From Acidobacteriota bacterium (GTDB lineage: Bacteria > Acidobacteriota > Terriglobia > Terriglobales > Acidobacteriaceae), in assembly GCA_025359885.1 (NCBI GenBank), contig JANYDG010000062.1, positions 1 to 64,000 on the forward strand: a DNA stretch of 64,000 nucleotides, given 5' to 3'. The position numbers and the translations under genes were made by a program. Positions 1 to 64,000 of the stretch are shown in pieces (within the stretch, counting starts at the first letter, position 1; each line of letters starts with the position of its first letter). Below the pieces are notes generated by a model. That model searched no databases. It had not been told where the DNA came from and worked only from the letters and a program-made list of their open reading frames with translations.

Positions 1-1
1 T

Positions 2-52
2 GGGCTATGGAGATGTGGAAAGCAAACGACGCTTCCCACATCCCCACAGCCC
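2..52 (-). other. Long intergenic hairpin at window edge
   Basis: A 22-nt left arm (2-23) and 22-nt right arm (31-52) are inverted copies around a 7-nt loop. The arms differ at three positions, and all three become G-U wobbles when the minus strand is transcribed, so the stem is continuous in RNA of the acnA sense. It lies about 130 nt beyond the acnA stop. It may be a terminator or a dispersed repeat; any U-tract would lie outside the window. Confidence 0.5.
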
Positions 53-183
53 CGACGACGGCGGCGAGATCAACACCTCAAAGCAAAACCAAACCCGGAA
101 AACTCCAGTTATAAATGGATGAGAAAAAGGGGGCAGGTCAGCCGGATAACAACTGCCCGACGAAGGTGGGGCAATCAGATTAT

Positions 184-3057
<2,874 letters not shown>

Positions 3058-3240
3058 GGAAAGTAGGCCTTTCTGACATTGAGAATGGTAAGCCGCGGTG
3101 TCTGAGAGAAAGCATCGCTGTCAAAAGCGACGGCGCACAGCAAGGGCTCTAAGAAACTTTGAACCACTTAATTTTAAGGCATACGGAGTCGTAGCAAAGG
3201 GCAAGGGAGGATTCCACTCTGGATATACCGGATGGGCATC

Positions 3241-3272
3241 GCGCGCGCCCTGCCGTTTGACAAGGTGCGCGC
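3241..3272 (-). terminator. GC-rich hairpin after the 3297-4472 gene
   Basis: Inverted arms gcgcgcgcc and ggtgcgcgc (one G-U) with a short inner TG/CA extension lie 25 nt downstream of the stop of the minus-strand gene ending at 3297. There is no clear U-tract, so factor-independent termination is only a suggestion. Confidence 0.35.
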
Positions 3273-3296
3273 GACGAACTGCTTCATCGGATATGG

Positions 3297-4472
3297 CTAT
3301 TTAGCTGCCGGGGCGGCACCAGGGGCTGGCGCAGGGGCTGGCGCAGGCGGCGGAGGCTGCGAGCCGTACCCGATCTGGCCCTTGAATGGCTTGCCGTCGT
3401 AGACGTAGATGATGGAGTCGGAGACATCGACTGCGTCGCCATCGACTTTGAATGGTTCGAATTTGTAGCCACTGACGCAGTCTGCCGTGGATCGACCGAG
3501 TTCCCAGGGGCCCATGGGGAAGCCGTTGACTTTGACGCTGCCGTCTTTGCGGATGACAACAGGTACAGCGACGGGGCCGCGCTCTTGTTTGTCAAGTGCC
3601 TCCAGGGGTATGGGGCAGCTGGCAATACGTACAGGCACGAGCGGCGGATCTGATGCCTGGTGGACGTACGGCAACGGCACTGCATTTGCGGCCGGCGTAA
3701 GCAACGATTGATCGGCGGCAGCAAGAGGCTCAAGAAGCGTGATCTGTGCCGAGGCAACCAGCCTGCCGTGCACCGCGACATCCATTTTTGTCGCAACGGT
3801 ATGGGTTCCGAGCAGTTTGAACTCGCTGTAGGTGACCAGCGTGTCGGTGGTGAGCAGGTAGTGGAGGCTGGAGTCTTTCACATCAAAGCAGTAGCGGGGA
3901 AAGATCGAATCGGGAGCAACCTTGGGAAAGTAGCGCTCGGGTGCTTCAATGTTGACGCAGTTGAGCACCAGCCCGGAGAAGGTGCCAGCGGTGCCATCCA
4001 TCGCAAATTCTGATTTGAAATTCTCAGCCTGCGAGAGCGGATTGGTCAGGGCGTTTGCGATGCGCTGGTCGAGCTGGCCGTAATCGACGCGGTTGTCATC
4101 GTTGGCCTTGGATTTGAACTGTTTAGTGTGGCTCACACTCCATTCGGTGCCCGAAACCTTCTTTTCTGTATAGTTGCGACGCCAGGCCCACGGAGCGCTC
4201 CACCATTGCTCAAGGACGCCGGTCTCATAGGCGACACCCTTGGGGTCGAAAAGGCTGTAGTTGGCCCTGATGTGCCATGGCTGGGCATCGGGAGCGGAGA
4301 AGCCTGCGGCCTTGATGCCCTTGTCGAGAATGGCGTGAGCCTGTGCATTGATGCTGGGCTTTGAGGGCGCGGAAGGGGCCGCTGCTTGCCCCTGAGCACA
4401 GGCGCCGGCAAAGAGAGCAATCGCGGTGAAAAAGAGAGTGGAAGTGCACGAACGAAAATAGGGGTTAGTCAT
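3297..4472 (-). CDS. Exported protein with TonB C-terminal-like domain
   Basis: A 391-residue exported protein. The N-terminus has a hydrophobic signal segment (about 10-27) ending GACAQGQA; the cysteine leaves a weak possibility of a lipoprotein. The middle (about 40-260) is a domain I do not recognise. The stretch at about 275-370, with paired phrases on a constant and a 'KDGSVKVNGFPMGPWELGRS' segment, resembles the beta-alpha-beta TonB_C fold often found in acidobacterial exported proteins. The tail is Pro/Ala-rich (QPPPPAPAPAPAPG). It lies 116 nt downstream of another TonB-like gene on the same strand, so the two may share a transcript. The function is not established; a role in envelope energy transduction is inferred from the fold only. 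Confidence 0.6.
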   Translation of the reverse strand: MTNPYFRSCTSTLFFTAIALFAGACAQGQAAAPSAPSKPSINAQAHAILDKGIKAAGFSAPDAQPWHIRANYSLFDPKGVAYETGVLEQWWSAPWAWRRNYTEKKVSGTEWSVSHTKQFKSKANDDNRVDYGQLDQRIANALTNPLSQAENFKSEFAMDGTAGTFSGLVLNCVNIEAPERYFPKVAPDSIFPRYCFDVKDSSLHYLLTTDTLVTYSEFKLLGTHTVATKMDVAVHGRLVASAQITLLEPLAAADQSLLTPAANAVPLPYVHQASDPPLVPVRIASCPIPLEALDKQERGPVAVPVVIRKDGSVKVNGFPMGPWELGRSTADCVSGYKFEPFKVDGDAVDVSDSIIYVYDGKPFKGQIGYGSQPPPPAPAPAPAPGAAPAAK

Positions 4473-4588
4473 CGATGGCTCCTGACAGGCGAGAGCAGTT
4501 TATACCAAACGGGGCCAGGCGCGCAGCGGTGGAGGCGCCGAGGCATATCGATTTACCTCAGGGATCGGGCATCCCGCATCAAAGCGTC

Positions 4589-5671
4589 TTAGTGGGTGTT
4601 GTACTGGAAACGGAATCTCATTTGCAGGTAAGGGCCGTGGAATTCGCGCGGCAGTGGCGGGTAGTCCGCGCCTTCAATTGCGCCCCAGGCGGCGCGGTCA
4701 AGTGCCACATCGCCAGAGCGGCCGGTGAGCATCATGGCGTGCCCCTGCAGGCGTCCGTTGGGCAGAATGGTAAAGACGATTTCCACCTCTCCGCGCTTGA
4801 GAATGGGCGGATTCACCTCTTCGGGAATCAGGGGATCCCAGGTGCGATAAGTCTCGCGAATGACCTTTTGCATGTAGGGGCCAAAGTCGACGCCCTGTGT
4901 GTCTGAGAGGATTTCAGCTCCGCCATCGGCGCTGGGATGCTGGTTGAGGGAGCCTCCTGAAGCGCCAGCCGTTCCCTGGCCGTGATTGTGGGCTGAGTCA
5001 CGCATGGCCTGGCGCAACTGGTCGGCAGGATTCTGGGAGCCCAGAGAGAAATTGGGCCGAGCAGGCACGGGCGCGGGACGAGGCGTATCCAGAGCAATCT
5101 GCGGAGCTGGCTGCGGTGGGGCGACGGAGGGCGGCACTGGAGTCGCCTTCTCCTCGGGAAGCTGCGCGGCAGGCGGCGGCGTCTCCTGCACCGGAGCAGG
5201 CGTTGGAGCCGCGGGCCTGGGCATCGCCTTGAGCGCCTCCAGTGTCTTCTTGTCCACGACGGTCTGGTTTGGCTTGAGGGCGGGCACCTTGGTCTTCTGC
5301 AACTGCTTGAGGGCACTCGGCAACTCGTCGAGGTAGGTCAGGTCTTTGCGCTTGCGGATCGCGTCAAACGGGTCAATCACGACCGGCGTATGGAAAATGT
5401 AGCGAGGAATCCAGGTGAGAGCTGAAAAGAACAGGATGTGGGCAATGATCGAGATCCAGATGCCCTCGCGGATGCGCTGCCAACGGCGCTCGTCCTCATA
5501 CTGCGAAATCTTTTCAAGCAGCTCGTGGCTGTCGTAGTCCACGTAGCGCGAGGTTGAGTATCCCCCACGGCGCTCTTCCCTGTCGGTCGATTCCGGCGCG
5601 GCAGACGCAGCCTGTTCCCTCGGTGTCGGCTCGGTGAGGTTCGGATTGGTAGGCGTTTCGCTGGCTGGCAT
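4589..5671 (-). CDS. TonB-family energy transducer
   Basis: Membrane-anchored periplasm-spanning protein of about 360 residues. From the ATG used here there is a charged cytoplasmic N-terminus (~70 residues), one transmembrane helix (WISIIAHILFFSALTWIP), a Pro/Ala/Lys-rich periplasmic spacer, and a C-terminal TonB_C-like domain (GEVEIVFTILPNGRLQG...). TonB proteins couple the inner-membrane proton gradient to outer-membrane transporters through ExbB/ExbD; none of these is encoded nearby, so it would use partners elsewhere. The ORF track starts at a TTG 13 codons earlier (5710); the ATG is preferred but not proven. The long N-terminal extension before the membrane helix is unlike enterobacterial TonB and typical of acidobacterial versions. 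Confidence 0.8.
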   Translation of the reverse strand: MPASETPTNPNLTEPTPREQAASAAPESTDREERRGGYSTSRYVDYDSHELLEKISQYEDERRWQRIREGIWISIIAHILFFSALTWIPRYIFHTPVVIDPFDAIRKRKDLTYLDELPSALKQLQKTKVPALKPNQTVVDKKTLEALKAMPRPAAPTPAPVQETPPPAAQLPEEKATPVPPSVAPPQPAPQIALDTPRPAPVPARPNFSLGSQNPADQLRQAMRDSAHNHGQGTAGASGGSLNQHPSADGGAEILSDTQGVDFGPYMQKVIRETYRTWDPLIPEEVNPPILKRGEVEIVFTILPNGRLQGHAMMLTGRSGDVALDRAAWGAIEGADYPPLPREFHGPYLQMRFRFQYNTH

Positions 5672-5911
5672 CAGGCAATCAACGTACGGCGCGGGAAATT
5701 CGCCGGACAAATTCGCATCGAATCACTTTCTATTCTCTCATTGTCTTGAATCGAGGTCCAAACAGGCCGCGATGGCATCGGCGAGGTGAACAGCTTAGAA
5801 TGACCTCAACCCTGGAATGACACAGACTCTTCCCTGAGCATGGTGGTCACGCGTCCGACTGTCCAATCTATAGGACGTTTCCGGTGAACTGACGTTAACG
5901 AAGGCTCCTTT

Positions 5912-6553
5912 TTGAAAGCATTCTTCACCAACCTCATGGCTCGCTGGAAGTTCTTGATACTGCCGGCGCTGGCCAAGCTCGGCTTCTGGGGCGTTGGCAT
6001 CATTGCGCTGATTGACGCCTCGACGCTGCCAGTACCGATGGACCTGATCCTGGCCGGATATATCTGGGCTGACAAGGCGCATTTTTGGGTGTACTGCCTG
6101 ATGGCTTCAGCAGGGTCGGCTATCGGCGGGCTGCTGCCCTACGGGCTGGGGCGAGCAGGCGGAGAGCTTTTTCTGCTCAAGCGAGTGAACCGCGAGCGCT
6201 TTGAAAAAATGCGCGACCGTTTTGAGCGGCAGGAATTTCTGGCGGTATTGGTTCCGAGCATGCTGCCGCCTCCCACGCCGTGGAAGGCCTTTGTCTTCGC
6301 TGCGGGCGTATTCGAAATGCGGGTTGTGCCTTTTCTGCTGGCAGTCTTCTTTGGCAGGATGGTGCGCTGGCTGGTGCTTTCACTGTTGGTTGTGAAGCTG
6401 GGACCGGGCGCGGTTTCGGTGGTAGGCGAGCTGATTCATGCCCACCTTGGCATCTTTCTGGGGGCACTGGTGCTGATTTTCGCGGCCATCGGAGTGTGGG
6501 CTCTGCGCAAGCGGCGCAACGGCAAAAAGCCTTCGCCTGAACTGCTTCCTTAG
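5912..6553 (+). CDS. DedA/VTT-family membrane protein
   Basis: Integral membrane protein of 213 residues with the VTT (SNARE-associated, DedA) domain: hydrophobic segments near 10-30, 50-75, 125-150 and 160-190, and a conserved central 'VPSMLPPPTPWKAFVFAAG' re-entrant-type motif. DedA proteins are implicated in undecaprenyl-phosphate or phospholipid scrambling and in membrane-potential homeostasis; the substrate here is unknown. The start is a TTG with a weak GAAGG upstream. It stands divergently from the TonB-like gene and converges on moeA, with which it shares its last 4 nt. Confidence 0.85.
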   Translation: MKAFFTNLMARWKFLILPALAKLGFWGVGIIALIDASTLPVPMDLILAGYIWADKAHFWVYCLMASAGSAIGGLLPYGLGRAGGELFLLKRVNRERFEKMRDRFERQEFLAVLVPSMLPPPTPWKAFVFAAGVFEMRVVPFLLAVFFGRMVRWLVLSLLVVKLGPGAVSVVGELIHAHLGIFLGALVLIFAAIGVWALRKRRNGKKPSPELLP

Positions 6554-7857
6554 GCGCATCCAGTCAGCAGGATGGAGACAGTGGAGCCCTCTGCCAACTC
6601 GGTGCAGGTCGATGGGATCATCACCAGGCAATTACAGCGCGCAAAGGCCGCAATGTCACCAGAGCCCTGCCAGGGCACCAGACGCACTTGCGGGGAGAAC
6701 TCGAAATCGCACCAGGCAGGTAAGAAACGGGTGAGTCCGGGCCCACCGCGCCATGTGCCGGAAAACTGCGCAAGGGCAAAACGCGGCACCGGATCAGCCC
6801 TCTGCATGAGCGCGGCCAGCAGCGGCGCGGCAAACAAGTGAAACGTAACCGCGCTGGAAACCGGATTGCCGGGCAGGGCAAAGAAGGGCAGGCTGCCCTG
6901 GGTACGTCGAATTTGACCAAAGACAACCGGCTTGCCAGGCTGCATGGCAACGCCAGTGAAAAAGAACTGGGCTCCGGCTCGGGCCAGGGCGTCCTCTACC
7001 AGGTCAAAGCGGCCTGCGGAGACGCCGCCAGTCATGAGCAGCAGGTCTGGGGTGAGCGCGCGGGCGATGGTCGGGTTGAGGCTCGGGTCGTGAATCGGGT
7101 TGAGGCTCTGGTCGAGAATCTGGCCCAGGGCTCGGTCGAGAGTATCGTTGTCGTCAGAAGCAGTCGGCAAGATGATTGGCTCCCCGCCAGCCGCCAGAAC
7201 CAGCGCAGCGAGCATAGGCGCATTCGAGTTGCGAATTTGGCTCGGGCCGGGCACCTGGTCCACTGCGACTAATTCATCACCGGTAGAGAGAATCGCGACT
7301 CTGGGCCGTGGAGCGACCTGCAGATGCGTCGAACCGCATTGCGCAGCGAGCGCAATCTGGGCTGGGCCGAGGCGCACTCCAATCGGCAAGAGAAGGTCAT
7401 CAGCCCTCGCTTCTGCACCCTGGGGGACGATGTTTTCACCCGCTTCGATAGAGCGTGGCGGGGCGAGGCGCACGAAATTGGACTCCAACTCGGCATGTTC
7501 GACCATAAAAACGGCGTCTGCGCCCGGGGGAACCGGTGCGCCGGTCATAATCTCCCAGACTTCGCCGCTTCCGAGGGGCGCCGACGCAGATTCGCCAGCC
7601 CGGACCCGGCCTGCGAGAAAGAGGAGCTGATGAGTATTCGCCTCAGCGGCTCGGCAGGCAAATCCGTCGCGAGTCGAGCGCGGAAAGGGCGGCTGATCGC
7701 GGTCTGCGCGCAAGCCCTCTGCCAGCACCCGGCCCAGAGCGGCACCCAGCGGAATGCTCTCGGCCGCGGCGGACTGAGATTCGTTTTCTGCGCGGGACAC
7801 GATAAGGCGATTGACCTGCTCCGCAGCCTCAGCATAGCTCAACAAAAGGTTTGCCAT
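6550..7857 (-). CDS. moeA: Molybdopterin molybdenumtransferase MoeA
   Basis: Inserts molybdate into adenylylated molybdopterin in Moco biosynthesis. The 435 residues show the MoeA order: N-terminal domains with FPRSTRDGFACR (variant of the usual F-DNS-DGYA motif), EIMTGAPVPPGADAV, the MoCF-biosynthesis domain with STGDEL and TGGVSAGRFD, then PGKPVVFG and PGNPVSS. An insertion around residue 250 contains an 8-residue tandem repeat ending SLNP, encoded by a 24-bp tandem DNA repeat. No other Moco genes are in the window. The ATG start gives the expected N-terminus. Its stop overlaps the convergent DedA gene. Confidence 0.95.
   Translation of the reverse strand: MANLLLSYAEAAEQVNRLIVSRAENESQSAAAESIPLGAALGRVLAEGLRADRDQPPFPRSTRDGFACRAAEANTHQLLFLAGRVRAGESASAPLGSGEVWEIMTGAPVPPGADAVFMVEHAELESNFVRLAPPRSIEAGENIVPQGAEARADDLLLPIGVRLGPAQIALAAQCGSTHLQVAPRPRVAILSTGDELVAVDQVPGPSQIRNSNAPMLAALVLAAGGEPIILPTASDDNDTLDRALGQILDQSLNPIHDPSLNPTIARALTPDLLLMTGGVSAGRFDLVEDALARAGAQFFFTGVAMQPGKPVVFGQIRRTQGSLPFFALPGNPVSSAVTFHLFAAPLLAALMQRADPVPRFALAQFSGTWRGGPGLTRFLPAWCDFEFSPQVRLVPWQGSGDIAAFARCNCLVMIPSTCTELAEGSTVSILLTGCA
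7073..7120. repeat. 24-bp tandem repeat x2 inside moeA
   Basis: Two adjacent 24-nt units (7073-7096 and 7097-7120), each beginning gggttgaggctc, differ at two positions. The unit is a multiple of three, so it adds eight residues without a frameshift, in a loop region of MoeA. Confidence 0.8.
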
Positions 7858-7920
7858 AGACCGAATTGTAGCGGGGATGCCTCAGCCAATGGGGGAGACC
7901 CGAGAGCCAGGCAAACCAGA

Positions 7921-7954
7921 CGGCCCCCGCTCTCATCGCTGAGAACAGGGGCCG
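7921..7954 (-). terminator. Strong hairpin after the TPR gene
   Basis: Arms of 15 nt (7921-7935 and 7940-7954) with a tcgc loop. The two arm differences become G-U pairs on the minus strand. The hairpin is about 22 nt past the stop of the minus-strand gene at 7976; the following tract is only mildly U-rich. Confidence 0.55.
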
Positions 7955-7975
7955 CGTCGGAGCGATCGGATGGCC

Positions 7976-9097
7976 TTACTTCTTGGCCTTGAACTTGGTT
8001 TCGACCTTGGTACTTGTGGCCGCGATCAATGCCTTGACGTCGGCGACAAACTGGCCCGTCGGAGCAAGTTCGAGGTACTTGTTGTAGGCCTCAAGCATGC
8101 CCGGAGGCGTGATGTAGGCACCAGTTTTGGAATCCACCGTGATCTTGCCTGCCAGGGCCTGACCCTTGAGGTAATACTGGATTGCGTTCTTGGGATCGGC
8201 GGCGATTGCCTTGTCTGCCGCGGCAGCCTGCGCGTCAGAATTACCGACCTGCGAGAAGACAACCGTCTCGTTGCCCAGATAGAAAGCGGCCTTGGCGGGA
8301 AAAGTCTTGGCGGCTGTGTCGTATTCAGTTGCAGCGTCGTCGGGCTTGTTGCTGCGTGCCAGCACTTCGCCGAGAGCCGCATGGGCTCCAGCAATGAGCT
8401 CTGGGCTGGGCTTTTTCGATGCAGCGGAGACCTCGAGCGTCTTCTTCAAAGAGACAGAGGCGTCGTCCCACTTCTTCAGGCCAAGTTGCGCCATACCCAG
8501 CTCGTACCACAGCGTTTCGCCCTGGGGAGGCAGCGGAACGATAGCCGTGTCCTTCAACATGAGGGCTTCGGCATCTTCGTACTTCTTGTCATGATTGGCA
8601 TTCCGGGCTGCGGCCAGGTCGGCGTTGAGGGTCTTGATGACCTGGTTGGTCTTGCTGACCTCAGCGTTCTTCTTCTTGAATTCCTCGACCTGCTTGCGAA
8701 GTTCAGGAGTCAACTTGTCGATGTATTCCTTACGGGACATGTCAACGTCCTGCGCTGTATCTGCGCCAGCCACAATCTTGACCGTCTCGATCTGATCGAC
8801 AAACTGCCCTGCCGGGGTATCCGGCATGCGGAACACCAGTGTGTACGTGCCAGGAGCAACATCGGCACCGGTGAAGTCGCCGGTGGAGGTGACCTGGAAG
8901 GTGTACTTCATGGTGTGGCCCATATCGCCTGACAAGCTCACGGAACCCGTGTTTTTGGGCATGCCCGTGGGGTCGGTAACGCGACCGTGAATCTTGCCTG
9001 TGAGGACCTGGGCGCCAGCCGAAAGCGCACCGAGTGCCAGCACAGAGACCGACAAAAGCACTGCTGCGGTGCGAGAAAGGGTGCTTCTAAGCTTCAT
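7976..9097 (-). CDS. Exported carboxypeptidase-regulatory-like/TPR protein
   Basis: About 373 residues from the preferred start. A Sec signal peptide (MKLRSTLSRTAAVLLSVSVL...SAGA) is followed by a CarboxypepD_reg-like beta-sandwich (about 20-100: GKIHGRVTDPTGMPKNTGSV...YTLVFRMP), a charged, probably coiled stretch (about 110-150), and TPR-like helical repeats (about 150-320) with Ala-rich YYLKGQAL-type elements. The start was moved 12 codons inside the ORF-track start because AAGGAG sits just before this ATG. TPR arrays mediate protein contacts; this fits an envelope-associated accessory protein, but the partner is unknown. A strong hairpin follows the gene, so it is probably monocistronic. 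Confidence 0.8.
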   Translation of the reverse strand: MKLRSTLSRTAAVLLSVSVLALGALSAGAQVLTGKIHGRVTDPTGMPKNTGSVSLSGDMGHTMKYTFQVTSTGDFTGADVAPGTYTLVFRMPDTPAGQFVDQIETVKIVAGADTAQDVDMSRKEYIDKLTPELRKQVEEFKKKNAEVSKTNQVIKTLNADLAAARNANHDKKYEDAEALMLKDTAIVPLPPQGETLWYELGMAQLGLKKWDDASVSLKKTLEVSAASKKPSPELIAGAHAALGEVLARSNKPDDAATEYDTAAKTFPAKAAFYLGNETVVFSQVGNSDAQAAAADKAIAADPKNAIQYYLKGQALAGKITVDSKTGAYITPPGMLEAYNKYLELAPTGQFVADVKALIAATSTKVETKFKAKK

Positions 9098-9267
9098 TTT
9101 CTTCTCCTTGAAATCGAGTGACGGAAAAACCAAAAATCAAAGGCGGCTCACCGGTAGACCCCATATTGCCTTCAACACGGATTCTGCCGCAATAGTTCTG
9201 TCTGCAGGCGATAGCTCAAGGCGGTCAGCGATTGTCGTATCCATCGGTTCAAGCCTCCTTCGCCAAA

Positions 9268-10002
9268 TCAACTCTTGTTGGGCTGCGCACGCACAGCGTA
9301 GGGTATCGGGTCTGTCACTCCGGCTGACGCAAAAGCCCGTAAACGCAGGATGCAGCTTTCACACAGGCCGCATGCTTCCTGCCCTTCCTTGTAGCAGGAC
9401 CACGTTAAATCCAAAGGTGCTCCGCATTCAAGGCCAAGGCGCACAATCTCCGCTTTACTTTTATCGATCAGAGGCGTGATGATCTCAATTCTGCCGTCCC
9501 GGGTGCCAGTCCGAACCAGTTGCTGAAAAGCAGAGTAATACTCCGGGCGGCAATCAGGGTAGCCGGAGCTATCCTGCTCCACCGCGCCGATGTAAACCCG
9601 CGTCGCCCCCAGCACCTCTGCCCAGCTCACCGCCGCTGACAAAAAGTGCGCATTGCGAAAAGGAACATAGGTCACGGGAATCGCTGCGCTTTCGCTGGCA
9701 GCCTGCGTTTCGTGGCCAAAACCGGGCGCTGCATCGGGGACTGCAATGGCTGCGTCCGTTAACGCTGATCCGCCGATTCGCTGAAAAATGTCGATGCGGA
9801 GATGCATAAAATCTGCCATGTCAAGCCGCTCGGCTACATCCCGCGCCGCCGCCAGCTCGCGGGCCTCTGTCCGCTGCCCGTAGCTGCAGTGCAGCGCATA
9901 GACTTCTGCCTCAGCTGCCGCCAGTGCCGCGGTCACGCAACTATCCATGCCGCCAGAAAGGCAAACAACAGCTCGTCCCCGGTTTGAATCCCAAATCCTC
10001 AC
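9268..10002 (-). CDS. queC: 7-cyano-7-deazaguanine synthase QueC
   Basis: ATP-dependent enzyme converting 7-carboxy-7-deazaguanine to preQ0 in queuosine biosynthesis. The PP-loop SGGMDS is at residues 16-21 near the N-terminus, and the C-terminal zinc-binding cysteines are present in WSCYKEGQEACGLCESC. Length (244) is slightly above typical QueC (~220-230). No queD, queE or queF is adjacent, but a GluQ-RS gene, which acts on Q-modified tRNA-Asp, occurs about 25 kb away. I saw no obvious preQ1 riboswitch upstream. Confidence 0.95.
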   Translation of the reverse strand: MRIWDSNRGRAVVCLSGGMDSCVTAALAAAEAEVYALHCSYGQRTEARELAAARDVAERLDMADFMHLRIDIFQRIGGSALTDAAIAVPDAAPGFGHETQAASESAAIPVTYVPFRNAHFLSAAVSWAEVLGATRVYIGAVEQDSSGYPDCRPEYYSAFQQLVRTGTRDGRIEIITPLIDKSKAEIVRLGLECGAPLDLTWSCYKEGQEACGLCESCILRLRAFASAGVTDPIPYAVRAQPNKS

Positions 10003-10133
10003 ATACCTATCCTACCGCCCGTATATGGCGCAAACCGTGATTGCCGACACACCGCTTTTCCGGGCCTGAATCAGCCTCCTCCCGCATGCCTCAACCACCC
10101 TCCTCTCGAACTCCGTACGCCTACAATAAGGCT

Positions 10134-10673
10134 ATGCCTACGACGATCCGCAAAGCAGTTGCCGGCGATGTACCTCTGATTCTGGAATTCATCCGCGGCC
10201 TGGCTCTGTTTGAGCGAGAGCCCGATGCCGTCACTGCGACAGAGGCTGACCTGCTGCGCGATGGCTTTGGCCCGGAACCCTATTTCCACTGCCTGATTGC
10301 TGACTATGATGCGCGAACTAGCGACCAGACCGGCAGCCAGCCAGCCGGCTTTGCCTTTTACTTTTTCAACTACTCCACCTGGACCGGGCGACCGGGCCTC
10401 TATCTCGAAGACCTCTTCGTGAATCCCGAGTTTCGCGGATTAGGTATCGGCAAGGCGCTGCTGGCGCAGGTAGCCGCCATTGCCGTCGAAAAGGGCTGCC
10501 CCCGCCTGCAGTGGGAGGTACTGGACTGGAACACGCCCGCAGTCGATTTTTACGCATCGCTTGGAGCCGTCTTTTTGGATGAGTGGCGCAATGTGCGCAT
10601 GACCGGGGAGGCGATTGCCCGACTCGCTGCGCAGGCGCCGGGGTTAACTGAGAAGGCAGAGGCACAGTTTTGA
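10134..10673 (+). CDS. GNAT-family N-acetyltransferase
   Basis: About 179 residues with a complete GNAT fold: the beta4-alpha3 acetyl-CoA pyrophosphate loop is LFVNPEFRGLGIGKALL (about 104-120), and ending LDWNTPAVDFYASLGAVF matches the C-terminal part of the diamine/small-molecule acetyltransferase group. The substrate cannot be read from sequence. The ORF track extends 31 codons upstream, but the family-typical start MPTTIRKAV at 10134 is preferred, with a TACAAT box just before it. Its stop overlaps the trmFO TTG start (TTGA), so the two are translationally coupled. Confidence 0.85.
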   Translation: MPTTIRKAVAGDVPLILEFIRGLALFEREPDAVTATEADLLRDGFGPEPYFHCLIADYDARTSDQTGSQPAGFAFYFFNYSTWTGRPGLYLEDLFVNPEFRGLGIGKALLAQVAAIAVEKGCPRLQWEVLDWNTPAVDFYASLGAVFLDEWRNVRMTGEAIARLAAQAPGLTEKAEAQF

Positions 10674-12064
10674 AGCCACAAAGAATTCGCGTTATCGGCG
10701 GCGGCCTGGCTGGACCGGAAGCCGCGCTCACCGCTGCCAGCCTCGGCTGCGAAGTTGACCTCTACGAAATGCGCCGCGACAACCCGGACGACCCCGCCAG
10801 GCCGATTCTGACCCCGGCCCACCAGACGACGGAGTTTGGCGAGTTGGTCTGCTCCAATTCGCTGAAGAGTGAGTCGCCAAACACCGCTCCCTGGCTGCTG
10901 AAACAGGAGATGCGCCGGGCCGGTTCGCGGCTGATTGCGCTGGCTGACGAAACTGCCGTCCCGGCCGGGCATGCGCTGGCCGTGGATCGCGTCGAGTTTT
11001 CGCGCCGCATCGCCGAGGCCATCGCTGCCGAGCCCCGCATCACGGTGCACCGCGAAGAGGTAACTTCGTTGGACGCAAACGCCGATGAACTCACGGTTGT
11101 CGCTTCCGGACCCCTGACCTCAGACGCGCTGAGCCAGCAGATTGCGCGGCTTACTGGCGCGGAGCACCTGGCCTTCTACGACTCGATTTCGCCAATCGTC
11201 GATGCGGATTCGATCAACATGGACCGGGTCTACTTTGCCGCGCGCTGGGACAAGGGCACCGCCGACTACATCAACTGCCCCATGAACCGCGACGAGTACG
11301 CCGCCTTTTTGAACGCGCTCACCACCGCCAAAGAAGCCGAGGCGAAGGAGTGGGAGAAGGCGGAGTACTTCGAAGGCTGCCTGCCCATCGAAATCCTCGC
11401 CAGACGTGGCCCCGACACGCTGCGATTCGGTCCGATGAAGCCAGTCGGCCTGCGCGATCCGCGCACCGGGCAAACGCCCTGGGCAGTGGTGCAACTGCGC
11501 AAAGAAAACCTGCGCGCGGACAGCTACAACCTGGTCGGCTTTCAAAATCATCTGAAGTTTGGCGAACAAGCCAAGGTGCTGCGACTGATTCCGGGGCTTG
11601 AAAATGCAAAGTTCCTCCGCTACGGGCAGATTCACCGCAATACGTATATCTGCTCGCCCAAGGTGCTGGATGACCGGCTGCGGATGAAGGAGCACCCCAG
11701 CCTTTTCTTTGCCGGGCAGATTTCCGGCGTCGAGGGCTATACGGAATCCATCGCGTCGGGGCTACTGGCCGGGCTGTATGCTGCCGCCGTCGCCCACGGC
11801 GACGAGCCCGAACCCGCGCCGAGGCAATCTGCCCTGGGCTCGCTGGTCAACTACATCACCCAGGCTGACCCGAAGCACTTTCAGCCGGCCAATATCACCT
11901 TTGACCTGCTGATGCCGCTCGAAGAGGAGATGCGCAAGAAGGTGCGCGACAAGAAGGAGCGCCACAGGATCGTGTGCGAAAGGGCGCTCGCGGCCTTTGA
12001 TGCGTGGTGGGCGAGCCGGGGGTTGGCCAGTTCTGGTAAATTCGCTGCTGAAATCCAAAGTTGA
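10670..12064 (+). CDS. trmFO: Methylenetetrahydrofolate-tRNA uracil-54 methyltransferase TrmFO
   Basis: Flavoprotein that makes ribothymidine at position 54 of tRNA using methylene-THF and reduced FAD. The N-terminal Rossmann loop IRVIGGGLAGPEAA binds FAD; the TrmFO-specific LVCSNSLKS segment and the C-terminal ISGVEGYTESIASGLLAG motif are intact. Length (464) is normal. It starts at TTG overlapping the upstream stop, and its own stop overlaps the TTG start of the next gene, so GNAT-trmFO-SGNH behave as an overlapping operon although the three functions are not obviously related. Confidence 0.95.
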   Translation: MKPQRIRVIGGGLAGPEAALTAASLGCEVDLYEMRRDNPDDPARPILTPAHQTTEFGELVCSNSLKSESPNTAPWLLKQEMRRAGSRLIALADETAVPAGHALAVDRVEFSRRIAEAIAAEPRITVHREEVTSLDANADELTVVASGPLTSDALSQQIARLTGAEHLAFYDSISPIVDADSINMDRVYFAARWDKGTADYINCPMNRDEYAAFLNALTTAKEAEAKEWEKAEYFEGCLPIEILARRGPDTLRFGPMKPVGLRDPRTGQTPWAVVQLRKENLRADSYNLVGFQNHLKFGEQAKVLRLIPGLENAKFLRYGQIHRNTYICSPKVLDDRLRMKEHPSLFFAGQISGVEGYTESIASGLLAGLYAAAVAHGDEPEPAPRQSALGSLVNYITQADPKHFQPANITFDLLMPLEEEMRKKVRDKKERHRIVCERALAAFDAWWASRGLASSGKFAAEIQS

Positions 12065-12855
12065 AGAGGTCCGCCATCTCCATTCAAATGAAGTCGAGTG
12101 ATTCCCTCCGATTGTCGCTTCCGATGTTCACCTCGATCGCCGTTACCGTCGCGATGTTTGGCCTGGGTGTGGTCGCGGCGTCAGCGCAGACGGCAGCACC
12201 CGATCCGCTGCGCACCGACTGGCCCAACCTCAAGCGCTTCCAGGCGGAGAACGCCGCCCTGCCCGCGCCGGCCGCCGGAGAGCAGCGGGTGGTCTTCATG
12301 GGCGACTCGATTACCCAGAACTGGCTGCGCAATGGCCAGCCAGACTCCCTGCCCGACCCCGGCTTTTTTCCCGGCAAGCCTTACGTCAACCGCGGCATCA
12401 GCGGCCAGACAACCCCGCAAATGCTGTTGCGCTTCCGCCAGGACGTGCTGGCGCTCAAGCCAGCAGCGGTGGTTATCTTTGCCGGCACAAACGACGTTGC
12501 CGGGAACACCGGCGATATGATGCTCGAGCAGTCGGAGGACAACTTCGCCTCCATGGCCGACCTGGCCCACGCCCACGGGGTTAAGGTTATTCTGTGTTCG
12601 ATCCTGCCGGCCTTTGATTTTGGCTGGCATCCGGGCCGTCAACCCGCGCCCAAAATTCTTGCCCTGAACAAATGGCTCAAGGACTATGCCGCAGCAAACG
12701 GCTATGTCTACGTAGATTTCCATTCGGCGATGGCCGATGACCGCGGTGGGCTTCCGTTGAAGCTGAGCGCCGACGGCGTGCACCCCAACAAGCTGGGCTA
12801 CGACATCATGAATCCGCTGGTTGAAGCGGGCATCGCCAAGGCTCTGGCGAAGTAG
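12061..12855 (+). CDS. Exported SGNH/GDSL-family hydrolase
   Basis: 264 residues: a signal peptide (about 15-40) then an SGNH hydrolase of the GDSL-like lipase/acylhydrolase type. Blocks visible: block I FMGDSITQNW with nucleophile Ser, block II GISGQTTPQM, block III FAGTNDVAG, block V DGVHPNKLGY with Asp and His. The clade resembles platelet-activating-factor acetylhydrolase-like and carbohydrate-esterase SGNH enzymes; the substrate is not predictable. The TTG start overlaps the trmFO stop; an ATG nine codons later (12088) is a possible alternative. Confidence 0.88.
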   Translation: MKRSAISIQMKSSDSLRLSLPMFTSIAVTVAMFGLGVVAASAQTAAPDPLRTDWPNLKRFQAENAALPAPAAGEQRVVFMGDSITQNWLRNGQPDSLPDPGFFPGKPYVNRGISGQTTPQMLLRFRQDVLALKPAAVVIFAGTNDVAGNTGDMMLEQSEDNFASMADLAHAHGVKVILCSILPAFDFGWHPGRQPAPKILALNKWLKDYAAANGYVYVDFHSAMADDRGGLPLKLSADGVHPNKLGYDIMNPLVEAGIAKALAK

Positions 12856-12913
12856 TAGTTATGGTTTCGGCGCGTCAAGGCGGGTGGCCCCTATCGAAAC
12901 CCGGAAGTACAAA

Positions 12914-12946
12914 GGTGCCCCAGGATCTGGATTTTTAGACCTGGGG
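12914..12946 (+). repeat. GGTGCCC-flanked hairpin element, copy 1
   Basis: The sequence ggtgccc runs straight into a stem CCCCAGG(a)TCT / AGACCTGGGG with an AT-rich loop. The same flank joined to a different stem occurs in inverse orientation at 23276-23316, which suggests a dispersed intergenic element with a constant edge and a variable stem. Confidence 0.5.
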
Positions 12947-13090
12947 TTTCCAAATCCCTCAGCAAACGAATCACCCAATCTCTTGCCGGGAATTAGCACC
13001 CATCCGCGTACACTCCAAAGAGTCCAGCATACAAACCACCCGGCCCGGAAACACCAGACCAAACAAGATGGGTCAAAGAGAGGCACTAAG

Positions 13091-13198
13091 GCATTTTCAG
13101 GAATTCTGTGCAATCTCTCGCTTGGGTGAGGTTGTATTTTTCTTGATGAAAAATCCAGTGAGCAAAGCTTCTTCGGTCTACACCATTCCTGAAAACGC
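13091..13198 (-). repeat. ~108-bp palindromic (MITE-like) element, copy 1
   Basis: Ends are inverted (gcattttcaggaat and attcctgaaaacgc), and a central hairpin ATTTTTC-ttgat-GAAAAAT sits in the middle. Read on the minus strand it matches the 21394-21497 element at both ends, including GGTGTAGACCGAA and GAAAATGCCTTA. No transposase is present. Confidence 0.7.
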
Positions 13199-13245
13199 TC
13201 TAATTGCAATTTGCAATAAAAATTGCCAAAAGCCCCAAAAAGGTA

Positions 13246-13262
13246 CCCCCCCTCCCCCCCCC
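13246..13262. repeat. C-tract (7 C, T, 9 C)
   Basis: A homopolymer-like cytosine run in noncoding DNA; on the minus strand it is a 17-nt G-rich tract. It is prone to slippage and sequencing error. Confidence 0.8.
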
Positions 13263-13424
13263 TCAATATTTTCAAAGCCTGCCTGTAATTAAATGGTAAG
13301 CAGGGCGTGCGGACCACGTTTTCCGTCTCACTCACGGGAAGGACGGGAGTCACAAGCCTCGTTCTGCTGTTGCCTTTCACTCCCCTCACTCACACTCGTC
13401 TGTCGTTCGATTACGGCTTCGGAC

Positions 13425-15446
13425 CTAGGGTTTCGGAGGTTCAAGCGACTTCGAGTGAATCGTTACCTGGGTTTCTGGAATCGTGCCATCGTTGAAGCGA
13501 ACCTCCGTCGGTACGCCCTGGAGCAGGATCCGCTGCACGCTCTTTGACCTTGCACCGAGCATCACCCGCTGGGTCACCGAAGACGAATCGCTGATGATCT
13601 GGACCGGCGCCTCGACCGCCGCATAGCCGTTGTTGGTGAGAATGACGCTCACCAGGAACGAACCGGGGACCGAGGCCTTGCTTGAAAAGACGCTCTCAAT
13701 CGCGAGATCAGGCAGTCCCTTGTCCGCGTAGACCCAATCGGCAAAGAAGCTGCCGAGAGACTTGCGCTGTCCGGCCTGCTCGATGAGCTTTTCGAAGGAA
13801 TCGCGCGCGGTGTCAGCGGCAGGATCGTAGGCCCTGAGGGCTGCCGAAAGGGTTGGGTCGCCGACCAGGTCGCGCAGCATCCAGAAGACATAGGCCGCCT
13901 TGGTGCGGTAATAGACGGGTGAGATACAGGCCACCAGCGGTTGCCCATCGCTTGCGCCGGGACTCTCAGGCTCTGCCAGCGCCAGGGCCGAGCGGGCGCT
14001 GTCAAGGGCTGCCAGGGCACGGTCACGCCCCTGCTGCTTCTCGATCCAAAGTGTCCCCATAAAGTGCGCGACGCCCTCGCTGAGCCAGGCGCGCGGCGAC
14101 AGCACCCACGCATGGCTAAGCGCGTGCGCCATGACGCCATCTAGAACCTCAGGCGAAGCGGCGCGGACCGGAGTAGCCAGCATCGCTCCGGTTTCGAAGG
14201 GAATATCGCCCTCCTCTGGCAGCTCAAGGATGGTCAACTGCGAACGGGGCTTTACTCCCAGCCAGCCTTGCAGGAAGGGCGTCACATCGGCGGCCGCGCT
14301 GCTCCAGGCGGCGACGTTATGGTCGGATTCGGGCCTGGTCCAGAGCGTGACATTGGTGGCAGGATGGCTGGTGCGGGTGGCCACAAACAGGCTAAGCGCC
14401 TCAAAGCCCAGGGTCGATTCTTCGACGCGGCCCGTCGCTACACTTGCCACCGAAGCATCAGCACCTGCAAAGTTGGTCAGCGTGACAGGGCGTCCATTGA
14501 CCAGCGCAACGCCGGGGGTGATCCCGCTACCGACCAGCATGGGAGGCGTCTCAATCGTGAGTCCGAGGCGAAGATGCGCACCGGCCAGCCGCAGCTTGTG
14601 GGTGCCGATCTCATCAAAGAGGCGCGCCCCATCCCCCAGAATTACCGGCACGGTGCTTACCGGATACCAGACGACATTGCCAAATCCGCGCAGACCCGTG
14701 AAATCCGGGGCGATGCGGTCCCAATCGGAGTGAGCCGCCGCATCCTCTGGCGTACCAATCGCGAGGAGCCTCTTGGCTGACTGCGCCACCGTGCCTGAGT
14801 AGGTTACATCCAGTTGCAGACTCCCCCCCGGCGTGAGCGGCGCCGCCAGTGCAACCACCGCCTCGTGCAGTTGGCCGGTATGGTCGGCGTCTGAATTCAG
14901 CAAAGCTGTCGAGAACGGTACAGATCGCCCTTGGATTCGAATCGCTTCCCAGGTCAGCGTCGAAGAGAGTTGCAGCGGCAGATGGGACAGCGCCGCCTTG
15001 CCATCATTGCGCACCGTCACCAGCGCACGTACAGCCAGGTAGCTCTCTGCCGGGCGCAGACGGACATCCAAGTCAAAATCAGTGTAGGTCAGCGCAGACC
15101 GCTCGGCATCCTTTGCAATCGGGGCGGCTTCAGGAGCGGTCTTGGTTGTCGGCGGTTCGGGCTGCTTTGAAGCGGCTGCCGGAGAAGGCAGGTCTTTGCT
15201 GAGAGGCAGGTCGTTGGCAGCAGGGCCATCATTTGTCTGCCCGTTTTCATCCGTCGAGCGCTGCAGAATCACTTTGCTCTTCTTTTGCTTGTTCTTGTCG
15301 GTCTGGCGAATCGTCTCGGAAGAGACTGGAGGTGCACTCGAAGACGTCTGCGCCCAGGCAGCTTGCCCGACCGACGCACTGGCAAACTCAGCCACGATCA
15401 AGGTAAAAATTGCAGCCCGTGGACACCAGCCCAAACCTGCTCTCAC
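13425..15446 (-). CDS. Exported gluzincin-like protein lacking catalytic Glu
   Basis: 673-residue exported protein with an N-terminal signal segment, a low-complexity linker (about 35-110), a beta-rich region resembling the N-domain of M1 aminopeptidases (about 115-330), then a helical domain carrying HALSH at 441-445 and WLSEGVAHF with Glu457. In gluzincins the motif is HEXXH plus a downstream Glu. Here both histidines and the third zinc ligand remain, but the catalytic Glu is Ala442. The His-to-Glu spacing is short, closer to peptidase-MA-like families than to classical M1. A C-terminal ~90-residue beta domain follows. The GTG start overlaps the rlmB stop (GTGA), so the genes are coupled. 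Probably a non-peptidolytic zinc or substrate-binding protein. Confidence 0.75.
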   Translation of the reverse strand: MRAGLGWCPRAAIFTLIVAEFASASVGQAAWAQTSSSAPPVSSETIRQTDKNKQKKSKVILQRSTDENGQTNDGPAANDLPLSKDLPSPAAASKQPEPPTTKTAPEAAPIAKDAERSALTYTDFDLDVRLRPAESYLAVRALVTVRNDGKAALSHLPLQLSSTLTWEAIRIQGRSVPFSTALLNSDADHTGQLHEAVVALAAPLTPGGSLQLDVTYSGTVAQSAKRLLAIGTPEDAAAHSDWDRIAPDFTGLRGFGNVVWYPVSTVPVILGDGARLFDEIGTHKLRLAGAHLRLGLTIETPPMLVGSGITPGVALVNGRPVTLTNFAGADASVASVATGRVEESTLGFEALSLFVATRTSHPATNVTLWTRPESDHNVAAWSSAAADVTPFLQGWLGVKPRSQLTILELPEEGDIPFETGAMLATPVRAASPEVLDGVMAHALSHAWVLSPRAWLSEGVAHFMGTLWIEKQQGRDRALAALDSARSALALAEPESPGASDGQPLVACISPVYYRTKAAYVFWMLRDLVGDPTLSAALRAYDPAADTARDSFEKLIEQAGQRKSLGSFFADWVYADKGLPDLAIESVFSSKASVPGSFLVSVILTNNGYAAVEAPVQIISDSSSVTQRVMLGARSKSVQRILLQGVPTEVRFNDGTIPETQVTIHSKSLEPPKP

Positions 15447-16255
15447 GAACCCAGCCCTTTCTGCTTCTTTGGTTTGGACGCGGCCTTGCCGGATTGGTCA
15501 GGCAATTCCGCCTTTGAAGCGCCTCGTGCTCTCGCCCGCCGCTGCCTGTAGGCCTCAAACAGTACGACCGCTCCTGCTGCCGAAACATTCAGCGAACTGA
15601 CGCCCCCCGCCATCGGAATGCGCAGCAGATGGTCACAGGTGCGGCGGACCAGTTCGTGCAACCCATCGCCCTCGCGGCCCATCACCAGCACACAGTCTCC
15701 GGAAAAGTCGAACTGGTCGTAGTCCATCGTGCCGCGCTCGTCCAGACCGATAATCCACATGTTCTGGCGCTTCAGCTCTTCGAGAGACCGCACCAGATTG
15801 ACCACGCGCGCAATGCGCAGGTGCTCCTGTGCACCGGCTGCAGCCTTGGCTGCGACCGCGCTCAACGGAGCGGCGCGGCGCTCAGTCATCACCACCGAAT
15901 CAACCCCGGCTCCGTCGGCCGAGCGCAGCAATGCGCCCAGATTCTGCGGGTCTTCGACGCCATCCAGGGCCAGAACCAGGCGTGGTTTGCCAGTCGGCGC
16001 AAGCACATCTTCAATCGTAAGGAACTGCTGCGCCCGGACAATCGCTACAACCCCCTGATGGGCCGGCGTCTTTGCCATATCGGTAAGAGTCTCGCGAGGC
16101 TCGGTGCGCACCCTGATTTTCAGTTCCTTGCAAAGCGAAACAATTGCTTCCAACCGCTCATCTCGACGCTCCCGCGCCACCAGCACATGGTCAAAGCGCC
16201 GCTTGCCTGCCTTGAGCGCCTCTTCGACTGGGTGAATCCCGTATAAAGTCTGCAT
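15443..16255 (-). CDS. rlmB: TrmH/RlmB-family 2'-O-ribose rRNA methyltransferase
   Basis: SPOUT-class enzyme, most like RlmB, which methylates the 2'-OH of a guanosine in 23S rRNA using SAM. The N-terminal substrate-binding domain (YGIHPVEEALKAGKR) is followed by the three SpoU motifs: LDGVEDPQNLGALLRSADG, LVMGREGDGL, and IPMAGGVSSLNVSAAGAVVLFEAYRQR, which form the trefoil-knot SAM site. Length 270 includes a Lys-rich C-terminal tail of about 25 residues. It is the first gene of a two-gene unit with the gluzincin-like protein. The exact target (RlmB or a related TrmH paralogue) is not certain. Confidence 0.9.
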   Translation of the reverse strand: MQTLYGIHPVEEALKAGKRRFDHVLVARERRDERLEAIVSLCKELKIRVRTEPRETLTDMAKTPAHQGVVAIVRAQQFLTIEDVLAPTGKPRLVLALDGVEDPQNLGALLRSADGAGVDSVVMTERRAAPLSAVAAKAAAGAQEHLRIARVVNLVRSLEELKRQNMWIIGLDERGTMDYDQFDFSGDCVLVMGREGDGLHELVRRTCDHLLRIPMAGGVSSLNVSAAGAVVLFEAYRQRRARARGASKAELPDQSGKAASKPKKQKGLGS

Positions 16256-16368
16256 CTCTTCAGTTTAGGCCTTTTCGCCTCAGATTCACTCACCCTTCAG
16301 CAATGAATTGGTTCTCGACCGGGTTCCATTATCAGGAGCTGCGCCATGCCTATATGATTGGTCACGCA

Positions 16369-18210
16369 ATGATTCCAACCTTTCCCGTCCCAGCTACCGT
16401 CCGGCATCTCACCCTTGCCGCTGCCTTCCTTGTGCTTTCCCTGCCTGGATTCTGCCAGGTGGACGTGCTCACCCAGCACAATGACAACGCGCGCACCGGT
16501 GCCAATCTTCAGGAGACCGTCCTCACCCCGGCAACCGTCAATCCGCAGCACTTTGGCCTGATTTTCAAACATCTCCTGGACGACCAGCTCTATACCCAGC
16601 CGCTGGTCGCGACACACGTTCGAGTCAAGGGCGGATGGCATGACCTGGTCTTTGTGACCACGGTCAACAACAGCGTCTACGCTTTCGATGCAAGGGACTC
16701 GACTCTCTCTCCGCCGGTTTGGCACGTCAACTTCGGCACCCCGGCCAATCTCAATGACGCCGACTTCGGCTGCCTCGACATCAATGGCCAGATGGGCATC
16801 ATCGGTGCACCAGTGATCAATGCCGAAAAGACCGCGCTCTACGTCGTCGCTCTCACTAAAACCGGCGACAAATTCGAGCAGCGACTGCACGCGCTCGATC
16901 TGGCGACCGGGGCGGATCTGCCGCACAGCCCTGCCACCATCCAAGCTCCCGACTTTGACCCGCTGCTCCAGAATCAGCGCCCAGCGCTGCTTCTTTCCGG
17001 CGGCAAGGTACTGATCAGCTATGCCTCGCATTGCGACAAAGGGCCGTACCACGGCTTTCTGCTTGCCTACGACGCAGCCACGCTCGATCCAGGGGCGGTC
17101 TTCAACACCTCCCCCGGCGGCGATGGCGCAAGCATCTGGCAGTCCGGGCTGGCACCAGCCGTCGATTCCCACGGGAACATTTACTTCGTTACCGGCAATG
17201 GAAGCTGGAACGGCAACACCCAGTTCAGTGAAAGCTTCCTCAAGCTCGACCCATCCCTGCATGTCACCGACTGGTTTACGCCGACCAACCATGTTCAGCT
17301 GGACAAGGACGACAACGACATTGATTCTTCCGGAGCCATTCTCATCCCCGGCAAACATCTCGTCGCGGATGGCGGCAAGGAAGGCTTCCTCTACCTCGTC
17401 GATACCGAAAAGATGGGTCACCTGGGGGACGAGCATGCGGTGCAGCGCCTCTCAGTCACTGGCTCTCACCTGCACAGCCTGGTCTACTGGCAGAGCCGTA
17501 AAAACGGCGAGCTGCTCTATCTCTGGGGCCAGCGCGACAGAATCCGGGCCTACCAGTTCGAAGGCCGCAAGCTCAAGCAGGCCGCCGTCATGTCTCGCGC
17601 AGAGATGAACGAGGGTCACCCCGGCGCGATGCTCTCGCTCTCTGCCAACGGTGACCATGATGGCATCCTGTGGGCGGCCATTCACGCTACGGGCGACTCG
17701 TGGCACGAGTCCCGGCCCGGCATCCTGCACGCCTATGACGCCGACGATCTAAGCCACGAGCTGTGGAATTCTCTTGAGAACTCGGCGCGCGATGACTGCA
17801 ACAACTACTCAAAGATGGCCCCGCCTACCATCGCGAACGGGCGCGTTTATCTGGCCAGCTTTGGCACCGAAAATACCGGCACTGGCCAGCTCTGCGTCTA
17901 CGGCCTGCTGCCCTCCGGGGCCCCTCCTGCCGCGCCCACCAGCCTGCACGCCAACATTGAGGGCCGCTTCGTCTCACTCAACTGGAATACCGTGCCGGGT
18001 GCCGACTCCTATGTGGTCGAGCAGATCCAGGGCACCGAGCGGCGTGTCATCGCTTCAAATTTGACGGAGCCGGGCTTCCAATTCCCCGCTTCAGAAAAAG
18101 GTGCGGTGGAATACTCGGTCTTCGCGATCAACGCGAACGGGAGCAGTACTTCTTCCACCCAAGCGAAGGCGACGGTAAAGCAGGTTCCAGAACCCCGCAT
18201 GCACCACTAG
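16369..18210 (+). CDS. Exported PQQ-repeat beta-propeller protein with FnIII domain
   Basis: About 613 residues from the ATG before a clear signal peptide (HLTLAAAFLVLSLPGFC). The body (about 25-530) has beta-propeller blades of the PQQ/quinoprotein-like type, with phrases such as YTQPLVATHVRVKGG...LVFVTTVNNSVYAFDA. The C-terminal ~90 residues form a fibronectin type III-like domain (APTSLHANIEGRFVSLNWNTVPGADSYVVEQ). No catalytic motif of the alcohol-dehydrogenase class is evident, so a binding or scaffold role is likelier. The ORF track opens at 16303; later ATGs at 16354 and 16369 both precede the signal peptide, and no good ribosome-binding site decides between them. Confidence 0.78.
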   Translation: MIPTFPVPATVRHLTLAAAFLVLSLPGFCQVDVLTQHNDNARTGANLQETVLTPATVNPQHFGLIFKHLLDDQLYTQPLVATHVRVKGGWHDLVFVTTVNNSVYAFDARDSTLSPPVWHVNFGTPANLNDADFGCLDINGQMGIIGAPVINAEKTALYVVALTKTGDKFEQRLHALDLATGADLPHSPATIQAPDFDPLLQNQRPALLLSGGKVLISYASHCDKGPYHGFLLAYDAATLDPGAVFNTSPGGDGASIWQSGLAPAVDSHGNIYFVTGNGSWNGNTQFSESFLKLDPSLHVTDWFTPTNHVQLDKDDNDIDSSGAILIPGKHLVADGGKEGFLYLVDTEKMGHLGDEHAVQRLSVTGSHLHSLVYWQSRKNGELLYLWGQRDRIRAYQFEGRKLKQAAVMSRAEMNEGHPGAMLSLSANGDHDGILWAAIHATGDSWHESRPGILHAYDADDLSHELWNSLENSARDDCNNYSKMAPPTIANGRVYLASFGTENTGTGQLCVYGLLPSGAPPAAPTSLHANIEGRFVSLNWNTVPGADSYVVEQIQGTERRVIASNLTEPGFQFPASEKGAVEYSVFAINANGSSTSSTQAKATVKQVPEPRMHH

Positions 18211-18241
18211 CCTGCATCGTGACTACGATTGGAAAAAAAGT

Positions 18242-18266
18242 CAACGCCAGTGGCGATTTCTGCGTC
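18242..18266 (+). promoter_or_regulatory. Possible ECF-type promoter (CAAC-N17-CGTC)
   Basis: CAAC at 18242-18245 and CGTC at 18263-18266 are separated by 17 nt, like the AAC and CGTC boxes of ECF promoters. It lies directly before the sigma gene and would give a very short or absent leader. Confidence 0.25.
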
Positions 18267-18275
18267 TAAGAGTTT

Positions 18276-18953
18276 GTGATGACAAACTTTGCCGCTGCAG
18301 CCATCGCCTCAGTGCTGAGTGCCCGTGAAGCCCAGGACCTGGTGCGCCAGGAGAGTCTTGCCATTGCGCAGGGCCTCAAGCGCCAGGACGCTGGTTTGAT
18401 TGACTCGCTCATCCTGCGCTATCAGCACCGCCTGCTCCGCTATCTGCTCTACCTCACCAGCAATCGAGAACAGGCGGAAGACCTTTTTCAGGAGGTCTGG
18501 ATGCGTGTGCTGGTGCGCGGAGGCCAGTTCAACGGCAAGGCTCGCTTTGATACCTGGCTGTTCACGATCGCGCGCAATCTGGTCATCGATCTTCGCCGCA
18601 AGCGCACCATGGCGAGCCTCGACGAAATGTTTGAGGCTTCAGGAGACGACGACCGCGCCTCTGGGATTGAAATTGCCGCCGACTGCCCTTCTCCCTTCGA
18701 CCAATGCGCGAGCCTTGAGGATAAGGATCGGCTGGCCGTTGCCCTGTTGGAACTGGAGCCGCTGCACCGGGAGGTGCTGGTCCTGCGCTTTCACGAAGAA
18801 CTCTCGCTTGAAGAAATTGCAAAGGTGACACGCGCGCCACTTTCTACCGTAAAATCTCGGTTATATCGAGGCCTTGCTTCGATGAAACCCCAATTGACCG
18901 AGGCCACGCTGCCCGGCACTCGCATCAATGAACTGGCCCTCGCAGGAGACTGA
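18276..18953 (+). CDS. ECF-type RNA polymerase sigma factor
   Basis: 225-residue sigma-70-family factor with only regions 2 and 4. Region 2 (about 45-110) includes YLLYLTSNREQAEDLFQEVWMRV for -10 recognition; region 4 (about 160-205) has LEPLHREVLVLRFHEELSLEEIAKVTRAPLSTVKSRLYRG, the helix-turn-helix for the -35 element. An extra N-terminal ~40 residues precede region 2. It is followed without a gap (stop then TTG) by a small membrane protein that may act as its regulator. The regulon cannot be read from sequence. Start GTG-ATG; either codon is possible. Confidence 0.9.
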   Translation: MMTNFAAAAIASVLSAREAQDLVRQESLAIAQGLKRQDAGLIDSLILRYQHRLLRYLLYLTSNREQAEDLFQEVWMRVLVRGGQFNGKARFDTWLFTIARNLVIDLRRKRTMASLDEMFEASGDDDRASGIEIAADCPSPFDQCASLEDKDRLAVALLELEPLHREVLVLRFHEELSLEEIAKVTRAPLSTVKSRLYRGLASMKPQLTEATLPGTRINELALAGD

Positions 18954-19370
18954 TTGGACGCTGCTTCCCAACCCGAATTGGCTCCATCTGCGGTTTCCCA
19001 GGGGGAAGGAGCCGGGCATCTTGCTGCTTTGACGGGGGACCGGCAGGCTGGTCTAATTTCGGCTGTCAATGGCCGTGAAGCAAACCGCGAGCGCGCGGTC
19101 GCCCATCGCACCCGGCGCGTTTTGCTAAGCTCCCTCGGCGTACTTCAGCAGAGGAATCAGGACAAAAGCCGCGCTCGTGCACTGGCCGTCGGCATAGCCT
19201 GCGTGGTATGCCTGTTGATCGCTCCCTTGCTGTGGGAGGCGACTGACAGCCTGATTGCCGGCGAGCATCTGGCTGACCCCGGCAGCCAGCTCAGCCTGTG
19301 GGCCTGCATGATGTGCCCCACCCTGCTCGGAGCCGCGTTGCTGGTAGGCTGGTTGCGCAAACGATCGTAG
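18954..19370 (+). CDS. Small two-helix membrane protein, possible sigma partner
   Basis: 138 residues: a soluble N-terminal half (about 1-70) and two hydrophobic helices (about 75-95, ALAVGIACVVCLLIAPLLW, and about 112-132). It begins at TTG immediately after the sigma stop, so it is almost certainly co-transcribed and coupled. Anti-sigma factors often sit in this position, but the HxxxCxxC zinc motif of ZAS-type anti-sigmas is absent. I do not recognise a family; regulation of the upstream sigma factor is inferred from position only. Confidence 0.6.
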   Translation: MDAASQPELAPSAVSQGEGAGHLAALTGDRQAGLISAVNGREANRERAVAHRTRRVLLSSLGVLQQRNQDKSRARALAVGIACVVCLLIAPLLWEATDSLIAGEHLADPGSQLSLWACMMCPTLLGAALLVGWLRKRS

Positions 19371-19550
19371 ATCGTGAGGCGCACTTTGCAGGTATCAGAT
19401 TTTCCCTTTTCGGAAGAGAGGCACCCCGCCAGATCGGGCTTGAGAGCTTCCTGCTTCTGCTTCGCTCTGCATCGCAACTTCTTTTCCACCCCGCGCGTCT
19501 GAAACAGTAGAATTGCTCGCCAATCTGGTTTATCGTTGCGGGACACCCTC

Positions 19551-20078
19551 ATGCGCGAACCACAATCCATTCCGGTCAATGAAGACGCGCGGCTGATCCC
19601 CGTTTGGTCGATGATCGCAGCTGGCGTTGCTTTCGTCGCCGTCGAATACTATTTCTGGTTCATCCTGCCGGAACAGCGCCATCACGGGCCTGCGCCGATT
19701 GGTCTGCGGCTGTATTTCAACCTTTCCTGGGGTTTGCTGGCAGCGCTCTACTTCCTGATGGTGGGCTATGTCAGTCGCGATGCCCCGCGGCGCTCCATGA
19801 GCACACGTTTCTGGATGCTCATCTGCTTCGTGCTCCCCGGCGGGATTGGGTCAGTGCTGTATTTCCTTCTCCGCCTGCCTGTCACCTCACAGTGTCCCGC
19901 TTGCAGCACACACGTCCAGAGCGAATTTCACTTTTGCCCGCAATGCGCATACCAGCTCACGGCAAGCTGCGGCAATTGCTGCCGATCGGTGCGCATTACA
20001 GATCAGTTCTGCACCCGCTGCGGACACGAGCTGGCAGAGGATCACATGCCAGCCCGGCTAAGAGCAATGGCCGATTAA
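19551..20078 (+). CDS. Membrane protein with C-terminal double zinc ribbon
   Basis: About 175 residues. Three hydrophobic segments (about 15-35, 47-70, 82-105) are followed by a cytosolic zinc-ribbon region with paired CxxC motifs: CPACSTHV, CPQCAY, CGNCC, CTRCGHE. This resembles zinc-ribbon/double zinc-ribbon (DZR) proteins tethered to the membrane; the ligand or partner is unknown. The ORF track begins at a TTG five codons earlier; the ATG is used because neither has a good ribosome-binding site. It stands alone between the sigma pair and the LytTR regulator. Confidence 0.7.
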   Translation: MREPQSIPVNEDARLIPVWSMIAAGVAFVAVEYYFWFILPEQRHHGPAPIGLRLYFNLSWGLLAALYFLMVGYVSRDAPRRSMSTRFWMLICFVLPGGIGSVLYFLLRLPVTSQCPACSTHVQSEFHFCPQCAYQLTASCGNCCRSVRITDQFCTRCGHELAEDHMPARLRAMAD

Positions 20079-20229
20079 ACCGGTTCTTTGGCGCAACCTC
20101 TGCACTTTCCCAATTCGCACGCGTATCCTTCTTCCTGGACGGCTTTTTTCCTCCCGTTGCATTCGCGTTCAGGCCGTTGGAATGCACCCCTGAAATCATC
20201 GAATTTCAAGGGTACGAAAGGCTCTTGTC

Positions 20230-21141
20230 TTGCCTAACCGGATTCTCAAAGACGATTCCATGCAACCGATTGCCCCTCTCAACGCTCCAACTGGTATGTC
20301 GCTGACTGCGCTGATCGTCGATAACGAACAGTTGGCTCGTGAAGAGCTGAAATTCCTCCTGGATTCTTTGGGAAACGTGGACGTTCTTGCCGAGGGTGCC
20401 AACGGCATCGAGGCTGTGGAGCTCATTGAAGAGCATCAGCCGGATGTTGTCTTTCTTGACGTGCAAATGCCTGGCCTTGATGGCTTCGCCGTTCTCAAGC
20501 ATCTGATGGAGCACCGGCGCATGGAGCGTCTTCCCCAGATTGTCTTTGCCACAGCTTATGACCAGTACGCCGTTAAAGCATTTGACGTCAATGCGGTGGA
20601 CTACCTGCTCAAGCCCTTTGACCGCAACCGCGTTTCACAGGCCGTAGAACGCACCAGAGCCCGGCTGCTCGATGTTGGGCAGGATATAGCCGTGTCGGCT
20701 TCAAATGAAGAGGGAGAGGCCAGCGACGGTGCCAGAAGTGGCATGAATACGCTGCTGCAGATGCTGCATCGCCAGCAGATTGCACCGCCTCCGCCCAGCA
20801 AGCTGACGAATAAGCTGATTGTCCAGGTGCAAAGTCGGTTGCTGCTGGTCGACCAGTCGGATATCTGCTTTGCCAGGATCGACGACGGGACGATTCGCGT
20901 GGTGACGCCGACGCTGGACGGACAATCCAAATGCCGGACGCTCGAAGACTTGCTCGAGTTGCTCGACCCTGGCTTGTTCTGGCGGGCACACCGGGGTTTC
21001 GTCGTCAACATCAATCACATCCGCGAAGTGGTGCCGTGGTTCAAGTCTAGCTACCAATTGCGCATGGATGATCGCAAGCAGACCGAAATCCCCGTGAGCC
21101 GCGCCCAGACCAAACGGCTGCGGGAGCTGTTTAATTTGTAA
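20230..21141 (+). CDS. LytTR-family response regulator
   Basis: About 303 residues. The N-terminal receiver domain (about 25-140) has the phosphoacceptor in VVFLDVQMPGLDG, plus FATAYDQYAVKAFDVNAVDYLLKPF. A linker leads to a C-terminal LytTR DNA-binding domain (about 195-300; LFWRAHRGFVVNINHIREVVPW). Such regulators bind repeated DNA elements and usually pair with a LytS/AlgZ-type kinase; none is adjacent, so this is an orphan regulator. The TTG start has GAAAGG eight nt upstream; ATGs at 20260 and 20296 are alternatives still ahead of the receiver fold. Confidence 0.92.
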   Translation: MPNRILKDDSMQPIAPLNAPTGMSLTALIVDNEQLAREELKFLLDSLGNVDVLAEGANGIEAVELIEEHQPDVVFLDVQMPGLDGFAVLKHLMEHRRMERLPQIVFATAYDQYAVKAFDVNAVDYLLKPFDRNRVSQAVERTRARLLDVGQDIAVSASNEEGEASDGARSGMNTLLQMLHRQQIAPPPPSKLTNKLIVQVQSRLLLVDQSDICFARIDDGTIRVVTPTLDGQSKCRTLEDLLELLDPGLFWRAHRGFVVNINHIREVVPWFKSSYQLRMDDRKQTEIPVSRAQTKRLRELFNL

Positions 21142-21208
21142 TCCGTGGTATCCATCGCGGCGGTTTGACGAGAACGGCCGCTCTGGTGTGACTGGAGCAG
21201 TTCATTTC

Positions 21209-21388
21209 ATGGGTCCATTCAAAATCATCACACGTGCCTTCATTGACTTCTTTAGCATCACGTCTCCAACCCCCGAGCAGGAGCGGCGTGCGACTGTCTT
21301 CATCTGCAGTCTGCTGGTGCTGATTGTGCTGCTGGTGTCGCTGACCTTTTCGATCGTAGTGCTGGCTTTTGGGCACGGCAGCCACTAA
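21209..21388 (+). CDS. Small single-helix membrane protein
   Basis: 59 residues from the ATG (66 if GTG at 21188). An N-terminal amphipathic stretch (GPFKIITRAFIDFFSI) precedes one strong transmembrane helix (VFICSLLVLIVLLVSLTFSIVVLAF) and a short GHGSH tail. It follows the LytTR gene by about 65 nt on the same strand and may be co-transcribed. No family is recognised; the helix and position support a real small protein but codon evidence is limited. Confidence 0.5.
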   Translation: MGPFKIITRAFIDFFSITSPTPEQERRATVFICSLLVLIVLLVSLTFSIVVLAFGHGSH

Positions 21389-21393
21389 CAAAA

Positions 21394-21497
21394 GCATTTT
21401 CCGAATTGGTGTAGACCGAAACGAGGACTATGTTGATTTTCACCAGGAAAATCAACATTCTCCGCTTTCAGAAAGTCCATCGTGTTTCCGAAAATGC
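21394..21497 (+). repeat. ~104-bp palindromic (MITE-like) element, copy 2
   Basis: Outer arms gcattttccgaa and ttccgaaaatgc, and a central perfect 12-bp hairpin ATGTTGATTTTC-accag-GAAAATCAACAT (21430-21458). Both ends match the 13091-13198 element in inverse orientation. It lies between convergent genes and could also act as a bidirectional terminator. Confidence 0.75.
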
Positions 21498-21574
21498 CTT
21501 AAGCGCTGCTACGGACCGCAGGCAATGCATCCTCAAGACAAAGCCGGGTCATGGCGAAAGCCAGTTGACCCGCT

Positions 21575-22411
21575 TTAGTCATACCGTTCAAAAATGATCT
21601 GCTTCTTATGCCAGCCGTAGCCGGTGAGCTTGTCGCGCACTGCAGAGACCATGTTGTTGAGACCGCAGATGTAGGTGTGGATGTCGAAGGCTGGCACATG
21701 GGCAATCAACGGCTCCTCGACCGCAACAGCGGAATGCCCGACGGTACTGTGAAAAGATTCAGCTGCGTGAGCGAGCGTTTTGTTGCGCTCCTCGACAATG
21801 AGGCCGACATATTCCTGGACGTAGCCCCGCAGGCCAGCCCACTCTGCCGGGGCTCGGCTCAGCGTCTTTATATAGTGAAAGTTATGGTGTTCTGAGGCAA
21901 CCCGCTCAAAATAGTCGCGATAGTAGAGCTCGCTTTCGTGGCGTGTGCCATACACAAGCCAGATATCCTTCCCCTCGCTGCGGTCGGCTCCGGCATGCTC
22001 GCCGGTCTCGGGAAAGAGCCACTGGGTAAAGCTGCGCATGGGCGCAATGCCAGTGCCGGTAGCGACAAAAATTGAGTCAGTCAGCGGGGCTCTGAGGGTG
22101 AAGTTGCCGTGGGGGCCGTGGACCTGGATCGTTCCGCCCTCGGGCAAGTCGGCGAGATGGTTCGAGAAAAAGCCACCCTCAACTCGATTAACGCACAACT
22201 CGAACCGGTTTGCGTCGGTCGCCGACGCAATGGAGTACGCTCGGGTCTGCAGTTTGCCGTTCCCATCCACAGCCAGGGTCGAGATAAACTGTCCGGCCGT
22301 GATGTCAAACTCAGCCAGTTCGTCGATCGCAAATTCCAGGTGGAAACACTGGGCGGATTGGGAGATACATGCCTTTTTTACCAGGCGGGCAGTGGAAGTA
22401 GGTCGGGCCAA
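21575..22411 (-). CDS. Ferredoxin/flavodoxin-NADP+ reductase-like flavoprotein
   Basis: 278-residue FAD/NAD(P)H oxidoreductase of the ferredoxin-NADP reductase superfamily. The FAD-binding barrel has TRAYSIAS (about 55-63) and GGFFSNHLADLPEGGTIQVHGPHG; the NAD(P) domain has VATGTGIAPMRSF and a C-terminal YICGLNNMVSAVRDKL segment. The protein ends IIFERYD, so the C-terminus has an aromatic residue near, but not at, the end. It probably supplies or withdraws electrons from ferredoxin-like carriers; the exact partner is unknown. Start TTG as in the track; no strong ribosome-binding site supports it, so a start slightly downstream is possible. Confidence 0.85.
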   Translation of the reverse strand: MARPTSTARLVKKACISQSAQCFHLEFAIDELAEFDITAGQFISTLAVDGNGKLQTRAYSIASATDANRFELCVNRVEGGFFSNHLADLPEGGTIQVHGPHGNFTLRAPLTDSIFVATGTGIAPMRSFTQWLFPETGEHAGADRSEGKDIWLVYGTRHESELYYRDYFERVASEHHNFHYIKTLSRAPAEWAGLRGYVQEYVGLIVEERNKTLAHAAESFHSTVGHSAVAVEEPLIAHVPAFDIHTYICGLNNMVSAVRDKLTGYGWHKKQIIFERYD

Positions 22412-22614
22412 AGTCGGTGTCTCGCTTGGAAAGAAAATAGGGCCAGTTATACGCCTGACCCTATTATAAGACGCTGCATCGTAGAGAATTGTGACCCTGG
22501 ATACATCAGGTTTTGAGAGACTACGGTTTGCGGATACAAACAGTCACTCGGCACGAAACGTTCTCCGCAGGCACGGTGTTTTCTTCGGAGCCACCCCCAA
22601 GGCTGGCACCAGGA

Positions 22615-23139
22615 TCAAACACCGCGGATCGTCTCGAACAGGAACCAGGCACGGCGCTCCGCCTGATCAATCCAGACTTCGAGAAAGCTGGTAGTTGCAA
22701 CGTCATCGTGCCGATCGGCAACTTCGTGAGCCTTCCGCAGATATGCCACCAGCTGCATGTTGTCGTTATGGAGCTCGCCAAGCATCATTTTCGGTGCGAC
22801 GTAGGATTCCGAGTTGTCCGTGAGTCGCTGGAATTTGGTGATCTCGCTGATCGAGTGGAGAGTGGTAACGCCGATCTTGCGGGCGCGCTCGGCGATATCG
22901 TCCGTGATTTCGAAAATCTGGCTCGCCTGCTCGTCAAGCATCAGGTGATAGTCGCGAAAATGAGGTCCGCTCATGTGCCAGTGAAAATTTTTGGTCTTGA
23001 AATAGAGAGCAAATGCATCGGCGAGCAGATGGCGGAGTTGTTCGCCAACCTCGCGTGCGCCCTTACGGTCAAGGTCGGTAGGAGTTAAAAGGTCTTTGCT
23101 TTCGACTGGTTCGAGAGTGGTGACGTGGCGGGGGCTCAT
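22615..23139 (-). CDS. dps: Dps-family DNA-protecting ferritin
   Basis: About 174 residues from an ATG preceded by AAGGAG. Dps proteins form 12-subunit shells that oxidise Fe2+ and shield DNA under stress. The inter-subunit ferroxidase motif is visible: FHWHMSGPHFRDYHLMLDEQASQIFEITDDIAERARKIG, with His and Asp/Glu ligands in family positions. The ORF track start (23319) would add 60 unrelated residues that run through a hairpin repeat, so it is rejected. A Lys/Arg-containing N-terminal tail may bind DNA. The gene is monocistronic with the repeat element in its upstream region. Confidence 0.92.
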   Translation of the reverse strand: MSPRHVTTLEPVESKDLLTPTDLDRKGAREVGEQLRHLLADAFALYFKTKNFHWHMSGPHFRDYHLMLDEQASQIFEITDDIAERARKIGVTTLHSISEITKFQRLTDNSESYVAPKMMLGELHNDNMQLVAYLRKAHEVADRHDDVATTSFLEVWIDQAERRAWFLFETIRGV

Positions 23140-23275
23140 GGTTTGGTTCTCCTTGGAAATGTGGGTGCGCCTGGATGAGGGCAACCGGTTTCTCAAAGCC
23201 ATGATGGCTGATGCCAGCCGCCGCGTCTGAGCAAAGGTGCTCAAGAGGACGGGGGTCGGGTGCGGATAAGCGCAT

Positions 23276-23316
23276 CCCACCCTTGCCGCGATGAGAATGC
23301 GGCGAGGATGGGCACC
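23276..23316 (-). repeat. GGTGCCC-flanked hairpin element, copy 2
   Basis: A stem CCCACCCTTGCCGC / GCGGCGAGGATGGG (14 bp, one A-C mismatch and one G-T pair) with loop gatgagaat. On the minus strand GGTGCCC leads into the stem, as in copy 1. It sits between the M28 peptidase stop and dps, in the dps upstream region. Confidence 0.55.
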
Positions 23317-23348
23317 CATATTTGTTTCAATGCGATTTTGAAGATGCT

Positions 23349-25055
23349 TCAGTTCTTCTGACTTGCCAGTCGGGCGGGTTCAAACTCATCGCCCTTGTTC
23401 CAGGTGATTGGAGTCTTTGAAGAGACGACCTGCCACCCAAGATCCATGCCAAAGCGAAGCAGCTTGGCATTGCCGGCAAAATCCCACTCAGGACGGAAAT
23501 TGTCGCTGAAGTTGTGGTAGTCGTGGTCTTCAAAGTCCTGGAACTTGTCCACTGCCCACTGGCGCTCATGGCCTTCGTAGAGGGTGCCGGATTCAACCGA
23601 GAACGCAGGAATGCCAACGCGGGAAAGTGAGAAATGGTCCGATCGGTAGTAGCTGCCGGCTTCAGGGCGAGGGTCAGGGACGATAGCCAGGTTGAAGGCT
23701 TTGGCGGTGGCCTGCACGACGGGGAGGAAGCTGGTCCGCTGGGCTCCGTTGACGTTGGTTTCAAGCGGGACGCCAATCGGCAGCACCATGTCGTAGTTGA
23801 TGTCGAGTGCGATCTGAGCGGCGGGAATCGGCGGATTCTGGCCGAGATATTGCGATCCCAGCAGGCCCTGCTCCTCGGCGGTGACGGCAGAGAAGATGAC
23901 CGAGTGGGACAGAAGGGGCTTCATCTGGCCAAAGACGCGGGCCAGTTCGAGGATCATGCCGACGCCGGTCGCGTTATCGGCTGCTCCGTTGTAGATGTTG
24001 TCGCCGGGGAGCTCTGACTTGAAGCCGAGATGGTCGTAATGAGCGGTGTAGAGCACGGCCTGGTCGGGGCTGCTTTTTTTCTCTGGCGACAGGATGGCGA
24101 CGACATTGGGCGACTGGAAGGGCCGGACTGTGCTCTGGACGTGGGCCTTGAGGCGGACGTTGAGCGGCACAGCCTTGAAGCCCACCTTGCCGGCGGCGCC
24201 GAACTGCGCGTCAAAGTCGAGACCGGCGGCGGCGAAGAGTTTCTTCGCCACATCGAATTGAATCCAACTCGCGGCCTGGAGGCGGGGATTCTTGTCGTCG
24301 CGGAGAAACGTCTTTTCGCTGGTGTTGGAGTTTTTGACGACACCCCAACCGTAGCTGGCGAGGTCGGTGCGGTGGATAATCAGAGCTCCGACGGCACCCA
24401 TCCGCGCGGCTTGCTCAAATTTGTACGTCCAGCGGCCGTAGTACGTCAGTGCCTTGCCACCGAAGAATTTGGGATCGTCGGAGGGCGGGTCGCCAACGAT
24501 GCAGACGATGACTTTACCCTTTACATCCGCGCCGGCATAGTCGTCCCAATTGAACTCAGGGGCCGTTGCGCCATAGCCGACGAAGACCAGCGGGGCATCG
24601 ATATCAGCGGCAGGCGTGAGCATCGAGTTGAATACAACGTAGTCTTCCGCGAAAGTGAGCGGTATGGGCGCGCCAGTCGCAGGGACGAGCGTGAAGCTGG
24701 TTTCAGCCGCGATCGCCTTCATCCCGACAAAGTTGATCTGCTGAAAGTAGGTGCCGTTGTCTCCGGCGGGGGCGAGGCCGTCGAGGGCAAATTGGGTGGC
24801 GATATATTTGGCAGCGAGTTCGCCGCCGCGCAGTCCGGGGTAGCGCCCTTCCATCAGATCGTCGGACAGGTACTGGACGTGAGCGCGGATCTTGGCGGGA
24901 TCGATGTTGGCTTCGTAGCTGCGAATTGTTTCAATCGCAGGCCGGGCCGCCGTGAGTACATGCGTGGGCTGAGCGAGCGCGGCAGGCATGTAACCAGAGG
25001 CCAGGACAAGAAAAAGCAAGCGTGCGAGGAGATGGGTAGGGTGCGCGGATTTCAA
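23349..25055 (-). CDS. Exported M28-family metallopeptidase with PA domain
   Basis: About 568 residues from a TTG that has a strong ACGGAGGC six nt upstream; this gives a clean signal peptide (HLLARLLFLVLASGYMPAALA). The track's ATG 33 codons earlier lacks such a site. A PA-domain insert (VFVGYGATAPEFNWDDYAG...) lies in the middle, and the M28 zinc ligands appear in YTAHYDHLGF, DNATGVGM, AEEQGLLGS, and a later Asp and His (SDHFSLSRVGIPAF). These are secreted or periplasmic aminopeptidases using two zinc ions. A second M28 gene lies at 40.0 kb with different accessory domains. Confidence 0.9.
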   Translation of the reverse strand: MKSAHPTHLLARLLFLVLASGYMPAALAQPTHVLTAARPAIETIRSYEANIDPAKIRAHVQYLSDDLMEGRYPGLRGGELAAKYIATQFALDGLAPAGDNGTYFQQINFVGMKAIAAETSFTLVPATGAPIPLTFAEDYVVFNSMLTPAADIDAPLVFVGYGATAPEFNWDDYAGADVKGKVIVCIVGDPPSDDPKFFGGKALTYYGRWTYKFEQAARMGAVGALIIHRTDLASYGWGVVKNSNTSEKTFLRDDKNPRLQAASWIQFDVAKKLFAAAGLDFDAQFGAAGKVGFKAVPLNVRLKAHVQSTVRPFQSPNVVAILSPEKKSSPDQAVLYTAHYDHLGFKSELPGDNIYNGAADNATGVGMILELARVFGQMKPLLSHSVIFSAVTAEEQGLLGSQYLGQNPPIPAAQIALDINYDMVLPIGVPLETNVNGAQRTSFLPVVQATAKAFNLAIVPDPRPEAGSYYRSDHFSLSRVGIPAFSVESGTLYEGHERQWAVDKFQDFEDHDYHNFSDNFRPEWDFAGNAKLLRFGMDLGWQVVSSKTPITWNKGDEFEPARLASQKN

Positions 25056-25134
25056 GGATGCCTCCGTTTTGGAAAGCATACCGCAGCAACGGAGGCCCTG
25101 CAGTGGCGCAGGCCAATCTTCCTGTAAACAGCGG

Positions 25135-25845
25135 CTATTCAAAGAGGCGGGCAAGGTTTGTTACCTGGTCGCGCAACTCGCCTAGTTCGCGGGTAAGGAT
25201 CGCGACTTCCGCTTCGAGCTGGGCCGTGCGCTCCAGGAGTTCCGGGTCGGGTTCGACGTGACTGCTGGCAGAAGATGAGGCATCAGACGACGCATGTGAA
25301 GAGGAAGCGGGTGATTCCGGTGCGGCAAAGCCCTCCACATCGCCCGAGAGCAGGTGAGCGTAGCGGGCTTCTTTCGTTCCCGGCTGGCGGGGCAGCACCT
25401 TTACCAGCGGGGCGGGCTCACGCGCCATAAGCTTTTGCAGCACGGTCTGCACGTCTGACAGCTCGTCGAACTTGTACATCCGCTCGCTCCGGCCGCGCAA
25501 TTCGCCCGGAGTCTGCGGACCACGAAGGAGTAGCACGCACATGACGGCGACCTCGCCGCGGGTAAAGTTGAAGACTTCCTGGCAGCGGTGCTCATACTTT
25601 GAAACGCGTGAGTCTCCCCGCACTGCGCCAGCCAGCCGCTCGGTCTCAAGCCCGTGCAGGGCCTGGCGGACTTCCACATCGTCCAGCGCCATGACAGGCT
25701 CGCGGTTGTTTTTCTGGTTGCAGGCGTTGACCAGCGCGTTGAGCGAGAGGGGATAGTACTCAGGGGTGGTGATTTCCTTTTCGATGAGCGCGCCGAGAAC
25801 GCGGGCCTCAACGGGCGAGAGGTGAATCGAGGGCAGCTGGTTCAT
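25135..25845 (-). CDS. YceH-family (DUF480) winged-helix protein
   Basis: 236 residues. The N-terminal ~170 match the DUF480/YceH fold of tandem winged helices: HLSPVEARVLGALIEKEITTPEYYPLSLNALVNACNQKNNREPVM is the diagnostic opening. A Ser-rich linker (about 185-205) leads to a C-terminal coiled-coil (LERTAQLEAEVAILTRELGELRDQVTNLARLF). The family is widespread; no precise biochemical role is settled. With the revised start of the downstream M28 gene there is no overlap between them (gap about 80 nt). Confidence 0.92.
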   Translation of the reverse strand: MNQLPSIHLSPVEARVLGALIEKEITTPEYYPLSLNALVNACNQKNNREPVMALDDVEVRQALHGLETERLAGAVRGDSRVSKYEHRCQEVFNFTRGEVAVMCVLLLRGPQTPGELRGRSERMYKFDELSDVQTVLQKLMAREPAPLVKVLPRQPGTKEARYAHLLSGDVEGFAAPESPASSSHASSDASSSASSHVEPDPELLERTAQLEAEVAILTRELGELRDQVTNLARLFE

Positions 25846-25883
25846 GGGAGTATTTTCACAGAATTATCCGGGCTGCGGATTCT

Positions 25884-28628
25884 TTAGTTATGAGGAGCCC
25901 TGGTGGATGGCGCTGCGGCTTCGTCGGCCCGGCCAGGAGCAAGCGGCGATGGGGTAGCTGAGGAAGATCCGTCGACAGCCGTCGCCGAGCTTCCCGTTGC
26001 AGAGTTGGTTCCCGAGCTGATGGGCAGGGTCAGGGTTTGGATCACGTCCGGATCGTCGCGAAGCCGCACGTAAAGCGTGCCGGTGCTGCCGGACCGAGCC
26101 GGGTTAGCCGCCACGTTCGGCACCGGGAGTGAGGTCCCGGCGAACTCCAGCGGCACCTCGACAGCATTCGACATATCGGGCGTGGCGCTCACGGCAGAGA
26201 TGAGAAAGATGTTGCTGGCCGCGAGCAGACAGGGTTTCGCCAGATTGCGCGGGCAGCGCAGGTCATGATTGCCGCTGAATCCAGGCAGCCGTACCAGCGT
26301 CCCCAGCGGAACCCAATCCCCGGCGACCCCCTCTGCGGTGACGGCTCGCAACTGAAGCGGCCCAAAGGCAGAGTGTCCAAAGCGAGCCAGCGGATCGACG
26401 ACGGCGACGGCGGTATGGGTGTCCTCCAGCATCAGGCTGCCGTCGGCCAGCGAGAGGGTGGTCTGGAAGCTGCCATCGACCGCAGCAATTTCCACCGTCT
26501 CGGTGCGCGCAAAGGCCGCAGGAACCCGCGATCGGAGGAAGAAGACCAGGCGGCGCTGCGACGGCAGATCGTTGGAGGAGCCGAGGTGGATGGGCGGCGG
26601 CGCGATGGAAGCGTCGGTGTCTGCCTCATCGTGCTGCACGCCTTTACTCAGCAAATCTACCTGGGGCCGAGGCGGTCCGACCGTGGCGGGTACGTGCAGA
26701 GTTCGACCATCTCGCAGGGTCACACGGGCGGAATAGTTACTGCCGGGCTGAAGCGTGATCGTGATGCCTGTAGCCGAAACGGCAAGCTGGTCAAAGTCCT
26801 GCACACGGTTCAGCGCGGAGGGGGCAAAGGTGATGCCGGCAAGATCGACCGTCGCCACTTCATCGAGACGCTTGCCGCGCAGTACGGCATCCTTGTCGCC
26901 CGCGCTCAGTGTCAGCCGATCCAGGGCAGCCGCCTCGGCGTAGGCGGTCAGCGGCAGTTCTTCGGGTTTGGCCAGGCCATATTGGCGGATTGCGATTGTG
27001 ACCGTGCCGGGATGCGCGTCCTTGAGCGGGACAGAAATCTCAAGCGCATCAGGACGCGCATCAGGATGGGGCGACTTCCAGGTCAAATGGACCGGGGGGG
27101 ATGGAGCAGCTCCGATGGTGGCGGCGGGCAGCGTGGCCTGCACCTCAGCAACGCAGAGAGAGCTCTCTCCCTGGAGGTGAAGCGTATCTTCTCGACCAGT
27201 AATAAGTGCGTTCTGATCCGACGGAGCAACAGCCCAGCCGCCGGGATGAGGAGCGCGGAGGTGGAATTTGGTGCCTTCCCAGCTATCGAAGCCCCATTTG
27301 CCGCGGATCACGCCGAGCACTTCCGATTCAGGAAAAGCGGGCAGCGGCTTTTCGAGAACGAACCCTCCTGCCGATGGATCGGGACGGATAGGAATATCGA
27401 TGCCGCCTTCGGATGGTGCGACGGTTGCGGCGGCAGGCTGAGTTCCAAGGTTTAGATGGGCGACCTCTGAATTTTCATGTTGGTCAGGGGCTGCTGCCTT
27501 GGTCTCGACATGCAGCGTCAGGTCGTGAGCCAGTGCCGTAGCAAAGACCAGGGGAGCACCCTCGACCGGAAAGGCCAGGCTGGGCTTGGGACCGCAATAG
27601 GTCTGTTGGGGATTCTGGGCAAGATCGGCGGGGTGCAACTGCGGCGTGCGGCTGGGCGCAATGGGAGGCAGGGCGACGACGATCACCGATTTGGGATCGC
27701 GAAAAGACGGCGGCACATTGAGGCGCAGGTTGAGGGTGTCGCGCTGGTCTTTCTGAGGGAGCGCGAGCGCTGGAATGTACTGGTAATGGGCGGTATGAAA
27801 AGTGCTGAGAATACGCGCAAGATCAACCACCGCGCCCACATAGGGGCTGAACTGGCCCGCGCCACCGAGGGTCGAGTAGCTGAGCTGGTTCATCAGGTCA
27901 GCAGTTGAGCCGTTGGCAATCTGTGTCACCAGCGACTGGGCGTTCGCGTCGTCAAGCACCAGGCCGTCGGTGTGCTGCACAAGGCAGGGTGCCTGCTGCT
28001 CGGTAGGCTTGTCAAAGCACTCCTGCTCGACGCGGATGCCGAGGCTGCGAGCGGCGAGGGCGGTGCGCTCCTTGAGCAGCTTGGGGTCTCCATTCGAGGC
28101 GATCTTCACTTCAGCCAGAAAACCGTCCAGGCGGAGCCGATCCCAGCTCGCCTGTTGCAAGTCCTGAGTCGCGCGGACAAAAGCGCCAGGGCGTCCGCGA
28201 ACCGCCGAGCGCAGCGTGCTGAAGTCTCCGCCCGTCTCGGGCGCAAGAAAAAGCAGAGCCTGTTGCGCCTCCGTCGGAACAGTGACGAAAACTCCCTCTT
28301 CGCGGACCACGCGGGTCCACGTCTCCACCCGTGTAAACCATTCCGGCGGCGGCGGGTTGGTCGCGCCCCGCAAAAAGGCAACGATCAGAATGTAGTGGGT
28401 GGACTGGCTTTCGGGCAGATCAGGGTGAATCCAGAGGCGGTCGCCGGGTAGCAGGTTGGGCACCTCGGCGATTGAAAGGGTCTTGCCCTGGCGCTGCACA
28501 TGGACATCGACTTTAGGCCCGGCAAGGTCAAATGCCGGGGCATCAGCAAAGAGTGATACCCCGGCACCGAACAGTATCGGCAGGAAAACGACTAGCGCAA
28601 AGAGCCCTGCTCGAAGTTTCTGAGTCAT
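25884..28628 (-). CDS. Large exported protein of unknown function
   Basis: About 914 residues from the ATG with AGGA five nt upstream; the ORF track adds 27 residues. A signal peptide (GLFALVVFLPILFGAGVSLFA) is followed by long beta-rich, Pro-rich sequence with no motif I can name. Short repeated phrases (LRLNVPPSFRDPKS, VVALPPIAPS, LTLSAGDKDAVLRGKRLDEV) suggest IPT/TIG- or IgSF-like sandwich domains in the second half. The C-terminus is Ser/Thr/Ala/Pro-rich low complexity (about 870-914), as in surface or outer-membrane-tethered proteins. Likely envelope-associated; the role is unknown. Confidence 0.65.
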   Translation of the reverse strand: MTQKLRAGLFALVVFLPILFGAGVSLFADAPAFDLAGPKVDVHVQRQGKTLSIAEVPNLLPGDRLWIHPDLPESQSTHYILIVAFLRGATNPPPPEWFTRVETWTRVVREEGVFVTVPTEAQQALLFLAPETGGDFSTLRSAVRGRPGAFVRATQDLQQASWDRLRLDGFLAEVKIASNGDPKLLKERTALAARSLGIRVEQECFDKPTEQQAPCLVQHTDGLVLDDANAQSLVTQIANGSTADLMNQLSYSTLGGAGQFSPYVGAVVDLARILSTFHTAHYQYIPALALPQKDQRDTLNLRLNVPPSFRDPKSVIVVALPPIAPSRTPQLHPADLAQNPQQTYCGPKPSLAFPVEGAPLVFATALAHDLTLHVETKAAAPDQHENSEVAHLNLGTQPAAATVAPSEGGIDIPIRPDPSAGGFVLEKPLPAFPESEVLGVIRGKWGFDSWEGTKFHLRAPHPGGWAVAPSDQNALITGREDTLHLQGESSLCVAEVQATLPAATIGAAPSPPVHLTWKSPHPDARPDALEISVPLKDAHPGTVTIAIRQYGLAKPEELPLTAYAEAAALDRLTLSAGDKDAVLRGKRLDEVATVDLAGITFAPSALNRVQDFDQLAVSATGITITLQPGSNYSARVTLRDGRTLHVPATVGPPRPQVDLLSKGVQHDEADTDASIAPPPIHLGSSNDLPSQRRLVFFLRSRVPAAFARTETVEIAAVDGSFQTTLSLADGSLMLEDTHTAVAVVDPLARFGHSAFGPLQLRAVTAEGVAGDWVPLGTLVRLPGFSGNHDLRCPRNLAKPCLLAASNIFLISAVSATPDMSNAVEVPLEFAGTSLPVPNVAANPARSGSTGTLYVRLRDDPDVIQTLTLPISSGTNSATGSSATAVDGSSSATPSPLAPGRADEAAAPSTRAPHN

Positions 28629-29355
28629 CGTTCCTGTACTGAGAGAACTGCGCATAGCACTATTGTAGTGATGCGCAGGGGCGATCGTGCGTTGCTTGGG
28701 CAGTCGCAATCCTCACCAACGCCGCAATAATCGGATGATTGCCTTTGAATGAGAGACAAACTGCATTGAACCGGGAATCATAAAGCAATTCTGTAGCATC
28801 AAAAACCTCGAGGACTTTTGTTCGATTAGAGGCTCATTCGAAAAGGTTCTCCTACTGACAAGTTGCACAAGCGAGGGTTCGAAGTAAGATAAAAGTGTCG
28901 GTTCCCCGGCTCGTTTGAGCAACCGGCATTGATTTTCTAATACAGAATAGAGTCGCGCGGGTCACTTGGGTCAGTGAGCGCAATCTCAACCGAATATTCC
29001 AGAGCGACTTTCTGCGAGCGGTAAGCAATATAGAAGTTCCTGGTGGCACGGGCAGTTCAATCGCCTTTGCGGATCATGCCTCAATACCCCGATCTGCGAC
29101 AGAATTTCTATCGTAAGTGCGATCGACAATGCTGGCGGTTCGGGTTGTTCTGATTTGTTCCGGTTGTCCCTTCGTTCCGGTTGATAGAAGAATGGAATCG
29201 CAACAAGTGACCAACAGCAACAACGCTGTGTAGAGGATGAGAAAGCCTACGATTGGCTTGATTCAAGGCGGGAAATGACTCTTATTTCGAACAGTCTCGC
29301 TCCTGACTTTTTGAAGCACTGAAGTGGGTCGAGAGATGGACATATGGAGAGAAAG
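28629..29355. other. 0.7-kb gap without a recognisable gene
   Basis: Short minus-strand ORFs here show no conserved motif or convincing start. Composition is visibly more AT-rich than the flanks. The segment from about 29260 must carry the promoter of the gene at 29356. I see no tRNA, repeat unit or mobile-element terminus. Confidence 0.5.
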
Positions 29356-30105
29356 ATGAAAGCAGTACAGAACGCCCCTATGCACGTAGAAATTGAAGAC
29401 CTCACCATTCCCGACGCGGAAGAGATGATCGAAGAAGCTCTCGGAGAGCTTGCGCATTCCCATGATCCTGGCCTGGTTCGCGCCTTGAGATTTCTCGCGC
29501 CTCCGGGGTATCAGGCGATTGTGGAGCTTTGCGGCGAGAATGGCCGCAGCAAACGTCGCAATGCCAACGCGACGAACTGGACGCCGGAAGAGGACGAAAT
29601 CCGCATCTACTTTGAGCGGATCGACGAAAGTGGAGAGGATGAGGACGAGGACTTCGACTCGACCCCGGCAGCCCGTCCGCGTGCCGTATTCCGTCCTGTC
29701 GTTCCATCCACAGAGGATGGGAACGTAGAGGAAGTCAACGGCGGTTTGCCGGCAGATATCGATGACCGCATCCGGGAATTGTGCGCGACCCTGGCCGAGG
29801 CCGAGCGCGGTGGCCACGCATTCATTGCGCTGAAGTGGTTTCGCGACTCGTTTCTGCCCCGGAAGTCCTTCACCTGGAATCAGAACCCAGAGTCCCGGCA
29901 AATGGTGCTGGCAGAGGCGATTCTGCGCGGAGTGGTGCTAACCAGCAAGATCCCCAATCCCAAGACGCCCGCCTATCCAACCACGACAATCCGGCTCAAT
30001 CGTGCCGAGGCTGGCGTTCCCGAAGAGGCGCAGCGCTTCCGCCCGGTTTCTGTCTGTGGCGAATCGCTTTCAGCCTCCATGGACGATGACCGGGGGAACC
30101 AGTGA
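29356..30105 (+). CDS. Unknown protein coupled to PIN nuclease, candidate antitoxin
   Basis: About 249 residues from the second ATG, which has GGAG six nt upstream. N-terminal ~80 residues are acidic and helical (EDLTIPDAEEMIEEALGELAHSHDPGL), followed by a highly acidic linker (SGEDEDEDFDSTPAARPRA) and a C-terminal ~120-residue helical domain (DIDDRIRELCATLAEAERGGHAFIALKWF...). I recognise no family and no standard antitoxin DNA-binding fold (RHH, AbrB, Phd). It overlaps the next gene by 4 nt (GTGA), the arrangement typical of antitoxin-toxin pairs, but it is much longer than VapB. A role as antitoxin is inferred from position only. Confidence 0.6.
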   Translation: MKAVQNAPMHVEIEDLTIPDAEEMIEEALGELAHSHDPGLVRALRFLAPPGYQAIVELCGENGRSKRRNANATNWTPEEDEIRIYFERIDESGEDEDEDFDSTPAARPRAVFRPVVPSTEDGNVEEVNGGLPADIDDRIRELCATLAEAERGGHAFIALKWFRDSFLPRKSFTWNQNPESRQMVLAEAILRGVVLTSKIPNPKTPAYPTTTIRLNRAEAGVPEEAQRFRPVSVCGESLSASMDDDRGNQ

Positions 30106-30551
30106 GCTGCTACTTCCTCGATGCCACCGCCTTTGTGAAGTTATTTGTGCAGGAGGCCGGAACTGATGCGATTATCCGCCTCATGGAAGCCACAGAAGAC
30201 AATCGCAAGCTCATCTCTGCCGGTACTCCGCTGGAGGTCTACGCGGCCCTGAAACGGCGCGAGCGGGATGGAGGCATTTCGGCGGCCGACGGGGAAGCGG
30301 CGCGCAGTATCCTGCGGGTGGAAGCAGCCCGGATGGTGCAGCAACCGCTCAACCCGGCCGTGCTCGAGGCGGCACGCCAACTGCTGGACCGCCATGAGCT
30401 CCGTTCGCCTGAGGCATTGCAACTGGCAGCGGCGGTCGTCGCTCGCGAAATGTTCCAGGGGATGGAAATCACCTTTGTGAGCGCAGACCCACGTTTGCGT
30501 GAAGCCGCTCGAAAAGAACATTTTCAGGTGTTAAATCCAACCGAATCATAA
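30102..30551 (+). CDS. PIN-domain nuclease (VapC-like)
   Basis: 149-residue single PIN domain. The fold is clear: CYFLDATAFVKLF, then GTPLEVYAALKRRE, RSPEALQLAAAVVA and FVSADPRLREAA. The acidic active-site positions are Asp7, Glu45, Glu104 and Asp129; position 104 is more often Asp in VapC, so the metal site is conservatively altered. VapC toxins cleave RNA and are silenced by a partner encoded upstream; here the upstream gene overlaps the GTG start, implying coupling. Toxin activity versus another RNase role cannot be decided from sequence. Confidence 0.82.
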   Translation: MSCYFLDATAFVKLFVQEAGTDAIIRLMEATEDNRKLISAGTPLEVYAALKRRERDGGISAADGEAARSILRVEAARMVQQPLNPAVLEAARQLLDRHELRSPEALQLAAAVVAREMFQGMEITFVSADPRLREAARKEHFQVLNPTES

Positions 30552-30580
30552 GGCGAACTGGCATCGCTACCGACCGACGA

Positions 30581-30733
30581 TCACGCTGATTTACGGCGGA
30601 ATATTTCGTCTTTTTCCTTGCAGCCACAGGTAGAGCAACTGAGGCAGCAGAAGATCAATACGCCCACACCTGCGGTGATGAGCACCGCGAGCAGGGTTCC
30701 TGAGGAAAATAGGCTATGAGCAAGCGTATGCAT
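30581..30733 (-). CDS. Possible 50-residue Cys-rich membrane microprotein
   Basis: A reading frame below the track's size limit, antisense to the neighbouring genes. It encodes an N-terminal polar stretch, one transmembrane helix (GTLLAVLITAGVGVLIF), then a cysteine cluster CCLSCSTCGC directly at the membrane face and a charged tail KEKDEIFRRKSA. An AAGG lies about ten nt before the ATG. The layout (helix, Cys cluster, basic tail) is reminiscent of FeoB-associated Cys-rich proteins, but no homology can be claimed. Real or chance is uncertain. Confidence 0.4.
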   Translation of the reverse strand: MHTLAHSLFSSGTLLAVLITAGVGVLIFCCLSCSTCGCKEKDEIFRRKSA

Positions 30734-30780
30734 GGCTATTTGACCTTATTGAGCGAATCCGTCGAGCGAATTCGTTGAGA

Positions 30781-30816
30781 GAGTCTTGAACCGAGTCTTG
30801 AACCGAGTCCTGAACC
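30781..30816. repeat. 12-bp tandem repeat x3
   Basis: Three adjacent units gagtcttgaacc, gagtcttgaacc, gagtcctgaacc in the gap before the Y-family polymerase gene. No gene covers them. Confidence 0.8.
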
Positions 30817-31004
30817 CGGGCCTGGTGAACAATTTCCGGGGACGCTCGACCGTAGCTCCAGTCCAAGGAAAAAGTTTCACTAAATCGTCTTGGCGTCAAG
30901 TGTAGCATCTGGTTCACTCACTGAATAGTTGGATGTCAACACGAAAGTTGTAGTTGCCTCAAAGCGAAAATAAGGCGAAACTAGAGACACCGGGAGAATC
31001 TCCC

Positions 31005-32357
31005 ATGGCCATCTCAACAGACGCTCCAGCGTCGCCGCCACCCATTTCGACTGCACCGTCGGCCCCGGCCTCGCCTGAGGTCAATTGGCTGTTTCTGGAC
31101 CTGAATTCCTACTTTGCCTCTGTGGAGCAGGAGGCGCGGCCAGAGCTGCGCAATCGCCCAGTCGGTGTGGTGCCGCTGGAGGCAGAGACCACGGTGTGCC
31201 TGGCCGCCAGCTACGAGGCTAAAGCCTTTGGTGTGAAGACTGGGACCATGGTCCGCGAAGCACGGCAGATGTGCCCTGGAATCATCTTTGTCGAGGCGCG
31301 CCACGAGCTCTATGTGCAGTATCACCACCGGATCGTGGCCGCAGTGGAGAGCTGCCTGCCGGTGACGGCGGTGCTTTCAATTGACGAAATGGCGTGTCGG
31401 CTGATGGGCCGCGAACGGCCGCTGCTGGCCGCAATGAAGCTGGGCCGGCAGGTGAAGGAAGCTGTTCGGTCGCAGGTGGGAAGCACGCTGCGCTGCTCGG
31501 TGGGTCTGGCCACCAATCGTTACCTGGCCAAAATTGCCAGCGACATGGAAAAGCCGGACGGACTGGTGGCCCTGACACCAGATATTTTGCGGGAGGCGCT
31601 GCTGGGGCTGACCTTGCGCGACCTGCCAGGAATTGGCGTGCAAACAGAAAAGCGGCTGAACGAACGCGGCGTGCGGACGATGGCCGACCTGATGACCCTG
31701 GCAAGCCGAGAACGGACCCGGGAAGAGACCGGCGAACTCTGGGGTTCAGTGTGGGGCGAGCGACTATGGCATTGGCTCCGCGGCGAAGACTTTGATATGG
31801 GCGACAACGAGCACAGCAAGTCACTGAGCCACCAGCATGTGCTCGGGCCCGAGCTGCGCAACATTGATTCAGCCTGGGCGGTAGCGCACAAGTTGCTGCA
31901 CAAAGCGGCCATGCGGATGCGCGACGAAAAGCTGTGGGCGGGGCGGATCAGCCTGGCGTTGAGCTTTGTTGGTAACGGGCCGGTGCGGGCTCCGTCAGCC
32001 TTTGGTCCCAGCCGGGCCGATAGCTGGACGAGCGAATTGAAGCTGACCGAGTGCCAGGACAATCCCACTTTGATCGCAGCACTCAAAAAGCTGTGGGAGG
32101 GCCGCCCGCAGGGGCCGAAGTACGAGCAGCCGTTTTTTGTGTCAGTGGCGCTGACCGCGCTGGTGCCAGACGCGCTGCATTCGTTGAGCCTGTTTGACGC
32201 GCATGATGGCGGCGCAGAGCGGAGCCGCCTGGCGCAGACGATGGACGCACTCAATCACAAGTACGGCCTGGCGACCCTGGCTCCAGCGACGATGCTGACA
32301 GCGCTGAAGGCTGCGCCAACACGGATCGCGTTTTCGTCGATTCCAGATATGTTTTAG
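31005..32357 (+). CDS. Y-family DNA polymerase (DinB-like)
   Basis: About 450 residues. Translesion polymerase: palm motif I WLFLDLNSYFASVEQ, motif III LSIDEM with the catalytic Asp-Glu pair, and thumb-region DLPGIGVQTEKRL (HhH). All three metal-binding carboxylates appear intact, unlike ImuB-type relatives that lose them. The C-terminal little-finger region is divergent and longer than Pol IV. The track's TTG start (30954) is replaced by the ATG with GGGAGA ahead; a Ser/Pro/Ala-rich ~30-residue lead precedes the palm. No lexA, imuA or dnaE2 is adjacent; it ends 93 nt before an ECF sigma gene. Confidence 0.88.
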   Translation: MAISTDAPASPPPISTAPSAPASPEVNWLFLDLNSYFASVEQEARPELRNRPVGVVPLEAETTVCLAASYEAKAFGVKTGTMVREARQMCPGIIFVEARHELYVQYHHRIVAAVESCLPVTAVLSIDEMACRLMGRERPLLAAMKLGRQVKEAVRSQVGSTLRCSVGLATNRYLAKIASDMEKPDGLVALTPDILREALLGLTLRDLPGIGVQTEKRLNERGVRTMADLMTLASRERTREETGELWGSVWGERLWHWLRGEDFDMGDNEHSKSLSHQHVLGPELRNIDSAWAVAHKLLHKAAMRMRDEKLWAGRISLALSFVGNGPVRAPSAFGPSRADSWTSELKLTECQDNPTLIAALKKLWEGRPQGPKYEQPFFVSVALTALVPDALHSLSLFDAHDGGAERSRLAQTMDALNHKYGLATLAPATMLTALKAAPTRIAFSSIPDMF

Positions 32358-32374
32358 GGTTTTCTGATCTGTCT

Positions 32375-32400
32375 GAACATCCCTTCCAAATAAAACGTAT
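32375..32400 (+). promoter_or_regulatory. Candidate ECF promoter (GAAC-N17-CGTA)
   Basis: GAAC at 32375-32378 and CGTAT from 32396 with a 17-nt spacer, matching the general ECF layout (GGAAC, N16-17, CGTC). It lies in the short gap before the sigma gene, as expected for autoregulation. Confidence 0.4.
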
Positions 32401-32450
32401 CGCACTGCATCCTGCAGACCGGTGGGCTGCGGATAAGAGAGTAGAAGCGC

Positions 32451-33017
32451 ATGCGTGAGCGGTGGAACGGAGCGGAGTTGGAAGAACGCAGGCTGGAAGC
32501 GCTTGTGGAGGAGCACCAGTCGATGGTGTATTCAATTGCGCTGCGGATGACGGGGGATGCTGGATTGGCAGAGGAACTGGCGCAAGATGTGTTTCTGGAG
32601 CTGGACCGGAACCTGCCGAAGCTGGGGTCTGCGGCGCATGTTTGCCACTGGCTCCGGCGGGTGACCCTGCATCGGGCCGCAGACGCGCTCCGGCGACGAA
32701 GGGTGCATGCGCCGACGCTGGGCCGGGATGTCTGGGTTGAGCTCGAAGAACGGCATGGGTTGGTTGAGATCAATGTTGATCTGGCGTTAGCGGCGCGGAT
32801 CGAAGCACTGCTGGCCGGTTTGCCGGAGGCGCAGCGCGCGGCGCTGGTGCTGCGCTACCAGGAGGATCTGACCCCAGAGGAGATTGCAGCGACGCTCGAA
32901 GCACCAGTAGCCACCGTAAAGAGCCACCTGCAGCGCGGGTTGCAGCGGCTGCGAACGATGGTGCTTGAAAAGTCGGGCGCGGGGCAGAGATTAAGGGAGT
33001 ACGTGCGTGGAGCCTGA
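32451..33017 (+). CDS. ECF-type RNA polymerase sigma factor
   Basis: 188-residue sigma factor with region 2 (about 15-85: ALVEEHQSMVYSIALRMTGDAGLAEELAQDVFLEL) and region 4 (about 125-175: LAGLPEAQRAALVLRYQEDLTPEEIAATLEAPVATVKSHLQRGLQRL). Its last 11 nt overlap the GTG start of the next gene, and three further genes follow in the same direction, so it heads a four-gene operon with a membrane protein, a DUF4252 protein and another exported protein. Autoregulation is suggested by an ECF-like promoter just upstream. The signal sensed is unknown. Confidence 0.92.
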   Translation: MRERWNGAELEERRLEALVEEHQSMVYSIALRMTGDAGLAEELAQDVFLELDRNLPKLGSAAHVCHWLRRVTLHRAADALRRRRVHAPTLGRDVWVELEERHGLVEINVDLALAARIEALLAGLPEAQRAALVLRYQEDLTPEEIAATLEAPVATVKSHLQRGLQRLRTMVLEKSGAGQRLREYVRGA

Positions 33018-33411
33018 GAATCAGAACCAGCAGAATTGGAACGAGCAGGAAATTGCAGAGTTCGAGCAGAAGGTGCGCGCCGCAATCGAGCGGAAGACGG
33101 CTCCCGCCGGGTTGAAGCAGTGGGTGTTGACCGAGGCGGTGCGGCAACGGAAGCGGCAGGGATGGCTGGTAAGGAGGCGGTTTTCGGAGCACCGAGACAT
33201 GGCCGGCCGCGGCTGGATGCTGCAGCGGATTGCTGCTTCGGCACTGCTGGCCGTGCTATTTGGGGGATTTGCGGTGTATGAGCGGCACCAGAAGCAGGTT
33301 GTCGAGCTGCGCCGGGGTGAAGAGGCACGGGAGCAGGTGCTGACTGCAATGCGAATTACCACGCGGACGCTGGACCGTGTGAATGCGCGGCTGGCGGATG
33401 ATAGCCGGTAA
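33007..33411 (+). CDS. Single-pass membrane protein, candidate anti-sigma factor
   Basis: 134 residues: a cytoplasmic N-terminal helical region (about 1-70), one transmembrane helix (about 74-92, RIAASALLAVLFGGFAVY) and a ~40-residue charged C-terminal tail. The GTG start lies inside the sigma gene, so translation is coupled. Position and topology fit an anti-sigma factor that traps the upstream ECF factor at the membrane. The canonical zinc anti-sigma motif (HxxxCxxC) is absent, and no family is recognised, so this remains inference. Confidence 0.65.
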   Translation: MEPENQNQQNWNEQEIAEFEQKVRAAIERKTAPAGLKQWVLTEAVRQRKRQGWLVRRRFSEHRDMAGRGWMLQRIAASALLAVLFGGFAVYERHQKQVVELRRGEEAREQVLTAMRITTRTLDRVNARLADDSR

Positions 33412-33493
33412 GCCGGAGAGAGTTTCGATATTCGACAATTCGCAGGGAAACAACAAATCAGATTTCCCCAAAGGGGAGAAAGAGCAGGACAAG

Positions 33494-34081
33494 ATGAAGC
33501 GCAATCGAGTGGGTGCCAGCGTGCTGGCGTTGGGAATGGTGGCGGTAATGGGCAGTGTAGCGCAGGCACAGGATCAACTGCCCGCTCCTTCGCCGATTGA
33601 AAAAGACCTGGCAGCCCGGGCCAGCCATGTAACCGAAGTGACGCTGGACCGCACCATGCTGGAGTTTGCGGCCAAGTTCATGGACGGTAAGGATGGTGGT
33701 GACAAGGGTGACAAGGATGCGCAGGCGGCCATTGCCATGATTCAAAACCTCAAGGGCGTCTATGTGCGGGAATACGACTTTGACAAGGAGCACTCCTACT
33801 CTGCCGAAGAACTGGAGGGGCTGCGGAAGTACTTTGAGAGTTCCGACTGGTCGGCGATGGTACGCGAGCGGACCAAGGGAATCGCGCAGGGGACCGATGT
33901 GTACGTGAAGCTTGTCAATGGCCAGATGCAGGGTCTGTTTGTGCTAGACGCCGAGCCCAAAGAGCTTTCGCTGGTGCTGATTCTCGGCCCGATCGACATT
34001 CACAGCCTGAGCAAGCTGGGTGGCAATTTTGGCATTCCTAAAGACGTAGTGAAGAAGGCACAGAAGGAGGTGACCAAATGA
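33494..34081 (+). CDS. Exported DUF4252-family protein
   Basis: About 195 residues from the ATG before a clean signal peptide (KRNRVGASVLALGMVAVMGSVAQA); the track's earlier start would put 37 unrelated residues ahead of it. The mature part fits DUF4252: helix, then FAAKFMDG, IQNLKGVYVREYDFD, SDWSAMVRERTKGIAQGTDVYVKLVNGQMQGLFVLDAEPKELSLVLILGPID. The DUF4252 family lacks a defined biochemical role; such proteins occur next to ECF sigma factors. The stop overlaps the next start (ATGA). This protein is a probable output or feedback partner of the sigma operon. Confidence 0.82.
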   Translation: MKRNRVGASVLALGMVAVMGSVAQAQDQLPAPSPIEKDLAARASHVTEVTLDRTMLEFAAKFMDGKDGGDKGDKDAQAAIAMIQNLKGVYVREYDFDKEHSYSAEELEGLRKYFESSDWSAMVRERTKGIAQGTDVYVKLVNGQMQGLFVLDAEPKELSLVLILGPIDIHSLSKLGGNFGIPKDVVKKAQKEVTK

Positions 34082-34689
34082 TGCAAAGCCGATGGAAGGC
34101 GTTGTGGATTCCGGTAGGGATTGCAGCCATCATGACGCCTGCGTTTCTACTTGCTGCCGGTGGCAATGAAGAGGGCTTTGATGCCGTGGTGCACGGCATT
34201 GAATCGCGGTATCACGCGCACGCCACGCGGATTCCTTTCCTCGGGCTGATCAGCGGGTTGGCTGGAATTGCGACCCATGGCGGGGTGCATAACCTGCATC
34301 TGGTCGAGTTTGACGATGTACATGGGGCTGAAAAGGAGCCGGTCAACGGCGAAGAGCTGAATGCGCTGGTGCAGGCACATGTGGGGCAGGGCTGGCAGCG
34401 AATTGTGCGCGAGACCAGCCGCGACGGGGATGAGCAGAGCCTGATCTACGTCCATCCTGAGGGCAGCCGGCTGGGCATGCTGGTGGTGGACCTCGCAGGA
34501 CATGAACTGAACCTGGTGCAAATCTCGATCAATCCCGACCAATTGACCCGGGAAATGCGGGAGCGACATGAGCGGCACCATGGGCATGGTCCAGACTCTG
34601 ACTCGGATGCCGACAAACAGAAGCCTGACGCAAATCCCGACAGCAAACCTGCCGAAAGCAAGCCAGACGAGCCAAAGTCGGAGCAGTAG
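34078..34689 (+). CDS. Exported protein, divergent DUF4252-like
   Basis: 203 residues starting at the ATGA overlap. A signal peptide (about 5-27: ALWIPVGIAAIMTPAFLLAA) precedes a ~125-residue domain (LHLVEFDDV, QGWQRIVRETSRDGDEQSLIYVHPEGSRLGMLVVDLAGHELNLVQISIN) whose rhythm parallels the upstream DUF4252 gene, suggesting ancient duplication. The C-terminal ~45 residues are His/Asp/Lys/Pro-rich low complexity (HERHHGHGPDSDSDADKQK), possibly metal- or wall-interacting. Last gene of the sigma operon; a hairpin follows. Confidence 0.7.
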   Translation: MMQSRWKALWIPVGIAAIMTPAFLLAAGGNEEGFDAVVHGIESRYHAHATRIPFLGLISGLAGIATHGGVHNLHLVEFDDVHGAEKEPVNGEELNALVQAHVGQGWQRIVRETSRDGDEQSLIYVHPEGSRLGMLVVDLAGHELNLVQISINPDQLTREMRERHERHHGHGPDSDSDADKQKPDANPDSKPAESKPDEPKSEQ

Positions 34690-34716
34690 CGACACCTGAA
34701 TCAGGCAAACGCCTAT

Positions 34717-34755
34717 CGCGCAGCTATGGGTAATCAAGTTGCCCATAGCCGCGCG
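34717..34755 (+). terminator. Hairpin after the ECF/DUF4252 operon
   Basis: Arms cgcgcagctatggg (34717-34730) and cccatagccgcgcg (34742-34755), 14 bp with one A-C mismatch and an 11-nt loop, begin 28 nt past the last operon stop and end 26 nt before the GluQ-RS start. There is no strong U-tract. Confidence 0.5.
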
Positions 34756-34781
34756 TTCGACTGTCTGCGTAGACTCATGAG

Positions 34782-35768
34782 GTGGCAACCGACCGATTGC
34801 TGTTGACGGCAGACAACACGGGCAAGCGAGATGTGGCGTACCGGGGGCGCCTTGCGCCCTCGCCAACCGGTCTGCTGCATGTGGGCCACGCGCGCACCTT
34901 TTGGACCGCATACACACGCGCCCGGCAGGCGGTCGGCACGCTGGTGATGCGCATGGACGACCTGGACCCGGAGCGCTGCCGCAACGAATATACGGATGCG
35001 GCAATTGAAGACCTGCGCTGGCTTGGAATTCGCTGGCAGGAGGGTCCCGGAGCAACTGGACTGGGAAGAGCTGGACAAAGCGGCGGGGCTGGTTTCGACA
35101 AATCGGGGATGGGCGGCCCATTTGGACCCTATTTCCAGAGCAAACGACAGAGCTTTTACGAGATTGCCTGGCGCAAACTGCTGCGGCGCGGCTACCTGTA
35201 CCCCTGCCGGTGCACGCGGCGGGAACTAGCTTCAGCAGCTTCTGCTCCCCATGAGGGCGCACCCATTCTCGACGATGAGCCGATCTATCCGGGAACCTGC
35301 CGCCACATGGCGGTGGAAACCTCGCAGTTGCCGGGGCCGACGGCGAGCCGCTACGGGCCAGAGGCGGCGAACTGGCGTTTTCGCGTCAATGACGGAGTAG
35401 CGGTGGAGTTTTACGACCAGCACCTGGGGCCGCAGCGGTTTGTGGCCGGGGTTGATTTTGGAGATTTTCTGGTGTGGCGGCGGGACAACGTGCCCAGCTA
35501 CCAGCTCGCCTGCGCGGTGGACGACGCGGCCATGGCCATCACCGAAGTGGTGCGCGGGGCCGACCTGCTCAAGTCGACGGCGCGACAGATCCTGCTGCTG
35601 CGGGCGCTGGGGGTAGCAGCTCCGAGCTGGTACCACTGCACCCTGGTAGCCGACCATCATGGACAGCGGTTGGCCAAGCGCTTTGATTCCCTGGCCCTGC
35701 GTACCCTGCGCCAGCGCGGGCTGACCCCGATGAATATTCTTTCGGCAGAGCTGCCCGTGATGGCTTAG
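34782..35768 (+). CDS. gluQ: Glutamyl-Q tRNA(Asp) synthetase
   Basis: Truncated GluRS paralogue that attaches glutamate to queuosine at position 34 of tRNA-Asp. The 328-residue protein has the class I HIGH motif as HVGHAR in RGRLAPSPTGLLHVGHARTF, the zinc-binding element YPCRCTRREL...YPGTCRH, and a KMSKS-region variant (RLAKRFDSLAL). The anticodon-binding domain of GluRS is absent, as expected. The start is GTG. Its presence agrees with queC elsewhere in the window. The N-terminal half contains a Gly/Ser-rich insertion (about 85-110). Confidence 0.9.
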   Translation: MATDRLLLTADNTGKRDVAYRGRLAPSPTGLLHVGHARTFWTAYTRARQAVGTLVMRMDDLDPERCRNEYTDAAIEDLRWLGIRWQEGPGATGLGRAGQSGGAGFDKSGMGGPFGPYFQSKRQSFYEIAWRKLLRRGYLYPCRCTRRELASAASAPHEGAPILDDEPIYPGTCRHMAVETSQLPGPTASRYGPEAANWRFRVNDGVAVEFYDQHLGPQRFVAGVDFGDFLVWRRDNVPSYQLACAVDDAAMAITEVVRGADLLKSTARQILLLRALGVAAPSWYHCTLVADHHGQRLAKRFDSLALRTLRQRGLTPMNILSAELPVMA

Positions 35769-35831
35769 CATGGCTTCACAACTGCAGATTGGCAAAACAA
35801 GCGACTAAAACGAAATGGGACGAGGAACTCC

Positions 35832-36101
35832 GTGGATATCAAGACCGGGTGGATTTTTCTGATTGTCGGGTTGTTTGGATTGATTGCAGTTCTGCGCGCC
35901 AGGACATTTTCTGTGACAACCGAATCGGCACATGGCAAGACGGCGACGAGCGAGAAAAAGCAGATCGTTGTCACCCCGATGCGGCGCTTGATCGGAGTGG
36001 TGCTCAGCCTCGCCGTGCTGGGTTACGGCGTTGCCCGCATCCAGATGGACAACGCGTGGAATCCTTTTGAAAAAACATCAACCACAGTGACACCGCAGTA
36101 G
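35832..36101 (+). CDS. Small two-helix membrane protein
   Basis: 89 residues. A transmembrane helix at about 7-22 (WIFLIVGLFGLIAVL), a Lys/Thr-rich loop, and a second helix at about 52-70 (LIGVVLSLAVLGYGVARI), with a Thr-rich tail. GTG start with GAGGAA close ahead. No family recognised. It lies 63 nt after the GluQ-RS gene in the same direction and may share its transcript. The longer overlapping ORF 35789-36070 in another frame lacks these features and is judged a shadow. Confidence 0.6.
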   Translation: MDIKTGWIFLIVGLFGLIAVLRARTFSVTTESAHGKTATSEKKQIVVTPMRRLIGVVLSLAVLGYGVARIQMDNAWNPFEKTSTTVTPQ

Positions 36102-36114
36102 GCCGCTGGCACTG

Positions 36115-37521
36115 TCACTTCATTGGAGCCTCGGTGGGCGCCGAGGTGCCGGTAATCAGGCTGGCGATGCTGTCCGCCAGTTGCGGCTGCACCACCACAA
36201 AAAACATGCCTCCTCGGCCGTTCTGGCTCCGATCACACTTGGGGCCGGCGATGGCACCTTGTTGGTTCATATCACCAAAAATTGCGTAATGCGTGGTACC
36301 AGATGTGGAGACGCCCAGCTTGGCGTGATTGAAACTAGGACCTGAGCCACCGCTAAGGCCAATCGATTTGCCTGCCCACTGGCCGGTGAGTGCTATTTCT
36401 ACCGGGCCAGGCTTGGGCAACGAAGCCAGCGACGGACTCCAGCAGGCGATGGCGGTCGTGGCGTCGGTCGAGTAGATCTGCGGGCTATCCCACCAGCTGG
36501 CCACCCGCAGTGAAACGCCACCGAGTACAGCGGAGACCATCTGCCACGGTGGGACCGGGAGTTGCGACGGCTTGGAGATGAGTTCGACGCCGCTCGAGAG
36601 CACAGTGGTGATGAGCGAAGAGCTGGCAGATTTCTCGCCGAGTTTGGCAACCAATTGCTGCACCTCGGGTGGGCCGCCATTGCTGACCACCTGCGAATTT
36701 GCAGCGTCCGTGACGACGCTGGAGTTGCCCAGGGCAGCAAGCACCTGCATCAGATCAGCTTTGGAGAGACGCAGGGCAAAAAAATGCTGGCTAACCTCGA
36801 TGTTGTCGTCCTTTTTCAGACAGCCCAGGGTGTTGCCCTCTGTCTTGCGCGGGAACCGGGCGCTGCCGGAGGCTGGCCACGAAGGAGTCGAAACCTGCAT
36901 CACCATCCCTTCGCCCGCATCGTTCCAGGCGACCATGCCTTTGGAGTGGCCCCAGGGCTCGTCGCAGCCGTTTCCCGAGCATGTTTTGATGGGCGGGTCC
37001 TGGTAAAACTGATCGTTCCAGACTACGTAGTGAAAGGCGCCGTTGTAGACCTGGTCAAAGGTCGCCCCGACGGGATCAGTCGCGGGAGCGGGAGCGGGGG
37101 CACTGACGGGAGCAGCCGGGCCTGCCCCCGTGACACCCACGCAGCCCGCTCCCTGCTGGAGCGTGGGCGCTTCACTACTGGCGTAGGCGAATTGCTGACC
37201 AAACGCTTTGTAGGCAAACGGGTCGCCGCCAAAGGGGCAGGCGCGGGTAGCGCCGGCGCTACAGCCTGGGAAAGTGGATGCATTGAATTTAAAGACAAAC
37301 CACCAGTCAACCGGGTGCCCTTTGGCGAGCATGGGGTAGGGGGCTGGGCACGCAGGTGAGTCGGGCGAGCCGGCGCCGCATCTGGTCCCGGCGAGGGTAG
37401 CGGAGGGAGGAAATGGTGCTGATGCGGCGGGGCTGGGTGTAGGGGCCTGGGCAAAGGTTGGACAAGCCAGAGCGAGAAGAAGGATTGCACCGCTGAATAT
37501 CCCCATTGTTTTCAGGTTCAT
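36115..37521 (-). CDS. Exported protein of unknown function
   Basis: About 468 residues from the ATG before a signal peptide (MGIFSGAILLLALACPTFA); the track adds 17 residues. A Pro/Ala/Ser-rich linker (about 20-40) precedes a domain rich in Cys, Gly and Trp (RCGAGSPDSPACPAP..., GCSAGATRACPFGGDPF, CSGNGCDEPWGHSKGMVAW, NTLGCLKKDD). The H-S-K-G and DxxEGMVMQVSTPSWPASGS segments recall DNase-II-like proteins, in which HxK motifs are catalytic; this resemblance is from memory and uncertain. A later half has WWDSPQIYSTDATTAIACW and HAKLGVSTSGTTHYAIFGDMNQQG, again DNase-II-like. Possibly an exported phosphodiesterase-fold protein. Confidence 0.6.
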   Translation of the reverse strand: MNLKTMGIFSGAILLLALACPTFAQAPTPSPAASAPFPPSATLAGTRCGAGSPDSPACPAPYPMLAKGHPVDWWFVFKFNASTFPGCSAGATRACPFGGDPFAYKAFGQQFAYASSEAPTLQQGAGCVGVTGAGPAAPVSAPAPAPATDPVGATFDQVYNGAFHYVVWNDQFYQDPPIKTCSGNGCDEPWGHSKGMVAWNDAGEGMVMQVSTPSWPASGSARFPRKTEGNTLGCLKKDDNIEVSQHFFALRLSKADLMQVLAALGNSSVVTDAANSQVVSNGGPPEVQQLVAKLGEKSASSSLITTVLSSGVELISKPSQLPVPPWQMVSAVLGGVSLRVASWWDSPQIYSTDATTAIACWSPSLASLPKPGPVEIALTGQWAGKSIGLSGGSGPSFNHAKLGVSTSGTTHYAIFGDMNQQGAIAGPKCDRSQNGRGGMFFVVVQPQLADSIASLITGTSAPTEAPMK

Positions 37522-37651
37522 GGCAGGCCCTGCTTTCTTGATTCGCGGAGGAACTGAGCCTCGGAATCTCAAGCGAAAGTATGCGGCGGGAAAAAGGACT
37601 CGTCAAGCCATGGTCAGCCACCATTGGTTGTTTGCCATGCAGATCTCCGAG

Positions 37652-38995
37652 CTACTCAAAGACCGGCACGTAGATGGCAAAGCCTCGCGGAGGCGCCGGG
37701 AATTCTGCATTGCCATCGGCGTCGGTGGTGCGTTCGTTGGGAGGTGCCTGATCGTGGCCGTCCCAGGCGGCGGGACGGAATTTCTGGTTGGGCCAGCGAG
37801 TTTTCACCGCGGTGCCGCTCCATCTGTCGCCAAGGTTATTCAAAACGTAAATGAGGCCGGGCTGGTCAATTGACTCTGACTTGTAGCCGACGCGCTGCAT
37901 GACATAGAGGTCGGGATCGGCATGGAGAATCTGCGAGTCACCGCCTGCGTTCTCGTGGTGAACCTTGATGAGAGCGTCTATGCCGTTGGGCGTTCCGGGG
38001 CGGTCAAGCCGGTTGTTGTAGTAGTCGTGCCAGAAGACGCAGGGGTAGCCCTCATGCACCATGATAAACGAGTAGGCCAGCATCTTGTCGTTCACGATTG
38101 CGTTGTCGCCCATGTCGTGGTTATCCACGAAGGTAGCCGCATGCAAGGGCCGCTTCATCACGACCGCGCCGTCATCGGTGAGGTTGCGCAGGTCGTAGTT
38201 AAGAGTGTCACAGACGTCTTTGAGCTTGTAGCGGAGGGGAAAGTCAAAAGCGGTAATCTGATTGTCGGTCATACCGTTGACACGGTCAATCCATTGCTCG
38301 ATGTCATCGGGGCCTGACCAGAGTTCAGCCACGACGTAAGGAGTAAATTCCTTGCCATCTTTGACATAGCGGTATTTGGCGAGCATGCTAATCATCCACG
38401 CGCCGTAGCCCTTGACGTAGTCAAAGCGGAAGCCATCAAAGTCCAGCTCCTCAATGAGCATGCGGGCGTAGTCGAACATGGCCTTGTAGACATCCGGATT
38501 GCGATGGCAAAGGTGAGGAAAGCCGCCGAAGTTTTCACCTTCGATCATGTCTTGCTCATACCGGCAGGGGTGGAAGCAGTTCCAGTCGCGGGGAAAGCGA
38601 CCGCTGGCGGGTTTGAATTTGGTCCAGCGCTTCTGCCCGTCGAGCGGATTCGTCTCTTCCTCGTCAGCGCCGGAGTTGTGGTTGATCACCACGTCGGCAT
38701 AGAGGGTAAGCTTGCTCTTGTGTGCCTTGGCGATCAGCGCTTCGAGCTCTGCCCGATTGCCATAGAGGGTTTTCACGCCGCCTTTCTGGTCAAAATCGCC
38801 GAGATCAAAGTAGTCGTAGGGATCGTAGCCCATCGAGCGATGGTCGGCACCTTTATTGACTGGTGGCAGCCACAGCGCATCGAAGCCCGAAGCGGCAATG
38901 GTTTCGATACGGTCGGCGATCACGTTCCACCAGTTTCCTTCTTGATTCTCGATCGTGGGGGCGTCCCAGTAAAATGCCTGCAACATGACTGCCAT
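37652..38995 (-). CDS. Alpha-amylase, glycoside hydrolase family 13
   Basis: 447 residues without a signal peptide, so probably cytoplasmic. It hydrolyses alpha-1,4-glucans. GH13 regions visible: LYADVVINHN (region I), FDGFRFDYVKGY with the nucleophile Asp (II), VVAELWSG with the acid/base Glu (III), ATFVDNHDMGDN with the transition-state Asp (IV). The arrangement resembles the bacterial liquefying alpha-amylase type (MLQAFYWDAP...). AGGAG lies six nt before the ATG. It stands alone between an exported protein gene and a carboxypeptidase-regulatory-like gene; no glycogen genes are adjacent. Confidence 0.93.
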   Translation of the reverse strand: MAVMLQAFYWDAPTIENQEGNWWNVIADRIETIAASGFDALWLPPVNKGADHRSMGYDPYDYFDLGDFDQKGGVKTLYGNRAELEALIAKAHKSKLTLYADVVINHNSGADEEETNPLDGQKRWTKFKPASGRFPRDWNCFHPCRYEQDMIEGENFGGFPHLCHRNPDVYKAMFDYARMLIEELDFDGFRFDYVKGYGAWMISMLAKYRYVKDGKEFTPYVVAELWSGPDDIEQWIDRVNGMTDNQITAFDFPLRYKLKDVCDTLNYDLRNLTDDGAVVMKRPLHAATFVDNHDMGDNAIVNDKMLAYSFIMVHEGYPCVFWHDYYNNRLDRPGTPNGIDALIKVHHENAGGDSQILHADPDLYVMQRVGYKSESIDQPGLIYVLNNLGDRWSGTAVKTRWPNQKFRPAAWDGHDQAPPNERTTDADGNAEFPAPPRGFAIYVPVFE

Positions 38996-39231
38996 AGAAG
39001 ACTCCTGGGGCCGGAGATGGATGCTTTCCGGCTTGGAAATGGGGATTGGTTCGTCTTGGTGAACGCCGGCGAAAGGCGTGGCGCGGACGCGATCATCACG
39101 CAGTATGAGCTGCGAGAACGTTGAAGTCTGTGCAGAAAAGAACCCGAGAGTAAAAGCCGGCCGCGCCCGGAAAATTCGCAGGACTCCGGCTGGCTGGGCA
39201 ACCGGAGGGGAGCAGGCACGTTGCCTGAGTC

Positions 39232-39672
39232 TTACTTCATCTTGAGGTCAAACTCCACGATCTTGCGCGAATCAAAGGAGCTGACCGTCTTCACGGGGCT
39301 CTTGGATTTACCTTGTTCGGCCCAAACCTCGTAATCGTCGATCATGCCGACCTGGGCGAAGCGGAAGGCTCCGTCGGGCGTGCTGGTAAAGCTTTTCACG
39401 CTTCGGGTCTTCAGGTTTTTGAGGAAGATGGTGGCCCCGCCGACAGGTGTCTCAGTGTCGTTCAGGACTTTGCCCTGAATCGTGCGCTGGCTGAAGTTCT
39501 GGCCCTCAGCCACGAGCGGACCCAGGCTCGCACGCCCGGCAGCCTGGGTAGAGTTCAAGGTGCCTGTCGGAATGAGACCCAGAACCGCAGCGCCCATCAT
39601 GCACGCTGCGAGCAGGCGCGCGTTGCCGTAGAGCGATCTTCCGGGGCTTGATTTGCGTGTGAGTTGCTTCAA
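39232..39672 (-). CDS. Exported carboxypeptidase-regulatory-like domain protein
   Basis: 146 residues. A hydrophobic signal segment (about 20-45: LLAACMMGAAVLGLIPTGTL) precedes one CarboxypepD_reg-like beta-sandwich (about 60-140: RTIQGKVLNDTETPVGGATIFLKNLKT...GAFRFAQVGMIDDYEVWAEQGKSKS). Such domains are very common in acidobacterial envelope proteins and usually mediate binding or stability. The TTG start overlaps the stop of the upstream LysW-like gene (TTGA), so the two are translationally coupled, an unusual pairing of a cytosolic zinc ribbon and an exported sandwich. Confidence 0.75.
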   Translation of the reverse strand: MKQLTRKSSPGRSLYGNARLLAACMMGAAVLGLIPTGTLNSTQAAGRASLGPLVAEGQNFSQRTIQGKVLNDTETPVGGATIFLKNLKTRSVKSFTSTPDGAFRFAQVGMIDDYEVWAEQGKSKSPVKTVSSFDSRKIVEFDLKMK

Positions 39673-39869
39673 TCTTCTTCCTCTTCCTCGTCAAGAAACT
39701 CGTCGTCGTCTTCGTCGAGTTCGTCACCGTCTACGTTCGCGAGTTCGAGAGGCTCTGTGCCTACGACTTCAAACTCGGTACCGCACTCGTCACAGGCGAT
39801 GATGTCGCCTTCGTCTACCTCATCCACTTCAAAATCAAGCGGGTTCTCGCACTCCGGGCAATTCGGCAT
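39669..39869 (-). CDS. LysW-like zinc-ribbon protein with acidic tail
   Basis: 66 residues: a single zinc ribbon with CPEC (4-7) and CDEC (26-29), followed by FEVVGTEPLEL and a tail of almost only Asp/Glu. The layout matches LysW, the amino-group carrier protein of lysine/arginine biosynthesis, which is acidic and ends EDWGE with substrate joined to the terminal Glu. Here the tail ends in Asp and no EDWGE is present, so a true carrier role is doubtful. No lysX, argX or related pathway gene is in the window. It could be a stand-alone zinc ribbon or a paralogue. Confidence 0.7.
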   Translation of the reverse strand: MPNCPECENPLDFEVDEVDEGDIIACDECGTEFEVVGTEPLELANVDGDELDEDDDEFLDEEEEED

Positions 39870-39962
39870 TGCTCATCCTCCTTCAACTGCACCACTCAGG
39901 CCTTATGATGACAGAATCGCGCGGTGCGACTCGCCTAGTTTTAGGGAGAACGGCCATCGAGG

Positions 39963-39982
39963 TCAAGGGCTTGTGCCCTTGA
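39963..39982 (+). promoter_or_regulatory. Hairpin in the divergent upstream region
   Basis: Perfect 8-bp arms tcaagggc/gcccttga around loop ttgt, 37 nt before the M28 peptidase ATG and between the divergent LysW-like and peptidase genes. It could be an operator or a leader hairpin; function is unknown. Confidence 0.35.
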
Positions 39983-40018
39983 AACAGGCTGAAACAGGTG
40001 CTGCCAGGAGAAAAATGC

Positions 40019-41503
40019 ATGCAATCACCTCGAATTTTTCGAATCGCTTTCGCTCTTAGAGCTTCGTTTCCGCTTGCCTGCTGCGGCCTGCTTATTCTCT
40101 TGAACACTGGAACTGCTGTGACAGTTGCGCAGGCACCACCGGGCAGCGCGACGGCGGATTACCAGATGGCCGCAAAGCAGGTGCAAACAGCTCCCCCTGA
40201 TCCGGCGATTGCCGAGGCATTAGCCGAGGTTTCAGAGGCACACATACGTCAGACGATTGAGAAGCTGGTTGGTTTTGGCAACCGCAGCACCCTCTCAAGC
40301 ATGGAGGTAAACTTGCCCGCCGGGACGGGCGTAACGGCAGCGGCGGATTGGATCTATGCGCAGTTTGAGGCAATGTCAAAGGAGTGTGGTGGGTGCCTGG
40401 AGATCAAGCGAGACACCTTCACAGAACCCGTGGCGGACCGGATTCCCCAGCCGACGACGATCACCAATGTGTACGCGATATTGCGCGGCAATGACTCGGT
40501 CGCGGCTCAGCGGATGTACCTCGTGACGGGGCACTATGATTCGCGCAATTCAGACACGATGAATACCCGGGCGGCTGCACCGGGGGCCAATGATGACGCT
40601 TCCGGCGTGGCGGTATCGCTCGAATGTGCGCGGGTGCTAAGCAAGATGGCAAGCAAGCTGAATCTGCGAGGGACGGTGGTGTTTGCGGCAGTGGCGGGTG
40701 AGGAGCAGGGGCTGAACGGCTCGGCCCATCTGGCGCATCTGGCCCGGACCGAGGGCCGACAACTGGAAGCAGTCTTGAACAACGATATCGTGGGCGGGAA
40801 CACGACGCCTGGCGACACGCTGCAACTCAAAGACCGGGTGCGCGTCTTCTCTGAGGGGATTCCAGCAGGCGCTTCAGCGGACCAAGCGCGGCGGATTCGT
40901 GCCATGGGGCTGGCCGATGACGCGCCCAGCCGGCAGGTGGCGCGGGCCGTTGCAGATGCAGCGCGTACTTACTTGAGTTCCGCTCGGTTTATGCCCTTTC
41001 TGGTTTCGCGGCCAGACCGCTACCTGCGCGGTGGCGACCACACCAGCTTTAATCGCGAGGGCTTTGCCGGAGTTCGACTGACCGAATGGCGGGAAGACTT
41101 CAACCATCAGCATCAGGATGTTCGAATCGAGGATGGTGTCCAGTTTGGAGATCTGTTGCAGTTCGTCGACTTTGGCTACGTGGCACAGGTAGCCCGTCTG
41201 AACGCCGCGACGCTGGCCACGTTGGCAGCGTCGCCGGGAACCCCGGCAGATGTGACGATTGTGACGGACAAGCTGGAGAACGGGACGACACTGCGCTGGC
41301 AGGCCCCGAAAGGCGAGGCGGCAGGTGCTTCGGCAAGTACGCACTATGAGGTACTGTGGCGAGAAACGACTGCCGCCGACTGGCAGTATGCCTTTGAGGT
41401 GAAAGAAACGGCTGTGACACTTCCGGTTTCAAAGGACAACGTGTTTTTTGGCGTACGGGCGGTAGATGCGGCAGGCCATCGCGGGCTGGTGGCGGTACCG
41501 TAA
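40019..41503 (+). CDS. Exported M28-family metallopeptidase with FnIII tail
   Basis: About 494 residues from the ATG with AGGAG eight nt upstream (the track uses GTG at 39998). Signal peptide at about 10-35. The catalytic M28 domain has the zinc and catalytic residues in YLVTGHYDSRN, GANDDASGVAVSLE, AGEEQGLNGSAHLA and later Asp/His ligands (RGGDHTSFNREGFAGVRL). The last ~95 residues form a FnIII-like domain (TLRWQAPKGEAAGASASTHYEVLWRET). It differs from the other M28 gene (23.3 kb), which carries a PA domain instead. Probably a secreted aminopeptidase for protein scavenging. Confidence 0.9.
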   Translation: MQSPRIFRIAFALRASFPLACCGLLILLNTGTAVTVAQAPPGSATADYQMAAKQVQTAPPDPAIAEALAEVSEAHIRQTIEKLVGFGNRSTLSSMEVNLPAGTGVTAAADWIYAQFEAMSKECGGCLEIKRDTFTEPVADRIPQPTTITNVYAILRGNDSVAAQRMYLVTGHYDSRNSDTMNTRAAAPGANDDASGVAVSLECARVLSKMASKLNLRGTVVFAAVAGEEQGLNGSAHLAHLARTEGRQLEAVLNNDIVGGNTTPGDTLQLKDRVRVFSEGIPAGASADQARRIRAMGLADDAPSRQVARAVADAARTYLSSARFMPFLVSRPDRYLRGGDHTSFNREGFAGVRLTEWREDFNHQHQDVRIEDGVQFGDLLQFVDFGYVAQVARLNAATLATLAASPGTPADVTIVTDKLENGTTLRWQAPKGEAAGASASTHYEVLWRETTAADWQYAFEVKETAVTLPVSKDNVFFGVRAVDAAGHRGLVAVP

Positions 41504-41571
41504 GCGATGTCGTCAACTCATGCACTGCATGACATGGCCGATGCAAACGATGTAGGCTCAGAGAGACGGCT

Positions 41572-42396
41572 ATGGCTCAGTTCGGTTCCATGCAATTCGC
41601 GTTTCCTGATTTCAGCGGGGCAACCCGGCGGCTGATTCTGTGGAATCTGGGCGCTTATTTTGTGCTGCTGCTGGTGACGTCGGCGCGGCTGGTGGAACCG
41701 GGGTGGGTGATGGCCCACTTCGGGTTGTATCCGCCGAACCTGATGGTAGGGCAACTCTGGCAACCCTTCACCTACAGCCTCGTACATCTCACGCTGGTCA
41801 GCACGCTGCTGCAATTGCTGGGGCTGTGGTTTCTTGCCGGCTTTCTGGAGCAGATGCACAGCGGGAACTGGGTGCAGGGGCTCTATGCAACATCGGTACT
41901 GGGATCGGCTGTAGCGGCTGTTGTCATCTTTGTGGTGGGCTTGCGGCTTGGCTTTCCGCCGCCTCTGGTGTCAATCACAGGCTGCACAGGCGGCATTTTT
42001 GGGATGATGGCCGTCATTGGCCTGCTGCATGGAGACATCGAGTTCCGGCTGATGTTTCTGGTCGGTATCAAGGCCAGGTACCTGGCTGCAATTTATGTGC
42101 TGGTGGCGCTGGCGCAGACATTTGGGGAGCAGCGCATGTACGCCTTTGCGCAACTGGGCGGGGCCCTCGCAGCGGTGTTGTATATACGGTATGCGCCTCG
42201 GCGGGGCTTTGGCGTGCAACTCAGCGAGAGCCTCTACGGAATGCGCAATCGCTACTACCGCTGGAAGCGGCGCCGGGCAGCGAGCAAGTTCCAGGTCTAC
42301 ATGAAGAAGCAGGGCCGCACCGTCCGCTTTGACGGCCAGGGGCGGATGATCGACGAAGACGACGTAAAGCACAACGACCGCTCGCGCTGGAATTAA
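41572..42396 (+). CDS. Rhomboid-like membrane protein without catalytic residues
   Basis: 274 residues with about six transmembrane helices of rhomboid type. Family hallmarks remain: an N-terminal helix, the loop with LWQPFTYSLVHLTLVSTLLQLLGLWFLAGFLE, and a helix containing ITGCTGGIFGMMAVIG. In active rhomboids this is GxSGxxxG with the nucleophile Ser; here the position is Thr139 (G-C-T-G). The catalytic His of the last helix (normally H-x-G-G) is Gln194 in AQLGGALA. Both changes together predict a non-proteolytic rhomboid, similar in logic to iRhoms or derlin-type pseudoproteases. A cytosolic Arg/Lys-rich C-terminus of about 70 residues follows. Confidence 0.8.
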   Translation: MAQFGSMQFAFPDFSGATRRLILWNLGAYFVLLLVTSARLVEPGWVMAHFGLYPPNLMVGQLWQPFTYSLVHLTLVSTLLQLLGLWFLAGFLEQMHSGNWVQGLYATSVLGSAVAAVVIFVVGLRLGFPPPLVSITGCTGGIFGMMAVIGLLHGDIEFRLMFLVGIKARYLAAIYVLVALAQTFGEQRMYAFAQLGGALAAVLYIRYAPRRGFGVQLSESLYGMRNRYYRWKRRRAASKFQVYMKKQGRTVRFDGQGRMIDEDDVKHNDRSRWN

Positions 42397-42457
42397 GGTT
42401 CACGCCCCAGAGCCACGTGCCCTCGTTCAGTGGATTCCGCTAAAATTCAGTTCTGAT

Positions 42458-43426
42458 ATGACGACAAAAAAGATTGCCTTCCTCTTTCCCGGCCAGGGTT
42501 CGCAAACCGTGGGCATGGGACGCTCTCTCGCTGAAATCTACCCTGTAGCAGCGGCCACGTTTGCTGAGGCCGACGAGGCTCTTGGCTTCCCGCTGAGCCG
42601 CGTCTTTCTCGACGGCCCAGAAGACGAACTGCGGCTGACAGAGAACACGCAGCCGGCGATTCTGACCGTGAGCGTGGCTGCGTGGCGCGTGCTGGCCGAG
42701 CATGGCATGACGCCGACGCTGGCGGCCGGACATTCACTGGGCGAATGGTCTGCCCACGTGGCTGCGGGTACGTTGAGCTTCGCCGATGCAGTGCGTGCCG
42801 TCAAATCCCGTGGCCGCGCGATGCAGCGGGCCGTGCCTGCCGGCGAGGGAGCCATGGCGGCAGTTCTGGCCCTGGCGGCAGATTCCATCGCCGAGGCCTG
42901 CCTTGAAGCCGCAGCAGTGACCGGGCAGGTGGTGGCGGCAGCTAACTTCAATTCCCCGGATCAGACAGTGATTTCAGGCGCCAAAGCAGCGGTAGAAAAG
43001 GCTGCGGAGCTAGTCAAGGCCCGCGGCGCGAGGAAAGTGGTGATGCTCCCGGTAAGCGCACCCTTCCATTGCGCCCTGATGCAACCCGCGCAGGACGAGG
43101 TGGCGCGAGTGCTGGGCGGATTGACCCTCGGAGAACCCCAGTTCCCGGTAGCAGCTAACGTCTCCGGTACCATTTTGAAAAACGCAGTCGCTGCACAGCA
43201 GGCGCTGATTGAGCAGGTCACAGGCACGGTCCGCTGGGTGGATTGCGTGCAGGGGCTGGTCGGTGCAGGGGCTGAGGTTTTCCTCGAAGTCGGTCCGGGC
43301 AAAGTACTCTCCGGGCTGCTGCGCCAAATCGACCGCGGGCTCAAGTGCCTGAACGTCGAAGATCAGGCGAGCCTGGAGAAGACCCTCGCAGAGCTGGCGG
43401 CTATGGAGTTACAGGCCGCCGAGTAG
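42458..43426 (+). CDS. fabD: Malonyl-CoA:ACP transacylase FabD
   Basis: Transfers malonate from CoA to acyl-carrier protein in type II fatty-acid synthesis. The 322-residue protein starts KIAFLFPGQGSQTVGMG and has the nucleophile in AAGHSLGEWSA (Ser93), RAMQRAVPAGEGAMAAV with the carboxylate-binding Arg, and the catalytic His in VSAPFHCALM (about 200). Ending with the expected VEVGPGKVLSGLLRQI. No fabH, fabG or acpP is adjacent, so the usual fab cluster is broken up here. Its stop is two nt from the stop of the convergent 43429 gene. Confidence 0.96.
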   Translation: MTTKKIAFLFPGQGSQTVGMGRSLAEIYPVAAATFAEADEALGFPLSRVFLDGPEDELRLTENTQPAILTVSVAAWRVLAEHGMTPTLAAGHSLGEWSAHVAAGTLSFADAVRAVKSRGRAMQRAVPAGEGAMAAVLALAADSIAEACLEAAAVTGQVVAAANFNSPDQTVISGAKAAVEKAAELVKARGARKVVMLPVSAPFHCALMQPAQDEVARVLGGLTLGEPQFPVAANVSGTILKNAVAAQQALIEQVTGTVRWVDCVQGLVGAGAEVFLEVGPGKVLSGLLRQIDRGLKCLNVEDQASLEKTLAELAAMELQAAE

Positions 43427-43428
43427 AG

Positions 43429-43929
43429 CTATTGATTGAGGCGCAGCTCAAACGGGGAGAAATCCAGCTTGTGGTCGTGCTTGTCATAGGCCAGAAAAAG
43501 CGGCTTGCTCTTGCGGCCATTGATCATGGCACCGACGATGAGCATGCTGCCGGAAACTTTTTTCACGACGAACTGGTGGCTGGCAATGGTGCCATAGTCG
43601 TTGGCGGCGCTGTTGGGGCCCCAATCCTCTGAGAAGCGCGCAAAAGGATAGGAAGCGTACCTTTCCTGGTGCTGCTTCCACTCCGGGTCGTTTTGCCAGA
43701 TACCGTAGGCGCTGGGCAGGTCGTTGCTCTCGACCGCTTTCAGAAAATGCTCAGCCGTGCGTTCCCCGCTCCAGTAGGTTGGCCAGGTCCATGGAAAATC
43801 AATGGGGCGGCCAGCGACCAGCCAGCCGGCAAGCAGAAGCACAAAAAGCCCGGTAGCCACGCCTGCAATCAACTGGGTCCGGCGGCGTGAGCCAGCAGAA
43901 TCAAACCTGGGTGCATCCATCAGGGTCAT
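43429..43929 (-). CDS. Single-pass membrane protein of unknown function
   Basis: 166 residues: a short cytoplasmic lead, one transmembrane helix (about 20-40: LIAGVATGLFVLLLAGWLVAG), and a ~120-residue exported domain with aromatic-rich sequence (FPWTWPTYWSGERTAEHFLKAVESNDLPSAYGIW, YPFARFSEDWGPNSAANDYGTIASHQFVVKKV). The 'SAYGIW...' helical start and following beta segment resemble NTF2-like or DUF4864-type folds, but no family can be assigned. It converges on fabD. Confidence 0.65.
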   Translation of the reverse strand: MTLMDAPRFDSAGSRRRTQLIAGVATGLFVLLLAGWLVAGRPIDFPWTWPTYWSGERTAEHFLKAVESNDLPSAYGIWQNDPEWKQHQERYASYPFARFSEDWGPNSAANDYGTIASHQFVVKKVSGSMLIVGAMINGRKSKPLFLAYDKHDHKLDFSPFELRLNQ

Positions 43930-44034
43930 CGTGCGTTTTTCCTCGGGCGTTCGAGTTGAGCAGACGTGTCGCTACTCGAAGTCGCTACTAGTAGAGACTA
44001 CACCGGCCAGGAAAATGTTCCCGGAGCAGCATGA

Positions 44035-45240
44035 TCACGCACCGCTCGCGGGAAGATCGTCAAAGGTGAAGCTGGTGCGGCTCCGCTCCTGGTGGCGTTC
44101 GAGGGCCAGTTCAATCAGCCGCGTAATCAGGTCAGAATATTCGAGGCCGGTCGCCTCCCAGAGCTTGGGATACATGCTGATCGAGGTGAAACCAGGCAGG
44201 GTGTTGACTTCGTTCAGGTAGATCCTGCGCTTCCCGTCCGGCTCCATGAGGAAATCAACGCGGGCCAGGCCAGCGAGGTCGCAGGCCCTGAAAGCTTCAA
44301 TGGCCATGGCGCGGATCTGCTTTGACTCGGCAGCGGTGAGCTTGGCTGGGATGATCGGCACCGAGGCGTCGCTCAGGTACTTCGCCTCGTAGTCGTAGAA
44401 CTCTTTCCCAGGAACGATCTCGCCAACCACGCTGGTCTTGGGCGCGTCGTTGCCGAGGACTGCGACCTCCAGTTCGCGGGCCTTTCCGGTACTACCAGAC
44501 TTGCTCGCGCGTGATTTACCGCTACCGCCTGTGACGCCCTCTTCGATGACGATCTTACGGTCAAACCGGGCGGCAAGCGTCAGCGCCGGGCCAAGTTCCT
44601 TGCGGTCGTGCACCTTGCTGATTCCGACCGAAGAGCCCAGGTTTGCAGGCTTCACGAAGAATGGGTACTTGAGCGCGGCTTCAATTGCGGTGACGGTCTT
44701 GCGCGGGTTTGCCTCCCACGCCGTGCGCAGAATGGTCACGTGCTTGACGATGGGCAGCCGCGCCTGGGCAAACAGCCGCTTCATCACGTCCTTGTCCATG
44801 CCCGCCGCAGAGCCGAGCACACCGGAACCGACGTAGGCCGTGTTGGCGAGTTCAAAAAGGCCCTGGATCGTCCCGTCCTCGCCAAATGTGCCGTGGAGAA
44901 CAGGAAAAACCACGTCGAGGGACTTGCCGTCCGGGCTCCCGGCTTCGCCGAGAACTCTGGCATCGGGAATGAGGGCTGTGACGGCGTCGGCCGCGATTTC
45001 CGGGCCCGCATTGGGCAAGGCCGGGCTGAGCAGCGTCGGTGCTGCTGCGGGGCTGCCCCTGAGCAGGGCCTGGGCACCGCCACCGGTAAGCCACTGACCG
45101 GTCTTCGAGATGCCGATGGGGACGACTTCAAACTTCTTCTTGTCGATCGCTTTAAGAATGGAGGCAGCCGAGAGGAGCGAAACTTCATGCTCCCCGCTGC
45201 GGCCGCCAAAGAGGATGCCTACGCGCAGTTTCTTTGCCAT
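44035..45240 (-). CDS. ddl: D-alanine-D-alanine ligase
   Basis: ATP-grasp ligase making the D-Ala-D-Ala dipeptide of peptidoglycan. From the ATG at 45240 the product is ~401 residues; the track adds 28. Motifs: [97 protein letters not shown]. The insertion [23 protein letters not shown] in the ATP-grasp region lengthens it beyond the usual ~310-370 residues (long Ddl, VanA-like length). No murC/murB cluster surrounds it. Confidence 0.95.
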
Positions 45241-45333
45241 GTCTGTTTGATTGTAGTTCGCAGAATCCTTCCCCTCGTTTGCACAGAGGGTTCGCGCCTT
45301 GCTTTCCTGCAATCGGGCAGACACCCAAAACGG

Positions 45334-46338
45334 CTAAAGAATCTTCTTCCCAAAAGCAGAGCACGCAAGCTCCACAGCTAACTCCGCCGTTCGGTTGCGC
45401 TCGTCAATGACCGGGTTCACTTCAACGATTTCAAAGCTGAGCAGGTGGCCGTGATCGGCGAGGATTTCCATCGCCAGATGGGCCTCTCGATAAGTTGCCC
45501 CACCCCGCACCGGCGTGCCGACGCCAGGAGCGTCTTCCGGGTCAATCCAGTCCATATCGAGCGAGACGTGGTATCCAGCGGTACCCTTGCTGGCGGCGGC
45601 GATGGCCTCTTCCATCACCGTGCGCATGCCCCGCTCGTCGATGTCGCGCATGGTATAGACGTGGGCAACCCCGGCGCGGCGGATGTTGGCGCGCTCGGCA
45701 GCGTCAATATCGCGGACACCGATAATCACCGTATTTTCTGGCAGGATTTTTGGCGCATAGCCGAAGATCTGGCTGAGGGGATCTAGCCCGGATTCCGCAT
45801 CCAGGCCAAGCAGCGCTGCAAGCGGCATGCCGTGGACGTTGCCCGACGGAGAGGTGGCCGGCGTATTGATGTCAGAGTGGGCATCGATCCAGAGGACGCC
45901 GATTTTCTGCCCCTGACGTCGATAGAACTCAGCCACACCACTGACGGTACCGGCGGCAAGCGAGTGGTCGCCACCGAGCACCAGCGGCGTTTTGCCCTCT
46001 TCAAGAGACTTGACGACGGCCTCGGCGGTGCGGGTGCATGTATCGGCTATCTGCTGCAGAAATCGCGCATTGGCGCTGCCTGCGTTTTGCGTTTCGGCAA
46101 TTTCGACCCGAATATTGCCGCCATCAGTGACTTGATGGCCAAGGGACTCAAGATGCGCTTCCAGGCCCGCAACGCGGACGGCGGAGGGCCCCATATCCAC
46201 GCCGCGGCGGCTGGCACCAAGGTCAAGAGGCACACCGATAACACGAATCTGCCGTGCGGGGAGGGTTTGGGTTCTGACCTCGGCTATTTTTGCGCGATGC
46301 TCAATCGGGGATGGGGAAGCTTTGACTCTGCGTGCCAT
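45334..46338 (-). CDS. rocF: Arginase
   Basis: Binuclear manganese ureohydrolase converting L-arginine to ornithine and urea. From the ATG at 46338 (CCGGAG upstream) it has ~334 residues; the track start would add 94 residues of unrelated sequence that reads through the upstream intergenic region. Metal-binding motifs are complete: [21 protein letters not shown] and SLDMDWIDP, with the C-terminal [24 protein letters not shown]-terminal ~30 residues are extra and basic. It stands beside ddl on the same strand (gap ~90 nt) and is divergent from the diguanylate cyclase. Confidence 0.93.
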
Positions 46339-46644
46339 GGGACTGACTCCGGGCGCTTGTTTGCTGTTCTCAGCGCCAATGAGACCGCTGATAAAGATGA
46401 CAGGTTGCGCCGATAGATTAGAGCAGATTCCGCAGAGGGCTGGCATCGCCATCCTGATCACCGGAATACAGGGGGCCTGCACCGAAGCGGTCAACCGCGC
46501 CCGACGCACTCGTTCCAGGGGCCTGCACAAGGATTTGGCATGGTTTTTGCTATCCCTGGCGTGGACACCGCCGATGAAAGAGGGAGAGATTGCATTCGCG
46601 CCTGCGGCATTGCCGGGCAAACGAAAGGGAGAAGAGGCGATCCA
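46339..46644. promoter_or_regulatory. Divergent upstream region of arginase and diguanylate cyclase
   Basis: 306 nt free of genes once both starts are revised. It contains the sigma-54-like site at 46535 and a direct repeat ggggcctgcac occurring twice (about 46471 and 46519). An upstream enhancer site for an RpoN activator would be expected here, but I cannot point to one. Confidence 0.4.
46535..46551 (+). promoter_or_regulatory. Near-consensus sigma-54 (-24/-12) promoter
   Basis: TTGGCATGGTTTTTGCT matches the RpoN consensus TTGGCACGN4TTGCW except one base at the seventh position; GG and GC are separated by exactly ten nt. It lies 93 nt before the revised start of the diguanylate cyclase, on the same strand and in the noncoding gap. 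Confidence 0.5.
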
Positions 46645-48990
46645 ATGCGACTGATCTCGTCCAAACCGCTGCGGGGCGCGCTCATTTGCGCGGCGCTATG
46701 CGCTTTGACCAGCTCTCGCAGTGTTGCCACCGTGCCAGCGGTCCTTACCCATACCACGCAAGTCAAGGCTCTCAGCAATCCTGATGCTGCGCAAAAAATC
46801 CCGGTGAATCTTGAGGCGACTGTCACCTATGTGCGCCCCTCCGAAAAGAACCTCTTTGTGATAGAAGACGGTGCCGGAATTTATGTCCGTTTTGGCCAGG
46901 ATATCGGCTTGCAGCCGGGAGACAGAATCGCGATCAGCGGCTTTACTGAACCCAGTTTTCGGCCAATCGTCGTTGCCCGGCAGATTCGCTTTCTCAAGCA
47001 TGGTGCCCTTCCAAATCCGCAGCCAGCCCGCTTCCAGGACCTGATTCGCTCCCGGTGGGACAGTCAGTACGTTCGAATCACGGGGCATGTTCTATCGGCC
47101 GCGCTCGATGACTCCGGGCCCACGCCCAGCCTGCGCATTCGGGTGAAGATCCCGGACGGAACCGCGGAGGGGATTGTTGCACATCCGGGCCATCTCGCTC
47201 CTCAAGAACTCCTCGATACCGATGTTCGCTTGACCGGCGTTGCCGGAGGAGAATTTGACAGCAAGATGCAAATGGCAGGCATTTGGCTGGACATGAACTC
47301 CTCGCGCGATGTGGAGTTTCTGCATCGTCCGGCCAGCAGTCCATGGCTTCTACCCGCCGTTCCCATGGACCAGGTCATCTTCAATTTTCGCAGCAACAAC
47401 CAGAGTCACCGGGTGCGGATTACTGGCACACTCACCTACTTTGAACCGGGTTCCCTCGCCGTGATTGAACACCTGGGGCTATCGATGCTGGTCAACACGC
47501 GGTCGGCGCTGCCCTTGCACGCCGGATCCGGGATTGAGGTGACTGGCTTTCCAGCAATCTCTGAGGAGACGGTCCATCTGGACGATGGCCAACTGCGACC
47601 CATCGAGGAAGCAGCGCCCATGCAGCCGAGAAACATCGGCTGGGAAGATGCATCAGCCGGAAAATACGCCCACAACCTTGTCGCTATGGAGGGCGAAGTC
47701 GTCGGAGCAGTGCATGATTCCCGAGTGGATTTGTTCATCATTCTCACCCAGGGACACCTCTTCGCAGCGACAATGCGGCACAGTTCCTCTGACGCATCGG
47801 TGAAGGTGGAAACCTACCGGACCCCGGCTATCGGCAGCCGTGTGCGCATCACCGGGGTGTGCTTCGTGGATGCCGGCAACCACTGGCGTGACCGAATGTG
47901 GTTTGACCTGCGCATGCGCTCGTTGAATGACATCGTCGTATTGCATGAGCCTTCCTGGTGGACAGTGAAACGGCTGGCGTATATCGTGACGATGCTCAGC
48001 CTTGTCATCGTGGTAGCGGTGCTATGGGTCTGGCAGCTTGATCGTCGGCTGCGTGCACAAAGCGCCATTCTCACCCGCCAAGGTCAGGAAGAAGCCGCCC
48101 GTGAACGCGTTCTGGCGCGGCTGGAGCAGCAGCGCAGCCACATCCTGGAGCTGATCAGCAGTTCAGAGTCACTCCCTGAGGTGTTGCGGGAGATTCGTTC
48201 CATGGTGTCTTCGCGCCTGCATGGAACACCCGTCTGGTGTGAACTGAACCCTCTCGCTGGAGGAACTTCCGCCGCCGAGCGACCATCCAATCCATCGGCG
48301 GTCTTTGAAGAGCTGTTTTCACCAGAGGGCCAGTCCCTGGGCTTCCTGGTGGCGACTCCGTCGGCAAGCGACAGCCTGATGGATCTCTCCGCAGCGATGG
48401 TTGCTGGCGCACGCCTCGCCGAGCTCGCCATCGATACAAGCCGCCTCTACAGCGACCTGCGCCATCGCTCAGAATACGACCTGCTCACCGACATTCCCAA
48501 CCGCTTTTGCATGGAAAAGCACTTAACCCAGTTGCTGTTGAGCGCAGGTCGCTCCGGTGAGGCTTTTGGGCTGATCTATGTCGATTTGGACAAGTTCAAA
48601 GCGGTAAATGACCGCTACGGGCACCGCACCGGCGACCTGTATTTGCAGCAGGTTACACAGCGCATGAAGGCCCAGCTGCGGATTGGCGATATGCTGGCGC
48701 GTATCGGCGGCGACGAGTTCATTGCGCTCACCCCCGCACTGCGCAGCCGCGCCGATGCCGAAGAGATTGCGCTGCGCCTGGAGCGCTGTTTCGACGATCC
48801 GTTTGAGATTGACGGCTACCGACTCACCGGGTCGGCCAGCGTCGGCCTCGCCGTGTACCCCGAAGACGGCAGCAACCAGGAAGAACTGCAACGTGCCGCC
48901 GACACAGCAATGTACGCGCATAAAGATGCCAAGCGCGAACAGGACAAGCTCACCGACATGATGCAACAGGTGGGCGGATTCAAGAACTGA
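46645..48990 (+). CDS. Exported-sensor diguanylate cyclase (GGDEF)
   Basis: About 781 residues from an ATG with AGAGGCGA upstream; the track adds 35. A signal/anchor segment (about 10-27) leads to a long periplasmic region (about 30-430) made of repeated OB-like beta units (VNLEATVTYVRPSEKNLFVIEDGAGIYVRF, VRITGTLTYFEPGSLAVI), then a transmembrane helix (LAYIVTMLSLVIVVAVLWVWQL), a coiled coil, a cytosolic sensory segment (about 520-610), and a C-terminal GGDEF domain with LARIGGDEFIAL intact and the I-site RxxD (RIGD) five residues ahead. It should make c-di-GMP with product inhibition. No EAL domain. Confidence 0.92.
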   Translation: MRLISSKPLRGALICAALCALTSSRSVATVPAVLTHTTQVKALSNPDAAQKIPVNLEATVTYVRPSEKNLFVIEDGAGIYVRFGQDIGLQPGDRIAISGFTEPSFRPIVVARQIRFLKHGALPNPQPARFQDLIRSRWDSQYVRITGHVLSAALDDSGPTPSLRIRVKIPDGTAEGIVAHPGHLAPQELLDTDVRLTGVAGGEFDSKMQMAGIWLDMNSSRDVEFLHRPASSPWLLPAVPMDQVIFNFRSNNQSHRVRITGTLTYFEPGSLAVIEHLGLSMLVNTRSALPLHAGSGIEVTGFPAISEETVHLDDGQLRPIEEAAPMQPRNIGWEDASAGKYAHNLVAMEGEVVGAVHDSRVDLFIILTQGHLFAATMRHSSSDASVKVETYRTPAIGSRVRITGVCFVDAGNHWRDRMWFDLRMRSLNDIVVLHEPSWWTVKRLAYIVTMLSLVIVVAVLWVWQLDRRLRAQSAILTRQGQEEAARERVLARLEQQRSHILELISSSESLPEVLREIRSMVSSRLHGTPVWCELNPLAGGTSAAERPSNPSAVFEELFSPEGQSLGFLVATPSASDSLMDLSAAMVAGARLAELAIDTSRLYSDLRHRSEYDLLTDIPNRFCMEKHLTQLLLSAGRSGEAFGLIYVDLDKFKAVNDRYGHRTGDLYLQQVTQRMKAQLRIGDMLARIGGDEFIALTPALRSRADAEEIALRLERCFDDPFEIDGYRLTGSASVGLAVYPEDGSNQEELQRAADTAMYAHKDAKREQDKLTDMMQQVGGFKN

Positions 48991-49033
48991 AGCCGCCTCC
49001 CCGTGCAACAGTGATCACCAGAATTCTCCCGCC

Positions 49034-50479
49034 TTATTCAACCGCGTTTTTGGCGATGACCTCCCGATACCACTGCGCGCTCAGCTTAGCCGTGCGCTTC
49101 TGCGTTTTGAAGTCAACATAATGAATGCCAAAACGCTTGCTGTAGCCATCAGCCCACTCGAAATTGTCCAACAGGCTCCAGAGGAAGTAGCCCTTGACTG
49201 GGTAACCTTCCGATGCGGCGCGATGCAGGTGGGTGAGATGATTGCGCAGATACATGACGCGGTCGATGTCTTCAATCTGCCCCGCAGCGTTCGGCACGTC
49301 GTCTGAGGAGCAACCGTTCTCGGTAATGAAGATGCCCTTCGGGTTCCAGAGATCACACGTGTTGCGAACTGCCCAATAGATGCACTCCGGACCGATGGTG
49401 AGCCAGGGCGAAGCCATGTGCGGGTACGAGGTAGGCGCGGGTTCAATGGCGAAGCCTCGCTTTGAGTCCTCCGCGCGGACATAGGTGGGCGTGTAGACGT
49501 TGAGCCCGACAAAGTCGAGTGCGCCGCCAATGGCCTTGAAGTCACCCGCCTCGACCTTGGGCGCGTCCGCTCCCTCACGCTGCAAATACTCGTCGATGTA
49601 CCTGCCTTCCATAAGCGCGGTGAGAAAGGGCGCGTTGCGAACCCGGGTGGCCTTTTGCGCGGCCTTGATGTGTTCTTCGGTCTCGATGACGGGGACGAAG
49701 ACTGCGGCATTTTCTGCCAGGCCTACCTGAACATCGCTCGGGCTGTTGGCGCGCAGTGCCTGCAAGGCAAATCCGTGGGCGAGGATGCCGTGATGCCGCA
49801 CCTGGTTCGCAGCGCCGTTTGCAAGCTTCAGACCCGGCGCAAACTGCCCGATCCGATAGCCAAGGTCGGTAAAGCAGGTAAACTCATTGGTCGTCATGAA
49901 GTGCTTGACGCGGTCAGAGAAATGCTTGCCGATGTAAGCCGCGTAGTCGCCAAACGCCTTGGAGGTATCGCGATTTTGCCAGCCGCCAGCCAGGCCCGCA
50001 GGCGTATCCCAGTGAAAGAGCGTGACGTAAGGTGTGATGTTGTTGGCCAGCAACTCATCGACGACCCGGTTGTAGTAATCCACGCCCTTTGGATTCACCG
50101 CTCCTGCGCCCGAGGGAAAGACCCGCGACCACGAAATCGACATGCGGTAAGTGCTGACGCCAAGCGCCTTGAGCAGTTGAATATCTTCCTTGTAGCGGTG
50201 ATAAGAATCGTCAGCGACGTCGCCGGTTTCGCCGAGATGGGTTTTGCCGGGCGTGTGCGAAAAAGTGTCCCAAAGCGACGGTCCGCGGCCGTCTTCCGCT
50301 GCACCGCCCTCCACCTGGTAGGCCGCCGTGGCGCAGCCCCAGAGGAAGCCCTGGGGAAAGCTCAGCGTACTGACATGCGGCTGGGCCAGGCCAAACTTTG
50401 GCAGAGCAACCCCGGCAAGAGCAGCGGCGGTAGAAAGAGCGGCGGTTTTGCCAAACTGGCGGCGGGTAATGAGTGTCAT
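49034..50479 (-). CDS. Tat-exported beta-glucosidase, family GH1
   Basis: About 481 residues beginning TLITRRQFGKTAALSTAAALAG, a twin-arginine signal followed by the GH1 barrel. Retaining glycosidase, releasing terminal beta-linked glucose or related sugars. The acid/base motif is TTNEFTCF (family TxNEP, with Phe for Pro) and the nucleophile motif FITENGCSSDD; both Glu residues are present. N-terminal FLWGCATAAYQVEGG and C-terminal SLLDNFEWADGYSKRFG are family-typical. The ORF track start is a TTG 24 codons earlier; the Tat ATG is preferred. The gene ends convergently 43 nt past the diguanylate cyclase. Confidence 0.93.
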   Translation of the reverse strand: MTLITRRQFGKTAALSTAAALAGVALPKFGLAQPHVSTLSFPQGFLWGCATAAYQVEGGAAEDGRGPSLWDTFSHTPGKTHLGETGDVADDSYHRYKEDIQLLKALGVSTYRMSISWSRVFPSGAGAVNPKGVDYYNRVVDELLANNITPYVTLFHWDTPAGLAGGWQNRDTSKAFGDYAAYIGKHFSDRVKHFMTTNEFTCFTDLGYRIGQFAPGLKLANGAANQVRHHGILAHGFALQALRANSPSDVQVGLAENAAVFVPVIETEEHIKAAQKATRVRNAPFLTALMEGRYIDEYLQREGADAPKVEAGDFKAIGGALDFVGLNVYTPTYVRAEDSKRGFAIEPAPTSYPHMASPWLTIGPECIYWAVRNTCDLWNPKGIFITENGCSSDDVPNAAGQIEDIDRVMYLRNHLTHLHRAASEGYPVKGYFLWSLLDNFEWADGYSKRFGIHYVDFKTQKRTAKLSAQWYREVIAKNAVE

Positions 50480-50668
50480 GGGCTCGGTACCTTGTGTTTT
50501 TGAATGATGGATTCTCCTGAAGGCGTTTGAACAGGAGCTGCTGAGACACAACCCAGATTATAGGGCACTACTGCAATACTGGTCTTCCGCAAAGCCGGGT
50601 ACGTTATCGAATCAAAGTGGCTAGCTGCCGTCAAGCGACATCATTGATCTTCGAAAAATCAGAAGACT

Positions 50669-50733
50669 CGCGATTTGTCCCAATTTTCAGCAGCAAAAAG
50701 CCGATTTCCGGGAAGTTTTCGCACAAATTCGCG
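50669..50733 (+). promoter_or_regulatory. Upstream region of the RloA-type gene
   Basis: Imperfect inverted arms cgcgatttgt (50669-50678) and acaaattcgcg (50723-50733) frame an AT-rich stretch just before the ATPase gene. A TATCAT box at 50742 would start transcription almost at the ATG. No Shine-Dalgarno precedes that ATG, so the message may be leaderless. Confidence 0.3.
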
Positions 50734-50753
50734 TTTTTCTGTATCATTCTGCC

Positions 50754-52064
50754 ATGCTCCTTCGATTCAGTTGCAAAAACTTCCGGTCAATTCGCGAAGA
50801 ACAAGAAATTTCCCTCGTCGCCTCAAAGCCACGTAGTGAAAACCCTGATCCTCGGCTCCTCGTGACAGGAATTAAGGACGTTTGGGCTCTCCGTTGTGCC
50901 GCCATCTATGGTCCCAATGGTTCAGGTAAGAGCAATGTGCTGCGGGCAATGTCGGCTTTCAGGCACATGATTCTGGAATCACAGAAAAAATGGGATTCGT
51001 CAGACGGCATTCCTGCGAGCGACCCGTTCCTATTGGATGATTCTTCTGGGAATGAGAACACCGCATTCGAGGCCTCGGTCATGATTGATGCCATAGAGTA
51101 TCGATACGGTTTCAGTTTCAACGCGACAGTGATCGATCAAGAATGGCTGTCTGAGTACTCGCCCCATGAGAGAGTACTCTTCATGCGCAAGACTGTCGGC
51201 AAAGATGTCGAACTGAAATTCCCGGGAAGGAATTTGAAGGGGGCTACGCTTGAAACGATCAGGCAGTTGACAAGGCCGAATAGCTTATTCCTATCTGCAG
51301 CTGCGCAGAACAACTACGAACGTCTGTCGACGATTCATCAGTGGTTTACTAATAGATTTCGTATGATTTCAAGTCTTGAGAGACCAGGTATTCGCCAATT
51401 TACCGCCGAACTATGCAAGCAGGGCGAATTCAAAGATCGGATCATCAAAATGATGGGCTTCGCCGACAGCGGGATTAGTGACATAGTTGTCGAAGATAAG
51501 GAAGCGCCTGAAAGTTTCAAACGTACCTTCGCTGCGATGGCAAAAGCGCTCCAGGGAGAACACCCAGAAATGACGGAAATTGTTCGGATTTCTGACAATT
51601 ACGTGCGGACTGAAGTGTCTATGACTCATAGAGGAATTGGTGGCAAAGGCTATACGCTGTCGTCCAGCGAGGAGTCGGACGGCACATTGGCTTTTTTCTC
51701 AATCCTGGGCCCGCTTCTGGATGAGTTGAAAGATGGATCCATTTTGATGATCGACGAACTTGAATCAAGCTTGCATCCTCTTCTTGCTCGCCAACTGGTT
51801 CGTGTTTTCAATTCGCCGGAACTCAATCCGAACGGCGGACAGGTCGTCTTTACAACACACAACACAAGCCTTTTGGACCTTGGTCTGTTGCTCCGTGACC
51901 AAATCTGGTTTACACAGAAGAACGAGGCTGGCGAAACGGATTTGTACCCTTTGTCCGATTTCCGTCCGAGAAAGGACCAGAACATTGAAGCGGCATATCT
52001 CGCTGGAAGATTCGATGCCTTGCCATTTTTAGATGATCGGCTGCTGTTTGAGTCGTTGAGCTAA
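50754..52064 (+). CDS. RloA-type AAA15/ABC ATPase of a defence pair
   Basis: 436 residues, cytosolic. ABC/SMC-like ATPase of the AAA15-21 group: Walker A IYGPNGSGKSN (53-60), an insertion of helices (about 130-300), the signature-like LSSSEESDGTLAFFSIL, Walker B SILMIDELESSLHP (about 330), and the switch His in FTTHNTSLLD. N-terminal LLRFSCKNFRSIREEQEISL is typical of these proteins. The RloA/RloB (AbiL) architecture, like PARIS and OLD/Gabija, couples such an ATPase to a Toprim-like nuclease; RloB follows 46 nt downstream. Codon choice is visibly less GC-rich than in the flanking genes, consistent with horizontal acquisition. Function as anti-phage defence is inferred. Confidence 0.85.
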   Translation: MLLRFSCKNFRSIREEQEISLVASKPRSENPDPRLLVTGIKDVWALRCAAIYGPNGSGKSNVLRAMSAFRHMILESQKKWDSSDGIPASDPFLLDDSSGNENTAFEASVMIDAIEYRYGFSFNATVIDQEWLSEYSPHERVLFMRKTVGKDVELKFPGRNLKGATLETIRQLTRPNSLFLSAAAQNNYERLSTIHQWFTNRFRMISSLERPGIRQFTAELCKQGEFKDRIIKMMGFADSGISDIVVEDKEAPESFKRTFAAMAKALQGEHPEMTEIVRISDNYVRTEVSMTHRGIGGKGYTLSSSEESDGTLAFFSILGPLLDELKDGSILMIDELESSLHPLLARQLVRVFNSPELNPNGGQVVFTTHNTSLLDLGLLLRDQIWFTQKNEAGETDLYPLSDFRPRKDQNIEAAYLAGRFDALPFLDDRLLFESLS

Positions 52065-52110
52065 GGCTTAATCATGCCAATTTCCGTCATAGATTAGAAA
52101 GGGTTTCCGA

Positions 52111-52755
52111 ATGCCGAAGGGTACACGTTATAGAGCGGGTTCAAACAAGAAGCCACAGAGGGAAAAATTTCTAATTGTTGTCGAGGGCGTAGTAACTGAG
52201 TGCGAATACGTGAACGCAATTCGACGCTCCTTGAGGCTGAGCAGCGTTACGGTTAGAGTAGAGACTGGCCACACCGATCCGATCGGCATCGTCGAGTCAG
52301 CTAAGAAGCTGCGCAAATCCGCCTCCAAGTACGATCGTTACGACGAAGTGTGGTGCGTTTTCGACGTTGAGGCAAAGGTCACGCAGCAAGCGCGGTACGG
52401 GCTCCCTGAGGCAATCGACTCAGCGAGACGATCCAATATATCGGTGGCGATCTCGAACCCCTGCTTCGAGATCTGGCTACTTTGGCACAAGGAATCCCGC
52501 GAGGGCTACACCACTTCGGATGACGCTCAGCAGCGGTGTAAGCAAATTGGGATCACGGATCCCCAAGCCGGGAAGCACATTCAAAACGTTGACGACTTAA
52601 TTGAGAGCGACTACGAGACTGCAAGGGAACGCGCAGTGAAAGTGGACGCTGGGCACGAAAGGAATAACACTTCAACGCCGGAAGGCAGAAACCCGTCTTC
52701 CGGCGTATACCAGCTGATTGAAGCCATTTTCGCTGCGTTCAAGCAGGTAGAGTAG
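52111..52755 (+). CDS. RloB-domain protein (Toprim-like nuclease candidate)
   Basis: 214 residues of the RloB family, a divergent Toprim-type fold. Visible elements: a basic N-terminus, LIVVEGVVTECEYV with Glu25 and Glu30, VWCVFDVEA with Asp85 and Glu87 (the D-x-D-like metal site), and AISNPCFEIWLLWH with Glu120. AAAGGG lies ahead of the ATG. It is the effector-like partner of the upstream ATPase: in PARIS/AbiL-type systems the ATPase senses phage and the Toprim protein cleaves nucleic acid. The stop abuts the rpoD stop with no gap. Biochemical activity here is not shown by sequence alone. Confidence 0.82.
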   Translation: MPKGTRYRAGSNKKPQREKFLIVVEGVVTECEYVNAIRRSLRLSSVTVRVETGHTDPIGIVESAKKLRKSASKYDRYDEVWCVFDVEAKVTQQARYGLPEAIDSARRSNISVAISNPCFEIWLLWHKESREGYTTSDDAQQRCKQIGITDPQAGKHIQNVDDLIESDYETARERAVKVDAGHERNNTSTPEGRNPSSGVYQLIEAIFAAFKQVE

Positions 52756-54450
<1,695 letters not shown>

Positions 54451-54495
54451 ATCTCCTGCGCAAAAAGTCTCGACAGCTCCCGTTTTCTGGCGCAC

Positions 54496-55063
54496 ACCTG
54501 GTTACGGTATCGGGAATCTGGCTGAAATTCTTCAGCCGCCGACTTCCGCACAGGCAGAAATGCTCCACAACATCGGAGAGCGATGTCCGGTTGAGTTGCT
54601 CGGATCAGGACAGGATGCGCAATCGGCCAAGGCTGGCGCGCCCCGGAGCCGCAGCTCACGTTTGGGGCAGTCGGACGCATGTCCTTCAGAGAACAGTAGA
54701 ATACCACAGCGCACCTCTCGGATTAACAGCACGACCCCTGCACAAGTCAAGTATTTTCGACGTGCCGGCATTGCTGCTCCGTATCCGCGCGGTCTTACAA
54801 TCTGTTGGATGCGCGGACGGCTGAAATGTTGCTGGAAGAAGCGCAATGCATGTTCAATCGGATACGCCGTGCGACCAAATGCCGTTCCCTCACTGTTTTC
54901 ATTCGACAAAGTCTTGTCGGGCGCGCAGCGAATTTGATGGACTCCCGGCAAAGGTTCGGATATTTATTAGCTGCGTCTGTTTCACGCTACTCACCTGCAA
55001 CGCCTGGGCTCTCGCCCGCACTCTACGGAGTGAAGTGCCAAAAACCGAACAGGAGCTCTTTGC
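54496..55063. other. 0.57-kb gap between rpoD and the NHL/Ig-like gene
   Basis: No ORF here looks real. It contains the candidate rpoD promoter and must hold the promoter of the plus-strand gene; ACAGGAG lies before the 55064 ATG. I see no repeats or mobile-element ends. Confidence 0.5.
54722..54750 (-). promoter_or_regulatory. Candidate rpoD promoter (TTGACT-N17-GTTAAT)
   Basis: On the minus strand TTGACT (54745-54750) and GTTAAT (54722-54727) are spaced by 17 nt. It lies about 270 nt before the rpoD start. Since dnaG is no longer adjacent upstream, rpoD needs its own promoter. Confidence 0.35.
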
Positions 55064-57949
55064 ATGTCGACCCCTCTCCGCCCCGATTTCGCCATTTCCC
55101 TTCTTCATGACACTCGGAATCGGGCGTTTACCGCTGCCGCGACTGTCCTCGTGATTGTTGCGCTCCAGATGACTTTGCCGACCCGGATTTCTGCCCAGTC
55201 CTCAACCACCCAGACAGGCCCCGGCGATCGTGCGGTGATAGTGCTGGAGCGAGCGGTCGGGCCCTCGGAAGTAATCGCCGAACTGGCTGCGAAGTCCCCC
55301 GCTGCAGCGCGCGCCATCGCCCAGGGCTTTCACCACTTCGGCACAGCTCGGCCCGAGCACCCGGGCGAGCCGCAGACCCTCACCTTCCGCTTCCAGCAGG
55401 CGACGACACTGACGAGCCTCACGACCAGCGCCGATTTCCAGGTGAAAGGCGGCAGTTGCGCCGAGGGCCGCGCCTACCTGCCGGGCGAGCGCTGCACGGT
55501 GGATCTGGTCTTTACCCCACGGGGGCCGGGCAACCGCACTGGGAAGCTCATTCTGAGCCACTCCGCCTCGACACGGCCGTTCACCGTGCCCATGGGCGGC
55601 GTGGGCCAGGCTCCGGCGCTCAGCTTTATCCCGTCGCAGATCACCACGGTTCCGTCGACAACGGTCAACGGTGACGGCACTGGGGTCGGGATTTTTGGCA
55701 ATCCGCAGGCCATGGCTATGGACGGCGGCGATCAGCTCTACATTGCCGATCTGTTGCAGAATGTCGTCCACACCATCGACATCAACGGGGTCGTCAGCAC
55801 CGTGATCGGAGGAGGTCAGAGCTCTCCCTTCTTTTACAACGACGTACCGACCGACATCATCCTCAACGGGCCACAGGGTCTGGCGACCGACCTTTTGGGA
55901 AATCTCTACGTCGCCGATACCCTTGATCGCTTGGTGCTCCAGTATGACGCTTCGGGAGTCATCTATCCGATCGTCGGTGGAGGGGGACAATCCTTCGATA
56001 CGTGTAGCTACCTTGACCCATGCCCTCAGCCCTCGAATCTCGTCATTACCCTCCCCACCAACCTTGCCACGGACTCCAGTGGCAATCTTTTTGGCAACAT
56101 GCTGGATCTGGCGAGCCCGTTTCTGACTCCCTTTGAATACACCTACACCACGTTCTCCCAGACGCCCGGACTTTTCTGGAATCTGGTCTCCCGTGAAGGC
56201 AACTCCTACAGCAACGCCATTGCCGTTGACCGGTTTGACAACGTCTACTACGGGAAGGATTTTGCAAACGGACCTGTCAACACCTGTGCCATCTGGGCAC
56301 AGGACCCCAACTTCGGCAACTACATTGTTTCCCCCTCAAAGCCAGCGCGTACCTGGAACGTTGCAGGTGGCCACAAATGCGGCTATGCGGGCGACAATGT
56401 GCCTGCCGTGGGAGCCTTGCTGCAGGGCGAGGTGGGCGGCATGACGTTTGATGCTGCCGGAAATCTTTACTTCACCGATTCCGGGAATCGACGCGTCCGC
56501 CGCATCGATGCACTCACCGGCATCATTCATACCCTCGCCGGCAATGGTGACAACGTCGGCTCCGGCGACGGCGGCCCATCGACGGCAGCCGGGCTTGCTA
56601 CCCCGATCGGCATTGCCGTTGATTCCCAGGGCAATGTCTATGCCACCAACGAAACAGACGACTCGAACTCCACAACCAGCATTCGCGTATTTGGCACAGT
56701 GGGCGAAGCGGCATTTCCAGCGCAGACTGTCGCCCAGCCCTCGCCAGACCTCAAAGTGCTGCTGACCAACACCGGAAACGTACCGCTGAAGTTCCTGCAT
56801 ACTGCGATCACTGGCACCAACGCGGCAGAATTTGCCATCGATCCGCTAACCACCAATTGCGACTTCTCGGCCGGACTCGACTCGGGCAAGGTCTGCCAGA
56901 TCAACTTCCGGTTTACTCCAGCTGCACTGGGGCCGCGCTCAGCGAGTCTCGTTCTTGCCGACAACACCCCCGGAGCAGTGCATCAGGTTCTGCTCTCGGG
57001 CACCGGAGCAACGCCAGCCAAGCCGGTTGTTTCGCCAACCGCTCTGGCCTTTGCCTCACACTTCCTGTCTGTCCCATACCCCGCCAAGACCGTAACACTG
57101 TCCAACTCCGGCGGCGTCCCATTTGTGATCCAGGCGATCACCTTGAGTGGGAGCGGAGCGGCGGCATACTCGCAGACAAATACCTGTGGGCTTTCCCTCG
57201 CGGCTGGCGCTAATTGCACCTTTTCCCTGCTTTACTTTCCAACGGTGCTGGGAGCCAGCCCAGCAGCCTTGAACGTCGTAACATCGGTCGGACCAGTCGC
57301 AGTCGCGCTGACTGGAACCAGCATCACCCCAACGCCTGCCAAAGTCTCCCTGACGCCAACCACGCTCGCCTTTGGAGATCAGGGCGTGATGCTCACCAGC
57401 AACGCCCTCACCCTGACTGTGAAGAACGTCGGAGGCACGCCGATGGCCGTCACCGCCGTCACCTTTGCTGGTACTAACTCCACAGACTTCAGCCTGATTG
57501 GCAATGGCTGCATGGGGACCGTCGCAGCACTTTCGAACTGCCAGCTGCAATTGGTCTTCACACCCGCAGCAACGGGGGCGCGAACCACCAGGGTCAACGT
57601 CTTTACCTCTGGCGGCAATGTCCAGGCAGTCCTGACAGGCACAGGCATTGCGGCAGCCAAACCCAAAGTCACGCTGGCCTCGAAGGTGAATCCAGCACCC
57701 AAAGGGAAGCCGGTCGCTCTCAAATCGCAGGTGGTCAGCAGCATTTCCGCAGGAGCCACCGGCAAGGTGCAGTTGCGCGAGGGCAGCAAGGTCATTGCGT
57801 CGGCGGTCCTCAAGGCCTCGGCCGCAAACTTCAGCCTCACCGGCCTGACGACCGGAACGCATACGCTCATCGCCCACTACCTGGGCGACGCGCACCATCC
57901 GGCATCGGAATCGGCACCGCTGAAGCAGGTGGTCACCGCGGCGCCGTAG
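55064..57949 (+). CDS. Exported NHL-repeat/Ig-like (choice-of-anchor) protein
   Basis: 961 residues with a signal segment (about 22-42: TAAATVLVIVALQMTLPTRI), an abnormal-spindle-like/choice-of-anchor D sandwich (about 95-180), six-bladed NHL-type propeller repeats (about 190-530: FGNPQAMAMDGGDQLYIADLLQNVVHTIDINGVV), then several Ig-like choice-of-anchor units (VSPTALAFASHFLSVPYPAKTVTLSNSGGVPF, repeated about every 105 residues) and a final Ig-like domain (KVTLASKVNPAPKGKPVALKSQV). Surface-exposed or secreted; the ligand is unknown. AGGAG is ten nt ahead of the ATG. It sits divergently between rpoD and dnaG, which are usually neighbours. Confidence 0.85.
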   Translation: MSTPLRPDFAISLLHDTRNRAFTAAATVLVIVALQMTLPTRISAQSSTTQTGPGDRAVIVLERAVGPSEVIAELAAKSPAAARAIAQGFHHFGTARPEHPGEPQTLTFRFQQATTLTSLTTSADFQVKGGSCAEGRAYLPGERCTVDLVFTPRGPGNRTGKLILSHSASTRPFTVPMGGVGQAPALSFIPSQITTVPSTTVNGDGTGVGIFGNPQAMAMDGGDQLYIADLLQNVVHTIDINGVVSTVIGGGQSSPFFYNDVPTDIILNGPQGLATDLLGNLYVADTLDRLVLQYDASGVIYPIVGGGGQSFDTCSYLDPCPQPSNLVITLPTNLATDSSGNLFGNMLDLASPFLTPFEYTYTTFSQTPGLFWNLVSREGNSYSNAIAVDRFDNVYYGKDFANGPVNTCAIWAQDPNFGNYIVSPSKPARTWNVAGGHKCGYAGDNVPAVGALLQGEVGGMTFDAAGNLYFTDSGNRRVRRIDALTGIIHTLAGNGDNVGSGDGGPSTAAGLATPIGIAVDSQGNVYATNETDDSNSTTSIRVFGTVGEAAFPAQTVAQPSPDLKVLLTNTGNVPLKFLHTAITGTNAAEFAIDPLTTNCDFSAGLDSGKVCQINFRFTPAALGPRSASLVLADNTPGAVHQVLLSGTGATPAKPVVSPTALAFASHFLSVPYPAKTVTLSNSGGVPFVIQAITLSGSGAAAYSQTNTCGLSLAAGANCTFSLLYFPTVLGASPAALNVVTSVGPVAVALTGTSITPTPAKVSLTPTTLAFGDQGVMLTSNALTLTVKNVGGTPMAVTAVTFAGTNSTDFSLIGNGCMGTVAALSNCQLQLVFTPAATGARTTRVNVFTSGGNVQAVLTGTGIAAAKPKVTLASKVNPAPKGKPVALKSQVVSSISAGATGKVQLREGSKVIASAVLKASAANFSLTGLTTGTHTLIAHYLGDAHHPASESAPLKQVVTAAP

Positions 57950-57968
57950 AGGGTTGGCACATCGGAAC

Positions 57969-58010
57969 CGGCGACCATCGAAGAGAGAAAGACCTTTCCG
58001 ACGGTCGCCG
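57969..58010 (+). terminator. Hairpin after the NHL/Ig-like gene
   Basis: Arms cggcgaccatcg (57969-57980) and cgacggtcgccg (57999-58010), 12 bp with one mismatch, begin 20 nt past the stop. No long U-tract follows. Confidence 0.5.
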
Positions 58011-58016
58011 ATTCGA

Positions 58017-58151
58017 TCACACAACGCACTCCAGTTCACGCACCTTGCGCTCGAGTTGCAGAATTTCCTGAGAAACGCGGATGTGCTCCATGGAATCGCG
58101 ATGACCAGAGGATGACGTTTGAACTCGAACATGGCTGACAAGCAGCCTCGC
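58017..58151 (-). pseudogene. In-frame duplicated 3' end of dnaG
   Basis: The segment directly after the dnaG TAG stays open for 44 codons in the same frame and ends in TGA at 58017-58019. Its last part repeats the DnaG C-terminus: MEHIRVSQEILQLERKVREL versus MEHIRVSQEILQLERKLREL. At DNA level 58026-58100 and 58161-58235 are alike at 66 of 75 positions, offset by exactly 135 nt (45 codons). Most differences are synonymous third-position changes, so the copy kept coding constraint for long before becoming a relic, or it came from another allele. It is not translated unless the TAG is read through. Confidence 0.8.
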
Positions 58152-60035
58152 CTACCCCTCGCACTCCAACTCACGCAGCTTGCGCTCGAGCTGCAGTATC
58201 TCCTGGGAAACGCGGATGTGCTCCATCGAATTGCGGTCCGTGGCCTGACCGACGACTGATCGCTTCTGGCCGATGGTGGAGCGCAGCGCCTGAATCTCCA
58301 AATCCCTGACAATTTCCATGTCCTGCTCGTGGCTGCGGGTGCTCTCACCAGCCTCAAGGAAGACCTTGCGCAGCAGGGTGCGCTGCTCTTCGGTGACGCT
58401 GGTGGCCTCGATGTCCTGGCCTTGCTGGCGAAGGACGAGCTGCTCAAAGAGGCCCGCAGGCAGGTTGCGCAGGATTTCCGTTTCCCAATCGGGTCGAGTC
58501 GCCGTGCGCATTCTCTGGTCAAAGTCGCGCAGGTCGGCGTGAAGCTCCTGGTATTCCGCGGGGGACTTCTGGTCGTTGCAGGCAGCTTCGATAAAAAACC
58601 GCTCAAAGGGCAGGATACCGACCTCGGCGCGGACTTCGACATGATCTTGCCGCTTGAGTGCAGCCTGCCGCAGCTCTTCGCGCAGCACCGCAGAATCAAT
58701 GCCCAGCTTCTGCGCGGCATCATGGGCAAATTGATCCCGCTCAAGCTTTTGCGGAATGCGCCGGATATGCGGCAGCAAGTAATTCATTGCCTTGATCTTG
58801 GCGTCAGAGCTGGCGCCGGGAAAGCTCTGCCGGGCTCGCTCGATTAGATAGTCAGACTGACGGCGCGCCGAGCGAATGGCCGCAGCATAAGCCTCGACGC
58901 CGCGCTCGCGGATAAAGCGGTCCGGGTCCAGGCCGTCGTCGAGCGTAACCACCTTGATGGTGAATCCCTCTTCCGTCAGCAGCGCGATCGACTTCTCCGC
59001 AGCGTTGGCGCCGGCCGTATCAGGGTCAAAGTTGACGGCAACGTTGGTCGTCTGGCGGCGAAGCAGCGCGACCTGCATTTCAGTAAAGGCTGTCCCGCTG
59101 GTCGCAATCACGTTCTGAATGCCGCGCATGTACACCGAAATACAGTCCATCTGCCCCTCGACCAGCAGCGCGAAATCCATCTGCCGCATAGCCGATTTGG
59201 CCTTGTCGAGGTTGAAGAGTACCTGCCCCTTCGAATACAGCGGCGTTTCGGGGGAATTGATGTACTTCGGCCCAGCCTTGTCACCAGTGTCTAAAGTGCG
59301 CGCAGTAAAGGCGATCACCTTGCCCGACTCATTCAAAATTGGAAACATCACGCGCTTGCGGAAGCGGTCGTAGAGGCGGCCCGGAACGGCGTTGCCCTGC
59401 TGATCCTCCGAATCTTTTGAGCTGAAGAGACCGCTGGCGCGCAGCGTTTCGGCGTCTGTCAGAGAAGCGAGCTTGTCGCGCAGGCCATTGAAGTTGTCAG
59501 GCGCGTAACCGATGCGGAAAGTGCGAATTGCCTCAGGCGTCACCCCGCGCCCCGCCAGATATTCGCGAGCCAATGCGCCCTCGGGCGAGGCAAGCTGCTG
59601 CTGAAACCACGCTGCAGCGGCTTCGTGCAGGTCCAGCAGCTTGCGGCGCTGGCCGGCTTCGGCAGCTTCTTCAGGCGAGTTGTACTCGCGCTTGGGCAGC
59701 GGAATGCCGCTCTTCTGCGCGACCGCACGAACCGCCTCAGGGAAAGTGAGATTCTCTATCTTGCTGACAAAGCTGAAGATATCCCCAGACTGCCCGCACC
59801 CGAAGCAATGGTAGAACTGACGCCCGGCGTGCACCGAAAACGACGGAGACTTCTCCTTGTGGAACGGGCAAAGGCCAGAGTAGTTCTGAGCTCCGGCTTT
59901 GCGCAGGCGGATATAGGTGCCGATGACTTTGACGATGTCGGCTTGCTGCTTCACGGTTTGTGCAAAATCAGCCATGGTAGGAAAATCTGAAAAACTGGCA
60001 GGCTCCGGGTCTGTCTTCAGCATAGACGCATCCAT
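58152..60035 (-). CDS. dnaG: DNA primase DnaG
   Basis: Synthesises RNA primers at the replication fork. Up to 627 residues; the family-like start MADFAQTVKQQADIVKVIG at 59975 (607 residues) is probably the real one. The CHC2 zinc finger is CPFHKEKSPSFSV...FYHCFGCG (about 56-80), followed by the Toprim domain with ALLVEGQMDCISVYMRG and VNFDPDTAGANAA (about 285-350), and the C-terminal helicase-interaction region. The tail QEILQLERKLRELECEG is duplicated just downstream. rpoD lies on the same strand but is separated by the divergent NHL/Ig-like gene. Confidence 0.97.
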   Translation of the reverse strand: MDASMLKTDPEPASFSDFPTMADFAQTVKQQADIVKVIGTYIRLRKAGAQNYSGLCPFHKEKSPSFSVHAGRQFYHCFGCGQSGDIFSFVSKIENLTFPEAVRAVAQKSGIPLPKREYNSPEEAAEAGQRRKLLDLHEAAAAWFQQQLASPEGALAREYLAGRGVTPEAIRTFRIGYAPDNFNGLRDKLASLTDAETLRASGLFSSKDSEDQQGNAVPGRLYDRFRKRVMFPILNESGKVIAFTARTLDTGDKAGPKYINSPETPLYSKGQVLFNLDKAKSAMRQMDFALLVEGQMDCISVYMRGIQNVIATSGTAFTEMQVALLRRQTTNVAVNFDPDTAGANAAEKSIALLTEEGFTIKVVTLDDGLDPDRFIRERGVEAYAAAIRSARRQSDYLIERARQSFPGASSDAKIKAMNYLLPHIRRIPQKLERDQFAHDAAQKLGIDSAVLREELRQAALKRQDHVEVRAEVGILPFERFFIEAACNDQKSPAEYQELHADLRDFDQRMRTATRPDWETEILRNLPAGLFEQLVLRQQGQDIEATSVTEEQRTLLRKVFLEAGESTRSHEQDMEIVRDLEIQALRSTIGQKRSVVGQATDRNSMEHIRVSQEILQLERKLRELECEG

Positions 60036-60114
60036 TGCGCACAGCCAACGATTCCCCAGTCCGCCGGGTTATGCTCGGAATCAGGATCATGAGACAACGA
60101 GATGACTCGACCCA

Positions 60115-61050
60115 ATGAATAGATCGGTTTCACATTTGGGTGCGATCGGGTTTGCGCTGGCAGGGTTTACGTTCTGGGTCCTCGCAGACACCTGCATCAA
60201 GCTGGTCGGGCAGTCCGGACTACCGGCGTATGAAATGGTCGCGTTCCTCGGCCTCTTCATGGCCATCTGCCTCGCGGCCTATGCTGTGGTCCGTGGCCAG
60301 GCGCGGGTGCTGGTGCCGCACCGGCTCGACCGGCAACTGCTGCGGGCCTGTCTCGATATGGCGAACAACGTCTGCGTCGTCGTAGCGCTCCGCCATCTTT
60401 CGCTGACCATGTTCTACATCTTGATCTTTACGGCACCGATGACGATTTCGCTGCTGTCCGCGTTCTTTCTGGGCGAGAGCCTGCCGTGGAAGCGCGCGTT
60501 GGCAATTGCCGCTGGCTTTGCCGGCGTAGTCGTCGCAGTCAACCCCTTTGGCATCGGTCTCTCCGGAAAGACGAGCGATTGGGACTGGATCGGCCTCAGC
60601 GCATGCCTGGTCTGCGTCGCCTGCTTTTCCGTGAACATGGTGTGGTCGCGCGTCCTCACCCGCACCGAGCGGCCAGAAAGCCTGGCATTCTTCTCCGGCC
60701 TGGTGACCTCCGCCATGGGCTTTCTGTGGATGCTCGTAGCCAGAGCCGGCAGCATTGGCGGGCAGGGCGCCAGTCCGTTGACCCCACCGCTGCTGCTGGG
60801 TCTCTTTGGAATGGGCATGTTCTGCGCGCTCGGGACGCTCTGCTTTTACATCGCCGTCAAGCACACCTCGGCAGCGAACGTTTCGCAGTATCACTACACC
60901 CAGCTGATTACCGGCACACTGGTCACCTACCTGGTGTGGCACACCCAACCGGGCCTCTTCGTTCTGCTCGGCGGCGCTCTCATCTTCGGCTCAGGCATCT
61001 ACATCGCCCTCGGTGCCCGCGAAGTCGTCCCCCTCACCGAGGGAAGCTAG
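60115..61050 (+). CDS. DMT-superfamily (EamA) transporter
   Basis: 311-residue membrane protein with about ten transmembrane helices in two EamA-like halves (about 10-145 and 165-300). Markers: FALAGFTFWVLADTCIKLVGQSGLPAYEMVAFLGLFMAI, RHLSLTMFYILIFTAPMTISLLSAFFLGESLPWKRALAIAAGFAGVVVAV, and in the second half VKHTSAANVSQYHYTQLITGTLVTYLVW. Members export amino acids, purine derivatives or drugs; the substrate is unknown. ATG start as in the track. It is divergent from dnaG and precedes the HicBA pair by 65 nt. Confidence 0.9.
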   Translation: MNRSVSHLGAIGFALAGFTFWVLADTCIKLVGQSGLPAYEMVAFLGLFMAICLAAYAVVRGQARVLVPHRLDRQLLRACLDMANNVCVVVALRHLSLTMFYILIFTAPMTISLLSAFFLGESLPWKRALAIAAGFAGVVVAVNPFGIGLSGKTSDWDWIGLSACLVCVACFSVNMVWSRVLTRTERPESLAFFSGLVTSAMGFLWMLVARAGSIGGQGASPLTPPLLLGLFGMGMFCALGTLCFYIAVKHTSAANVSQYHYTQLITGTLVTYLVWHTQPGLFVLLGGALIFGSGIYIALGAREVVPLTEGS

Positions 61051-61115
61051 TTGAATTCCCGACTTGTTGGGAAAATCGTTGAGATGGAGCACTGCGTCAG
61101 AATGGGGACAATTCT

Positions 61116-61328
61116 TTGATGAGCGAGATTAACTTTGAAGTACGGGAAGACGAGGCAGACGGCAGCTACACCGCCAACGCTCTCGGCTACGGCATCCATA
61201 CCCAGGGCGAAACCCTCGAAGAACTGCGGGCAATGGCCAAGGATGCCGTGCAGTGCTATTTCGATGAGTCCATGGAAGCTCCCAAGGTCATCAGGCTCCA
61301 TTTTGTTCGCGATGAAGTCCTCGCCTGA
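61116..61328 (+). CDS. hicB: HicB-like antitoxin, short form
   Basis: 70 residues matching the N-terminal HicB fold (DUF1902-like/partial RNase H): FEVREDEADGSYTANALGYGIHTQGETLEELRAMAKDAVQCYFDE. HicB neutralises the HicA mRNA interferase and represses its own operon. This version ends after the RNase-H-like domain, so the C-terminal ribbon-helix-helix or HTH that normally binds DNA is absent; autoregulation may be weak or performed by another protein. It overlaps hicA by 17 nt. Order antitoxin-toxin is the reverse of the classical hicAB. Confidence 0.8.
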   Translation: MMSEINFEVREDEADGSYTANALGYGIHTQGETLEELRAMAKDAVQCYFDESMEAPKVIRLHFVRDEVLA

Positions 61329-61539
61329 TGAGGCTGCCTGCGATATTGACGGACCACAGTTGGCAAAAGACCTTGCTGTCTCGGGCTACGAGACCACCCG
61401 GCAAAGAGGTTCGCATGTGCGTCTCACCACCGAGCGCGATGGGCAAAACCACGAAGTTATTCCATGGCACCATCCAATCAAGACCGGAACACTGGCTGGC
61501 ATCCTCAAGCATATTGCCGCAAACCATTGGCTGACATGA
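61312..61539 (+). CDS. hicA: HicA-like mRNA interferase toxin
   Basis: 75 residues, too short to be recognised from the track's longer ORF 61135-61539, whose first 59 codons overlap hicB out of frame. From the ATG at 61312 the protein shows the HicA dsRBD-like fold: GPQLAKDLAVSGYETTRQRGSHVRL with catalytic His35, then VIPWHHPIKTGTLAGILKHIA. HicA cleaves mRNA and is blocked by HicB. Its start lies inside hicB, so translation is coupled and antitoxin is made first. Confidence 0.85.
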   Translation: MKSSPDEAACDIDGPQLAKDLAVSGYETTRQRGSHVRLTTERDGQNHEVIPWHHPIKTGTLAGILKHIAANHWLT

Positions 61540-61633
61540 GAGGCCCTTCTGAAAATGCTCAACCGGTAATAGACCTGCAACATTCGCAAGCATTTCAGTC
61601 AAGGCCTGATAATCCGTTATCTCTCCCTGCCGA

Positions 61634-62767
61634 TTATCGTTGCGCAGTCCCCGACATCAACTCCACAAACATTCTCTGGAATCGCGGCAGGTCCAAATCC
61701 AGTTGCGCGTGCACCTTCTGCAGCTCAGTTGCCGGTCGCAGCTGGTCGGTCCAGGTAAGCGTGTTGCCGTAGCTCGGGCCGTGGCTCAGGTCAACGTCCA
61801 TCAGCACCTGCTTTTCCCGGGTGATCAGGGTGGGCTCAAGCCACGCGCAGGCAGCAAGTTCGTCCCAAAGGTAATAGCGCTCCTGGGAGTATTGGGCGAT
61901 GTACTGGGCCGCGTAGTTGGTCGGCACCTTGGCGGCGACAGTGATCTGGTCGAGCATTTCCTTTGTAAACATCGCCTTGATGGAGACATCCACCGTCGTC
62001 ACATCGATGCGTGGCCAGGCGGCGCGGAGCACGATGTGCGCAGCCTCGGGGTCAAACCAGAAGTTGAATTCGTGCCGGGGGCTCTCGGCGAACTCCGGAT
62101 CGGTCGTCTCGGGGTTGAGGCTGCCGCCCATGACCACCAGCCCCTGTGTCAGAGCGGCAAAGTCAGGGTCGATGCGAACGGCGAGGGCGATGTTCGTCAA
62201 AGGGCCGGCGGCGTAGACGGTGACCTGATGCGGGTGCGAGTGAACCTCGCGGATGAGGAAGTGGACGGCGTCTTCTGCAACAGGCTTGGTCGTCGGCGCA
62301 CCCTCGGGCATCGGCGGAATCTCATAAGCGCCGTGCGTCTTCTGGTAAATGACTGAGGCTTTGCCCGCCGGGCCTCGTTCTGGCTGCCCCGTCGCGGAAA
62401 GATTTGTCGGTCCGCCACCCCACGCCCCGAGCCAGCTCACGTTGCCCGAGAGCTGGGCATCAATCGCCGTCTCCTGCTGGGTGCGAACAAGCGGAAAGAC
62501 CGCTCCCTGTGCAACCGGAACATCGGTGCGGTGGAGCAGCTCAAGCATGCGCAGCGTGTGCTGGGTTTCTTCGTCCCGCCAGGCATTGCCGGTCACCATG
62601 GTGATGCCCAGCACCTGCACGTTGGGCGCCTGCAGCAGGGCAATCATCGCCATCTGGTTAGAACCGCCGGGGCCGGATCCATCCTGATCAATGAGTACGA
62701 GGCGCTTCTGTGCCGATGCGGGGAGGACAAGGGCAAGAGCTAAAAATACTGGAAATATCGAGCGCAT
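61634..62767 (-). CDS. Exported nucleoside hydrolase-like protein
   Basis: 377 residues with a signal peptide (IFPVFLALALVLPASA). Inosine/uridine-preferring nucleoside hydrolase superfamily: VQVLGITMVTGNAWRDE, TVYAAGPLTNIALAVRIDPDF, LVVMGGSL, EFNFWFDPEAAHIVLRA and YLWDELAACAWLEP are all family blocks. The N-terminal metal loop, normally DxDxGxDD with three to four calcium-binding Asp, reads LIDQDGSGPGGSNQ here: Asp27 and Asp29 remain, but the Asp-Asp pair is replaced. Catalysis may therefore be altered, or this may be a distinct exported subfamily. ATG start. It is convergent with the HicBA pair. Confidence 0.82.
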   Translation of the reverse strand: MRSIFPVFLALALVLPASAQKRLVLIDQDGSGPGGSNQMAMIALLQAPNVQVLGITMVTGNAWRDEETQHTLRMLELLHRTDVPVAQGAVFPLVRTQQETAIDAQLSGNVSWLGAWGGGPTNLSATGQPERGPAGKASVIYQKTHGAYEIPPMPEGAPTTKPVAEDAVHFLIREVHSHPHQVTVYAAGPLTNIALAVRIDPDFAALTQGLVVMGGSLNPETTDPEFAESPRHEFNFWFDPEAAHIVLRAAWPRIDVTTVDVSIKAMFTKEMLDQITVAAKVPTNYAAQYIAQYSQERYYLWDELAACAWLEPTLITREKQVLMDVDLSHGPSYGNTLTWTDQLRPATELQKVHAQLDLDLPRFQRMFVELMSGTAQR

Positions 62768-62812
62768 GGCGGGTATTGTCGCATAGACGCAGGGCCCTGC
62801 GAGGGCGGATTT

Positions 62813-64000
62813 TCAGAGTTTGGGGTAGGGGAGACTCTGCAGCTGGTGTATTGCTTCTGCGGCGCGGGCCCGCAGTTGGACCAGTTCGGCGGCCGGCTTT
62901 TTGTTGAGCGAAGCGTAGGGCATCTGGAGGCGGAAGTTTGAGGCCAGCACAGGCTGATTGCGTTCGAGAAATGTCCAGTAAAGAGCGGTAAACGGGCAGG
63001 AATCAGGGCCAGTCGAACGTTTGGGGTCGAACTGGCAGTGGCCGCAGTAATTGGACATGCGGTGAATATAGGCCGCCCCCGAAACGTACGGCTTGGTCGC
63101 GGTGAGGCCTCCGTCAGCGTACGTCGCCATGCCGAGCACGTTGGTTTCGACGACCCAGTCGTAGGCGTCAATGTAGGCGATCCAGAACCAGTCCGTAAGC
63201 TGGCGAGGAGAGAAGCCGCACAGGGTAGCAAGGTTCGAGAGGACCATAAGGCGGGTGATGTGGTGCGACCAGCCCTCTTCGATCACCTGGGCGACAACCG
63301 TGTCGATACAGTGAAGGCCCGACTTCGCCCCCCAATAAACGGCCGGGAGAGGAAGCTCAGCGCTCAGGGCAGAGGGCGTGGCTCCGATGTCGGAGGAGGA
63401 TAGATTTGGCGCTCCGGTGCCTTGGGTGGCATTTTCCTGGAGGACGGAAACGAGCCGGTAGCCATCCGTCTCGCGGTGCAGGTGGCGCATGAATTCGCGC
63501 CAGCCAAGGAGTTGACGGATGAATCCCTCGGCGCTGGCAAGGGGGATTGCACCACTCCCGGCGGCCTGTTCAACGTCGCGGATCAGGTCAGCAGGCAGCA
63601 GGCGGCTAAGGTTGATCAGTGGCGAGGTGCGGCTGTGAAAGAGCTGCAGATGGTCGTCGCGCATCGCGTCTTCAAAGGGTCCGAAGTGGGGTAGCAGATG
63701 CTGCACGGCAAATTGCCATTGCTGGTCCGCTTGCTGCTGGGTTACTGGCAGGCAAAAGTTGTCGCTTGACCCGAAGTGGTTGGGGTAGTGTTCCTCGACC
63801 AGTGAGATGACTTCCAGGGTGAGCTCGTCAGGCAGAAACTCGGGCGGGATGGGCACCGGCAACTCGTCGCGAAAGGGCTTGCGGTTCTCGCTGTCAAACG
63901 AGAATTTGCCGCCATGGGGCCTCGAACCCTCCATGAGGATCTTCGTTTGCTGGCGCATGGAGCGGTAGAAGCGGTCCATGACGTAGCTTCGGCCCACTCG
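62813..64000 (-). CDS. Iron-sulfur photolyase/cryptochrome-like protein, 5' partial
   Basis: At least 394 residues; the frame is open to the window end and the N-terminus lies outside. It matches the deoxyribodipyrimidine photolyase-related (FeS-BCP, PhrB/CryB) group: LINLSRLLPADLI, FIRQLLGWREFMRHL, DTVVAQVIEEGWSHHITRLMVLSNLATLCGFSPRQLTDWFWIAYIDAYDWVVETNVLGMATYADGG are FAD-binding and core segments, and four cysteines for a [4Fe-4S] cluster appear in ATLCGF, NYCGHCQF and PDSCPFTALYW. Members repair (6-4) photoproducts or act as light sensors. The FAD and cluster ligands all appear intact. Confidence 0.88.
   Translation of the reverse strand, partial: RVGRSYVMDRFYRSMRQQTKILMEGSRPHGGKFSFDSENRKPFRDELPVPIPPEFLPDELTLEVISLVEEHYPNHFGSSDNFCLPVTQQQADQQWQFAVQHLLPHFGPFEDAMRDDHLQLFHSRTSPLINLSRLLPADLIRDVEQAAGSGAIPLASAEGFIRQLLGWREFMRHLHRETDGYRLVSVLQENATQGTGAPNLSSSDIGATPSALSAELPLPAVYWGAKSGLHCIDTVVAQVIEEGWSHHITRLMVLSNLATLCGFSPRQLTDWFWIAYIDAYDWVVETNVLGMATYADGGLTATKPYVSGAAYIHRMSNYCGHCQFDPKRSTGPDSCPFTALYWTFLERNQPVLASNFRLQMPYASLNKKPAAELVQLRARAAEAIHQLQSLPYPKL

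Follow-up and report, generated by a model that had tools for sequence, protein, structure and literature searches.

The window, a stretch of 64,000 nucleotides from an Acidobacteriaceae contig whose relatives of the same genus include Acidicapsa dinghuensis (G001), carries a pair of overlapping genes on the forward strand. The first one, called gene A below, is followed by a gene for a VapC-like PIN-domain protein. The features of the pair are as follows.

29356..30105, + strand: gene A, encoding an antitoxin-like protein of 249 aa that forms a new family (open reading frame; 46-row alignment; no library match; median dN/dS 0.16)
29383..29619, + strand: N-terminal domain of A, residues about 10-88, helix-helix-strand-strand, with a basic GRxKR motif (AlphaFold2, pLDDT mostly 65-85 except in the basic loop; motif in all sub-groups)
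29629..29739, + strand: variable disordered linker of A, residues 92-128, acidic in the window protein (pLDDT <50; not conserved)
29755..30015, + strand: winged-helix-like core domain of A, residues about 134-220, with a KWFRD motif (pLDDT 86-95; top Foldseek matches are winged-helix proteins)
30034..30102, + strand: putative C-terminal PIN-binding tail of A, RFRPVSVCGESLSASMDDDRGNQ (matches the C-termini of Phd antitoxins; lost together with the PIN; Arg near the C-terminus at 79/80 loci)
30102..30105, + strand: GTGA start-stop overlap, translational coupling (sequence; identical 4-nt overlap at 79/80 loci)
30102..30551, + strand: PIN-domain protein, VapC-like, 149 aa, with D7, E45, E104 and D129 (PF01850, E=9.9e-9; 80-row alignment; tree)

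The reading frame of gene A extends from an ATG at 29356 to a TGA ending at 30105. An alternative ATG at 29344 would give a longer form. The start at 29356 is retained because its methionine is invariant across 46 homologues and because it is preceded by a conserved ribosome-binding sequence, GGAGA. Beyond this ribosome-binding site, no conserved operator was found upstream of gene A. The PIN gene begins with a GTG at 30102, within the stop of gene A, and ends at 30551, as the initial annotation of the locus had described with the right coordinates and lengths.

No match of gene A was found in Pfam, NCBIfam, PADLOC or the PDB. A standard antitoxin fold, already considered absent in the initial annotation, is rejected on this basis, and no Phd fold is detected in Pfam or NCBIfam at E<=1. 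In the AlphaFold2 model, built from 46 sequences, the N-terminal domain is a new domain and a short tail helix is observed at the C-terminus. The core domain likely belongs to the winged-helix class, an assignment that holds for the class only and not for a family: the best PDB matches of the model given by Foldseek are BLM RQC, PadR and a replication terminator, with probabilities of 0.9-0.99, E-values of at least 0.05 and a TM-score of about 0.5 to the target. The look of this domain had suggested a LOTUS/OST-HTH two-component RNase. This candidate was rejected, as OST-HTH is absent from the Pfam matches of 18 members at E<=1 and from the top 50 Foldseek matches in the PDB. A search of a viral structure library returned generic helix-turn-helix matches only. 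The linker had been described as acidic. This is the case in the window protein (residues about 92-128), where it is predicted to be disordered, but its composition is variable in the relatives. At two loci (L049 and L050, genomes G043 and G041), the PIN-less A proteins have a long linker in which units of the RERE(Y/F) type are repeated.

A search of 84,980 species genomes gave 114 relatives of A. Among the best 80 of these 114, a PIN gene with an open reading frame is located directly downstream of A in all 80 cases, and the two genes overlap by 4 nt at 79 loci and by 8 nt at the remaining one. An antitoxin-position gene located upstream of a PIN-domain gene and overlapping it corresponds to the gene order of VapBC modules, and the Pfam match of the window PIN to PF01850 corresponds to the toxin of such modules. 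The synteny of the pair in other genomes, raised at first as a matter to be checked, is thus conserved. Gene A is present in 106 of the 397 genomes of the order. Distant pairs are found in a second family of the same order and, elsewhere in the phylum, in a further family; they carry the tail and canonical PIN residues, with D-E-N-D in one case. One typical Acidobacteriaceae A-PIN locus (L096) lies on a contig titled Rhodoferax sp. MAG, which is probably mis-binned or mislabelled.

The tail of A and the PIN gene occur together. In a test using an HMM on 120 loci, both were found in 106, and 12 were devoid of PIN, 11 of these being scored as tail-less. Some cases required inspection. In G043, which has no PIN, an HMM reach of 225 suggests a tail but the protein end, PVAGAEEGDETIEA, is not a tail. 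In G006, near a contig edge, no more than about 190 nt follow A, and no tail is seen. L055 (G044), also near a contig edge, was excluded as uninformative. With G043 counted as tail-less and L055 dropped, the 117 informative loci comprise 106 with both elements, 11 with neither and none that is discordant. Homologues of A mostly without a PIN gene, which had been put forward as an argument against the pair, are therefore not what is observed, the PIN being adjacent in 106 of 117. It should be kept in mind that the 11 tail-less loci represent only about four independent events, since losses are seen in about four lineages, namely an Acidicapsa sub-clade of seven genomes, G107, G041/G043 and G044. 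In the Acidicapsa sub-clade, which belongs to the genus of the window (L038-L044), A is found at its usual locus without PIN and without tail. That this sub-clade dropped the PIN and the tail together yet kept A supports the idea that A would be the core function of the locus.

The tail corresponds to the last 21-23 residues of A and follows the pattern F-x-P-V-x-x-x-G-E-x-x-S-x-x-h-x-x-[DE]-R. It is found on three scaffolds: A itself, an unrelated protein of 113 aa (L056, G032) and several classic Phd-type antitoxins, which precede VapC relatives in neighbouring genomes. An ungapped profile derived from the A tails was applied, using 2000 shuffles as a control. Six of 18 Phd-type antitoxins score above all 2000 shuffles, at 0-3 residues from the C-terminal end, and so does the C-terminus of the L056 partner. 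With this ungapped profile, the 12 other Phd-type tails are weak or not significant, three of them having p about 0.01. By this profile match to six of the 18, A has the C-terminal toxin-binding tail typical of Phd/YefM antitoxins. In VapBC11, a conserved antitoxin residue, Arg62, forms salt bridges with Asp5, Glu44 and Asp116, the acids of the VapC active site (PMC6265470). The match to Phd tails, the joint loss of tail and PIN, the VapBC11 precedent and the presence of the Arg near the A C-terminus at 79 of 80 loci strongly suggest that the A tail would bind the PIN. Judged by its sequences, the system resembles VapBC, its usual tail being carried by a new scaffold, because the tail matches Phd C-termini and co-occurs with the PIN without any discordant locus. 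The proposal that the antitoxin, if the pair is a toxin-antitoxin system, is of a new type stands as far as the scaffold is concerned; it does not extend to the tail, for which a match exists in the end of Phd-type antitoxins that binds the toxin.

At the G032 locus (L056:8891-9745), an A-type PIN (E-E-D-D) is located behind the short unrelated protein, of 113-133 aa depending on start choice, which carries the A-type tail. In the tree, this PIN is nested within the A-linked PIN clade. The locus corresponds to an apparent scaffold swap and would provide a further candidate antitoxin family. An antitoxin tail may thus behave as a transferable part, and it may help to find antitoxins that are missed by fold-based libraries.

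These features may be compared with those of known systems. As in type II VapBC modules, the locus has a PIN domain, an upstream antitoxin gene, a gene overlap and a C-terminal tail whose Arg is presumed to enter the active site. Unlike them, the scaffold of A is not RHH, AbrB or Phd, the site of the clade is not D-E-D-D/N, and the distribution is core rather than patchy. With the Phd/YefM antitoxins paired with VapC, A shares a C-terminal tail of the toxin-binding type (PhxhxGxxhSxxhxxERR), but it lacks the Phd fold, is longer (249 aa versus 76-98) and has the new N-terminal domain and the winged-helix-like domain. Finally, COG2442 (DUF433) antitoxins fused to a winged HTH have been described, for example Rv2018, which adjoins the PIN protein Rv2019 (PMC2701414). 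There too, a winged-helix protein is the presumed antitoxin of a PIN protein. However, A has no DUF433 match at E<=1, its tail is another one and its domain order is different.

The distribution of gene A is contrasted. It is found in 15 of 15 genomes of the window's genus and in 41 of 42 good genomes of another genus (g9) that includes, by inference from named loci, Terracidiphilus- and Occallatibacter-like genomes. In contrast, it is patchy in a further genus (g40), where 4 of 47 good genomes have it; of four A-linked loci analysed in that genus, G107 is without PIN and the other three have a D-E-D-D PIN. No plasmid-borne gene A was found. The dN/dS ratios, with medians of 0.16 for A, about 0.19 for the PIN overall and 0.16 for the 12 PINs that have only two acids left, show purifying selection on both genes, which are therefore not decaying.

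The active sites of VapC toxins are composed of D, E, D and D/N (PMC7180214). In the window PIN, the four residues are D-E-E-D. The site departs from the VapC pattern at position 3 only and the four acids are kept, so that this protein may be active and could cleave RNA. Because it does not conform to D-E-D-D/N, it is classified here as a variant probably derived from VapBC rather than as a member of the VapBC systems. Glu at residue 104, where Asp is usual, had been correctly noticed. It is not a lone oddity but one piece of a remodelling of the active site that affects the whole clade. With N allowed at sites 3 and 4, canonical sites are found in 0 of 83 PINs of the window's Acidobacteriaceae clade, versus 14 of 23 other A-linked PINs and 9 of 9 Phd-linked VapCs; the difference between the clade and the other A-linked PINs (Fisher p=8e-12) has to be read with the tree, as the test ignores shared ancestry. 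In this tree, the A-linked PINs form one group (98/96), apart from the Phd-linked VapCs, and the altered clade groups inside them (98/98), the long branches making the deeper joins unsure. Among the 83 clade PINs, E-E-D-S is observed in 39 and E-E-E-S in 14. All 83 have acids at sites 1 and 2, which could reflect either the salt bridge with the Arg of the tail or metal binding that persists. Twelve of the 80 aligned PINs have S, Q, A or G at site 3, and 12 of 80, on several branches of the tree, have two acids only. The alterations would often be past plausible two-metal catalysis. The 23 other A-linked PINs are D-E-D-D (13), E-E-D-D (8), D-E-N-D (1) and E-E-E-N (1), the nine Phd-linked VapCs read D-E-D-D or D-E-N-D without exception, and a standard VapC of Acidicapsa dinghuensis (G001b) retains its acids. 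Some patchy relatives likewise have E instead of D at site 1, so that this change taken alone does not signal domestication. What distinguishes the clade is that site 4 is lost and that site 3 has loosened. Profile searches for PDB relatives of the PIN gave insignificant GntR matches only.

Considering these data, we favour, with a probability of about 0.6, the view that the locus is a domesticated VapBC-like toxin-antitoxin module, in which the PIN, with weak catalytic activity or none, would now serve mainly as the partner of a winged-helix regulator. The ancestor would have been a type II VapBC-like module, the antitoxin combining a winged-helix-type scaffold with a Phd-type tail and the PIN being an RNase. 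The overlapping genes would be co-translated, and the tail of A would bind the active-site groove of the PIN, where the conserved Arg would lie opposite the acids. In the lineage of the window (Acidicapsa, Terracidiphilus, Occallatibacter and relatives within the Acidobacteriaceae), the module would have been domesticated: its place is fixed, it is near-universal and under purifying selection, and its PIN site is remodelled, probably often past catalysis. At present, the pair would act as a complex resembling a transcription regulator, where the winged helix of A would be the nucleic-acid-binding part and the PIN a structural partner. Against domestication, it may be objected that the window PIN keeps its four acids and that the constant acids of sites 1 and 2 (83/83) and the stable E-E-D-S pattern possibly correspond to a retuned enzyme. 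The Foldseek E-values behind the winged-helix class, the lack of a conserved operator upstream of A and the 12 Phd-type tails with weak or insignificant profile scores also count against this view.

The idea may be carried further, and we would give even odds to the following picture. Within a bacterial family, the module would have become fixed as a core regulatory complex with a pseudonuclease toxin; the tail, movable between unrelated scaffolds, would be kept to hold the dead toxin, and one sub-lineage would have shed toxin and tail jointly, leaving the regulator alone. The present family bears on the fate of chromosomal toxin-antitoxin modules that are no longer selfish. It would show all stages: modules that are patchy and have D-E-D-D sites, others that are near-universal and have altered sites, and regulators devoid of both tail and PIN.

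Other explanations have to be weighed against domestication. The pair could be a functional toxin-antitoxin system of the VapBC type whose antitoxin has a new scaffold; the PIN would be an RNase, the tail of A would neutralise it and A would repress the operon. The gene order, the coupling, the likeness of the tail to Phd antitoxins, the D-E-D-D PINs of relatives and the window PIN itself, with its four acids and its single departure at position 3, argue for such a system. We nevertheless consider it unlikely in view of the lack of canonical sites in the 83 clade PINs, of the 12 of 80 reduced to two acids, of a core, syntenic distribution that differs from the patchy one of the D-E-D-D relatives, and of the lack of any plasmid match. 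Alternatively, the PIN could be retuned and still catalytic, with a three-acid E-E-D site and Ser at site 4, in a housekeeping two-component RNase guided by A. The constant acids at sites 1 and 2 (83/83), the recurrence of E-E-D-S (39/83) and purifying selection would fit such an enzyme. Against it, 12 of 80 PINs, on several branches of the tree, have S, Q, A or G in place of the acid of site 3, and the A core is separable from the PIN, as in the sub-clade of the window's genus that has A without PIN and without tail; this second alternative appears quite improbable. Of the working toxin-antitoxin system and the working two-component RNase between which the initial annotation hesitated, the remodelling of the site points away from both in most of the lineage. 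Finally, the view of the PIN as a mere passenger of gene A, decaying and heading for loss without retained function, would account for the degeneration of the site and the missing PIN in the Acidicapsa sub-clade, G107, G041/G043 and G044, but is very hard to reconcile with dN/dS values of about 0.19 overall and 0.16 in the two-acid PINs, and with 80 of 80 open frames in which the overlap is kept.

In the window, a divergently transcribed gene (25884-28709, - strand) encodes a protein of 941 aa, which has no match in Pfam and whose N-terminal part contains a hydrophobic segment. This divergent gene adjoins A at 75 of 80 loci and is also found at the PIN-less Acidicapsa loci, most of which have dinB on the other side of A, as in the window. 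It is possible that this neighbour is a regulatory target of A.
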